Origin: Spirochaetes bacterium ADurb.Bin218
GTDB lineage: Bacteria; Spirochaetota; UBA4802; UBA5550
NCBI GenBank assembly: GCA_002069965.1
Contig: MWCI01000027.1
Span: 1-40,873, forward strand
Direction of reading: 5' to 3'
Length of the DNA: 40,873 nucleotides
The translations under genes and the position numbers were made by a program. The notes beneath the pieces are model-generated. The model was given only the letters and a program-made list of their open reading frames with translations, was not told the DNA's origin and searched no databases. This document shows, one piece after another, positions 1-40,873 of the stretch (positions are counted from its first letter, which is position 1; each line of letters starts with the position of its first letter).

Positions 1-45
1 TACATGACACCAGTAGAATACAGATTATCAAAGGCGACCGAATAA
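1..45 (+). pseudogene. C-terminal tail of an IS3-type transposase (partial)
   Basis: The reading frame open from base 1 ends at TAA (43-45) and gives the residues YMTPVEYRLSKATE. The YMTPVEYR string resembles the extreme C-terminus of the integrase catalytic domain in IS3-family transposases. The rest lies outside the window, so it cannot be said whether the element is intact. I see no clear terminal inverted repeat just downstream. The match is short and is family recognition only. Confidence 0.35.
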
Positions 46-148
46 AAATTGCATAAATAAATGTTGCCGATCCAATAATCCATTAAAATGGGAATTAGAT
101 GAACTCTATTCGCATAATAATAAAGAATATATGGGTGCAATATTTTAA
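17..148 (+). other. Startless ORF remnant upstream of the helicase gene
   Basis: After a stop at 14-16 this frame is open to TAA at 146-148 and ends in residues KEYMGAIF. It has no ATG near its beginning and overlaps the transposase tail. It may be the 3' end of an older gene disrupted by the insertion, or chance. I do not recognise the sequence. Confidence 0.15.
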
Positions 149-168
149 AAAAAATAAAGGACAAAGAT

Positions 169-3100
169 ATGAATAATTTATCTCATCCGGATCTAACCTT
201 TATCACCAACGAAGAAGGGCAATCTTTACAAAACCGGTTTGAACAACTAATAAAAGATAGCCGGTATTTCGACTGTCTGGTGGCTTATTTTTATCTCAGT
301 GGTTTTCATGCTATTTACAAATCGCTGGAAAAAACAGAAAAAATACGCATACTTATCGGAATTGGCACATCCCAGCAAACTTATGATTTGATACAAGAAT
401 CCCAACAAGAAAATTTGTCGCATTATGAAACAACAGAGCTAACCTCAAAAATGATTGAAGATGAACTGGCCGAATCAGAGGATAAGCCAGAAGTAGAAGA
501 TGGGGTTCAAAAATTTATAGATTGGTTAAAGAAGGGTAAGATTGAAATTCGAGCATATCCATCTCGAGATATCCATGCTAAGCTTTACATTATGACCTTT
601 AAGGAAGGTGATCGCGATGTGGGAAGAGTAATTACCGGCTCAAGTAATTTTACAAAGGCAGGATTCAGGGATAATCTCGAATTCAATGTTGAACTTAAAA
701 ACCGAGCAGATTATGACTTTGCAAGACAAAAGTTTAATGAACTTTGGGAAAATTCTGTAGATGTTTCGGAAAATTTTGTGCAGACCATAAATGAAAAAAC
801 ATGGCTCAACGAAAACATCAAGCCTTATGATCTTTATCTTAAATTATTATATGAATATTTCAAAGATGAACTTTCTAGAACTAATGAGTTGAAAGAAAAA
901 TACCTACCAGAAAACTTTAAAGAGTTTGAATATCAAAAGCAGGCAGTTTTAAATGCAAAAAAAATACTTGAGGAATACGGCGGAGTTTTTATTTCTGATG
1001 TTGTAGGACTTGGTAAAACATATATGGGAGCATTGCTTGCTTCTGAACTTGACGGTAGAACCATGGTAATTGCTCCTCCGGCACTTCTAAACCACAATAA
1101 TCCCGGCTCATGGCCTAATGTATTTGACGATTTTCGAATTTCTGCAAAGTTTTTTTCTGTAGGAAAACTCAATGAAGCAAAAAGAGAACTGGAAAAAAGA
1201 GAATACAAAAACATAATTATAGATGAATCCCATCGCTTCAGAAACGAAACTACCCTTAGTTATGAAGTTCTTGCTGAAATATGCCGAGGGAAAAGAGTAA
1301 TTTTAGTTTCTGCAACACCTTATAATAATTCTCCCTTAGATATACTATCCCAAATAAAGCTTTTCCAAAACACTCGATATAGCACAATTCCGGGTACATC
1401 AGACATTGAAGCTTTTTTTACTGGATTACAATCAAAATTAAAAAATATTGACCGCAAAAATAATTATGAGGAATATCTAAAGACTTCAGTTCAAAATGCT
1501 AAAGAAATACGAGAGAAGATTTTGAAATATATTATGATACGTAGAATCAGAACTGAAATTGATAAGTACTATAAAGATGATTTAGAAAGAAATAACATAA
1601 AATTTCCAGAAGTAAAAGACCCCAAGCCTTTTTATTACCAGTTTAACAGTGAAGAAGATAAAATATTTACAAAAAGTATCAACTGGTTAACACAAAATTT
1701 TTCTTATGCCCGTTATACGCCTTTACTTTATCTTAAAAGTGAAATTACCCAATTAGAAAAACAGTCACAGCAAAATATGGGTGGTTTTATGAAGGTATTA
1801 TTGGTAAAGCGTCTGGAAAGTAGCTTCTACGCATTCAAAAAAAGTATCGATAGGTTTATATATTCCTATGAAATGTTTATCAAAGAGTATAAAAAGGGCG
1901 TGGTTTATATTAGTAAAAAGTATTCAAATAAGATTTTTGAACTTTTGGAAGAAGGAAATGATGATGAAATTCAAAAACTCATTGATGAAGGTAAAGCTGA
2001 AAGCTATAATAGTAGTGATTTTAAAGAGGATTTTATAACTGATTTAAATAGAGATTTAGAACTATTAAAAGCAATAAAAAAAGACTGGGATACCATAACA
2101 CGAGACCCTAAAATAGAAACTCTCATAAAGAATTTGAAAGAAAATTCAGATCTGAAAAATAAAAAAATATTAATCTTCACTGAATCGAAAGAAACAGCTG
2201 AATATCTTACAGCAAATGTCACAACTCAGCTTGGTAATATAGCTCTTTTGTTTCACGGACAATCATCTGAAATTATAAAAAATCAGGTAATAGAAAACTT
2301 CGATGCACGGGTAAAAAATAAAAAAGATGATTTTCGAATTCTCATCACAACTGATGTTCTGGCTGAAGGGGTCAACCTCCATCGCTCAAATATTGTCATA
2401 AATTATGACATTCCATGGAACCCTACCAAAATTATGCAAAGAGTTGGAAGAGTTAACCGTATAGATACTCCACACGATGAGATCTATACCTTTAATTTTT
2501 TTCCAACTATTCAGTCTGACTCTGAAATAGAACTTACTAATATTGCACGTTCGAAAATAGAAGCATTTTTAAATTTACTTGGAGGAGATGCTTCAATATT
2601 AACTGAAGGCGAACCAGTTGAGTCGCATGAATTATTTGACCGATTAATTTCGAAAAAAACAATTACTGGCGATGAGGAAGAAGAATCTGAACTTAAATAT
2701 CTAAAAATCATTGAAGAAATAAGAGATAATAAGCCAGATCTTTTTGAAAGAATAAAACGACTACCCAAAAAAGCTCGTTCTGCAAAATCCTTCTCTGAAG
2801 GCTATAGTGAAATTGCTTCCTCATCTTTTCTGATAACATTTTTCCGAAGAGGCAAACTAATGAAATTTTTCTATTCCACAAATAAAAATGAGGTAACGGA
2901 ACTTGATTTTTTAACAACTGTCAAAGTTTTTGAAAGCACATTAAATGAAGAAAAAGTATCTATCCCTTTAAAAGAGTATTATGAGCTGCTTGATAAAAAC
3001 AAAACATACTTTTTTAATACGCCAATCGAAGAATTATCTTTAGATAAGTCAAGAAAAGGAAGTAATAACATTAACAAGCTATTGAAAATAATAAAAGCCA

Positions 3101-3378
3101 CCCAACAAAATAGCAAACAATTAACTGAAGATCAGGAACAATACTTTAAAATACTAGCCAAAAAACTTGAGGAAGGCGCAATCCCTAAGCGTACTGTTAA
3201 AAATACTCTTCAAGAACTTGAAAACCTTGGCAGAGAGATTCAAAATCCTTTAAAAGTAATTGCTATACTTCAAACAAATATTTCCTCCTTATTTTTGAAG
3301 GAGCATTATGCAGAAGTATCAAATATCCCAGAAGGCAAACGTGAAATTATCCTTAATTTGTTCGTAAATAAAATATAA
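169..3378 (+). CDS. PLD-nuclease/SF2 (SNF2-like) helicase fusion protein
   Basis: This 1069-residue protein probably processes or translocates on DNA, as in restriction or defence systems. Residues 1-200 form a phospholipase-D-like domain with an HxK pair (H136, K138) followed by GSSNFT (157-162). A helicase follows: Q-motif-like FEYQKQA near 253, Walker A GLGKT near 280-284, DESH at 352-355, SATP at 381-384, then C-terminal motifs AEGVNL near 730 and QRVGRVNR near 756. AAAGGA at 156-161 lies 7 bases before the ATG. Arginine is often CGN here, whereas neighbouring genes favour AGA/AGG, and a transposase tail lies just upstream, so transfer is likely. No methylase or other defence partner is visible, so the actual system is unknown. 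The domain calls are firm; the role is inferred. Confidence 0.85.
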   Translation: MNNLSHPDLTFITNEEGQSLQNRFEQLIKDSRYFDCLVAYFYLSGFHAIYKSLEKTEKIRILIGIGTSQQTYDLIQESQQENLSHYETTELTSKMIEDELAESEDKPEVEDGVQKFIDWLKKGKIEIRAYPSRDIHAKLYIMTFKEGDRDVGRVITGSSNFTKAGFRDNLEFNVELKNRADYDFARQKFNELWENSVDVSENFVQTINEKTWLNENIKPYDLYLKLLYEYFKDELSRTNELKEKYLPENFKEFEYQKQAVLNAKKILEEYGGVFISDVVGLGKTYMGALLASELDGRTMVIAPPALLNHNNPGSWPNVFDDFRISAKFFSVGKLNEAKRELEKREYKNIIIDESHRFRNETTLSYEVLAEICRGKRVILVSATPYNNSPLDILSQIKLFQNTRYSTIPGTSDIEAFFTGLQSKLKNIDRKNNYEEYLKTSVQNAKEIREKILKYIMIRRIRTEIDKYYKDDLERNNIKFPEVKDPKPFYYQFNSEEDKIFTKSINWLTQNFSYARYTPLLYLKSEITQLEKQSQQNMGGFMKVLLVKRLESSFYAFKKSIDRFIYSYEMFIKEYKKGVVYISKKYSNKIFELLEEGNDDEIQKLIDEGKAESYNSSDFKEDFITDLNRDLELLKAIKKDWDTITRDPKIETLIKNLKENSDLKNKKILIFTESKETAEYLTANVTTQLGNIALLFHGQSSEIIKNQVIENFDARVKNKKDDFRILITTDVLAEGVNLHRSNIVINYDIPWNPTKIMQRVGRVNRIDTPHDEIYTFNFFPTIQSDSEIELTNIARSKIEAFLNLLGGDASILTEGEPVESHELFDRLISKKTITGDEEEESELKYLKIIEEIRDNKPDLFERIKRLPKKARSAKSFSEGYSEIASSSFLITFFRRGKLMKFFYSTNKNEVTELDFLTTVKVFESTLNEEKVSIPLKEYYELLDKNKTYFFNTPIEELSLDKSRKGSNNINKLLKIIKATQQNSKQLTEDQEQYFKILAKKLEEGAIPKRTVKNTLQELENLGREIQNPLKVIAILQTNISSLFLKEHYAEVSNIPEGKREIILNLFVNKI

Positions 3379-3401
3379 AAAACCAGAGAAACGACTACTA
3401 A

Positions 3402-3610
3402 CTAAGCTCTTCGCGTTATGTTGTTCAGAATAATCATAAGGAGGTCATACCACTTGAAGAAGCAATCGTAGAACTTAAAGAGGCAAAGGAGAAAAGAAAA
3501 GAAAAGAAAAGAAAAGAAAAGAGAGTGATAAGAGGTTTTTGGTGATGTTGAAAAGTTTGAGAGTTCATATAGTTGTAGAGTTAGTTAAAGAAAGAGGATA
3601 TAAATTATAG
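3402..3610 (+). pseudogene. Two short ORFs in different frames flanking a microsatellite (decayed or switchable gene)
   Basis: Frame one (3402-3545) follows a stop at 3399-3401, has no ATG, encodes a charged stretch including HKEVIPLEEAIVELKEAK and passes through the GAAAA repeat to a TGA at 3543-3545. Frame two, with ATG at 3545 and TAG at 3608-3610, encodes 21 residues beginning MLKSLRVHIVVELVK. Loss of one 5-base unit (or gain of two) would join them into one frame. The product is not recognised. It is either a relic or a contingency gene. The remainder of the 3379-3832 gap holds no convincing gene. Confidence 0.25.
3491..3520 (+). repeat. (GAAAA)6 pentanucleotide microsatellite
   Basis: Six perfect tandem GAAAA units lie inside a short open frame. 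The unit length is not a multiple of three, so slippage changes the downstream frame. It sits in a gene-poor, probably decayed accessory stretch. Confidence 0.9.
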
Positions 3611-3648
3611 TAGTAAAAATTTAATCTGACATTCCGCAAACACCTGAA

Positions 3649-3735
3649 CTAATATTTAAAGAGTAATGCCTTAGAACGAGAGAACAAACTACCATCAAAC
3701 CACTCTATCCATTTCCTAATAAAATCAAGCAACAT
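3649..3735 (-). other. 28-codon ORF of unknown significance
   Basis: ATG at 3735 and TAG at 3651-3649 enclose a tryptophan- and basic-residue-rich peptide starting MLLDFIRKWIEWFDG. No ribosome binding site is obvious. It could be a fragment of a mobile-element gene; I do not recognise it. Confidence 0.15.
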
Positions 3736-3758
3736 ATAAACTGAAAAACATTTTACAC

Positions 3759-3786
3759 TTGACGATATAAATTTGGGACATAAATT
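3759..3786 (+). promoter_or_regulatory. Putative sigma70-type promoter for the hydrolase-aminotransferase-dehydratase cassette
   Basis: TTGACG (3759-3764) and TAAATT (3781-3786) are separated by 16 bases, about 45 bases before the first ATG of the cassette. The -35 box is strong and the -10 box is mediocre. Confidence 0.4.
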
Positions 3787-3832
3787 ATTACTGCCTTTTG
3801 AAAGAAGACTTACAAACCTCAGGTGAAATTAT

Positions 3833-4624
3833 ATGAAAAAGGGCATAATTAATTTTGCTCATGCTAATGGCTTCCCTGGAGAAGCATATAATAGAGTTTT
3901 ATCTCACTTTGAAAATGAATACAGAATCATAAAAATTCATAAATTAGGTCATAACCCATCCTTTCCAGTTAATGATAATTGGACTAATCTTGCAGATGAA
4001 CTTACTGAATTCATAAAAAAAAATTCAGATTCACCTGTAATTGGAATAGGTCATTCTCTTGGCAGCCTTGTTACTTTTATTGCTGCATATAAAAACCCAG
4101 AACTCTTTAAAGCAATTATAATGCTTGATCCACCTTTTTTTATAGGCATATATGGGGTAATATTTCATCTGCTAAAAATTACAGGCATAGCTGATAGATT
4201 TACTCCTGCAAATCAATCATCAAAAAGAAAAAGATACTGGGATAACATGGATGAGGTAATCAGCTATTTCACTAACAAAGCCCTATTTGCAGGCTTTCAT
4301 CCTGATACTTTGCGGGACTATATAAAATACGGACTGAGGCAAATACAAAATGGATATGAACTTGATTATGACGTTGACACAGAGGTAAAGATATTTCAAA
4401 CGATGCCTCACAATATTGGAAAATATAAAAAACCTCTAAACATACCAGGGGCTATCATCTATGGAGAGAATAGCCATGCTGTTCACATGCCTACTCTTAA
4501 AAGCTTTACTAAAAGACACAGTTTCAGACTTTGCACCTCCCCTGGTGGCCACCTCTTTCCACTTGAAAAACCAGATGAAACAGCCGAAACAATAAAAAGG
4601 GAGCTAAAAGCTCTGCTAAATTGA
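3833..4624 (+). CDS. Alpha/beta-fold hydrolase
   Basis: This 263-residue soluble hydrolase has the nucleophile elbow GHSLGS with Ser75, a late acidic turn YGENSH (210-215) where the catalytic acid usually lies, and a C-terminal GGH (His240) that completes the triad. An early NGFPG turn near residue 12 fits an oxyanion-hole region. It has no signal peptide or membrane segment. The substrate cannot be read from sequence; small acyl esters or thioesters are possible. It precedes two nucleotide-sugar genes with a 16-base gap, so it may be co-transcribed and could act on an acylated sugar, but that is speculation. Confidence 0.8.
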   Translation: MKKGIINFAHANGFPGEAYNRVLSHFENEYRIIKIHKLGHNPSFPVNDNWTNLADELTEFIKKNSDSPVIGIGHSLGSLVTFIAAYKNPELFKAIIMLDPPFFIGIYGVIFHLLKITGIADRFTPANQSSKRKRYWDNMDEVISYFTNKALFAGFHPDTLRDYIKYGLRQIQNGYELDYDVDTEVKIFQTMPHNIGKYKKPLNIPGAIIYGENSHAVHMPTLKSFTKRHSFRLCTSPGGHLFPLEKPDETAETIKRELKALLN

Positions 4625-4640
4625 GCTAAGTGGTAAAAAT

Positions 4641-5789
4641 ATGAAAATTCCATTTCACAGGGCCTATCTCTCCACAGAAGAGATAAATTCCGTAACAGAG
4701 GTCATAAAAAGCGGTTGGCTAACCATGGGCGAAAAGACCTTTGAATTTGAAAAATCCTTTTCTGATTATGTAGGAGCATCTCACAGCATTGCAGTGAACT
4801 CCTGCACTGCAGCTTTACATCTGGCGCTGAAATCACTCAACATTGGCCCAGGTGATGAGGTTATCTTGCCTGCTATGACCTTTGTTGCAACATGGGAGGT
4901 TATAACTTACCTTAAAGCAAAACCAGTCTTATGCGATGTAAATAAAGATACCTTTCTTATTGAAGCAAAAGAAATCGAAAAAAAAATAACAAAAAACACA
5001 AAGGCAATTATCTGTGTCCATTATGGAGGATTACCCTGTGACATGGATTCCATTCTTGATCTTGCCAGCAAAAATAATATCCACGTAATAGAGGATGCAG
5101 CCCATGCTTTGCCAGCAACATACAAAACAAAAAAAATAGGCACAATTAGCAAAATTACATGTTTTAGCTTCTATGCCACAAAAACTATCACCACAGGTGA
5201 AGGTGGGATGATCACCACAGAGGACTCAGAAATTTCAGAAAGAATAAAGCGCCTGAGGCTTCATGGCATAACAAAGGATGCCTGGAATAGATATTCAGAA
5301 AAGGGCACATGGGTATATGATGTATCTGAGCCTGGATATAAATATAACATGACAGATATTGCTGCTGCCATTGGAATAGAACAGCTAAAAAAATGCGATC
5401 TAATGAATTCAATGCGTCAAAAAATTGCACAAAAATATACCTCTGCCTTTGCCGGTAACCCGCTACTTGAATTATGGAAAGTTGATAATCCTGCTGGCTG
5501 TTCATGGCATTTATATCCCATAAAGCTAAACATTAAAAATCTCAAAATAGATCGAGATGAATTTATAGAAAAGCTAAAATTTGCAGGCATAGGCACAAGC
5601 GTTCATTATATCCCCATTTATAGATTCACTATTTATAAAGACTCAGACTTATGGCCAGAATTTTTCCATGGATGTGAGGATATCTTTAGCAGAGAAGTTT
5701 CCCTGCCCATATATCCTGGGATGAGCGAAGAGGAAACTCAATTTGTAATTGATACTGTTATGGATATTCTTAATAAAAACAAAAAGTAA
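4641..5789 (+). CDS. DegT/DnrJ/EryC1/StrS-family PLP-dependent sugar aminotransferase
   Basis: This 382-residue cytoplasmic enzyme is expected to convert a 4-keto (or 3-keto) nucleotide sugar to the amino sugar using pyridoxal phosphate and glutamate. Visible family marks are the GWLTMG substrate-loop region near 25-30, NSCTAALHLAL near 53-63, the cofactor-contacting EDAAHA (151-156, Asp152) and the Schiff-base Lys181 in FYATKTITTGEGG. The length is typical. The downstream 4,6-dehydratase, 9 bases away, would supply the 4-keto substrate, so the pair resembles PglF/PglE or similar routes to UDP-4-amino-4,6-dideoxy sugars. The exact sugar is not determinable. The ribosome binding site is weak. 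Confidence 0.85.
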   Translation: MKIPFHRAYLSTEEINSVTEVIKSGWLTMGEKTFEFEKSFSDYVGASHSIAVNSCTAALHLALKSLNIGPGDEVILPAMTFVATWEVITYLKAKPVLCDVNKDTFLIEAKEIEKKITKNTKAIICVHYGGLPCDMDSILDLASKNNIHVIEDAAHALPATYKTKKIGTISKITCFSFYATKTITTGEGGMITTEDSEISERIKRLRLHGITKDAWNRYSEKGTWVYDVSEPGYKYNMTDIAAAIGIEQLKKCDLMNSMRQKIAQKYTSAFAGNPLLELWKVDNPAGCSWHLYPIKLNIKNLKIDRDEFIEKLKFAGIGTSVHYIPIYRFTIYKDSDLWPEFFHGCEDIFSREVSLPIYPGMSEEETQFVIDTVMDILNKNKK

Positions 5790-5798
5790 AGGCAGCAA

Positions 5799-7235
5799 AT
5801 GGTGCAATCAAAAAAAATACTCATAGTAGGAGCAGGAGAAGCAGGCGCAAGCCTTGTCAAGGATCTGAAGGCAAGAGGGGCATGGAGCTCAGTGGCTGGA
5901 TTTGCTGATGATGATCCTCTGAAAATTGGAAAAGAAATTTCTGGAATCAAAGTCCTTTGCAACATTGATGATATTTCTGCTATATGCGATGAGCAAAATA
6001 TAACTGATGTAATAATTGCAATACCTTCTGCAAAATCATCTCTTATAAATAGAATAACAGAAAAAGTTTTAACAGCAAAAAGAAAAATAAACATTCTATT
6101 TGTTCCATCTGCAGAGAAATTTTTTGACTCTGTCCCAATATCACCTTCTCTACAGGAATTTCCTATATCGGAGATCTTAGATAGGGATGAATTTACAATA
6201 GACTTGCCATTGATGGAAAAATTTTTTGCTGGCAAAAGCATTCTTATCACAGGTGCAGGAGGCAGCATTGGATCAGAGATTTGCAAACAACTACTTAAAT
6301 TTAGTGTGTCCAAAATTATAGCTCTTGGCAGAGGTGAAAACTCAATTTATAATCTCATGCAAGAACTTGAAGACTACCGATCGCTCATGCCGCAAAAAAT
6401 GCCTCACACTTCATTTAAAATAGCAGATGTCCGTGACAGAGAAATGGTAAAAAAAATATTCAAAGAAGAAGAGCCAGACATAGTATTCCACGCTGCAGCT
6501 CACAAGCATGTGCCATTAATGGAATTCAATGAATGTGAGGCACTGCGCAACAATATACTCGGCACCTATAATATCCTGTCTCTATCCCATGAGTTCCATA
6601 TTGATAAATTTATTCTCATATCCACGGACAAAGCTGTTAAGCCATCAAGTGTGATGGGTGCAACAAAAAGGCTCTGTGAGCTTTTAACATCATTCTATAA
6701 TGAAAACTATAAATTGAACACAGCTACAGTGCGCTTTGGCAATGTCCTTGGCAGCAGAGGCTCTGTGATCCCACTATTCTTGAATCAAATAAAAAAAGGA
6801 GGGCCTGTAACAGTAACTCATCCAAAAATGAAAAGATATTTTATGAGTATACCTGAAGCTGCACTTCTTGTAATCAATGCAGCTGCCATATCCTTCGGCG
6901 GAGAAATATTCATACTCAATATGGGCAAGGAGCATAGCATAGAGGAGATAGCCCGCAAGATGATTGAGCTATATGGACTGAAGGCTGATATAGACATTAA
7001 AATCAAATATACAGGGCTCAGAGCAGGAGAAAAGCTTTCAGAGGAATTATTCTATAACTCTGATTCCATAGAGAAAAGCGCCAATGATAATATTTTTATC
7101 TCCAGGAATGAGCATTCTCAACTTACCATAAATATGGTTGAAGAAATAGTTGATGCAGTCACAAATAAAGTCTATTCCATGAATGGAAATGATGTTCGAG
7201 ACTTTTTAAAAAAATTTATCCCAGAATATTTCTAA
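5799..7235 (+). CDS. CapD/WbpM-type nucleotide-sugar 4,6-dehydratase lacking the membrane region
   Basis: This 478-residue protein has an N-terminal Rossmann-like domain (GAGEAG, 11-16) and a catalytic short-chain-dehydrogenase domain with NAD-binding TGAGGSIG at 151-158, HAAAHKHVPLME near 231-242 and the active-site stretch STDKAVKPSSVMGATKR (275-291). Family members such as WbpM, PglF and FlaA1-like proteins dehydrate UDP-GlcNAc-type sugars at C4/C6. Classical long members begin with four transmembrane helices; this one starts directly at the first Rossmann domain and is soluble. It is translated just after the aminotransferase and supports amino-sugar synthesis for surface glycan or protein glycosylation. 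No glycosyltransferase or flippase adjoins it. Confidence 0.87.
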   Translation: MVQSKKILIVGAGEAGASLVKDLKARGAWSSVAGFADDDPLKIGKEISGIKVLCNIDDISAICDEQNITDVIIAIPSAKSSLINRITEKVLTAKRKINILFVPSAEKFFDSVPISPSLQEFPISEILDRDEFTIDLPLMEKFFAGKSILITGAGGSIGSEICKQLLKFSVSKIIALGRGENSIYNLMQELEDYRSLMPQKMPHTSFKIADVRDREMVKKIFKEEEPDIVFHAAAHKHVPLMEFNECEALRNNILGTYNILSLSHEFHIDKFILISTDKAVKPSSVMGATKRLCELLTSFYNENYKLNTATVRFGNVLGSRGSVIPLFLNQIKKGGPVTVTHPKMKRYFMSIPEAALLVINAAAISFGGEIFILNMGKEHSIEEIARKMIELYGLKADIDIKIKYTGLRAGEKLSEELFYNSDSIEKSANDNIFISRNEHSQLTINMVEEIVDAVTNKVYSMNGNDVRDFLKKFIPEYF

Positions 7236-7238
7236 CAT

Positions 7239-7955
7239 CTACTTTTCTATAATCACTGAATTTGATAACTCATTGGTATCATCAGGCTTAATTGGGAAAT
7301 GTTTGATCAACTCCTGTCCCACATCATTGATCGCCTTGCACAAAGCCTCTGAAGTTTTGTTTTCTTTTATCCCTCGAGCAATCAAAGTGCTATAAGACTG
7401 CAATCTCTCATCTTTAATCTTCTCATATATGCCTTTATCTGCAAGAATGTAAAGCGTGCGTTCAAGAATTGATATAAAAAATAGCACCCCTGTTTTATCT
7501 CTTGTGGCGTTAAGTCCCTTTTGGTAAAAAGATATAAAGGCTCTTTCCTTAACCTCCTCCTCTTTTCTCTTTTGAGGTATAAAAAGCCTTTTAAAGGGAT
7601 CCATTGCTGAAACAAAAAAAGTCAGTGGAAGCTGTAAAATAAAAACAAAAGCCACAAAGACTAACAAAGAAATTGTAAAACGCATATTATCTGCAATTGG
7701 AGAATACCAGCTTACGAGGGATATTATCCATGATAAAATAGCATCAGAATTTACATAAAAAAACTCAGCAGGAACAAAGGATAAGATTATAGATAAAATA
7801 AATCCAACAAAAAGATCCACATCCCTATATGTACTGCTTCTCTCTACAACCATCACCACTATCTCTCCTGAGGTCTTTGATTCAACCTCTTTGATTGTAG
7901 ATTCTATTTTATCTATATCTTCCTGTGATAAAAAATTTTTTGAACTGTATCTCAT
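7239..7955 (-). CDS. TPM-domain membrane protein (second of pair)
   Basis: This 238-residue protein carries a TPM (TLP18.3/Psb32/MOLO-1) fold: an N-terminal FLSQEDIDKIESTIKEVESKTSGEIVV-type region, two or three hydrophobic segments near 50-125, and a C-terminal TPM-like part with a CKAINDVGQELIKHFP ending. I place the start at ATG 7955 (MRYSSKNFL): GGAGG lies 7 bases upstream and the codon overlaps the previous gene's TAA by one base. A TTG two codons earlier is less likely. It is translationally coupled to the first TPM gene and LemA. The family function is unsettled; an envelope quality-control or complex-assembly role has been suggested for TPM proteins. Confidence 0.75.
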   Translation of the reverse strand: MRYSSKNFLSQEDIDKIESTIKEVESKTSGEIVVMVVERSSTYRDVDLFVGFILSIILSFVPAEFFYVNSDAILSWIISLVSWYSPIADNMRFTISLLVFVAFVFILQLPLTFFVSAMDPFKRLFIPQKRKEEEVKERAFISFYQKGLNATRDKTGVLFFISILERTLYILADKGIYEKIKDERLQSYSTLIARGIKENKTSEALCKAINDVGQELIKHFPIKPDDTNELSNSVIIEK

Positions 7956-8791
7956 TACCAACCTCCTGAGGCTCCGCCTCCACCAAAACTACCTCCGCCA
8001 CCGGAGAAACCACCTCCAGAAAATCCACCGCCTCCACCGCGGTAACTACCTCCCCCAGAAAGCAAAGGCATATAAGGTAAAATTAAACCAAGTATAAAGC
8101 CTATAATTGCGGCAACAATAAAGCCCAAAATCCCAATGGAGAATCCTCCAAAAAGCAAAGCCAGAGGCAGAGCAATTGCCCCAAGCCCTCCTCCAAGTAA
8201 TTTAGAAATGGATGATGCTATGAGTAAAATAAAATACAAAACTATAAAAATAAAAAAAACTCCACCACCAGAAGAGGATTTAGTCCTTTTAGATTCCAGT
8301 AATTCGCTTTTAAATTCACCTCTGCATGCATCAATTATTGCAGATGCTCCTTTTATAAATCCCTCATCGTAATTCCCGGCTTTAAATTCTGGCTTTACAA
8401 TATAATCCAGAATCCTACCAGCCAATAAATCTGTGAGCACACCCTCAAGGCCTCTACCAACTTCTATCCTCATGCGCCTGTCATTTTTTGAAACAACAAA
8501 GATTACTCCATTGTCCTTATTGGCCTGACCTATCTTCCACTTCTCTGCAACTCTTATAGAAAAATCCTCTATGGAATCTCCTTCAAGAGATTCCACTGTG
8601 AGAATAACAATCTGCGTTGAATCACTTTTTTCAATATCTGCAAGCTTTTCATTAAGGAGAATCTCTGTCTCTGGAGAAATCATATCTCCATAGTCATTTA
8701 CTCTACCTTTAAGTGATGGCACCTCTAACGCCTGTGCCATCACAGAGATAAAAATGAAAAAGATAGATATTAAAAGACTCAGCCTTTTCAT
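7955..8791 (-). CDS. TPM-domain exported protein with glycine-rich tail (YgcG-like)
   Basis: This 278-residue protein begins with a signal peptide (about residues 1-22, ending near AQA). A TPM domain follows (roughly 28-160) with the family motif region [12 protein letters not shown] near 110-121, then hydrophobic helices near 177-245 and an extreme C-terminal tail of Gly/Ser/Phe repeats ending GGW. That glycine-rich tail is usual in YgcG-type TPM proteins paired with LemA. The start overlaps the lemA stop by 4 bases. It is probably anchored in the inner membrane with the TPM domain outside the cytoplasm. Confidence 0.82.
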
Positions 8792-9375
8792 TGAAAATTA
8801 ACCTTTGGAGCTTCCTTAGCCTTTTCCTCTGCTTTAAAAGGCTCTTTCCTTTCAAGCTTTAAGAATATATTGTTTGTAATGTTGTTTGGGAAAACCCTGA
8901 TTGATGTGTTGAATTTCTGCACTGCCTGATTGTATCTAACTCGAGCAACATTTATTCTATTCTCTGTTCCTTCCAATTGATGCATAAGATCTGTAAAGTT
9001 CTGATTTGCCTTAAGCTCTGGATATTTTTCAACAACAACCATGAGCCTTGAAAGGGCACTGCTTAATTCCCCCTGAGCATTTTGAAATTTTTGAAAGGAT
9101 GCAGGATCATTGAGAATCTCTTTGCTCATTTGAATTGAACCAACTCTTGAACGAGCATCTATTACTCCCTCCAGAGTTTCTTTTTCAAATTTTGCAACGC
9201 CTTTTACAGTTTCAACAAGATTTGGAATAAGATCCATTCGTCTTTGATAAGCAGCCTCAACATCTCCCCATGCAGCAAAGACCTCTTCCTCATTTGCCTG
9301 CATCTCATTATATCCACAGGAAGAAAAAGTCATAGCTGCCAGTAAAGTTATGAGAAGTAACGATAATTTCTTCAT
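8788..9375 (-). CDS. lemA: LemA family lipoprotein
   Basis: This 195-residue protein has a short signal peptide and a lipobox-like FSSC (Cys20). The helical LemA domain follows, with the typical [17 protein letters not shown] and [19 protein letters not shown] regions. AAGGAG lies about 9 bases before the ATG. It heads a tightly packed set with two TPM-domain genes, a widespread conserved arrangement. The family is a helical envelope protein of uncertain biochemical role. The C-terminal tail after about residue 170 is charged and variable. Confidence 0.88.
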
Positions 9376-9408
9376 TGCAAAGATCTCCTTAAAAAAATTT
9401 TTTATTGT

Positions 9409-9436
9409 TTTATATATTAAATATAAAAAAATCCAA
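9409..9436 (-). promoter_or_regulatory. Possible promoter of the lemA-TPM operon
   Basis: On the minus strand TTGGAT (9436-9431) and TATAAA (9414-9409) are separated by 16 bases, 34 bases before the lemA start. The surroundings are very AT-rich, so chance matches are likely. Confidence 0.3.
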
Positions 9437-9462
9437 GAGAAAAGTTAAAAATTTTTTAATTT

Positions 9463-11001
9463 TTAAATATTTTCATCACTCCATTGAAGTCGCGAAAAAA
9501 GCTTTGCCAGGCGCCTCATGGGCTTCATTAAATCCTCGTTAAATGCACCAGAGGTTAGCTTCCACTTCCAATTACCTTCAATAGTTCCAGGAGTATTCAT
9601 CCTGAACTCTCTTCCATAACCAAGTATATCCTGAGCAGGAATAACAACAAGATCAGCTAAAGTTGCATAGGCCTCACGGATAATTCTTTTATGAAAATCG
9701 CTCCATTCCTTCATTGCAAGGTACTCCATCACCTTAGCCCTATCTTCTTCTGGAAATAGGGGATCATAAAACCAACCATTTATGGTATCGTTATCGTGAG
9801 TTCCTGTATATACAAGGCAATTGCGATTATCAATGTTATGAGGTAGATAGTCATTTTTGTCATCTGAGCCAAAGGCAAACTGTAAAATCTTCATTCCAGG
9901 CAGTTCAAAGGAATCTCGCAAAGCCTTCACCTCTGGAGTAATCACTCCAAGATCCTCTGCAATAAATGGAAGATCTCCTATTTCATCTTTTAGTCTATAG
10001 AAAAATTCTTCCCCAGGAGCTTTTTCCCAATGACCATTTATAGCTGTCTTTTCTCCATATTTTACTTTCCAGAAAGACTCAAAGCCTCTAAAGTGATCAA
10101 TCCTTATCACATCAACAAATTGTAAATTGTGACAGATTCTCTTCTTCCACCAACTATAGGTCTCCTCGTTCAATTTGTCACCTATGTACCATTTATAAAC
10201 TGGATTACCCCAAAGCTGACCCGTTTCACTAAAATAATCAGGAGGAACTCCTGCAACATAAGTAGGCCTGAGATTCTCTTTATCAATTTCAAGTATGGAA
10301 CTCATAGACCAGGCATCTGCACTATCCATAGAAACATATATTGGTATATCTCCTATTATGCTTATGCCTTGTGAATTAGCATAGTTTTTAAATTTCTCCC
10401 ATTGTCTAAAAAAGACAAATTGAGAATATTTTATTATATCGATTCTCTTTTCAAGCTTGACTTTATAAAAAGAAAGGAACTCCCCTTCCCTCAGAGCAAT
10501 TCTTTTATCCCATTCAAGCCAGTTAAAGCTATTAAACTCATGAGCCAGTGCCATAAAGAGAGAATAATCATCAAGCCAGAAATCCTGTTTTTTGCAGAAG
10601 CTATTGAATTCTCTTTTATCATCATCTGTCCCATGGAAAATAAAATCATTATAGGATTGAATTATGGCTCTGCGGATATAATCCCTGCTCCAAAAAAAAT
10701 CAGCAAAATGATCATCAGTGACTTCCTCCTTGATAAAATCAGAGACAAACCACTTCTCTTTTTTTAAGTAATCTACATTTATAAAAAGCTCATTGCCAGC
10801 AAAGGAAGATAAAGATGAATATGGAGACCACTGCATTGCAGGAGACACTGGACCAATTGGAAGTATTTGCCAGTAAGAAAATCCTCCCTTTTTAAGCAGA
10901 TCTACAAATTCATAAGCCTCATCTCCCAGAGAACCACAGGCCTGTTTCCCCGGGAGGCTTGTAATATGCAACAAAACTCCCGCACTTCGTTTTAGCTTCA
11001 T
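9463..11001 (-). CDS. malQ: 4-alpha-glucanotransferase (amylomaltase, GH77)
   Basis: This 512-residue cytoplasmic enzyme transfers alpha-1,4-glucan segments between maltodextrins or glycogen breakdown products. All GH77 landmarks are present: N-terminal SAGVLLHITSLPG, nucleophile Asp302 in RIDHFRG, acid/base Glu349 in IAEDLG and stabilising Asp403 in THDNDT, plus GDIPIYV near 217. The length is typical of bacterial type I amylomaltase. Its ATG overlaps the UPF0182 stop by four bases (ATGA), so the two are translationally coupled. No other glycogen genes are in the window. Confidence 0.95.
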   Translation of the reverse strand: MKLKRSAGVLLHITSLPGKQACGSLGDEAYEFVDLLKKGGFSYWQILPIGPVSPAMQWSPYSSLSSFAGNELFINVDYLKKEKWFVSDFIKEEVTDDHFADFFWSRDYIRRAIIQSYNDFIFHGTDDDKREFNSFCKKQDFWLDDYSLFMALAHEFNSFNWLEWDKRIALREGEFLSFYKVKLEKRIDIIKYSQFVFFRQWEKFKNYANSQGISIIGDIPIYVSMDSADAWSMSSILEIDKENLRPTYVAGVPPDYFSETGQLWGNPVYKWYIGDKLNEETYSWWKKRICHNLQFVDVIRIDHFRGFESFWKVKYGEKTAINGHWEKAPGEEFFYRLKDEIGDLPFIAEDLGVITPEVKALRDSFELPGMKILQFAFGSDDKNDYLPHNIDNRNCLVYTGTHDNDTINGWFYDPLFPEEDRAKVMEYLAMKEWSDFHKRIIREAYATLADLVVIPAQDILGYGREFRMNTPGTIEGNWKWKLTSGAFNEDLMKPMRRLAKLFSRLQWSDENI

Positions 11002-13703
11002 TTTTTACTCTGACTTTTCATTTTTAATAACACACGCTTTAAATTCTCAAGCTCTTCACCATAGCCTTTCCAGTTAGAATTTTTCAAATTTTCCTGTGCT
11101 TTTTCGTAGTGATAGTATGCTTTATCAGCAAGCTCAGAAATACTTTCCTGAGATTCTCCCTGTGAGGATACAAATCCTCCATAGAAAACACTTTTGAGAG
11201 CTGTTTGCAGATCCTGCTCCATTGCTATTTTGTCTGCAAAGGCAACTATCACCTTCTTAAGCTCTGGCATCTCACTTGTCTCTGCCTTTAGATACAAAGG
11301 CTCTATGTATATAATGGATTCTTCCACTGGTATTGCAAGCATATTGCCTCTTATAACTGCAGAGCCTTTTTGATTCCACAGAGTCAATTGCTTTGAAATT
11401 TCTGGATCCTGATTTATTCGGGCCTCTATCTGCATTGGGCCATAACTCAGCTTATCCTTTGGTAAAAGATAGAGCTGCAAATTACCATAATCTGGCATAT
11501 CACACTTTGCAGCCAAAAAACCAATCATATTATTTTTGCTATAGGGAGTAAAAGGCAAAATCAAAATAAATTCACTTTTGCTTTTATTTGGAAGCCTGGT
11601 TACAAGATAATAGCTCTCAACCGGAGCCTCTGAGTTTTCATATATCTGAGTTGGCTTTGACCAGAGATCCTCGTTGTTATAAAAAACATTACTATTTGTC
11701 ATGTGATATCTAAGCAAAATGTGGCTTTGAATATCAAAAATATTTTCTGGATAGCGAATATGCTTTTTTAGATCCTCTGGTATTTCTTTAATATTTTTAA
11801 AAATTCCAGGGAAGATTTTACTATAGGCCTTTATCAAAGGATCAAATTCATCAGCTATATAACAGTTGATTTTTCCATTATAGGCATCAATAATTATCTT
11901 TGCTGAATTTCGTATATAATTTAGTGTATCTCCACTATTCAAAGTCACAGGAGTTGAATAAGGAAACATATCTGTTGAGCTGTAACAATCAATTATCCAG
12001 TAAAGCTTTCCCTGAGAAACAACAAGGTATGGATCGCTATCAATCTTCAAAAAAGGAACAAAATTTTTTGCTATTTCTGTAATGTTCCTCTTTATATGCA
12101 ATCTACTCTCACTGTTAATATTTCCAGAGATCAAAATATTCATCTCTCCAAGAGACACTGCTGCCATAAATCTTTTAAAAAAGGAGTCAAGCTTTATGCC
12201 ACCTGTGCCTTGATAAGAAGTATATTTATTCTCATCACCAGAGGGATAGTCAAACTCCCCTGGGGATATGGAGGTATTTGTAATCACATAATCATCGGTC
12301 CCTTCTCCATAATAGATTTCTGGCCTATCAACAGAAATGCCTGCAAATGATTTTGGAGGAATATCTTTTATTAAAAACTCTGGCAATCCATCGGGTGTAA
12401 CTCTGTCTACTCTGCTCATTGCAAGCCCATAGCCATGAGTGTATATGAGATGCTTATTCTGCCATGTCTGAGTATTAGCTCCTAAACCTTCAATGGATAA
12501 TTCTCTTGCAGAAAGATTTACAGCTATATTTTTGCCTTCTATTAGATAGCGATCAACGTCAACGTCATTAAATCTGTAATACTGCTTGAGTTCCTGTAGT
12601 TGTTTATATGTCTGATGCAAGGGTCTCCAATCCCAGAGCCTGACACTTTCGATTGTATCTATGTTTTTTCTCAAATCATTATAAGATAGTCCACTCTTAT
12701 TTTCAAAGGGGATCTCTTTTATTTTATCAAGCTTATATGCAATTCTTGTAAAAGTTATATTATTCTGTATATAAGGCTTTTCTTTATCAAGCTCATTTGG
12801 TATTACAACAAATCTTTGTAAAAGTGAAGGATATAATGTCCCAAGTATAAAATACAGAGGAATAATTACAAGAAGAACAATTACAGGTAACCGAAAGCTC
12901 TTTATAAAGACATTAAAAAAAAGCAAGGCAGCAGCAATAAAAGATAAAACCTGGGCAACCCTGTAGGCAATGAGCTTTGCATTAACCGCTGAATATCCTG
13001 CTCCATAAAATTTTCCAGAGTGAGAAAATAAAATATCATAGGCTGCAATCTGATAGCTAAGCCCATAGAGAATTACTATTAACCCAAGCAAAATTGATAT
13101 GTGAGCTCTACTAAAAGGAGACATTTCAAAGGCACGTAATATTGATATTCCGCCATTTATGATATGCAAAAAGAAAGAAAATATTACAATAATTACAAGA
13201 GAAGTCATTAGCCAGCCATAAAGAAATTTAAAAAAGGGAAGAATAAAAACATAAAAAGATATATCTCTTCCAAAAATTGGATCCACAGGAAATCCCTCAA
13301 AAGGGACAGCATTTTTGAATAAAAGATACTCTTTCCAGAAAGCAGCAGCACCTCCTCCCATTAAAAATCCAGCAAAAACAATAGCAATTGTCATAATCAG
13401 GAGTAAAAATTTTCTGGAATTGCCAATAATTGGAATATTTATTCTGTCCAAAAAGTTAGGAGAAAAAAAACGCCCCTTTCCGCCTATAATTCTTATCACA
13501 ATAAAATTCAACATGAAAAGAATAATAAAGATACACCCAAAAATAATCTGCACATTAAATTTAGTGAAAAACATTACCCAGAAAATTGCAAGGCCATCAT
13601 TTGCCTTAAACCATTCATAATCGATAAAAAAAGACGCAGTGAGCTTAGCTATAATATAGAATATGAGCAATGTTATAAAAGCTATAACTATTTTTCTATT
13701 CAT
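10998..13703 (-). CDS. UPF0182 family large membrane protein
   Basis: This 901-residue protein has about seven transmembrane helices within the first 300 residues (for example near 10-25, 45-65, 95-115 and 150-170) and then a large domain predicted outside the cytoplasm, with the conserved region around NLSARELSIEGL and YTHGYGLAMSRVDRVTPDG. This matches the UPF0182/COG1615 family, whose function is unknown. I start at ATG 13703 (MNRKIVIAF): GAGAGGGG lies just upstream, which the longer frame start at 13730 lacks. It is co-transcribed with malQ, with no clear functional link. Confidence 0.88.
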   Translation of the reverse strand: MNRKIVIAFITLLIFYIIAKLTASFFIDYEWFKANDGLAIFWVMFFTKFNVQIIFGCIFIILFMLNFIVIRIIGGKGRFFSPNFLDRINIPIIGNSRKFLLLIMTIAIVFAGFLMGGGAAAFWKEYLLFKNAVPFEGFPVDPIFGRDISFYVFILPFFKFLYGWLMTSLVIIVIFSFFLHIINGGISILRAFEMSPFSRAHISILLGLIVILYGLSYQIAAYDILFSHSGKFYGAGYSAVNAKLIAYRVAQVLSFIAAALLFFNVFIKSFRLPVIVLLVIIPLYFILGTLYPSLLQRFVVIPNELDKEKPYIQNNITFTRIAYKLDKIKEIPFENKSGLSYNDLRKNIDTIESVRLWDWRPLHQTYKQLQELKQYYRFNDVDVDRYLIEGKNIAVNLSARELSIEGLGANTQTWQNKHLIYTHGYGLAMSRVDRVTPDGLPEFLIKDIPPKSFAGISVDRPEIYYGEGTDDYVITNTSISPGEFDYPSGDENKYTSYQGTGGIKLDSFFKRFMAAVSLGEMNILISGNINSESRLHIKRNITEIAKNFVPFLKIDSDPYLVVSQGKLYWIIDCYSSTDMFPYSTPVTLNSGDTLNYIRNSAKIIIDAYNGKINCYIADEFDPLIKAYSKIFPGIFKNIKEIPEDLKKHIRYPENIFDIQSHILLRYHMTNSNVFYNNEDLWSKPTQIYENSEAPVESYYLVTRLPNKSKSEFILILPFTPYSKNNMIGFLAAKCDMPDYGNLQLYLLPKDKLSYGPMQIEARINQDPEISKQLTLWNQKGSAVIRGNMLAIPVEESIIYIEPLYLKAETSEMPELKKVIVAFADKIAMEQDLQTALKSVFYGGFVSSQGESQESISELADKAYYHYEKAQENLKNSNWKGYGEELENLKRVLLKMKSQSKK

Positions 13704-13729
13704 AAAATCCCCTCTCTTTAATTTAAACA

Positions 13730-13758
13730 AATATATATAACAAAGAAATTTTTGTCAA
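13730..13758 (-). promoter_or_regulatory. Promoter of the UPF0182-malQ operon
   Basis: Minus-strand TTGACA (13758-13753) and TATATT (13735-13730) have a 17-base spacer and lie 26 bases before the ATG at 13703. The -35 box is consensus. Confidence 0.6.
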
Positions 13759-13914
13759 TCATGAAGATTTATCTAAGTTAATATACCTTATCTCTATCCT
13801 TATACTTTTTTAGCTTAAAATGCTTTATGCACCAGGTTATAAATTTATTGCCTTGAACTAAAAAACATTTTTGACAATTATTTCTGCTTAATATTTGTTC
13901 TGTAACAAATCTTC

Positions 13915-13942
13915 TTGATCTTTCCCATAAAAAATTTATAAT
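13915..13942 (+). promoter_or_regulatory. Promoter of the TerC-type gene
   Basis: TTGATC (13915-13920) and a perfect TATAAT (13937-13942) are separated by 16 bases. The implied 5' leader is only about 25 bases. That leaves no room in this transcript for the manganese (yybP-ykoY) riboswitch that precedes some alx genes. Confidence 0.6.
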
Positions 13943-13973
13943 GTCATAAGAATACTTATAAGTGAGGATTACC

Positions 13974-14906
13974 TTGGATATTCATATTGGTTTCTGGATA
14001 ATATTCGTCATAATGGTTGGAGTTATGCTCTATATAGATCTCTATGTTACAGATCATGAAGGCCACGAAAAAACATTGAAAAGCAGTGCTATATGGAGCC
14101 TTATATGGATTGGAGTTGCTTTACTTTTCAATAGCTCTCTCTATTTTTTCTACGAAAACGGTCACGAAAAGGCAATGGAATTTCTTGCAGGTTATCTCAT
14201 TGAAAAATCTCTATCCGTTGACAATCTCTTTGTATTCATAATGATATTTCAGGCTCTAAACATTAAAAGAATAAATCAACCACACATTCTGAAATGGGGA
14301 ATACTTTCTGCAATAGTTTTCAGGATAATATTTATTATAGCAGGGGTAAGCCTTCTCCATTACTTTCATGCAACTATATATATTTTTGGTGCAATATTGC
14401 TATGGGCCTCTGCAAAAATGTTGAAAGATGCACTGTCACATCAAAATGAAACAATAGATATAGAAAACAATCTCCTTGTAAAATTTTTTAAAAGGCGATT
14501 TCACGTTGTAACTAATTACAATGGTAACCATTTCTTTACAAAAGAAACAGGCAGACTTGCCCTGACTCCTCTTTTTATAGCCCTTGTTATGATTGAGTCA
14601 GCAGACATCGTATTTGCAGTGGATTCCATACCTGCAGTATTAGCTATTACAACAGACCCCTTTATAGTGATAACATCAAACATAATGGCCATACTGGGTC
14701 TAAGAGCTCTCTACTTTGTTCTATCTGGAATGCTTGATCTCTTTAGATACCTCAAGCATGGTGTAGCTTTTATACTATTCTTTGTTTCAATAAAAATGAT
14801 GATTACAGACTTTTATAAAATACCTGTTTCAATATCTCTTTCAGTAATATTCTCAGTGCTTGTGCTCTCTGTTGTATTATCACTTATATTTAAAAAAGAA
14901 AAGTAA
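13974..14906 (+). CDS. TerC/Alx family integral membrane protein
   Basis: This 310-residue protein has seven to nine transmembrane helices and the TerC family signatures GYLIEKSLSVDNLFVF and ESADIVFAVDSIPAVLAIT. Their acidic residues within membrane helices are thought to handle metal ions. Members such as Alx are linked to manganese export and possibly to metal loading of exported proteins. I prefer the TTG start at 13974 (MDIHIGFW), with GTGAGG 6 bases upstream serving as ribosome binding site. The GTG at 13962 lies inside that site and has none of its own. It is followed after 6 bases by the glycosyltransferase gene. Confidence 0.85.
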   Translation: MDIHIGFWIIFVIMVGVMLYIDLYVTDHEGHEKTLKSSAIWSLIWIGVALLFNSSLYFFYENGHEKAMEFLAGYLIEKSLSVDNLFVFIMIFQALNIKRINQPHILKWGILSAIVFRIIFIIAGVSLLHYFHATIYIFGAILLWASAKMLKDALSHQNETIDIENNLLVKFFKRRFHVVTNYNGNHFFTKETGRLALTPLFIALVMIESADIVFAVDSIPAVLAITTDPFIVITSNIMAILGLRALYFVLSGMLDLFRYLKHGVAFILFFVSIKMMITDFYKIPVSISLSVIFSVLVLSVVLSLIFKKEK

Positions 14907-14912
14907 AGGACT

Positions 14913-15857
14913 ATGGAATTAACAAAATATCACTACAGTGATTTTGATGCAGAAAAGATACTAAAGATAAAAAAAGATAAAAAAATTTTTGTTGTATTTT
15001 CAACCTTTGGGGAAAGAGAAGCCTCTCTTGTTAAAGAAAAAATTGAGCTCCTCATGACACTCCCAAAGGGATTAATTGACAAAATATTTTTAAATCACAG
15101 AAGAATTACACCTCATCCAGACAAAACAGAGATTATGGCCAAGGACAAAGCTCCACTGGTTGAGGTAATAGTGGCAAATGAAGTCTCTGTCCCAGACATG
15201 AAAGATGAAAGGGGTAAAGGTTCAGACATGAGGCGCACTCTATACGAAATAAATCACAGAGAGCAAAATATAAATCCTTCAGATATAATCATAGTCTTTC
15301 TTGATGCAGATGTTGTGCCTGAATACTTTGGAACTCATTTTGTAACAGCCCTGGCAGGTGCACTGCTGGAGGGCAATGATTTCTCCAAAGCCTCTTTCTG
15401 GAGGGAGATGGGCAGAGTCAAAAAATTTGTTGCACAGCCTTTGTTTTCTGTTATAGATCACCCTCTCATAAACAGCCTCAGAGAATTTGCCTATCCTTTA
15501 TCTGGAGAGTGTGCAGCTACCCTTGATTTTTTTAATAAAGTGAGTTTCTGGCAGATATATGGAGTGGAGACAGGTATACTTACAGAGCTGTCTTTAAGCA
15601 ATTATAAAGCAGCCGATGTCAACCTTGGATTATACGACCATGAACATCATCCAGATATTAATATTCAAAAGATGTGTTTTGGTATAATTAGGACCTATCT
15701 TAAATCATTGATTGATGCAGGTATAATTTCTCTGTGCGATGAAGCAAAAATATCAAATCTTTTGCAATTTGAATATATAGATAGTGATGGTGCAAGAGTT
15801 AGAGTAGAAGAGAGCCTTACGGAACTAAAATACAGGCCACTTAAGGAAATACTTTAA
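14913..15857 (+). CDS. GT81-like glycosyltransferase (glucosyl-3-phosphoglycerate synthase type)
   Basis: This 314-residue soluble GT-A enzyme has GKGSDMRR (101-108), the metal-binding DAD (131-133) in VFLDADVVP, PLSGE (195-199), YGVETG (216-221) and a late YDHEHH (241-246). This order matches glucosyl-3-phosphoglycerate synthase (GpgS), which moves glucose from a nucleotide donor to 3-phosphoglycerate in making glucosylglycerate. Related GT81 enzymes use other donors, so the product is not certain. AAAGGA lies just before the ATG. No phosphatase (GpgP) adjoins, but a glycerate kinase lies 2 kb away on the other strand. Confidence 0.72.
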   Translation: MELTKYHYSDFDAEKILKIKKDKKIFVVFSTFGEREASLVKEKIELLMTLPKGLIDKIFLNHRRITPHPDKTEIMAKDKAPLVEVIVANEVSVPDMKDERGKGSDMRRTLYEINHREQNINPSDIIIVFLDADVVPEYFGTHFVTALAGALLEGNDFSKASFWREMGRVKKFVAQPLFSVIDHPLINSLREFAYPLSGECAATLDFFNKVSFWQIYGVETGILTELSLSNYKAADVNLGLYDHEHHPDINIQKMCFGIIRTYLKSLIDAGIISLCDEAKISNLLQFEYIDSDGARVRVEESLTELKYRPLKEIL

Positions 15858-15869
15858 AAGCTTAATGCT

Positions 15870-15900
15870 AAAAAGGCTGAAAACCTTAAAGGTTTCAGCC
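15870..15900 (-). terminator. Rho-independent terminator of the outer-membrane protein gene
   Basis: An 11-bp GC-containing stem (GGCTGAAACCT with AGGTTTTCAGCC, one bulge) is followed on the minus strand by TTTTT (15874-15870). The + strand lacks a T run, so it mainly serves the leftward gene, though it sits in the convergent gap and could slow the rightward operon too. Confidence 0.75.
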
Positions 15901-15940
15901 CAGAGAAAACGATGAAGAAGTTTAATTGTAGTAGTAAAGA

Positions 15941-17257
15941 TTAAAGCTTTGTTGTGACTCCTGCAGCATAGTAAGAAGGATCATCACACTCTCCGCCGTT
16001 CTTTGTCTCAATATACTTGCCAGCCATGAGGTATGCACCTTCAACCCAGAAAGTAGTCTTTGGAGCAACATCGTATCCAAGTCTAAGGTCAATTTCTGTT
16101 CCTATTGCCTTGTCTTTAACAATCTTGTCAGATGTTGTGCTTCCATAAGCCACCTGAGCAAGTGCAGAAACTTTATCTACTTTTAAGTTTACTCCAAGAC
16201 CAAAAGCCATAAGACCTTCTGTAGCCTTGTCATATTCATTAGATACACCAACCTGCCCAATGTTTCCAGCATCATTTATTATGAATAGAGGACCTACTTC
16301 AAGCTCATCTCCACAGGCAGCCTGGAAAGAAGTTACCTTATCATCAGAATCATCCTGGCCTGTTGTATACATACCAAAGAGATTCAAGGAAAGCATATCA
16401 GAGGCTTTAAAACCTGCATTTAAGTATCCTGCATAGGCTTTGTATTTTGCATCAAAAGTTTTATTTTTACCCATGATGTAAACAAAGTCAGCATTTAAAG
16501 AAAAATCCCCAGCCTTAAGAGCAAGGCCAATTGACGGCATTGTCTTTGTAAACTCACCAGTATTACCAATTGAATTTAAATCTTTATCCACATTAGTGCC
16601 TGTTAGCGCAGTTACATCATGATTTTTTTCTCCCTTTGCATAGAGAACTGCCGGTATAATTGTAATATCACCTAACTTGACTGGCAATTTAAAAGAATAC
16701 ATAAAGGCATCATCTTTATCCTCTGCAGTTGCATTCTTTTCAGCCAAATCATATTCATCAATCTTTACATAAGCAAGGTCAACTTTTACAACCCCTGCAT
16801 CATATACAAGGTTAAACTGAGGCATATCGTTGTTGTAACCTATTGAATAGATAAAGGGAGCAAGACCAGCTCTCATGGAAAGGCCTGGTATAAAGAAATC
16901 CTTCACATCAATGTAGGCCCACTTAACCTCAACAGCTATTTGATCTCCATCTGGATCAGCATATCCTGAGTTAGAACCAGATCCATTACCACCAACGGTT
17001 GCATCGCCACCCTTTCCATAAAACTGATCAATTTCAAAACCAGTTACTACAGAGACATTTTCCATGCCCATTGTAAAGGTTGGTCTTACCCTTACTGCAG
17101 AATAATCCTTGTACTCATCTTTTTTTGCTGTTGTTTCTTTTACTGCAATTGCACTTGCAAAAACATTGTACTTGAAATCAGGGCCTTTTGCTGCTTCCTG
17201 TGCAAAAGCTGCACCTGCAAAGAGAAAAGACATACAGACAGTAAAAAATCTTTTCAT
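15941..17257 (-). CDS. Outer-membrane beta-barrel protein (porin-like)
   Basis: This 438-residue protein has a clear signal peptide (residues 1-19, cleaved after AFA). Alternating short hydrophobic/polar strands with aromatic residues and glycine- or aspartate-rich loops follow throughout, for example YAKGEKNHD, YIMGKNKTFD and YTTGQDDSDD. It has few cysteines and no membrane helices after the signal. This is the pattern of a 14-18-stranded porin-like barrel. The last residue is Leu rather than the usual Phe. AAGAGGAG precedes the ATG. I cannot assign a specific porin family or substrate. It has its own terminator and is probably highly expressed. Confidence 0.7.
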   Translation of the reverse strand: MKRFFTVCMSFLFAGAAFAQEAAKGPDFKYNVFASAIAVKETTAKKDEYKDYSAVRVRPTFTMGMENVSVVTGFEIDQFYGKGGDATVGGNGSGSNSGYADPDGDQIAVEVKWAYIDVKDFFIPGLSMRAGLAPFIYSIGYNNDMPQFNLVYDAGVVKVDLAYVKIDEYDLAEKNATAEDKDDAFMYSFKLPVKLGDITIIPAVLYAKGEKNHDVTALTGTNVDKDLNSIGNTGEFTKTMPSIGLALKAGDFSLNADFVYIMGKNKTFDAKYKAYAGYLNAGFKASDMLSLNLFGMYTTGQDDSDDKVTSFQAACGDELEVGPLFIINDAGNIGQVGVSNEYDKATEGLMAFGLGVNLKVDKVSALAQVAYGSTTSDKIVKDKAIGTEIDLRLGYDVAPKTTFWVEGAYLMAGKYIETKNGGECDDPSYYAAGVTTKL

Positions 17258-17426
17258 TTGATACTCCTCTTATTTTTTTAATTTTTAAAATAAATTTTTA
17301 GCACTTCTGTGAAGAATCTATTTTCTCTTCCATACGTGCAGCAGTAAATTAAGAGGAGGCCTTTTAGATTTTATTAAGAGAAGGTTAATATTTTATAAAA
17401 ATTACATTTTATATAAATAGCCAATA

Positions 17427-17786
17427 TTATTTTGATCTGCATCTTCCTACAACTGTATTCTCCTCATCACCATCATCATAAAAAATATGGATTCTGTCAC
17501 CATCCATAGAGGTTATCTTTCCGGGATAGTAAATCCCTCTGCCAAGCCAGTTGCATTCAACCTTTGTTCCAACTTTCCAATAGATGGCTTTTATTCTGGA
17601 ACTGTCAAGGATTGCAAAATCACCGTCATCAAAATATGCCTTATAATTGTTTCCCTCTGGAATGAAAATTGCAGGATACCAATATCCATCGCTCCACATG
17701 CCAAGTCCGCGTATTTTATCGCCACTATCCAAAGCAATAATGGCAAAAATTAAAAAGACAGGAAAAACTATCTTTAAAAGTTTCAT
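17427..17786 (-). CDS. Small exported protein with two tudor/agenet-like repeats
   Basis: This 119-residue protein starts with a signal peptide or anchor (MKLLKIVFPVFLIFAIIAL). Two repeats of about 45 residues follow, each with the layout G-x-W-x-G-x-WYPA/YYPGKI ... Y-x-A/IFYDDGD. The aromatic pairs and the DDGD-E/A ending match tudor-like (SGF29/agenet-type) barrels, which usually bind methylated or charged peptides in eukaryotes. Secreted bacterial versions are of unknown role. It follows glycerate kinase by 12 bases and is probably co-transcribed. Confidence 0.65.
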   Translation of the reverse strand: MKLLKIVFPVFLIFAIIALDSGDKIRGLGMWSDGYWYPAIFIPEGNNYKAYFDDGDFAILDSSRIKAIYWKVGTKVECNWLGRGIYYPGKITSMDGDRIHIFYDDGDEENTVVGRCRSK

Positions 17787-17798
17787 TCATTGCTCCTA

Positions 17799-19163
17799 TT
17801 ATACCACAAGCATAAGATAAATATCACAAACATTGGTGCCAGTTGGCCCTGTTTTAAAAAGACCATTTATTTTTTCAAAAAAATGATAAGAATCACTTTC
17901 TTGAATAAACTTTTCAGGGACAAGACCAAAATCATTTGCTATACTGTAAAGCTCCATTGAGGCAAAAGCACCGGAAGCATCTGTAGGACCATCATTGCCA
18001 TCTGTTCCTGCTGCAAGGAAAAAAACTCTGCCATCAAGCTCAGAGCTTTTTCTTATATCGTTTAAAAAAGACAATGCCATTTCCTGACATCTGCCACCCA
18101 TTCCTTTTCCCTTTAATGTTACAGTGGTTTCTCCCCCTGCAATTATACAAATAGGTAAATCTCCATTGTTACTCCATCTACACAAATCCCTTGCAATGCC
18201 TGCAAAAAAGTGTGCAATTTCCCTTGCCTCTCCTGTGACCATTGAGGTTAATATATTGCTCTTAAAGCCAAGTCTACGGGCCTCCTGTGAAGCAGCAAGA
18301 AGTGCATGATAATTTGTCCCAATGAGTATATTTTTAACAGAATTGAAAATTGGACTGCCGACCTTTGGAGTCTCAGGGATTTCACCTTTAGCTCCTTTAT
18401 TAAGAATTTCCATAATATTTTTTGGCACAGAAGACTCTATACCATACTTTTCTATTATACCAATTGCATCAACAAAGGTAGACGAATCTGGAACAGTTGC
18501 ACCTGAGGCAATAACATCAAGATTATCACCAACCACATCGGATAAAATCAAACTTATACACGTTGCAGGGTAAATCATCTCAGCAAGCCTTCCTCCTTTA
18601 ATATTGGAAAGGTGCTTCCTGAGACAATTGATCTCATGAATCTCTGCTCCACAGGAAAGGAGAAGTCTTGAAAGAGATTGCTTTTCTGAAAGAGACACAG
18701 AGAGCTCATCGTTACTGTAAGGAGAACATAAAACAGCAGAGCCTCCACCTGATACAAGATTTATAACCAGATCACTCTCAGAGAGATTCTTCACCAAATC
18801 AATAACAGAGGCAGAGGCCTTGACTGAATTCTCATCAGGAACAGGATGACCTGCCTCAATGAGCTTAATCTTTTGCAATTTTTCCACATGGCCATATTTA
18901 ACTGCAACAACACCAGAATCAATCATTCCACCAAAAATATCCTCAATGGCAAGAGCCATTCTACCAGAGGCCTTACCCATACCTGTTACAAAAACTTTTT
19001 TAAAATTATTTAAATCTATTTCATGACGCTCTGTCTTTGTATCGATAATGAGCCTGTTATCTATAACTTTTAGCAATTCTTTAATCATCAAATAGGGATC
19101 AACTCTCCTGAGGCCTGCCTGAAAAATGGATTCAAGGATCGCAAAAGCTTTCTCATTATTCAT
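17799..19163 (-). CDS. Glycerate 2-kinase (MOFRL family)
   Basis: This 454-residue cytoplasmic enzyme phosphorylates D-glycerate to 2-phosphoglycerate with ATP. Family marks are GMGKAS (61-66), EAGHPVPDENS (103-113), SGGGSA (138-143), a GGETTV...GGRCQEMAL segment near 342-365 and the MOFRL-domain AAGTDGNDGPTDASGA near 383-398. The start overlaps the stop of the TPR gene by 4 bases, so the two are coupled. The GntP-type permease gene upstream could supply glycerate. Confidence 0.92.
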   Translation of the reverse strand: MNNEKAFAILESIFQAGLRRVDPYLMIKELLKVIDNRLIIDTKTERHEIDLNNFKKVFVTGMGKASGRMALAIEDIFGGMIDSGVVAVKYGHVEKLQKIKLIEAGHPVPDENSVKASASVIDLVKNLSESDLVINLVSGGGSAVLCSPYSNDELSVSLSEKQSLSRLLLSCGAEIHEINCLRKHLSNIKGGRLAEMIYPATCISLILSDVVGDNLDVIASGATVPDSSTFVDAIGIIEKYGIESSVPKNIMEILNKGAKGEIPETPKVGSPIFNSVKNILIGTNYHALLAASQEARRLGFKSNILTSMVTGEAREIAHFFAGIARDLCRWSNNGDLPICIIAGGETTVTLKGKGMGGRCQEMALSFLNDIRKSSELDGRVFFLAAGTDGNDGPTDASGAFASMELYSIANDFGLVPEKFIQESDSYHFFEKINGLFKTGPTGTNVCDIYLMLVV

Positions 19164-19825
19164 TTTGTTACTCCTTTAAGAAAATTTTCTGCCAGAGAGA
19201 TATTTGCCTTTATTACAGGCAAAGGTAAAAGCTCATAGGCCTTTTTAAAACACCTGAGAGCATTAAAATAATCCTTTCTATGATTCAATAAAATGGTTCC
19301 TGCTTCGTTCAAGGCCATAAAATTAGACCTATCAAGTTCTGATACCTGAATAAAAAGTTCCTGTGCCCTATCATATTCCTTTTCTTTTAACAAATCTACA
19401 GCTTCTTCATATAAATTTAAAGAGTCATAAGCATTGGAATAAAGTTTTTCGTTTTTACATATTTTCAATCGTGTCTGCAAAAAGTTAACCTCCATGGAGT
19501 GATTCTCTTCAGCCCATGATAAGGCCTTGCCATAATATTGAGCAGCCAGCTTTCTATCCCCTGACATATAGTATAAGTCTCCAAGCACTCTAAAAATCAC
19601 TGGCGACTCTCCATAAAGTTCCATCTCTTTATATAAATACTTTTCTGCCTCTTCATAGCTTTTAAGGGCAATTAACAAAACAGCAATATTGTGAAGCACA
19701 GACTGACTTTGGCTATCTATATCCTCCACTTTTCTATACCAGAAAAGGGCCTTCCTGGTCTTTCCCTCAGCCATTCTGTTTAGGGCTATCCTCTCATAAA
19801 AATTTTTTAAATATTTCTTTATCAT
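19160..19825 (-). CDS. TPR-repeat protein
   Basis: This 221-residue protein consists of tetratricopeptide-like helical repeats. Examples are KTRKALFWYRKVEDIDSQSQ, SYEEAEKYLYKEMELYGESP, DRKLAAQYYGKALSWAEENH, EYDRAQELFIQVSELDRSN and DYFNALRCFKKAYELLP. It has no signal peptide, so it is probably a cytoplasmic or membrane-associated scaffold. I choose ATG 19825 (MIKKYLKN) because AAGGA lies 6 bases upstream; a TTG further out would place that site inside the gene. It is coupled to glycerate kinase, but no specific partner is evident. Confidence 0.78.
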   Translation of the reverse strand: MIKKYLKNFYERIALNRMAEGKTRKALFWYRKVEDIDSQSQSVLHNIAVLLIALKSYEEAEKYLYKEMELYGESPVIFRVLGDLYYMSGDRKLAAQYYGKALSWAEENHSMEVNFLQTRLKICKNEKLYSNAYDSLNLYEEAVDLLKEKEYDRAQELFIQVSELDRSNFMALNEAGTILLNHRKDYFNALRCFKKAYELLPLPVIKANISLAENFLKGVTK

Positions 19826-19875
19826 CAAAAAATCCTTATTAAACAATAATTGAAATTATTAGAGAGATAATATTT

Positions 19876-19906
19876 CAAAGCCATTGCTATTACAGCAATG
19901 GCTTTG
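19876..19906 (-). terminator. Perfect 13-bp hairpin after the GntP gene
   Basis: CAAAGCCATTGCT and AGCAATGGCTTTG form an uninterrupted 13-bp stem with a 5-base loop, 6 bases beyond the permease stop. The following minus-strand sequence is AT-rich but has no long T run. Termination or mRNA 3'-end protection are both reasonable roles. Confidence 0.6.
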
Positions 19907-19911
19907 ATTAC

Positions 19912-21317
19912 TTACATAAAAAAGCTTACAATCAAACATATAATAAAAGCAACCGTTCCTTCAATTGCAGTTGCAGTTGTATAAATCTTATATGCAATGT
20001 TTACAGGCATATTTGAAAACTGAGATACAACCCAGAAATAAGAGTCATTGGCATGGGATACAACCATTGAGCCAGCACCAATTGCTACAGTAGTAAGAGC
20101 GGGATTAAGCCCGAGAGTAGAAAGCAGTGGCGCCATAATTGAAGCAGTGGTAATAATTGCCACAGTGGATGACCCTTGTGCAGTCTTTAGTGCTGCAGAG
20201 ATTAAAAAGGGCAAAAATATACCAAGATTAAGAGTGCCAAGGTTAACCTTGATAAACTCAACCATTGGAGATCCTTGCAAAACCTTCCCAAAGGAACCCC
20301 CAGCAGCGGTAATAGCAAGAATAATTGCTGCATCCTTTATACCATGACCCATCCATTGATCAACAGCAGTTCCCAATTCGCTTTTTTTAACCAAAAAAAG
20401 ACTCACAATTACTCCAATCATAAGAGCAGTTACAGGATCACCTATGAAGTTTATAAATATATATGTTTTGCTATCCTTTGCGCCAAAGGGAAGACTTGGG
20501 AAAGCAGAAACAGACTTCAACAAGATAAGAACTATTGGAAGAATCAGAGGCAAAAAAGACATAAAGGTACTGGGGAGTTTGCCATATTTGTTTATTAAGT
20601 CAGAATAACTCTCCTCAACCTCTGGCTTTATATCATACTTTTTGCCAATAAAATTTGCCCATATCCACCCAGCAAGAGAGGCAGGTATTGCAGCAATCAG
20701 ACCTATTAAAATTACAGTTCCAATATCAGCCTGCAAAGCTCCTGCTGCTGCCAGAGGCCCTGGAGTTGGAGGAACCATTGTATGAGTTGCATACAAACTA
20801 CAGAGGATTATCTCTGTATGGCTACAAAATATGGAAGAGGAACCATTGTATGAGTTGCATACAAACCAGTAGAAAGAGCAACAGCCATGATAGCCATTGA
20901 TTTACCAGTCTCTGCAGATAAGGCCTTATTAAGAGGAGTGAGTATGACATATCCTGAGTCACAAAAGACAGGAATTGATGTAACATAACCTGCAATATTC
21001 ATCGCCAGAGGAGCCTGCTCTTTGCCAACAATTTTAAGTATAGCCCTTGTCATTGAAAGAGCAGCACCTGTTTTTTCCAGAATATAACCCATAATTGTCC
21101 CTGCTATGATGACAATACCAATATTGGCAAGAGTGCCACCAAAGCCATCTTTAATAGCCTTTATTACATCCATAGCTGGCATGCCTATGGACAAACCATA
21201 AATAAAGGCAATAAGAATTAGAACCACAAAGGCATTAATCTTTGCTCTCCCTGTTGCATAAACGATTAAAATAACCGCAATGAGGAGAAACAAAAGAGAC
21301 AAACCTCCTGAAACCAT
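19912..21317 (-). pseudogene. GntP-family gluconate/glycerate permease interrupted by a 68-bp insertion
   Basis: The N-terminal part (21317 to stop at 20808) and the C-terminal part (about 20796 to 19912) together form a GntP-type H+ symporter with many transmembrane helices. N-terminal GGTLANIGIVIIAGTIMGYI and C-terminal ISAALKTAQGSSTVAIITTA and GAGSMVVSHANDSYFW are family hallmarks. They are separated by a 68-bp insertion containing a second copy of the codons for LYATHTMVP. Removing exactly 68 bp restores a single 445-codon frame, a normal family length. GGAGG precedes the ATG at 21317. As written, the gene is broken unless the ribosome bypasses the insertion or the DNA reverts. Next to glycerate kinase, glycerate or gluconate is the likely substrate. 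Confidence 0.85.
20769..20866 (-). repeat. 30-bp direct repeat flanking a 38-bp hairpin-containing insert in the permease gene
   Basis: The 30-bp sequence at 20769-20798 recurs exactly at 20837-20866. The 38 bp between begin with a perfect inverted repeat TACAGAG / CTCTGTA (7-bp stem, 6-base loop, 20799-20818). The 38 bp are not found next to the other repeat copy, so this is not a simple tandem duplication. The 68-bp period shifts the frame. Confidence 0.9.
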
Positions 21318-21495
21318 AAATTACCTCCAACATTAAATTTTAAAAAGCTGGTATCATAAAAACTTCAAAATTTAATATACACTATGATGATGGAAATATC
21401 CATAATGCTACAGAAATTTTATATTTTCCCTTAAATTTTTGTATTAAGATAAAACTCAGCTTGAAAACTAAACTTAAATTAAACTTGAATTTTTA

Positions 21496-21528
21496 TTGAC
21501 ATAAAATAAAAATCCTGCTAAGTAAAAT
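21496..21528 (+). promoter_or_regulatory. TTGACA element upstream of the AidB-like acyl-CoA dehydrogenase
   Basis: TTGACA (21496-21501) lies in the divergent gap before the gene; the best -10 candidate is TAAAAT (21523-21528), with an unusually long 21-base spacing. It may be part of a regulator site rather than a standard promoter. The rest of the 21318-21548 gap is AT-rich without a gene. Confidence 0.25.
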
Positions 21529-21548
21529 ACAAGAACCAGGAGGATCCT

Positions 21549-23174
21549 ATGACTCTGCCAGATAGAAATAATCCCTACAGCTTTAATGAATTCCTGAAAT
21601 GGAGAAAAAATGTAAACTATTATACAGATGATCCATTCATTCAGAGGGCACTAAAGGCCTTTGCAGGTGATTCCTTCAATGAAGCAGACAGGGAGGCCAG
21701 AGAGATCTCTCCAAAGGTTTCCTATCGCTGGAGAGATATGGCAGAGGCAATAGCAGTGCCAGAAAAGCGTCCCTATATTATGCACTATGACGGTCATCAC
21801 AATCGCATAGACAGAATAGTCAGACCAAGAGAGACAGAGATTATGGAAAAAGAGATCTTCTCTGAAGGGCTCTTTGTAAATACCAAATCTCCATGGGTTA
21901 AGCTTATAAAGATGTTTTTGATATATCAAAATGGAGAGGCCTGTATTGCCTGCCCTGTGACATGCACAGAAGGACTTGTAAAGCTTCTTGAGATATATCA
22001 AAGTGAGGAGACCAGATACATATTGCAACACTGCAGAGATGGGATCGATGGGGACTTTGCAATAGGAGCTCAATATCTCTCGGAGATACATGGAGGCTCT
22101 GATGTCCCTGCTAATTTACTTGAAGCTGTTAATGAAAATGGAACATGGAGATTATATGGGAGCAAGTTTTTCTGTTCTGCAACTCACGCAGATTATGTTG
22201 TCATAACAGCAAAACCCCGTGGAAGCGAAGAGGTAGCACTCTTTGTAATGCCATCATGGCTTCCTGGGAACAAAGAAAAAGAAATCCGCAACGGTTACAC
22301 AATTGACAGAATAAAGTGGAAAATGGGAACAAGCGAACTTACAACAGGGGAGATCACATTTAATGGAGCAATTGCATACCCTGTTGGGCCACTCAATCGT
22401 GGGGTTTCCAATGTAGTTTCTATAGTTCTCACATATTCAAGGCTTACAGTGGGATTATCAGCAGCAGCCTTTATGACAAGAGCTTGCAGGGAGGCAAAGG
22501 CCTATGGAGAATTCCGCTATGCCTTTGGCAGAAAAATATCCGATTTTCCTCTTGTTAAGGCACAATTGCAAGAAATCGAAAACTATACAAAAAGAACAAT
22601 TGCAGGAGCATTTAACTTATACAAAGACTTTCTTGAAATTGAAAACAAGCGCCATCTAAAAAAAGATAGCCTCTCCATGGAAGAAAACAAAAAAATATTT
22701 CGTGTCCGAGAACTCATTATGCTTCAAAAAATTACAGCATCTCTGGATTCAACAGATGTTATACGAAACTCCATGTCCATATTTGGAGGTCATGGAGTTA
22801 TGGAAGATTTTTCTTCATTGCCAAGGCTTTACAGGGATTCAGCTATAAATGAGCTATGGGAGGGGCCAAGGAATGTGCTGCTTACCCAGATCCACAGAGA
22901 TCTGCAAAAAAACTCATCGTGGTATAAACCAGATGACTTTATAAGTGATATATTACATGGAAAAGATAAAAATCTAATAAGAGAATTTTCCAGTGAACTT
23001 GAATATCTCCTTGGAATCAGAGACCTTACAAACATAAGCGATGACAACATAAAAATTGCTGGCAGGTGGGATGACTTTACAAAAAGGCTCTTCCATGAAT
23101 ATCAAGAAAAAGCTCTTTCTTACATAGAACAAAAGACAAATAAAAAACTCAGTTATAAATCAAAGAGCCCTTAA
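21549..23174 (+). CDS. Acyl-CoA dehydrogenase family protein (AidB-like)
   Basis: This 541-residue flavoprotein resembles the AidB branch of acyl-CoA dehydrogenases. Recognisable parts are FAD/substrate-contacting IGAQYLSEIHGGSDVPAN near 174-191, W-x-L-YGSKFFCSATHADY near 196-212, the helical domain with RLTVGLSAAAFMTRAC and AFGRKISDFPLVKAQL, and FGGHGVMEDF near 415-424. ELWEGPRNV follows, with Glu438 in the position of the usual catalytic glutamate segment. AidB itself binds DNA and has weak dehydrogenase activity; the substrate here is unknown. A very strong AGGAGG lies 5 bases before the ATG. It runs opposite to the two long paralogues that follow. Confidence 0.82.
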   Translation: MTLPDRNNPYSFNEFLKWRKNVNYYTDDPFIQRALKAFAGDSFNEADREAREISPKVSYRWRDMAEAIAVPEKRPYIMHYDGHHNRIDRIVRPRETEIMEKEIFSEGLFVNTKSPWVKLIKMFLIYQNGEACIACPVTCTEGLVKLLEIYQSEETRYILQHCRDGIDGDFAIGAQYLSEIHGGSDVPANLLEAVNENGTWRLYGSKFFCSATHADYVVITAKPRGSEEVALFVMPSWLPGNKEKEIRNGYTIDRIKWKMGTSELTTGEITFNGAIAYPVGPLNRGVSNVVSIVLTYSRLTVGLSAAAFMTRACREAKAYGEFRYAFGRKISDFPLVKAQLQEIENYTKRTIAGAFNLYKDFLEIENKRHLKKDSLSMEENKKIFRVRELIMLQKITASLDSTDVIRNSMSIFGGHGVMEDFSSLPRLYRDSAINELWEGPRNVLLTQIHRDLQKNSSWYKPDDFISDILHGKDKNLIREFSSELEYLLGIRDLTNISDDNIKIAGRWDDFTKRLFHEYQEKALSYIEQKTNKKLSYKSKSP

Positions 23175-23190
23175 AAATAGGGCTCCTTGA
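23160..23190. terminator. Hairpin between convergent acyl-CoA dehydrogenase genes
   Basis: TCAA-A-GAGCCCT and AGGGCTC-C-TTGA form a 12-position stem with one mismatch around a 7-base loop that contains the stop codon of the rightward gene. T tracts are short on both sides, so it is probably a weak bidirectional terminator. Confidence 0.5.
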
Positions 23191-23223
23191 TTTGCAATTA
23201 AAGTAATTCCAAAAGAAAGAAAA

Positions 23224-24939
23224 TCATGGATTTTGATGATATACATCAATGAGGCTATAAACCTCTTCATTGAGTACTTTTTCAAATTCCTCTTTATTTG
23301 GAACAGGTCGCTTGAACATCTTCTGAATCTTCTCAAGCTGAGCATCTGTATTCAGAGGCTTGCCATAGAGATCAAAGGCATATCTTGAAAAATCCCTTAC
23401 AAATAGGTCAAACATCTGATTTATAACTGAATCAGATATTCCCTCAATATTTGCACTCTCAATAATAAGCTGACCATAAGCAACCATTGTAAAGAGCTCA
23501 CCAACTGCCAGTAGATAGTCAAACTCCATCATCTGTTTTGCAAGATCCTGGCCTGATACCATCAGGTATTCTTTATAAGCCTGAATCTGCTCCAGAAAAA
23601 CCTTTACATTTGCCAGATGAGCTCTTGTGTTATATGCAATATTGTAATCATGGAATTTAGTTTTTGCATAGTTCTTTGTTGGGCCTTGTCTAAAGAGAAA
23701 ATCATCATTTCTATTGTCTGTTATTCTTCCAACCTCCTCAAAAGGTGCAGGCATAAACATGTAACTTGGGATAAGTTTGGCAATGAGAGCCATATTTACA
23801 TGGCGTGTTCCCTCAAGTTTTGGGAAGCCTCTAAGCTCAGCAACAGCCTGTTCAAAATACATATCCTTTTCAAAGCCCCTTGCTGCAATAATGTCCCAGA
23901 GCATTTCATGAGTTTCCTCGCCCTGTATAGCAACCTTCATCTTCATTATTGGATTAAAAAGGAGGTATCTCTTGTCATTCTCATTTGCCACTCTCATATA
24001 ATCAGTTGCTCTAAGGCCAAAAAGCTTCATTCCCATAAGCCTGAGCCATGAATCCATAAAAAGTCTCTTAACATGGGCAAACTCAATAACCTTCTTTCCA
24101 TAGAGAACCCTGTGAGCAGCGTGATTTAAGGCTTCATAGAAAGAGTGAGTAACAATACCTGTAGCACCAGAGCCAATATTAAACTTGCAGATATTGATTG
24201 TATTAAGCATGTCATCCCATGCTTTTTGACCACGAGATAAAATATCTGCCTCTGTTATTGGATAATCATGAAGAGCAAATTCTGCAACAAACTGTTGATT
24301 TACATCAACGATATTCTTTACACACTCATAATTTGGATGAGCAGAGTCTACAACAAAAAATACATACTCATCTGTATCTGCAAACTTTCCAAAAACAGTT
24401 ATTGTACTTGCTACGTTTCCATTACCGATGTAGTATTTGCTGCCATTGGCAACCCATGTTCCATCGCCCTTTGGATAAAGCTTCATTTCTGAGGAATAAA
24501 TGTCAGCACCATGCTCTTTTTCTGATAATCCGAAGGCACAAAGAGCATTCTGCTTTAGTTTTGCAGCAGCCTTATGCTTTGCCTCTTCATTGTCACCAAG
24601 CAAAACAGGATCAAGTCCAAGTGTCGAGACATGGAAAGTATACCAATAAGCAGCACCATAGAAACCACATATCTCAGAAAATTCATACATTCTATATGTA
24701 CTGTAGTACTGATTTGGATCAGATCCATAACCTTTTGGTAAAAAGAGAGTTTCAAAAATTCCCTCTTCAGTAACAAATTTCTGAAAATCTTCGCAAAACT
24801 CCTTTTTGTGATATTGTTCCTTTTGTTTAGCAAGACCTTTCTTTTCAAACCACTCAATGGTTTTGAGCATGATCTCTTTGGATCTTTCGTCAGGATAGTT
24901 CCTGTCACGATACTTTTTTGGATTAAGTAATATGCTCAT
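23224..24939 (-). CDS. Long-form acyl-CoA dehydrogenase (paralogue A)
   Basis: This 571-residue protein has an acyl-CoA dehydrogenase core: AFGLSEKEHGADIYSS (135-150) for the flavin loop, VANGSKYYIGNGN (163-175) for the substrate side, and a helical C-terminal domain with GATGIVTHSFYEALNHAAHRVLYGK. Usual short-chain enzymes have about 380 residues; the extra C-terminal part makes this a long member of unspecified substrate. It aligns end to end with the gene at 25597-27294, indicating an ancient local duplication. AAGGAG precedes the ATG. A structured RNA with a terminator lies about 230 bases upstream on the same strand and could be its leader. Confidence 0.85.
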   Translation of the reverse strand: MSILLNPKKYRDRNYPDERSKEIMLKTIEWFEKKGLAKQKEQYHKKEFCEDFQKFVTEEGIFETLFLPKGYGSDPNQYYSTYRMYEFSEICGFYGAAYWYTFHVSTLGLDPVLLGDNEEAKHKAAAKLKQNALCAFGLSEKEHGADIYSSEMKLYPKGDGTWVANGSKYYIGNGNVASTITVFGKFADTDEYVFFVVDSAHPNYECVKNIVDVNQQFVAEFALHDYPITEADILSRGQKAWDDMLNTINICKFNIGSGATGIVTHSFYEALNHAAHRVLYGKKVIEFAHVKRLFMDSWLRLMGMKLFGLRATDYMRVANENDKRYLLFNPIMKMKVAIQGEETHEMLWDIIAARGFEKDMYFEQAVAELRGFPKLEGTRHVNMALIAKLIPSYMFMPAPFEEVGRITDNRNDDFLFRQGPTKNYAKTKFHDYNIAYNTRAHLANVKVFLEQIQAYKEYLMVSGQDLAKQMMEFDYLLAVGELFTMVAYGQLIIESANIEGISDSVINQMFDLFVRDFSRYAFDLYGKPLNTDAQLEKIQKMFKRPVPNKEEFEKVLNEEVYSLIDVYHQNP

Positions 24940-25171
24940 AAAAAACTCCTTGTAAATTAAAAATAAAGCTTCTTAGCCAAGATCCCCAAAGCAGAATGGC
25001 AAAAGCCAAAGTTTACCTGTAGCTTTAAGATAAAATATTTAAAACTACTTATCATTACAAAAGAAAAGGGATGAATTTTTTGTCAACATAAAATAGAACA
25101 ATATTCGCATAATAATATTTGCATTTATAAATGTGAATATTAATAATATATTAAGGACGCTAAACCTGAAT

Positions 25172-25201
25172 AAAAAAAAGGCCATCCCTTTAGAGATAGC
25201 C
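25172..25201 (-). terminator. Rho-independent terminator of the candidate RNA
   Basis: On the minus strand GGCTATCTC and GGGATGGCC pair over 9 bp (two G-U) around a 4-base loop and are followed by eight T (25179-25172). Confidence 0.8.
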
Positions 25202-25225
25202 CCAAAAACATTAAAACGCGAGGAA

Positions 25226-25288
25226 TCAAAAGTAATGATTCTCTGTAATTTGTAGTAATGTTCCCCCAACATCACCACAAATTAACAT
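25226..25288 (-). CDS. Possible 20-codon leader peptide within the candidate RNA
   Basis: ATG at 25288 with GGGGG 6 bases upstream opens a frame to TGA at 25228-25226. It spans the 17-bp stem exactly, so ribosomes on it would unfold that helix. No run of one amino acid marks it as a classical attenuator leader. It may be chance. Confidence 0.2.
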   Translation of the reverse strand: MLICGDVGGTLLQITENHYF

Positions 25289-25362
25289 TGTAAACCCCCA
25301 AGATTTTGAACCCGTCCAGACGGATCCAATAAAAACATAAAAAATTCACTTTTGGTATTTCA

Positions 25363-25391
25363 ACTATAAAATGGTAAACCAAAAATGTAAA
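25363..25391 (-). promoter_or_regulatory. Promoter of the candidate RNA
   Basis: Minus-strand TTTACA (25391-25386) and TATAGT (25368-25363) are separated by 17 bases. This places transcription start near 25356. A second possible -35/-10 pair (TTGAAA, TATGTT with an 18-base spacer) lies just downstream and would start the RNA near its first hairpin. Confidence 0.6.
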
Positions 25392-25536
25392 GAACTTTTC
25401 TATCTAAAACTAAAAAATTTTTCTAAAAATTATAATAATACAGAATTTTATTTTTATTTATTTAAAACTTATGCCAGCATTTTATTAAATCATACTATTA
25501 AGATAAAGGTTATTTGCTCCTTTCTAAAGTCTTATA

Positions 25537-25567
25537 CAAAAAAAGAAAGGCCCTCAATGAGAGCCTT
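25537..25567 (-). terminator. Terminator after acyl-CoA dehydrogenase paralogue B
   Basis: AAGGCTCTC and GAGGGCCTT form a 9-position stem with one mismatch, followed on the minus strand by TCTTTTTTT. It separates the dehydrogenase transcript from the RNA locus downstream. Confidence 0.75.
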
Positions 25568-25596
25568 CCAGGATAAATCTCAATCTAAATATTAAA

Positions 25597-27294
25597 TTAT
25601 GGGTTCATTTTGTATTCATCTTTCAATGGATACACATGTTTTTCCCATACCCTCTTAAACTTTTCCACATCTGGAACAGGATTTTTTATCATCTTGATAC
25701 AATATTCAAGCTGCGCAGGGGTGTTACTCTTTTTCTGATAAAGCTGCACAGCATACTTAGAGAAATCTCTAACAAGAAGATCAAAGATCATATCAAGGAT
25801 ATCATCATCTACATTGTATATCTTTGCATTTTCAATAATCAACTGACCGTAGGCAACAACAGTCATCAACTCACCCATTGCAAGAAGATAATCTATGTCA
25901 TTGCTCTGTTCTTTTGTTGGAGTAGCCTTTGCAAGGAATTCCTTAAATGTTGCAATCTGCTCCTTAATTACTCTGATATTTGGCAGATCAATGCTGTTAT
26001 AAGCAATGTTATAATCATGGAACTGGACTTTTCCAAGACCACTTGTTGGTCCCTGATCCATGAGGAATGCATCATTTTGTGGACCATCGCATTTTGGAAT
26101 AACAGGAAATTCCTTTGGATTAAAGAAATAATTTGTCATGAATTTCACAACAAGAGCCATATTTACATGAACTGTTCCTTCAAGTTTTGGGAACATCCTT
26201 ATCTCCTGAGTAGCCATTTCAAAATATGGTTCTTTCTCAAATCCCTTAGCTGCAATTACATCCCAGAGCAGATTGATAACCTCCTCCCCTTCTCTTGTAA
26301 CCTTCATCTTGCAGAGAGGATCATAAAGGAGATACCTTCTGTCATCCTTGGATGCTGTCCTCATATAATCTACAGCTCTAAGATTGAAGAGCTTCATTGC
26401 GCAAATACGCAAATATGCATCCATGAAAAGATTCTTTACATGTGGAAAATCTGTTACATATTTTCCATAGAGATTTCTGTTTGCAGCATGCTCTATTGCC
26501 TCATAAAAAGCATGAGTTGCAATTCCAATTGCTCCAGGACCTAAATTAAATTTGCAGACATTAACAGTGTTGAGCATATTATCCCATGCCTTCTGTCCTT
26601 TCTCTGTTATATCTGCTTCTGTTATTGGATAGTCATGGAGAGCATATTCAGAAACATAATTTTGATGTGCCACTGTGTTTTTCACACACTCATAATTTGG
26701 ATGTCGTGAATCTACACAGAAAAATACATATTCTCCAGTATCTGCAATTTTACCAAAGGTGGAGATCATTGCAGCCTTGTTTCCATTACCGATATAGTAT
26801 TTATCACCATTAGCCTTATATGTGCCATCTCCCTGTGGGTAAAGCATCATATCGCTTGAGTAAATGTCTGCACCATGCTCTTTCTCAGAAAGGCCAAAGG
26901 CAAATACATGACCTTCCTCAAGTAACTTAGCAGCCTTATGTTTCGCCTCTTCGTTGCTACCCATCCATATTGGGCAAATACCAAGCTGAGATACGTCCCA
27001 TACATACCAGTAGGCTATTCCATAAAAGCCCATTAGCTCTGCCCAGTGGTAGATTCTGTATGTGTCCCATCTATTGTCTGGTGCGCCATAACCTGCGGGG
27101 GTAAGCAGTTTGGCAAAAATTTTGTGCTGCTTCTGGAACTCTACAAAATCCTCTGGCCATGTTCTGTTATGAAAGTCCTCTTTTATTTTTTTGAGTCCTT
27201 TTTTCTCAAACCATTCAATGGTTTTGAGCATCATTTCCTTTGATTCCTTATCAGGAAACTCTACATTGTATTTTTTGGGGTTTAAAAGTAACAT
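25597..27294 (-). CDS. Long-form acyl-CoA dehydrogenase (paralogue B)
   Basis: This 565-residue protein is collinear with the gene at 23224-24939: both open with LLNPKKY, share MLKTIEWFEKKGL near residues 23-36, the flavin-loop FGLSEKEHGADIYSSDM, YKANGDKYYIGNGNK and a late PKLEGTVHVNMAL. It therefore carries the same fold and probably a related but distinct substrate range. AGAGG lies 8 bases before the ATG. It ends at a good terminator and is monocistronic. No electron-transfer flavoprotein gene is close by. Confidence 0.85.
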   Translation of the reverse strand: MLLLNPKKYNVEFPDKESKEMMLKTIEWFEKKGLKKIKEDFHNRTWPEDFVEFQKQHKIFAKLLTPAGYGAPDNRWDTYRIYHWAELMGFYGIAYWYVWDVSQLGICPIWMGSNEEAKHKAAKLLEEGHVFAFGLSEKEHGADIYSSDMMLYPQGDGTYKANGDKYYIGNGNKAAMISTFGKIADTGEYVFFCVDSRHPNYECVKNTVAHQNYVSEYALHDYPITEADITEKGQKAWDNMLNTVNVCKFNLGPGAIGIATHAFYEAIEHAANRNLYGKYVTDFPHVKNLFMDAYLRICAMKLFNLRAVDYMRTASKDDRRYLLYDPLCKMKVTREGEEVINLLWDVIAAKGFEKEPYFEMATQEIRMFPKLEGTVHVNMALVVKFMTNYFFNPKEFPVIPKCDGPQNDAFLMDQGPTSGLGKVQFHDYNIAYNSIDLPNIRVIKEQIATFKEFLAKATPTKEQSNDIDYLLAMGELMTVVAYGQLIIENAKIYNVDDDILDMIFDLLVRDFSKYAVQLYQKKSNTPAQLEYCIKMIKNPVPDVEKFKRVWEKHVYPLKDEYKMNP

Positions 27295-27385
27295 GTGTTA
27301 ACCTCTTTCGCAGATATTTAAAATATCATATTTTTTTTAAACTATACAAAAGAAATCCCATAAAATCACGGGCAAATCCTCCAAT

Positions 27386-27419
27386 ATTATAAATGAAAAT
27401 AGTTGTTCTTTCTTGTCAA
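27386..27419 (-). promoter_or_regulatory. TTGACA/TATAAT elements upstream of paralogue B
   Basis: Minus-strand TTGACA (27419-27414) and a perfect TATAAT (27391-27386) are 22 bases apart, longer than a normal promoter allows. Either the boxes belong to different sites or a regulator corrects the spacing. The implied leader is about 85 bases. Confidence 0.3.
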
Positions 27420-27533
27420 TATATTATCTTTTTTTGTTAACAGGGTTCTTATAAAAAAGTTAAAATCTTTAGCTTTAAAAGAGAGCTTTAAAATATAGTA
27501 AAATTTGCTTTCTATAAAATTAATAAATACTCC

Positions 27534-27562
27534 TTGACTTATTGAAAAATAAAATTTATCGT
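27534..27562 (+). promoter_or_regulatory. Putative promoter of the FliL-like gene
   Basis: TTGACT (27534-27539) and TATCGT (27557-27562) are 17 bases apart, 34 bases before the ATG at 27597. Confidence 0.4.
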
Positions 27563-27596
27563 GAGCTTCCCAATTAATATTATAGGCTAATTTATC

Positions 27597-28118
27597 ATGA
27601 AATCCAGCCATAGCAAAAAAATCCTTATTTTGTGTGCCGTAATTCTTTACTTTTACTTTAGCTCCCAGTCCTTTTCACAATCATCCAGTAGTGATCTTTT
27701 TGAAAGCAACTCAAGGAATAAAGTTAATATTGTAATTGTAGACAATAATTCATGCAGCAATGATCTGGAAAATAAAAATTCCCAGGAAGATGATTTTGTT
27801 ATCGCTCCACCTCCGCTCTTATCAACATACGAATTGCCAAAAATCATTGCCACAAGCAAATATAAACCCCACAGGACTTTCTCCATTATAATTACACTGG
27901 GTTATGACTCTGACAATGGACAAATGGAAAAAGAACTCAGCACTAGAAAAGACGAAATTATAAATATCTGCAAAAGCGTTATTATTAACAAAGCATATAA
28001 AGAAATATCATCAGAAACTATCCTCGATTTAGCAGAGGATTTTAAGCTAAATATCAATAAAAAACTTACATCAGGGAAGATTAAAGAAATTTTTTTCCAG
28101 GAATTTGACGTAAGATAA
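27597..28118 (+). CDS. FliL-like flagellar basal-body-associated protein (orphan)
   Basis: This 173-residue protein has an N-terminal signal or membrane anchor (about residues 9-28), a Ser/Asn-rich linker to about residue 85, and a C-terminal domain matching FliL. The domain shows a beta strand RTFSIIITLGYD, then ELSTRKDEIINICKSVIINKAYKEI, and the hallmark ending KKLTSGKIKEIFFQEFDVR. FliL stabilises the flagellar motor stator in the periplasm. Canonical fliL sits in a flagellar operon, whereas this gene stands alone between unrelated genes. The linker and signal are unlike the usual short FliL. No ribosome binding site is obvious. I am fairly sure of the fold, not of the flagellar role. Confidence 0.6.
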   Translation: MKSSHSKKILILCAVILYFYFSSQSFSQSSSSDLFESNSRNKVNIVIVDNNSCSNDLENKNSQEDDFVIAPPPLLSTYELPKIIATSKYKPHRTFSIIITLGYDSDNGQMEKELSTRKDEIINICKSVIINKAYKEISSETILDLAEDFKLNINKKLTSGKIKEIFFQEFDVR

Positions 28119-28270
28119 AGGGAATGTTTACAATAAAATATATAACCACTGAGTTAATCATTAAATAATATCAAGTCAAATCTTTTCCTTGAGATCTCTT
28201 TTGTGTTTTTTTATAAAAAATTTCACTTTTTCAATTGGAAAAACGAGGGCTATTTTCAAAGCTAATTATC

Positions 28271-29350
28271 TCATCCCTTATCAATAAACTCATCATAATT
28301 AGCTCTACTTGTATCATCCATATAAAAAATCTCACATCCTACTTTTATTATGCCATTTTCCATAAAAGATATATTTCTAACAATTGCCCCTATGACAGCC
28401 TTTTTTTGAGTTGGCAATAAAATATCAAAGGCTATTTTGCAGTTTTCCTGAAAATTCCTTATATGGCGTTTCTCTCTAAAAACAAAACCCAGACCATTTT
28501 TTGAAAGGTCAGAAATTAAAAATCTCTCCTCTAAAGGCTGTATTAGTTTATTTTTATTCAGCAATTGATCTATAACAATAGACATACGCCTGCAAACTTC
28601 AAATAACCCATCAGAAAAAGGCTGAGTTCCATTCACCTGAACATAGCCATAGGGTATAATTTTGTTATAAAGTATAGGAACTGTGATCTCTGATATGAAT
28701 CTGTTTCTTGAAGAAAGAGATATATCTCCTTTATAAATTGTATTAACATAAAAATTATAATTTTCCTCTTCCCCAGGCTCTGGATCGACATTCAAATTAG
28801 GCATAAATATAGGTAGTGATGTTGAAATTACATGTTTGAGTCTTATATCGCTTTTGGCTTCATGTATCAAAACAATGCGCACATGCTCAAATTTCTTCTT
28901 CAACTCAAATTCCGCAACCTCTTTGATCTTATCAACCTTTTTGTCAGTTGTTGACAGAGATCTTTCAATATTATAATCGCTAATAAGATTATTTGTATAG
29001 ATAACGCTCTTACCCCCCTCTATACCAAGAAGCTTTCTATCTTCTTTACGAGATTCAGAAATGATCTGAAATTTAATAGGTATAAAAATGAAGGTATCTT
29101 CATTCCTCTCTATGGGTTTCATGCTGAGATAAATATTATTTGTTTTATAGCGTGTAAATACAACAACGTTATCTGGTAACGACTTGACCAGAGGTACCCT
29201 GAAGGCAACATTCCCATCTGCATATCCAAGATACTGGAGTGCAAGATTTCCGCTGCTTGTTTTGATATATACAGGATTCTTTGTAAAAAAATTATCCAGT
29301 ATAAATTGAAATTGAGATTTATCGGTAACTGTTTTTATTAAATCTGCCAT
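28271..29350 (-). CDS. PilZ-type c-di-GMP-binding-like protein (resembles spirochaetal DUF1577 proteins)
   Basis: This 359-residue cytoplasmic protein has an N-terminal half with beta-rich segments and a C-terminal PilZ-like region (about 272-350) containing ERFLISDLSKNGLGFVFRE. This compares with the PilZ pattern RxxxR...D/NxSxxG, although the RxxxR arginines are incomplete. The layout resembles the DUF1577 proteins I know from leptospires; that link is from memory. I start at ATG 29350 (MADLIKTV), 10 bases after the lolD stop; a longer TTG start would overlap lolD. The Shine-Dalgarno is poor, so translation may depend on coupling. Confidence 0.55.
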   Translation of the reverse strand: MADLIKTVTDKSQFQFILDNFFTKNPVYIKTSSGNLALQYLGYADGNVAFRVPLVKSLPDNVVVFTRYKTNNIYLSMKPIERNEDTFIFIPIKFQIISESRKEDRKLLGIEGGKSVIYTNNLISDYNIERSLSTTDKKVDKIKEVAEFELKKKFEHVRIVLIHEAKSDIRLKHVISTSLPIFMPNLNVDPEPGEEENYNFYVNTIYKGDISLSSRNRFISEITVPILYNKIIPYGYVQVNGTQPFSDGLFEVCRRMSIVIDQLLNKNKLIQPLEERFLISDLSKNGLGFVFREKRHIRNFQENCKIAFDILLPTQKKAVIGAIVRNISFMENGIIKVGCEIFYMDDTSRANYDEFIDKG

Positions 29351-29360
29351 AGCTAATAAA

Positions 29361-30044
29361 TTACTGATTAATAATAATTCCGTCAAGCATTGATATTACT
29401 CTATCTGTTTTTGCAGCTACATTCATATCATGAGTCACAATGACAACTGTTGTATTGTGTTCCCTACAAAGGGAGAGAAGAATATCCAGCAATGCAATAG
29501 CATTCCTGGAATCAAGACTGCCTGTGGGCTCATCTGCCAGTATAATCTCAGGACTGCCTGCTATTGCACGAGCAACGGCTATCCTCTGGCACTCTCCTCC
29601 AGACATCTCTCCAGGTTTATGAAGTGCTCTATCCTCCAGATTAAAGGCCTTTAGCAATTCCATAGCCTTACTGCGAGCCATCTTTTTAGTTTCCCTTCTT
29701 ATAAGAAGGGGCATCATGATATTTTCCAGAGCATTAAACTCAGGCAAAAGATTGTGGAGTTGAAAAATAAAACCAATATTTTTATTCCTGAAAGCAGATA
29801 GCTCATCAATATTAAAAGCAGAGACATCCTCCCCATTGATCAAAAGAGAACCCTTGTCAAATCTATCGAGACATCCAATAAGGTTAAGCAATGTTGACTT
29901 CCCTGTTCCACTTGGGCCTGTGATTGCAACAATCTCACCCTTTGCAATTTTTAGATCAACACCACGAAGGACTCTAACGGCACTGCTGCCAGAACCGTAT
30001 GTTTTTTCAAGTCCATTTATATCTATAATAAAAGAGTCACTCAT
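29361..30044 (-). CDS. lolD: Lipoprotein-releasing ABC transporter ATPase LolD
   Basis: This 227-residue ATPase powers release of lipoproteins from the inner membrane. Walker A is GPSGTGKST (43-51), the Q-loop Gln is near 95, the signature is MSGGE (147-151), Walker B is IILADE (167-172) and the switch His is 205. The MacB/LolD-type insertions FIFQLHNLLPEFNALENIM and LADEPTGSLDS are present. It lies 6 bases after the permease gene on the same strand. Confidence 0.92.
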   Translation of the reverse strand: MSDSFIIDINGLEKTYGSGSSAVRVLRGVDLKIAKGEIVAITGPSGTGKSTLLNLIGCLDRFDKGSLLINGEDVSAFNIDELSAFRNKNIGFIFQLHNLLPEFNALENIMMPLLIRRETKKMARSKAMELLKAFNLEDRALHKPGEMSGGECQRIAVARAIAGSPEIILADEPTGSLDSRNAIALLDILLSLCREHNTTVVIVTHDMNVAAKTDRVISMLDGIIINQ

Positions 30045-30050
30045 ATCTGC

Positions 30051-31352
30051 CTACTCATATCTAATAGTTTCTACTGGATTTTGCTTTGACGCCTGCCATG
30101 ATGGAAAAATTGCAGCAATAGTGGATAAAAATATTGCAGCAGCAGCAATGAAAACAATAAACTCTGGAATAACCTCAGTGGGCAATGTATCTATATAATA
30201 TACGCTTGTTGGCTTAAGGGTTATTCTATAAAAATCACCGAGATTAAAAAGATGATAAAACCATATCATGAATCCATTTATAATATCTTCTACCGAGAGT
30301 ATTATTGATTCCAGATTCATTGAGGCAGCAAGCCCAAAAATAACCCCTATAAAAGATCCAATAAGACCTATGAGAAAACCCTCAAGTATAAAAATTATCA
30401 TTATTGAAGAAGGTTTTGCTCCCATAGCCTTTAAAATTCCTATGGCCTTGCGCTTTTCCATAACCACCATAACTATGGTCCCCATTATTGTAAAACCTGC
30501 AGAGACTATTACCAGAAACAAAATTATAGTCATAATTAATTTTTCTAACTTAAGTGCATAGAATAAATTATGATTTCTCTGCTCAGCAGTCATTGTTACA
30601 TATTGAAATCCAACTACAGACTGAATTTCTGAGGCCATTCTATCCATTTTATAAATGTCATTGACCTTAACCCCAATAGCATAAGCCACATCGCCAACAG
30701 AAAAGAGATTTTGGGCATCAGGCAAAGACATCAATATAAGTTTTGTATCAAAATCATAATATCCTGTTTTAAAAAATCCAAGGACTGTAAAATTTTTTAT
30801 GCCAGGAGTTACCCCCTCTATTGCAGAAAGCCTTCCCTGGGGAACTATAATCTCCATCTGATTGCCAATCTTTATTCCATAATTAAAGGCCATCTCCTGG
30901 CCAATATATATCCCCTTTTTCTGACAAAAATCTTCTTTATTGCTTTGTATAAACTTTCTTATATCAACAGGGATATCCTCCTTTTGGCCAATGCCTCGAA
31001 TCATAACAGGGCCTATATTTCGTCTGAATCGAAAAAGTCCCTGCCCCTGTATATAAGGATAGGCAGATACAACATTTTCAATACTTCTAATTCTTCTTGT
31101 TAAATCCCTGTAGTCACTTATTGCAACTCCATCAATCTCACTTGCAAGATTTGACACAACAACATGGGAATCAACATCTAAAATCTTATCTTTTATCTGG
31201 CTCTGAAATCCATTCATTACAGATATAACCACAATGAGAATAAATACCCCAAGAGATACTATTAAAATAGAAAGAAAAGTGTTAAAAGAAATAAAACCCT
31301 GCTTCTTAGATTTTAGATATCTAAATCCAACAAAGAGTTCAAATAAACCCAT
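30051..31352 (-). CDS. lolC: Lipoprotein-releasing system permease (LolC/LolE type)
   Basis: This 433-residue membrane protein has the four-helix MacB/FtsX topology: one helix near 25-45, a large periplasmic domain, then three helices near 270-400. The N-terminus FVGFRYLKSKKQGFISFNTFLSI and the first-helix tail SVMNGFQSQIKDKILDVDSHV are typical of LolC/E. Start ATG 31352 (MGLFELFVG) has GGAG 7 bases upstream and follows the lipoprotein stop by one base. Only one permease gene is present, so a homodimer or a partner elsewhere is implied. Confidence 0.88.
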   Translation of the reverse strand: MGLFELFVGFRYLKSKKQGFISFNTFLSILIVSLGVFILIVVISVMNGFQSQIKDKILDVDSHVVVSNLASEIDGVAISDYRDLTRRIRSIENVVSAYPYIQGQGLFRFRRNIGPVMIRGIGQKEDIPVDIRKFIQSNKEDFCQKKGIYIGQEMAFNYGIKIGNQMEIIVPQGRLSAIEGVTPGIKNFTVLGFFKTGYYDFDTKLILMSLPDAQNLFSVGDVAYAIGVKVNDIYKMDRMASEIQSVVGFQYVTMTAEQRNHNLFYALKLEKLIMTIILFLVIVSAGFTIMGTIVMVVMEKRKAIGILKAMGAKPSSIMIIFILEGFLIGLIGSFIGVIFGLAASMNLESIILSVEDIINGFMIWFYHLFNLGDFYRITLKPTSVYYIDTLPTEVIPEFIVFIAAAAIFLSTIAAIFPSWQASKQNPVETIRYE

Positions 31353-31353
31353 C

Positions 31354-31809
31354 TTAATCTCCAAAACCAATTCTTATAAAAGTCCTATTGTGCATGAGCC
31401 AGCCTTTATCAACCTTTGGTCCGTTTATATACTTTATAAACTCCACCTCTCCCTTCATGTTCTCAATAACCTTCCCGGACTCACGGGCAACCCTTTTGCA
31501 TTCAAAATACACATTCTTGTAATTATATTTATAGCCCTCTATGTCTGTTTTATATTGTCCCTCGTGAAATTGCTCAATATTTCTTGTTATTAAATCGCTA
31601 TAATAAAAATCCTTATAAAGAGTTTTAAAGACCTCCTGATCCTTTGGAAAGGCCTCACACTCACTATAGTCTTTATAGTTTAAATTCTTTACAGCAGAAG
31701 CCCACTTTAAAAATACAAAAGCAGCATCAACAAAGGGCTCCTGCTTTTTACAGGAGGTATTTAAAAAAAATAAAAAAACGACAAAACAAACAAATAGTCT
31801 TTTAAACAT
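31354..31809 (-). CDS. Small lipoprotein of unknown function
   Basis: This 151-residue protein has a signal peptide ending in a lipobox LNTSC (Cys20) followed by KK, then about 130 residues rich in Tyr, Lys and Glu. It has no motif I recognise. Overall it resembles small NTF2-like or DUF4878-type lipoproteins (helix, then strands ending FIRIGFGD), but that is a guess. It directly precedes lolCD, which could serve its localisation. AAGAGG precedes the ATG. Confidence 0.7.
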   Translation of the reverse strand: MFKRLFVCFVVFLFFLNTSCKKQEPFVDAAFVFLKWASAVKNLNYKDYSECEAFPKDQEVFKTLYKDFYYSDLITRNIEQFHEGQYKTDIEGYKYNYKNVYFECKRVARESGKVIENMKGEVEFIKYINGPKVDKGWLMHNRTFIRIGFGD

Positions 31810-31831
31810 TATAAATTCCTCTTAAAGGCTT

Positions 31832-32398
31832 TTAAACTAAATTGTGCTCCTTTTCGGAAAAAACCTGTGCAGAAAACTTTTCTATCAAGGTGTCCTTTTT
31901 TTTCCATGAATCACCGGGCAGCCCAGCCTTAAAACAAGTATGAGTTAAAAAGGTTTCCCTATCCCACCCCTGCTCTACGGGAACCTGTGGCAAAAGCAAT
32001 CCGCGATTAAAACCTCTTGTAATTATGAGGCCATCTCTTCCTACAACTATATCATCAATACTGTCAACTCTTTCTATAGGGCTTAAAATTGATATTTCTA
32101 TATCTATCAATTTATACTCACCCTTTGACAGAGGAGCAAATCTTGGATCCCTAAAAGCTGCAGCAATGGCCATTTCCCTTATTGTGTCAGGTATTGGATG
32201 CACGCCCTCTATATAACCAATGCAGCCTCTTAAATTTCCATTTATGTGAAGAGTAACAAAGGCTCCACACTTTTCTTTAAATATCTCATCAGAAAAATCA
32301 AGGGTGCCAGAATCAAAATCAATGCCAAGTCTCTGTGCAATGGTTTTTCTGGCAAGGATAAGCAAATTTCTTTGTTGAATCTTATTAAGCTCGATCAT
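31832..32398 (-). CDS. AMMECR1 domain protein (AmmeMemoRadiSam system protein A)
   Basis: This 188-residue cytoplasmic protein has the invariant AMMECR1 motif RGCIGYIEG (57-65), preceded by FVTLHINGNL, and later DIEISILSPIERV and VPVEQGWDRETFLTHTC near 140-155. AAAGGAGG precedes the ATG. It follows the Memo-like gene by 12 bases. The two are the A and B members of the AmmeMemoRadiSam set; the radical-SAM member is not in the window. The biochemical role of the set is not established. Confidence 0.9.
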   Translation of the reverse strand: MIELNKIQQRNLLILARKTIAQRLGIDFDSGTLDFSDEIFKEKCGAFVTLHINGNLRGCIGYIEGVHPIPDTIREMAIAAAFRDPRFAPLSKGEYKLIDIEISILSPIERVDSIDDIVVGRDGLIITRGFNRGLLLPQVPVEQGWDRETFLTHTCFKAGLPGDSWKKKDTLIEKFSAQVFSEKEHNLV

Positions 32399-32410
32399 AA
32401 AGATCCTCCT

Positions 32411-33235
32411 TTATGCAAGCAAAGCAGCAGAAATATAACCCACCACCTCATTTTTTGGACCCGCAGTGTCTCCAGAGTTAGCATATTTTAATATCTTTGC
32501 TTTAGAAGCACCAAGCCTTTTTGCAAGGACAATTCCAGATAAAACTGCGCCTTCACCACAGGCCTCTGCCTTTTTAGATTTTATAGCCTGATCTATGGCT
32601 TTTTCATCAAAAAGCGAAAGAGCTCTGGCAAATTCACCATCAATTCTTTTAGCTGTCTCATAAGAGTAATAATGAGATAAATCTGTAGATATAATAACTC
32701 CATAGTCTTTATTTGCAGATAAAACTTCATCTGCTATCAAATTACCAATCTCACTGCAGAGATTTAAATCAGTTGTTCCAATAACAACAGGCACAATTTT
32801 AAAATCACTGCACACAAGCTGCAAAAATGGGATCTGCACCTCAAGGGAATGCTCTGGCTGATCTATCTCAGGTATATAGGCAAATAGATTTTTTAAAGTT
32901 AAAGCCTTCCCAATATCTGAATCCACCTCAACATTACCCAATGGAGTAGAATAAAAACCCTCAGGCAAAACAGAAGCTCCATTGAACCTTGCTCTGTGTG
33001 ATGGAGAAATTACCACATATCCTTTATAAGGTGCATCCTTTAAAAGCTTAAAGCCATAAGCTGCAACAGGACCAGAATATATATAGCCCGCATGAGGGGA
33101 AACTATACCTACAACTTTATCTGTAATTTTTTCTTTTTCATCGACAGCAGCTAAAAAGCCATTGATCATTTTGCGGAGTTTCTCTGCATCTGATGGATAA
33201 AAAGCACCTGCAACAGATGGTTTGCGGATATACAT
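32411..33235 (-). CDS. Memo-family protein (AmmeMemoRadiSam system protein B)
   Basis: This 274-residue protein resembles non-heme-iron dioxygenases of the LigB fold. Conserved landmarks are RKPSVAGAFYP at the N-terminus, SPHAGYIYSGPVAAY (46-60, with likely metal ligand His48), SPSHRARFNGASV near 79-91, EHSLEVQIPFLQ near 119-130, STDLSHYYSY near 185-194 and CGEGAVLSG near 219-227. GGGGG lies just before the ATG, overlapping the end of coaB. It is paired with the AMMECR1 gene. Confidence 0.9.
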   Translation of the reverse strand: MYIRKPSVAGAFYPSDAEKLRKMINGFLAAVDEKEKITDKVVGIVSPHAGYIYSGPVAAYGFKLLKDAPYKGYVVISPSHRARFNGASVLPEGFYSTPLGNVEVDSDIGKALTLKNLFAYIPEIDQPEHSLEVQIPFLQLVCSDFKIVPVVIGTTDLNLCSEIGNLIADEVLSANKDYGVIISTDLSHYYSYETAKRIDGEFARALSLFDEKAIDQAIKSKKAEACGEGAVLSGIVLAKRLGASKAKILKYANSGDTAGPKNEVVGYISAALLA

Positions 33236-33238
33236 AAG

Positions 33239-33916
33239 CTACCCCCTTTTTGTAAGCTCGATTGATACCCTTTCTAAAATATCCCTTGCAATCTCATTCT
33301 TGGATTTTATTGGAAGATCAAATTTCTCGCCACTACGAGTAAATATAGTCATGATATTGGTATCAACATTAAAACCAGCTCCACTTTGCGAAACATCATT
33401 AAGGCAAATCATGTCCAGATCCTTTTGCTGCAGCTTACCCTTTGCATAATTTTCTGTGTCATTGGTCTCTGCTGCAAATCCAACTACAAATAGGTTTTTA
33501 AATCCTCTGGACTTTTTATATTGTGCAACATTTTTTAAAATATCTGGAGTCTTTTTCATTGTAATGACAAGTTCACCCTCTGTCTTTTTTATCTTTTGAG
33601 CGGACTTATTTACAGGAGTATAATCAGCAGGTGCAGCGGCCATTATAAGGACAGAGTTATCCTCAAGCTCTGATAATACAGCATTAAGTAGATCCTCTGT
33701 AGATTCGATGGAGACCATTTTATAAGCTTTACCATGCAAAAGGTGCTCACTTATGGGGCCATGAATAAATACAGTTGAAGTGTTTAATTTAAAGGCCTCA
33801 TCTGCAAGGGCAATTCCCATCTTCCCGGAAGAGGCATTGGAGATATATCTTATGGGGTCAAACCACTCCCTTGTGGGACCACCTGTGACTATAATCTTAT
33901 TTACCTTCGACAACAT
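33239..33916 (-). CDS. coaB: Phosphopantothenate-cysteine ligase (CoaB), stand-alone
   Basis: This 225-residue protein covers the CoaB half of the usual CoaBC: KIIVTGGPTREWFDPIRYISNASSGKMG near 6-33, AAAPADYTP near 98-106 and MKKTPDIL near 121-128, with KNEIARDILERV at the end. It joins cysteine to 4-phosphopantothenate, normally with CTP. ATG 33916 (MLSKVNK) lies 20 bases inside coaC in another frame; a TTG start 15 bases earlier is also open. Because most bacteria have a fused coaBC, this is either a natural split or a frameshifted fusion. Confidence 0.85.
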   Translation of the reverse strand: MLSKVNKIIVTGGPTREWFDPIRYISNASSGKMGIALADEAFKLNTSTVFIHGPISEHLLHGKAYKMVSIESTEDLLNAVLSELEDNSVLIMAAAPADYTPVNKSAQKIKKTEGELVITMKKTPDILKNVAQYKKSRGFKNLFVVGFAAETNDTENYAKGKLQQKDLDMICLNDVSQSGAGFNVDTNIMTIFTRSGEKFDLPIKSKNEIARDILERVSIELTKRG

Positions 33917-34433
33917 TAACAGCAGCCTCAAAAATTAAATTAATATCAGCAAGTCTACCTTTGCCCTGATCACCACAGGCAACCAGGCCTTCTTCTGGTT
34001 CTACAAATTTTACTCCCCATGACTTAAGTCGCTCGATATTCATCTGAACTGCAGGGTGAGCAAACATATTGGGATTCATTGCAGGAGCTATCATTGCAGG
34101 GCACTCCAGTGCAAGAAAGGTTGTGCTAACAAGATCATCTGCTATGCCATTGGCAAACTTACCAATCATGTTTGCAGTTGCAGGAGCAGCTAAAAACAAC
34201 TCGGCCTTATCTTTTAAAAATATATGCCCCATCTCATGCTTTTCCCATAAAGTAGCGTCTGTGAAAACAGGGTTACCTGTAAGAGCCTCAAGAGTTAAAG
34301 GAGACACCATCTTTGTCGCATTTTCTGTAAGGGCAACAAAGACATTGTATCCAGCTTTCACAAAAAGCCTTGCGAGATCGCAGGACTTATATGCAGAAAT
34401 TGAAGAACCAACAGCAATGACAATTTTTTTCAT
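33897..34433 (-). CDS. coaC: Phosphopantothenoylcysteine decarboxylase (CoaC), stand-alone
   Basis: This 178-residue flavoprotein has the GSSISAYKSCDLAR start, catalytic His70 in HEMGHI, PAMN (117-120) for substrate binding and the flexible-lid Cys153 in GLVACGDQGKGRLAD. It decarboxylates 4-phosphopantothenoylcysteine to 4-phosphopantetheine in CoA synthesis. The start overlaps mutL's stop by 4 bases. The C-terminus runs 20 bases into the coaB reading frame, so the two are tightly coupled. Confidence 0.9.
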   Translation of the reverse strand: MKKIVIAVGSSISAYKSCDLARLFVKAGYNVFVALTENATKMVSPLTLEALTGNPVFTDATLWEKHEMGHIFLKDKAELFLAAPATANMIGKFANGIADDLVSTTFLALECPAMIAPAMNPNMFAHPAVQMNIERLKSWGVKFVEPEEGLVACGDQGKGRLADINLIFEAAVNVVEGK

Positions 34434-36187
34434 CTTTTAAACATCCTCTCAAAATCCTTTTTATTTAAAGTAAAGAGAAAAGGCCTACCATGGGGGCACC
34501 TTAACTCAAGATCTCCAGAAAAGACCTTAGAAAGCAAAGCCTTTATATCCTCTTGATTGAGGCTATCACCAGACCTCTTGGCACAGTGACATGCAAGGCT
34601 TGCGGCTATCTCTTCCTTTAATTTGATATTATCATTTTCCTCTCTTAGATTATCAATCATATTTTTTATTAAAATTTCAATTTTAGCACTATCAATAAAA
34701 GATGGCATTGTCCTTACAACGACCGAGCTCTCGGAAAATTCATCAATGTCAAATCCATAATTGCAAAAAAAATTGCGCTGCTGCATCACAAAATTAACAT
34801 CATTGGAAGTCATCTCAATCTCCAGAGGAAAGAGTAGATCCTCTGTATCAAATTCCATATTCTTAAGTATGGAATTATAAAGCATCCTTTCATGGGCAGC
34901 ATGAAAATCAATAAAATGGAGATTATCATTTTCCTCCACGAGGATATATGTTCCAAATACAATTCCAATTACCCTTTTTGAATCAGATAGAGGCTGCTTT
35001 GATAATCCTCCAATATCCTGTGGGGAAAAAGTCTCTGAAGTTTCAAAGAGGCGATCTGATTTTTCTTCTGCTTTGTTATAAATACTATTATGAGGTTCTA
35101 TCTTTGAAGTAAAATTTTTTTGAAAAAGTTCATCCTCTTGATGATCAATAGAAGGATTATTAGTAGTAATTTCATCTTTTAAATCAAAAGCAGAAAAGAC
35201 ATGAGATCTATCTAAGACCTTAGAGGCAAGGGAATAAATAAGAGAATCAATATACTTCCAGTCAAAAAGACGAACCTCTTTTTTTGCAGGATGCACATTT
35301 ACATCTATAAGCTCAGGGGGAATATCTATAAAAACAAAAGCAACGGGATACTTTCCACCAATAGCAATCCCCTCATAGGCTCTGCCAATGTGATAGGATA
35401 AAAACTTATAGTCAATAGGTCTACCGTTTACATATAAAAACTGCATATCCCTTGTGCCGCGCAAAAAATCTGGCCTTGAAAAAAAACCATAGATCTTAAC
35501 CTTGAGATCAACTAATTCATCAAAATAAAGGTGATTGAGAATATTCTGTCCAAAAATCTGCCCAAGGCGCTGCGAAAGGTCATTACACTTTTTAAAGGTA
35601 AATTCTCTCTTTGAATCTGAGTCAAAGGAAAATTCAACATTGTAAGAGGCCAGAGCAATCTTTTGAATAGTTTCTCTTATGTTTCTCTGCTCTGTTTTAA
35701 AATTCTTAAGAAACTTCTTTCTTGCAGGTATATTGTAAAACAAATTCTCTACAATTACAGTGGTGCCAGATTCTCCTGCATAATCTGAAATACTCAACTG
35801 CCCACCCTTTAGCTCAAGCCTTGCACCAAGAGGCTCATCCTTGCTTCTTGAGATCAAAACAAAATCAGACACCGAAGAGATGCTTGATAAAGCCTCTCCC
35901 CTGAATCCAAAGGTCTTTACACAGGATAAATCCTCAGGCCTTTGCAATTTACTTGTGGCATGCTCTCTTATTGCAAGAGGAATATCCTCACGCAAAATTC
36001 CACTTCCATTGTCACGGACAATTATTTTTTTGAGACCTGACTCCTCAACAGATATTCTTATATCCTCTGCTCCTGCATCAAGAGAATTTTCCACAAGCTC
36101 TTTTACAACAGAAAAAGGCCCCTCTATGACCTCCCCTGCTGCAATCATATTTTTCAGGTAATCTGGCAGTAAAACTATTTTGTTCAA
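34430..36187 (-). CDS. mutL: DNA mismatch repair protein MutL
   Basis: This 585-residue protein has the GHKL ATPase motifs: KELVENSLDAGA (29-40), DNGSGI (59-64), ATSKL (77-81), GFRGEALSSI (94-103), then LYVNGRPI and DVNVHPAKKEVRF-like DVNVHPAKKEVRL near 295-307. A linker of about 330-400 leads to the C-terminal dimerisation domain with ACHCAKR (532-538) and CPHGRP (564-569). The endonuclease motif DQHAxxExxxxE reads DFHAAHERMLYN (427-438): Gln is replaced by Phe and the final Glu by Asn, so nicking activity is uncertain. No mutS is in the window. Confidence 0.94.
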   Translation of the reverse strand: MNKIVLLPDYLKNMIAAGEVIEGPFSVVKELVENSLDAGAEDIRISVEESGLKKIIVRDNGSGILREDIPLAIREHATSKLQRPEDLSCVKTFGFRGEALSSISSVSDFVLISRSKDEPLGARLELKGGQLSISDYAGESGTTVIVENLFYNIPARKKFLKNFKTEQRNIRETIQKIALASYNVEFSFDSDSKREFTFKKCNDLSQRLGQIFGQNILNHLYFDELVDLKVKIYGFFSRPDFLRGTRDMQFLYVNGRPIDYKFLSYHIGRAYEGIAIGGKYPVAFVFIDIPPELIDVNVHPAKKEVRLFDWKYIDSLIYSLASKVLDRSHVFSAFDLKDEITTNNPSIDHQEDELFQKNFTSKIEPHNSIYNKAEEKSDRLFETSETFSPQDIGGLSKQPLSDSKRVIGIVFGTYILVEENDNLHFIDFHAAHERMLYNSILKNMEFDTEDLLFPLEIEMTSNDVNFVMQQRNFFCNYGFDIDEFSESSVVVRTMPSFIDSAKIEILIKNMIDNLREENDNIKLKEEIAASLACHCAKRSGDSLNQEDIKALLSKVFSGDLELRCPHGRPFLFTLNKKDFERMFKR

Positions 36188-36200
36188 TTTATTTCACCAA

Positions 36201-36944
36201 TTACTCTTTAAGCAGATTTACCACTTGAGGAAGAGTCTGCCCTGCTTTTCCCTGAATAAAAATATCAGTTATTGAACCTGTCAATTCAGTTCTTTCAAGA
36301 TTAAACTCTATAACTATTCCACCATGGCTTTTTACAACTCCTGGAATTGAGGCTGCTGGATATACAACAGCTGATGTCCCAACCACCAAAACAACATCTG
36401 CCTCTTCAGCATATCTCTGGGAATTATACAAAGCATCTGGAGGTATCATCTCACCAAAAAAAACAACAGAGGGCTTAAGGACTTTACCACAGGCCTCACA
36501 GTGAGGAATCTCTTTATGCTCAAGATCAAAATCCAGAGGGCTGTATTGAGCTCCGCAGGTAAGACAAACAAGGTGCTTTGCATTGCCATGATATTCTATA
36601 ACATTTTTGCTTCCAGCTTCCTGATGCAGATTGTCTATATTTTGAGTAATAACAGCCTTTAAAAGGCCCATCTCTTCTAAATTGGCCAGTGCCAGGTGGG
36701 CAGAATTTGGCTTTGCTCTTTCTGTAATATCTATCAGTTCAAAAATCATCTCCCATACACGCTCTGGCATATTTCTGAAGGAGTGTATAGAGGCATAAAT
36801 TGCGGGGTCGTATTTGTCCCAGAGCCCTCCTGCACTTCTAAAATCTGGAATGCCACTCTCAACAGAAATACCTGCTCCAGTAAGGGCAATCATGCTCTTT
36901 GATTTTTTAATCACAGAAACAGCATCAGAAATAGCTGATAACAT
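36201..36944 (-). CDS. cobB: Sir2-family NAD-dependent protein deacylase
   Basis: This 247-residue sirtuin has the NAD-binding GAGISVESGIPDFR (23-36), TQNIDNLH (100-107), catalytic His119 in YHGN and four zinc cysteines (127, 130, 149, 152) in CxxC...CxxC. The late GTSAVVYPA and EFNLERTEL segments complete the NAD site. It removes acyl groups from protein lysines, for example acetyl-CoA synthetase. GGGGG precedes the ATG. It heads the long leftward run that continues with mutL after 13 bases. Confidence 0.93.
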   Translation of the reverse strand: MLSAISDAVSVIKKSKSMIALTGAGISVESGIPDFRSAGGLWDKYDPAIYASIHSFRNMPERVWEMIFELIDITERAKPNSAHLALANLEEMGLLKAVITQNIDNLHQEAGSKNVIEYHGNAKHLVCLTCGAQYSPLDFDLEHKEIPHCEACGKVLKPSVVFFGEMIPPDALYNSQRYAEEADVVLVVGTSAVVYPAASIPGVVKSHGGIVIEFNLERTELTGSITDIFIQGKAGQTLPQVVNLLKE

Positions 36945-36993
36945 AGTTCCCCCAGTTATGTTTTTATCCTTAAATTAAAAATGTGACATAAAT

Positions 36994-37023
36994 TTTATTG
37001 AAATAACTTTATCTTTCTGTCAA
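36994..37023 (-). promoter_or_regulatory. Possible promoter of the sirtuin-mutL run
   Basis: Minus-strand TTGACA (37023-37018) is followed by AATAAA (36999-36994) at an 18-base spacing, 49 bases before the start codon. The -10 match is weak. Confidence 0.3.
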
Positions 37024-37106
37024 TTTAAAAAATATCTCTAACAGGATATATTAGTTCTCACCTTTTCATTTTTTATAAAAGAAAAATAATTATTGTTGCA
37101 GAATTT

Positions 37107-37134
37107 TTGCATTCCAAATATTTAACACTATAAA
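37107..37134 (+). promoter_or_regulatory. Promoter of the YgiT-type gene
   Basis: TTGCAT (37107-37112) and TATAAA (37129-37134) are 16 bases apart and end 24 bases before the ATG. No toxin-sized ORF lies between, so the gene is transcribed alone. Confidence 0.5.
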
Positions 37135-37158
37135 AAGGCTATTTTGTAGAGGTAATTT

Positions 37159-37392
37159 ATGCAATGCAAATGTGGTGGAGTCCTCATCGATGGAAAGACT
37201 ACCTTCAGGACAAGCAATAAAAATTTTACATTTATTCTGGAAAACATACCTGCAAAAAAGTGCATGAGATGTGATGAAGTCCAGATCTCTGATGAAACAA
37301 AGGAAAAGATACAAAAATTAGTTAACAGAATAGAAAGAGACTCAAATGAAATAATTACAGGCCGTCCTTCTGCAAATCTTTATGACTATTAA
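37159..37392 (+). CDS. YgiT-type zinc-finger protein (MqsA N-terminal-like), orphan
   Basis: This 77-residue protein has paired cysteines C3/C5 and C35/C38 around a beta-rich core (FTFILENIPAKKCMRCDEVQIS) and a C-terminal helix, as in YgiT/MqsA-type zinc domains. The first pair is CxC rather than CxxC. Such proteins are often antitoxins paired with an upstream MqsR-like or DUF4258 toxin, but no partner is visible on either side. The helix-turn-helix half of full MqsA is absent. GAGG precedes the ATG. Confidence 0.75.
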   Translation: MQCKCGGVLIDGKTTFRTSNKNFTFILENIPAKKCMRCDEVQISDETKEKIQKLVNRIERDSNEIITGRPSANLYDY

Positions 37393-37395
37393 AAG

Positions 37396-37424
37396 TTGAT
37401 TTTTTACTAAAAATTTATTATAAT
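37396..37424 (+). promoter_or_regulatory. Promoter of the hybrid histidine kinase gene
   Basis: TTGATT (37396-37401) and a perfect TATAAT (37419-37424) have a 17-base spacer. This starts immediately after the YgiT-type stop codon, so the kinase has independent transcription with a start near 37431. Confidence 0.65.
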
Positions 37425-37474
37425 ACATATGTGTTTTTTTGTCGTTACTTATAAAAAAGTATTGGTGTATATAC

Positions 37475-40291
37475 ATGCGCTTAATGAAAAAAATTATCCC
37501 ATTTTTTAAAGCACCCTATTTCAAGAATACCTTTGCTGATTCAAAAGTGGGAATATGGAATTGGAATATACAAAAAAATATATTATATGTTAACAGATTC
37601 TGGTATGATAAGCTGGGATATAGTCAGAATATCACCAATGACCTTAATATCATACTTAACCTCATTCACAGACAGGAAATTGAAGAGCTTAAAAAACTCC
37701 TTACACAATTCACACAGGGGGAAATAGAGGAAATTGATTATGAATTCAGAATAAAAAAAAGCGATAACCAATGGCTATGGCTATACCTCAATGGGAAAAT
37801 AGTGAAATTCAAAAAAGGCAAGCCATATTATGCAGAGGGTATATTTATAGACATAACAAAGCAAAAGTCCATTGAAGAAAGCCTTATTCAAAAAAATGCA
37901 GAGATCGAAGCTCTATATGAAGAGTCAGAGGCTCAAAATGAAGAGATGACAGCAATACTTGAGGAACTTCACAAAAACCAGGAAGAGCTTGAAGAAGCTC
38001 ATAGCAAAATTCTTCAAAGTGAGTCAAAGTTCCGCAGCATATTTGAACAATCTCCAATTGGCATAATTCAATCGACTTTAGAGGGTGATATTATAAACGT
38101 CAATAATAGCTTTGCAAAAATATTTGGATATACAAGCCCTGAAGAGTTTAAAGAAATTGTAGGTAATACTTCTAATCTTTATAAAGAAAAAACAACAAGG
38201 GAAAAAATAATAAATGAAACCTCAGACAATAATATAGTTTTTTCTCAAGATATTGTTGGTGTCAAAAGAGATGGAAGCCCAATCTACACCAATGTCTATA
38301 TGATGAGAATTTATGATCATTTTGCAAGAAAAGAATACCTCACAACCTTTGTTGAAGATAGAACAGCTCTTAAAACATCACAGATGGAAAGGGATCTTTT
38401 TTTCAATAACTCTGGAGATTTAATGCTCATACACACTCTCGGAGGCAGAATAAAACAGGCAAATCGCTCATGGGAGGATATACTTGGCTGGTCTCCAGAT
38501 GAGCTAACTTCTATGAACCTTGGAGAGATTCTCCATCCAGATGATATTGCAAAAACAAAAGAATTTGCCACACAGCTAAAAAAACATAGAAAGAGAATGA
38601 GTATAACAAATCGCTACAGGACAAAAAATGGTGAATACAAAATAATCAGGTGGGTAAGTATTCTCTTTCAGGATAGCAATCTTGTCTTTTCCTCAGGAAG
38701 GGATGAAACAGAGAGATACGAGGCAGAGCAGGAATTACAGAAAATGTGGGATAGGCTTGAGCTTGCTCTGCAAAATGGTTCCATTGGCCTATGGGATTAT
38801 GATGTCAAAGAAAACTGCCTCACAGTAAACTCAAACATGGCTGCTCTTATTGGTGTCAATAAACTTGAAAACTTTGACATTAAATGGAAAGAATTTATTC
38901 ATGAAGAGGACTTTAAGTCATCTGCAAGAGCAATGCTAAGGCTGCTCTCTGGTAAAAGCACAGTATATACAGATGAATATAGATTAAAGCTTGCAGATGG
39001 TTCTTATAGATGGTTTTTCTCCAGAGGTAAAATCGCACAAAGAGATCCAGAAGGAAGGCCTCTGAGAATTTCTGGTTCAATTACTGATATAACAGAACAA
39101 AAAGAAGCAGAAAGAAAAAGGCTTGCCCTTGAGCACCAGATGCTTCAGGCCCAAAAACTTGAAAGTCTTGGATTGCTTGCAGGAGGGATTGCCCATGACT
39201 TTAACAACCTCCTCACAGCAATACTTGGCAATGCTGAACTGTTGTGCTTTGATTTACCTGACGATATAAATCTAAAGCAAAAGCTAATTGATATACAAAG
39301 GGCTGCGAAGAGAGCAAGCGAGCTTACCAATCAGATGCTTGCATACTCAGGGAAAAGTAGATTTGAGACTAAAATAATTGACATAAATGAATTAATCCAG
39401 GAAGTGCACGGTTTATTAGATGTATCTATCTCCAAAAAAATAAAAATTCACTACCAACTTGATGATAGCATTCCAAAGATTCTTGCTGACCCTTCACAGA
39501 TAGTCCAAATACTAATGAACCTCACAATAAATGCCTCTGAGGCAATTGAAAATACTGGAGATATTACTGTAAAAACTAAAAAACTGTTCTGTGATGAAGA
39601 TAAAATTTCAACGCTTACAATAAACCAGGGAATGAAAGCTGGAAATTATATTCTCCTTGAGATAACTGATACTGGCTGTGGAATATCTGAAGATAAAATC
39701 AAGCAGATCTTTGATCCCTTTTATACAACAAAGTTTACAGGAAGAGGGCTTGGCCTTTCTGCAGTATCTGGGATAATTCGCAACCACAATGGCGGGCTTA
39801 ATGTCAAAAGCACTATCGGAAAGGGAACCACCTTTAGCATATACTTGCCTGCCTCTGGTAATAATGTTGCTGTTGACAATGAAAATTCTAACAAGATTGA
39901 ATCCATAAATGTTCACAGTGCTACAGTCCTTGTAGTTGATGACGAGGCCTATATAAGAACACTGACATCAAGAATGCTCAAAAATGCAGGATATACTGCT
40001 GTGCTTGCAGATAATGGTTTAGAGGCTCTACAAATTTTTAGAGACAAAAAAGATTCTATCGACTGCGTACTTCTTGATCTTACAATGCCTGAGCTTGATG
40101 GCAAAGAAACACTTGCTGCGATAAGAAAAATCGATAAAAATATCCCTGTTATAATAAGCAGCGGTTACAGTGAAGCTGACATAAGAGCATCCTTTGGGGA
40201 TAATACAATCTCTGGAGTTCTTCAAAAGCCATACCAGTATGAAGATCTACTTAAAATAATACAGATAAACATAAAGAGGAACCACTCTTAG
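37475..40291 (+). CDS. Soluble multi-PAS hybrid sensor histidine kinase with receiver domain
   Basis: With ATG 37475 the protein has 938 residues. PAS-like modules lie near 20-130, 185-298, 305-418 and 425-542, with a Glu-rich coiled coil near 135-185. The HisKA phosphoacceptor His574 sits in GGIAHDFNNLL. HATPase boxes follow: NLTINASEA near 682-690, DTGCG (732-736) and GRGLGLS (757-763). A C-terminal receiver has Asp822/823, phosphoacceptor Asp868 in LLDLTMPELDG and Lys918 in LQKPY. No transmembrane helix is present, so it senses a cytoplasmic signal, unless the stretch upstream of ATG 37475 is used (open to TTG 37439). No partner regulator adjoins; phosphorelay to an unlinked phosphotransferase is likely. 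Confidence 0.9.
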   Translation: MRLMKKIIPFFKAPYFKNTFADSKVGIWNWNIQKNILYVNRFWYDKLGYSQNITNDLNIILNLIHRQEIEELKKLLTQFTQGEIEEIDYEFRIKKSDNQWLWLYLNGKIVKFKKGKPYYAEGIFIDITKQKSIEESLIQKNAEIEALYEESEAQNEEMTAILEELHKNQEELEEAHSKILQSESKFRSIFEQSPIGIIQSTLEGDIINVNNSFAKIFGYTSPEEFKEIVGNTSNLYKEKTTREKIINETSDNNIVFSQDIVGVKRDGSPIYTNVYMMRIYDHFARKEYLTTFVEDRTALKTSQMERDLFFNNSGDLMLIHTLGGRIKQANRSWEDILGWSPDELTSMNLGEILHPDDIAKTKEFATQLKKHRKRMSITNRYRTKNGEYKIIRWVSILFQDSNLVFSSGRDETERYEAEQELQKMWDRLELALQNGSIGLWDYDVKENCLTVNSNMAALIGVNKLENFDIKWKEFIHEEDFKSSARAMLRLLSGKSTVYTDEYRLKLADGSYRWFFSRGKIAQRDPEGRPLRISGSITDITEQKEAERKRLALEHQMLQAQKLESLGLLAGGIAHDFNNLLTAILGNAELLCFDLPDDINLKQKLIDIQRAAKRASELTNQMLAYSGKSRFETKIIDINELIQEVHGLLDVSISKKIKIHYQLDDSIPKILADPSQIVQILMNLTINASEAIENTGDITVKTKKLFCDEDKISTLTINQGMKAGNYILLEITDTGCGISEDKIKQIFDPFYTTKFTGRGLGLSAVSGIIRNHNGGLNVKSTIGKGTTFSIYLPASGNNVAVDNENSNKIESINVHSATVLVVDDEAYIRTLTSRMLKNAGYTAVLADNGLEALQIFRDKKDSIDCVLLDLTMPELDGKETLAAIRKIDKNIPVIISSGYSEADIRASFGDNTISGVLQKPYQYEDLLKIIQINIKRNHS

Positions 40292-40305
40292 AGTGAGTGG
40301 CTCTC
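40277..40305. terminator. Hairpin between the kinase gene and glnS
   Basis: CCACTC and GAGTGG pair around a loop holding the kinase stop codon, extended by GAG/CTC across a small internal loop. T tracts are short on both strands; it is plausibly a bidirectional terminator for the convergent genes. Confidence 0.4.
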
Positions 40306-40318
40306 TTCACTTTGCTTA

Positions 40319-40873
40319 TTACTTACCTGCAATTTTTGACCAGGAATCCTTAAGGGAAACTGTTCTGTTAAAAACAAGTTTATCTTCAGTGGAATCAGGA
40401 TCAACACAGAAATACCCTGTTCTATCAAACTGAAATTTTTCTCCAACTTTTGCACTTTTTATAAAGGGCTCAATATAGGCTGTTACAACTTTAAGGGAAT
40501 CTGGATTTAGATTCACCTTATAATCCTCACCTTCCTCCAGGTCATCGGGATTTTCCTTTGTAAAGAGCCTATCGTAAAGCCTCACCTCGCAGGTCACTGC
40601 ATGAGCTGCAGAAATCCAATGAATTGTTCCCTTGACCTTGCGTCCATCATGGGACCATCCCCCCTTTGTTGAGGGATCATAGGTGCAGTGAACTTCTACA
40701 ATATTTCCATTTTCATCTTTGACAAAGCTCTCGCACTTTATATAATAGGCGTGTTTAAATCTAACCTCATTGCCTGGATATAATCTATAGTATCCCTTAG
40801 GTGGATTTTCCATGAAATCGCTTCTTTCGATATAAAGTTCACGGCTAAAGGGAACTTCTCTTTTACCCATTGA
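40319..40873 (-). CDS. glnS: Glutaminyl-tRNA synthetase, C-terminal part (runs off the window)
   Basis: The frame is open to the last base. The residues are the anticodon-binding beta-barrels of Gln[23 protein letters not shown], then [20 protein letters not shown], a [21 protein letters not shown] segment and a final [18 protein letters not shown]. The catalytic domain with HIGH and KMSKS lies outside. An ATG at 40870 is internal to the protein and not the start. Presence of GlnRS implies direct Gln-tRNA charging in this organism. Confidence 0.93.

Follow-up and report, generated by a model that had tools for sequence, protein, structure and literature searches.

The window analysed here is the whole stretch of 40,873 nucleotides that makes up contig C27, one of the 160 contigs of a 3.03-Mb assembly (G000) of Spirochaetes bacterium ADurb.Bin218. 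It contains a permease gene whose reading frame is interrupted by 68 bp with a conspicuous internal structure, and the question raised by this locus is where those 68 bp came from and by which process they were placed inside a coding gene.

A 68-bp insertion breaks a gntP-type gene

Two open reading frames on the minus strand, 21317-20808 (169 aa) and 20796-19912 (294 aa), each match the Pfam family GntP_permease and constitute the two halves of a single split gene, which codes for a sugar-acid transporter of the gntP type. The gene contains two exact 30-bp direct repeats with a period of 68 bp and 38 bp between them (Table 1), confirming the frame-breaking insertion flanked by direct repeats that the original prediction had described. 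The perfect 7-bp inverted repeat (TACAGAG and CTCTGTA) reported within the 38 bp can also be read from the sequence. Removal of one 68-bp period, said to restore a permease of 445 residues, indeed leaves 445 residues plus a stop codon (1406 bp - 68 = 1338 bp), in line with the 446-codon frames of the orthologues.

Intact forms of the gene are found among relatives. The gntP orthologues in three genomes (G001, G002, and G007) are open frames of 446 codons without the 68 bp, and each keeps a single copy of the 30-bp stretch, sharing at most 28 of its 30 bases, with no insert. The empty site is thus present in three relatives. The exact identity of the two repeats in the broken gene suggests that the insertion is recent, and gntP is probably off in the cells that bear it. 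An RNA folding signal was detected at the insertion (z -2.9); since it derives partly from the copied sequence described below, this signal needs no function here. The neighbouring DUF4147/MOFRL gene, which presumably belongs to the glycerate kinase family, is listed in Table 1 for context only.

Table 1. Location of the gntP-type gene, its insertion and the isolated repeats discussed in the text.
Feature	Location	Strand	Repeat/insert (bp)	Basis
gntP-type permease gene, frame broken	19912..21317	-		ORFs, Pfam, 446-codon intact orthologues
Neo-repeat copy met first by gntP (duplicated target)	20837..20866	-		Exact repeat comparison, edge likeness
Neo-spacer, 38-bp insert (exact gyrA piece)	20799..20836	-		Assembly-wide search
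Second neo-repeat copy (duplicated target)	20769..20798	-		Single copy in three relatives
Neighbouring DUF4147/MOFRL gene (context only)	17799..19163	-		ORF + Pfam
Event 1, gntP unit	C27, 20769-20866		30/38	Repeat scan
Event 2 unit	C77:2352-2445		29/36	Repeat scan
Event 3 unit	C3:4560-4655		30/36	Repeat scan
Isolated exact 68-bp direct repeat	L055:1260-1817 (G000:C78)		68, with 422 between copies
20-bp repeat pair at minisatellite	C65		20	Repeat scan

The 38-bp insert exactly copies part of gyrA

A search of the whole assembly for the 38-bp insert, as recommended in the original prediction, returned one other copy, 100% identical, at C71:5919-5956 (G000). This copy sits inside gyrA (Pfam DNA_topoisoIV and DNA_gyraseA_C), and the insert, read in the direction of gntP, is antisense to that gene; the hairpin of the insert is part of the gyrA coding sequence. 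The surrounding stretch of gyrA is 81% identical in two genomes of the same genus, and the exact 38 bp were not found in their gyrA. The insert was thus most likely copied from the gyrA of its own lineage.

These results do not support the proposal of a tiny mobile hairpin element, given that the 38 bp occur only here and inside gyrA and that the hairpin is gyrA coding sequence. The same candidate, considered as a small mobile hairpin or MITE for all the units described below, was rejected since no dispersed copies were detected: insert 1 is found elsewhere only in gyrA, and inserts 2 and 3 are single.

Two further units of similar size occur in the same genome

A scan of about a third of the genome (1,034,150 bases) looked for isolated pairs of identical direct repeats, 20 bp or longer, whose starts were no more than 500 bp apart; low-complexity repeats, and repeats present a third time within 300 bp, were dropped before counting. 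Only five isolated repeats were retrieved, which places the gntP repeats far beyond chance, and three of the five had dimensions of 29-30 bp (repeat) and 36-38 bp (insert). Minisatellites on C5, C80, and C65 were set aside as tandem repeats. Scanned in the same way, loci from relatives amounting to 106,419 bases contained no isolated repeat pair.

The unit on C77 (event 2) splits a gene for an MMPL-type transporter into frames of 454 and 373 aa. This gene is intact in G002 (849, one open frame) and in G007 (812), both without the 65 bp, so that the empty site was found in two relatives for this event. The unit on C3 (event 3) leaves the reading frame unshifted: it lengthens a small helix-turn-helix gene, next to a primase gene, by 66 bp close to the beginning of the gene. 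Regarding the source of the inserted DNA, event 1 is an exact gyrA copy, and events 2 and 3 fit a spacer-length insert from other DNA in length. Neither insert 2 nor insert 3 has a second copy anywhere in the assembly or a source among viral contigs; among phages, no source was found for insert 2, and only partial matches (E 0.4) for insert 3. The duplicated stretches of the three events contain short inverted repeats with stems of 7, 6, and 5, whose background chances are 0.015, 0.050, and 0.164, respectively.

The units have the dimensions of type I-B CRISPR arrays

Contig C38 carries a I-B + III-B locus encoding Cas6b, Cas8b, Cas7b, Cas5b, Cas3b, Cas4b, Cas10b, Cmr4, and Cas1b. The arrays located beside the three closest cas1b relatives have 29-bp repeats and 35-39-bp spacers, with the exception of one 258-bp interval in L266 that contains no repeat fitting the pattern used. 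Among 51 arrays located in the vicinity of 80 more distant cas1 genes, repeats of 29-30 bp occurred in 48, and 1753 of the 1832 spacers counted (the six commonest lengths per array) measured 35-39 bp. The duplications of events 1 to 3 (30, 29, and 30 bp) compare with 29 bp in the arrays of the closest cas1b relatives. Repeats of 29-30 bp with inserts of 36-38 bp are thus of type I-B CRISPR dimensions. Adaptation by the type V-A system of the same genome was discarded as the cause, since its array on C34 (36-bp repeats, a spacing of 62-65 bp, and 26-29-bp spacers) does not fit the 29-30/36-38 units.

The I-B adaptation genes present in the genome are those for Cas4b and Cas1b. The I-B cas1 (L010:1-765, G000:C38) shows an in-frame loss of 51 internal residues with respect to three relatives and is cut by the end of C38 at codon 255. 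The residues that we take to be catalytic (Glu, His, and Asp in conserved motifs) are present despite this loss; the shortened Cas1b may be inactive now, mis-assembled, or altered. With C38 ending within cas1, no I-B cas2 or leader was found in the genome. Two pattern searches revealed no I-B array of the genome's own among the first matches listed, which reached contigs C11 and C35, nor did another pattern, which suits 30-bp repeats and largely misses the 29-bp type of the relatives. In the third of the genome that was fetched, no near match to the repeats of the relatives appeared, the best of the GT-starting sequences examined agreeing at 20 of 29 positions.

The target sites resemble leader-repeat junctions

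The three closest cas1b relatives all have a leader whose last bases are ACGG, followed by a repeat that starts with GTTT. When each duplication is oriented so that it starts with GT, the units on C27, C77, and C3 have the edges ACTG/GTTT, ATGA/GTGT, and GCAG/GTCT (the slash marks the edge), which match ACGG/GTTT at 7, 5, and 5 of 8 positions. The sum of these junction scores has a P of ~1e-5 against random genome sites, taking the best of both strands, in a window chosen after the sites had been seen; across twelve junction windows, including the chosen one, P ranged from 5e-6 to 0.016. The match to the full-length repeats of the relatives, in the same direction and register, is weak (5-7, 13-14, and 12-13 of 29). 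With a window defined post hoc, the three target sites thus resemble the leader-repeat junction of the arrays of these relatives.

A similar unit inside cas1 of Alicyclobacillus contaminans

The same repeat scan, applied to 80 control loci totalling 691,921 bases, yielded 12 pairs, 11 of which looked on visual inspection like pieces of short or degenerate I-B arrays. The twelfth pair (30/37) lies inside cas1 of Alicyclobacillus contaminans DSM 17975 (L228, 6884-6980). The insertion shifts the frame of cas1, with loss of the normal end of Cas1 and fusion of cas1 and cas2 in a 453-aa frame; a related Alicyclobacillus locus (L225) encodes a normal Cas1 of 331 aa. The upstream edge of this unit, AACTGG/G, agrees at six of seven positions with the end of the strain's own leader, AAATGG/G (P 0.0025); junction windows that extend further into the repeat are unremarkable (P up to 0.21). 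No source of the insert was found among phages or viral contigs.

As a separate observation, the end of contig C38 (L010:1) falls at the VSYRRII codons of cas1, the same conserved stretch that was hit in A. contaminans. This shared position may reflect coincidence or a mixed population at that site.

Off-target spacer integration as the probable origin, and its alternatives

The interpretation that we consider highly probable is that the 68 bp in gntP result from an off-target (non-canonical) integration of a CRISPR spacer by type I-B machinery. The type I-B Cas4-Cas1-Cas2 proteins would have taken up 38 bp of gyrA from the same cell and joined them to both strands of the 30-bp gntP target, at its leader-like upstream edge and at its far side. 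Gap repair would then have doubled the 30 bp, giving rise to a one-spacer neo-CRISPR unit (repeat-spacer-repeat) and shifting the gntP frame. The gyrA copy, the doubled target, the empty site in relatives, the two further units of these dimensions and the presence of a I-B locus are direct observations; Cas1b as the agent, the timing of the event, and inheritance of the unit rather than an assembly error are inferred. The original prediction was right in recognizing an insertion that disrupts the frame of a permease gene which is normal in other respects, but missed the gyrA origin and the 30/38 anatomy of a CRISPR unit. The gntP unit is probably not a working source of guide RNA, because its full-length match to I-B repeats is poor and a guide against gyrA would target the cell itself.

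A more far-reaching scenario, which seems unlikely, is that the I-B adaptation complex of this lineage behaves as an insertional mutagen. A Cas1b lacking 51 internal residues but retaining those of its presumed active site would be relaxed in its choice of sites, and the complex would scatter spacer-sized fragments of self and foreign DNA throughout the genome, into genes at junction-like sites, generating frame breaks that are reversible by way of the 29-30-bp repeats. As the scanned third contains three units, the whole genome would perhaps hold about nine.

Capture of filler DNA is improbable as an explanation. According to it, a double-strand break in gntP with overhangs of ~30 nt was filled in, trapping a stray piece of gyrA at the junction of the ends, which accounts for the copied gyrA piece and for the duplication at one site, but gives no reason for three 29-30/36-38 units with junction-like edges. 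An assembly or library artefact, in which chimeric reads or graph errors put gyrA sequence into gntP, is very improbable. The division of the assembly into 160 contigs speaks in its favour; against it, a mis-join alone does not double the target, and the genome holds three units of nearly equal dimensions that fit a CRISPR type present in it. Furthermore, because a similar unit occurs in the assembled genome of a cultured, named strain (A. contaminans), a metagenome artefact is disfavoured as a general cause.

It is hardly credible that the element is a built-in device, whether one for translational bypass, as in T4 gene 60, or an on/off switch maintained by selection and operated by repeat slippage; the original prediction put forward both bypass and slippage. 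A hairpin-bearing gap is indeed flanked by matching sequences, and direct repeats can recombine, but the element is absent from three aligned orthologues, its hairpin is gyrA sequence, and two other genes carry units built alike from unrelated sequences. What can be retained of the proposed reversible off-state is that deletion between the 30-bp repeats of gntP could in principle restore the gene; such a reversion may be an unselected by-product, the orthologues without the element disfavouring a selected switch.

Relation to known systems and significance

Off-target spacer integration is a known reaction that has rarely been documented. Nivala, Shipman and Church reportedly described, in 2018, putative cases that had arisen naturally, one set in Yersinia pestis and the other in Sulfolobus islandicus. 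What is notable in the present genome is the number of units, the self source and the breakage of genes. The bypass element of T4 gene 60 has matching take-off and landing codons; it is similar to the gntP unit in that both place a short hairpin-bearing insert in a coding gene, with matching sequence on either side, whereas gntP contains a 30-bp duplication instead of such codons, the insertion is missing from three aligned orthologues, and the insert is a gyrA copy.

As described in papers citing the original experiments, off-target integration is known from E. coli under overexpression of Cas1-Cas2. Judging from these secondary accounts, the events share with those reported here a spacer-sized fragment outside an array, a doubled target of repeat size, and sites resembling the native locus. 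The present case differs in concerning type I-B and an unforced natural genome, with three units in a third of it, one known self source (gyrA), and two units that break transporter genes. In the literature covered, which included few subscription journals, no account was found of the units described here or of any natural off-target integration by type I-B. With a canonical type I-B array, the units have in common the dimensions of repeat and spacer. In contrast to such an array, they contain one spacer each, their repeats are unlike one another and match I-B repeats poorly, and the gntP unit lies inside a coding gene with no adjoining leader or cas genes.

If the proposed integration is correct, the errors of CRISPR adaptation are frequent enough to disrupt ordinary genes in a natural genome; several events in one such genome, together with one in the cas1 of another species, would extend a sparse natural record. 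It would also provide a signature that can be searched for across genomes, namely a doubling of 29-30 bp, an insert of 35-39 bp, and a leader-like edge, from which the cost of keeping an adaptation module and the frequency of self-DNA uptake could be measured, and which would show if units of this sort can give rise to new arrays.

Other features of the CRISPR and repeat regions

Some additional features were noticed in the same assembly. The gene cas12a (L011:7801-11600, G000:C34) is present in two overlapping frames of 147 and 1133 aa, which suggests a frameshift close to its start. The contig that starts with type V-A repeats (G000:C76) carries, at L012:3454-4343, a second cas1 remnant of 174 aa and a cas2 gene. 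Finally, minisatellite-like tandem repeats with periods of ~60 and ~65 bp occur at L050:996-1360 (G000:C5) and L057:6628-6890 (G000:C80).

Follow-up and report, generated by a model that had tools for sequence, protein, structure and literature searches.

A minus-strand unit between two acyl-CoA dehydrogenase-type genes may well be a lineage-specific, stand-alone small RNA (sRNA) gene; the probability of this reading is estimated at about 0.5. The unit lies in the window, the whole stretch of 40,873 nt of Spirochaetes bacterium ADurb.Bin218 DNA that was analyzed. At the sequence level it is intergenic and has its own promoter-like pair, a weak match, and its own intrinsic terminator (Table 1). 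Several observations argue for the sRNA reading. The promoter-like pair, a compact fold and the terminator are in register, and the closing helix begins with the second nucleotide of the predicted RNA. The fold is strong on the minus strand and much weaker on the plus strand. The upstream gene has its own terminator, and the downstream gene a TTGACA of its own, which is kept in relatives without the RNA. Furthermore, the RNA is not 6S RNA and is present in a single copy, hence it is no repeat element. Against this reading stand the lack of any homologue in the genomes searched, a promoter match at chance level, the weak fold of the remaining core and the uniqueness of CCGTCTGGACGG in the genome.

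Table 1. Features of the unit and its surroundings (window positions; nt, position in the predicted RNA).
Feature	Position	Strand	Description
Terminator of upstream acyl-CoA dehydrogenase gene	25545..25569	-	Parts that gene from the RNA
Promoter-like pair TTTACA-17-TATAGT	25363..25391	-	-35 TTTACA from 25391; -10 TATAGT to 25363
Predicted RNA, ~185 nt	25172..25356	-	Ends inferred from promoter spacing and terminator
Closing helix, 5' strand CCAAAA, nt 2-7	25350..25355	-	Pairs with 25207-25202 UUUUGG, nt 150-155; pair probability 0.76-0.99
Hairpin 1, nt 8-67	25290..25349	-	Lower stem with five U-G pairs; inner stem UGGAUCCGU/ACGGGUUCA
12-bp core CCGTCTGGACGG	25312..25323	-	Equals core of ACCGTCTGGACGGT sites 5' of relatives' lipase-like genes
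GGGGG, possible Shine-Dalgarno	25295..25299	-	6 nt 5' of ATG 25288
20-codon ORF MLICGDVGGTLLQITENHYF	25226..25288	-	Crosses hairpin 2; start codon in hairpin 2 base
Hairpin 2, nt 70-113	25244..25287	-	17-bp gapless stem 25246-25284, GGGGG loop
Hairpin 3, nt 114-137	25220..25243	-	GAGAAUCA / UGAUUCCUC, loop UUACUUU
Hairpin 4	25208..25219	-	Small and weak; pair probability 0.68-0.83
Intrinsic terminator with eight T	25172..25201	-	Hairpin 25201-25180 (nt 156-177), T run 25179-25172
Palindrome around ATTTATAAAT	25113..25142		Upstream of downstream gene's promoter, after RNA's terminator
TTGACA of downstream gene's own promoter element (TTGACAAAAAA)	25081..25086	-	3' of RNA's terminator, 5' of start codon

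The predicted start, at about A25356, was placed 7 nt past the -10 box and is counted as nt 1, and the 3' end is the end of the T run. In the minimum-energy fold most pairs have a probability above 0.8, and the terminator hairpin stacks directly onto the closing helix. The predicted free energy of the RNA is -61.2 kcal/mol (z-score of -6.1 or -6.9 in two runs against dinucleotide shuffles), compared with -29.5 kcal/mol (z-score of -2.5) for the plus strand of the same stretch. A first-pass annotation had described the promoter-like hexamers, several helices, the terminator, the 17-bp stem with its GGGGG loop, the 20-codon ORF across this stem and the location between acyl-CoA dehydrogenase genes, and all of these are present. 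It had also taken the G-U pairs to imply a strand-specific fold, and the asymmetry between the strands is real. The 12-bp palindrome of hairpin 1, which matches a probable regulator site of relatives, was overlooked at that stage.

Searches for known families and for homologues place the RNA on its own. With the covariance models of Rfam 15, the search that had been proposed earlier, no family reaches its gathering score for the RNA, in agreement with the previous assignment to no known class. At E≤10 nothing meaningful is found; the best overlaps (E of 0.24–0.49) are far under the gathering score and cover little beyond the terminator. An identity as 6S RNA was rejected, as RF00013 does not match here and the true 6S RNA of the genome is located on another contig (C12:43437-43615, 86.2 bits). 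A BLASTN search of 59 relatives and of about 390 genomes of the phylum returned short matches only and no second member; inspection of such matches in L002, L009 and L010 revealed no similar unit. A covariance model built from the single sequence, which has limited power and would miss very diverged homologues, detected no homologue in any of three sets: the order (46 genomes), a phylum sample of about 390 and 15 additional genomes. The last are mostly Syntrophomonadaceae, chosen for dehydrogenases 79–87% identical to that of the window. The weak matches of the model that were inspected were rejected: the one in the own genome (C1) falls within an ankyrin-like ORF and that in G002 likewise within a coding ORF, and those in G013 and G017 have hairpin 1 alone in common with the RNA. 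Phage and plasmid records yielded nothing like the unit, and a degenerate pattern of hairpin 2 has no match in viral contigs. The own genome contains the unit only once and convincing terminal repeats are absent; a repeat element or MITE was thus rejected. Across the order, the phylum sample and the 15 genomes, no set of several homologues with compensatory pair changes was found; accordingly, there are no homologous stems to compare for covariation, and no sign of conservation was found. Species-specific sRNAs are common in bacteria. Since no genome searched holds a relative, the RNA is most likely a species-specific sRNA and not a new widespread class, and as an orphan it opens no new class.

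By their organism names, the relatives assign the window to Spirochaetia. The gene neighborhood flanking the unit is kept in the congeners G001 and G002 and in the family member G007. Comparison of this intergenic region, also proposed in the first-pass annotation, shows that the RNA element is absent from the locus in all three. The intergenic region comprises 657 nt in the window, about 240–280 nt in the congeners and about 480 nt in G007. The dehydrogenase encoded at 23224-24939, downstream of the unit, is 79–87% identical to proteins of Syntrophomonadaceae (Bacillota) versus 88–89% to those of the spirochaete congeners. The former identity is nearly as high as the latter, which suggests gene transfer between syntrophs.

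The covariance-model match in G013 shares only CCGTCTGGACGG and the surrounding stem shape with the RNA, and this led to the palindrome in hairpin 1. Among 20 relatives there are nine sites of its 14-bp form ACCGTCNGGACGGT, and at eight of these the variable position is T; the reversed control pattern has zero sites in the same 20 relatives. Several of the nine sites directly precede genes whose secreted products have lipase, thioesterase-like or related domains. The palindrome ACCGTCTGGACGGT recurs in several spirochaete relatives 5' of genes whose secreted products are lipase-like or of other kinds (L159, L160, L162, L163, L167 and others). It is probably a regulator site; a text search of the literature yielded no paper containing it. 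The recurrence of ACCGTCTGGACGGT ahead of the lipase-like genes may be a more general lead than the RNA itself. A TetR gene adjoining the G013 site was considered as the cognate regulator. It is probably not, because orthologues and sites fail to co-occur: G002 has an orthologue without a site and G007 has sites without a close orthologue.

In the own genome, the copy at 25312-25323 is the only exact one of CCGTCTGGACGG, and a close orthologue of the G013 TetR is absent. As, in addition, this TetR does not track with the sites, the match in the window may be a coincidence. Otherwise, the resemblance of hairpin 1 allows two readings: a putative regulator site within the transcribed region of the sRNA, or the remnant of a member of the lipase-like gene set. 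The latter would be the 5' end of a regulated gene (promoter, regulator site, GGGGG ribosome-binding site and ATG) whose body was deleted, so that its start now runs into a terminator. The site-bearing genes of the relatives show GGGG(G) ahead of the ATG, as in the upstream regions ACCGTCTGGACGGT...GGGGGTCATATG and ...GGGGGCTGTTATATG. The order promoter, CCGTCTGGACGG, GGGGG and ATG with 20 codons in the window resembles this arrangement. The stretch from the terminator of the upstream gene to the downstream promoter is also longer than in the congeners, which would fit a relic. However, a deletion by itself explains neither the 17-bp hairpin nor the register between closing helix and terminator. 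Moreover, the 20 codons bear no resemblance to the signal peptides encoded by those genes of the relatives, and the 14-bp site is absent from the congeners. A gene relic is therefore regarded as unlikely.

The strength of the fold bears on a further explanation, in which the unit is functionless insertion debris or a product of chance, i.e. an AT-rich insert that happens to contain one hairpin and a terminator. The fold signal is concentrated. Hairpin 2 alone has a z-score of -7.1 and the 3' part including the terminator one of -3.6, whereas the core without both has a z-score of only -1.9 and is matched or beaten by 10 of 300 shuffles. The promoter-like pair is of ordinary quality (10 of 12 consensus matches), and in this AT-rich region such sites are not enriched over shuffles (23 observed, 27 expected by chance). 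The absence of the element from the locus in both congeners would also fit debris. The 17-bp stem is the longest gapless hairpin of the window on either strand. Shuffling the window as a whole gives stems of at least 17 bp in 18 of 300 cases (6%), but shuffling the intergenic region of the RNA does so in only 12 of 3000 (0.4%). In addition, no shuffle equals the fold of the whole RNA, and the stretch has neither standout mobile-element repeats or terminal inverted repeats nor a second copy in the genome. Debris or chance is clearly unlikely on these grounds.

Terminator-like sites are enriched (10 against 4.5). Among the window's strongest folds is a long hairpin at 23157-23193 between the convergent ORFs 21549-23174 (plus strand) and 23224-24939 (minus strand), likely a bidirectional terminator. 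Elsewhere in the window, a GntP-type permease (19912-21317) is split over two adjacent ORFs. The two match the profile at positions 2-155 and 148-439; a frameshift or an assembly error is the likely cause of this split.

The RNA is on the same strand as the dehydrogenase gene 23224-24939 and upstream of it, and the short ORF crosses hairpin 2. The first-pass annotation had considered an attenuating leader; in such a leader, translation of the 20 codons would shift the fold and the terminator would be conditional. The region between the RNA and the gene disfavors this. The terminator and the downstream start codon are about 230 nt apart, and between them lie the gene's own TTGACAAAAAA element and the palindrome around ATTTATAAAT. 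The TTGACAAAAAA element is common to the window, G002, G007 and another spirochaete, L082 (the same stretch is N in G001). Since relatives without the RNA keep the TTGACA, the RNA appears as an insertion-like, independent unit. The ensemble contains no antiterminator either: the terminator pairs have probabilities of 0.96–1.0 and no competing helix exceeds 0.15. Furthermore, the ORF lacks a run of codons for any regulatory amino acid. A leader is thus very unlikely. Of the original interpretation, the structured RNA unit with promoter and terminator and without a known class is upheld by the anatomy, the Rfam searches and the strand-specific fold, and the attenuating leader is disfavored.

The palindrome around ATTTATAAAT is a possible operator, and a similar one lies at the corresponding position in G001 and G002. 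In L073, L082 and L093 the spacer of the dehydrogenase promoter holds GAACA(A/G)TGTT, in L082 as the palindrome AAGAACAGTGTTCTT. In the window (25081-25060) TTGACAAAAAA is kept and this motif is absent. On the reverse strand just upstream of the L082 dehydrogenase promoter, a gene resembling a TetR-type regulator was recognized by eye only.

An ORF of 20 codons is in itself no evidence for translation. By geometry only, its translation could possibly control the fold of the RNA. That the unit is a short mRNA encoding these 20 residues is hardly plausible: the GGGGG 6 nt ahead of the ATG would suit it, but the start codon lies within the base of hairpin 2, no relative was found at the DNA level and no membrane-spanning stretch is obvious in the peptide.

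If the unit is a stand-alone sRNA gene, RNA polymerase would start near 25356, about 7 nt past the -10 box, and transcription would end at the intrinsic terminator to give an RNA of about 185 nt. The 5' end of this RNA would be locked to the bases directly ahead of the terminator, forming a closed junction with three to four hairpins and protecting both ends. Most likely, the sRNA would act in trans by base pairing via its exposed loops, GGGGG of hairpin 2 and UUACUUU of hairpin 3. A DNA-binding regulator of the kind that marks the relatives' lipase-like genes may control transcription at CCGTCTGGACGG, about +34 to +45. A wider proposal, in which CCGTCTGGACGG is both DNA operator and RNA stem of a new spirochaete sRNA tied to lipid metabolism that tunes fatty-acid degradation genes, is highly speculative and improbable. 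If expressed, the RNA would be an sRNA located among genes for fatty-acid degradation in a spirochaete lineage that is uncultured. It would then be a candidate link from lipid sensing to post-transcriptional control.

Among known systems, an attenuation leader with a leader peptide also has a short ORF, hairpins and a terminator 5' of a metabolic gene. The present unit differs from it in the separate promoter element of the downstream gene and in the lack of a competing antiterminator and of a codon run. 6S RNA (RF00013) is comparable in its length of about 185 nt and in its paired 5' and 3' ends. In place of the long stem with a central bubble of 6S RNA, the predicted fold has several hairpins on a junction, and there is no family match. 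The unit is closest in outline to lineage-specific trans-acting sRNAs such as those of Borrelia burgdorferi, which are intergenic, have their own promoter and terminator and give no notable protein product (PMC5216591). The intergenic sRNAs of B. burgdorferi were mapped by RNA-seq (PMC5216591), whereas the RNA described here is a prediction from its sequence.
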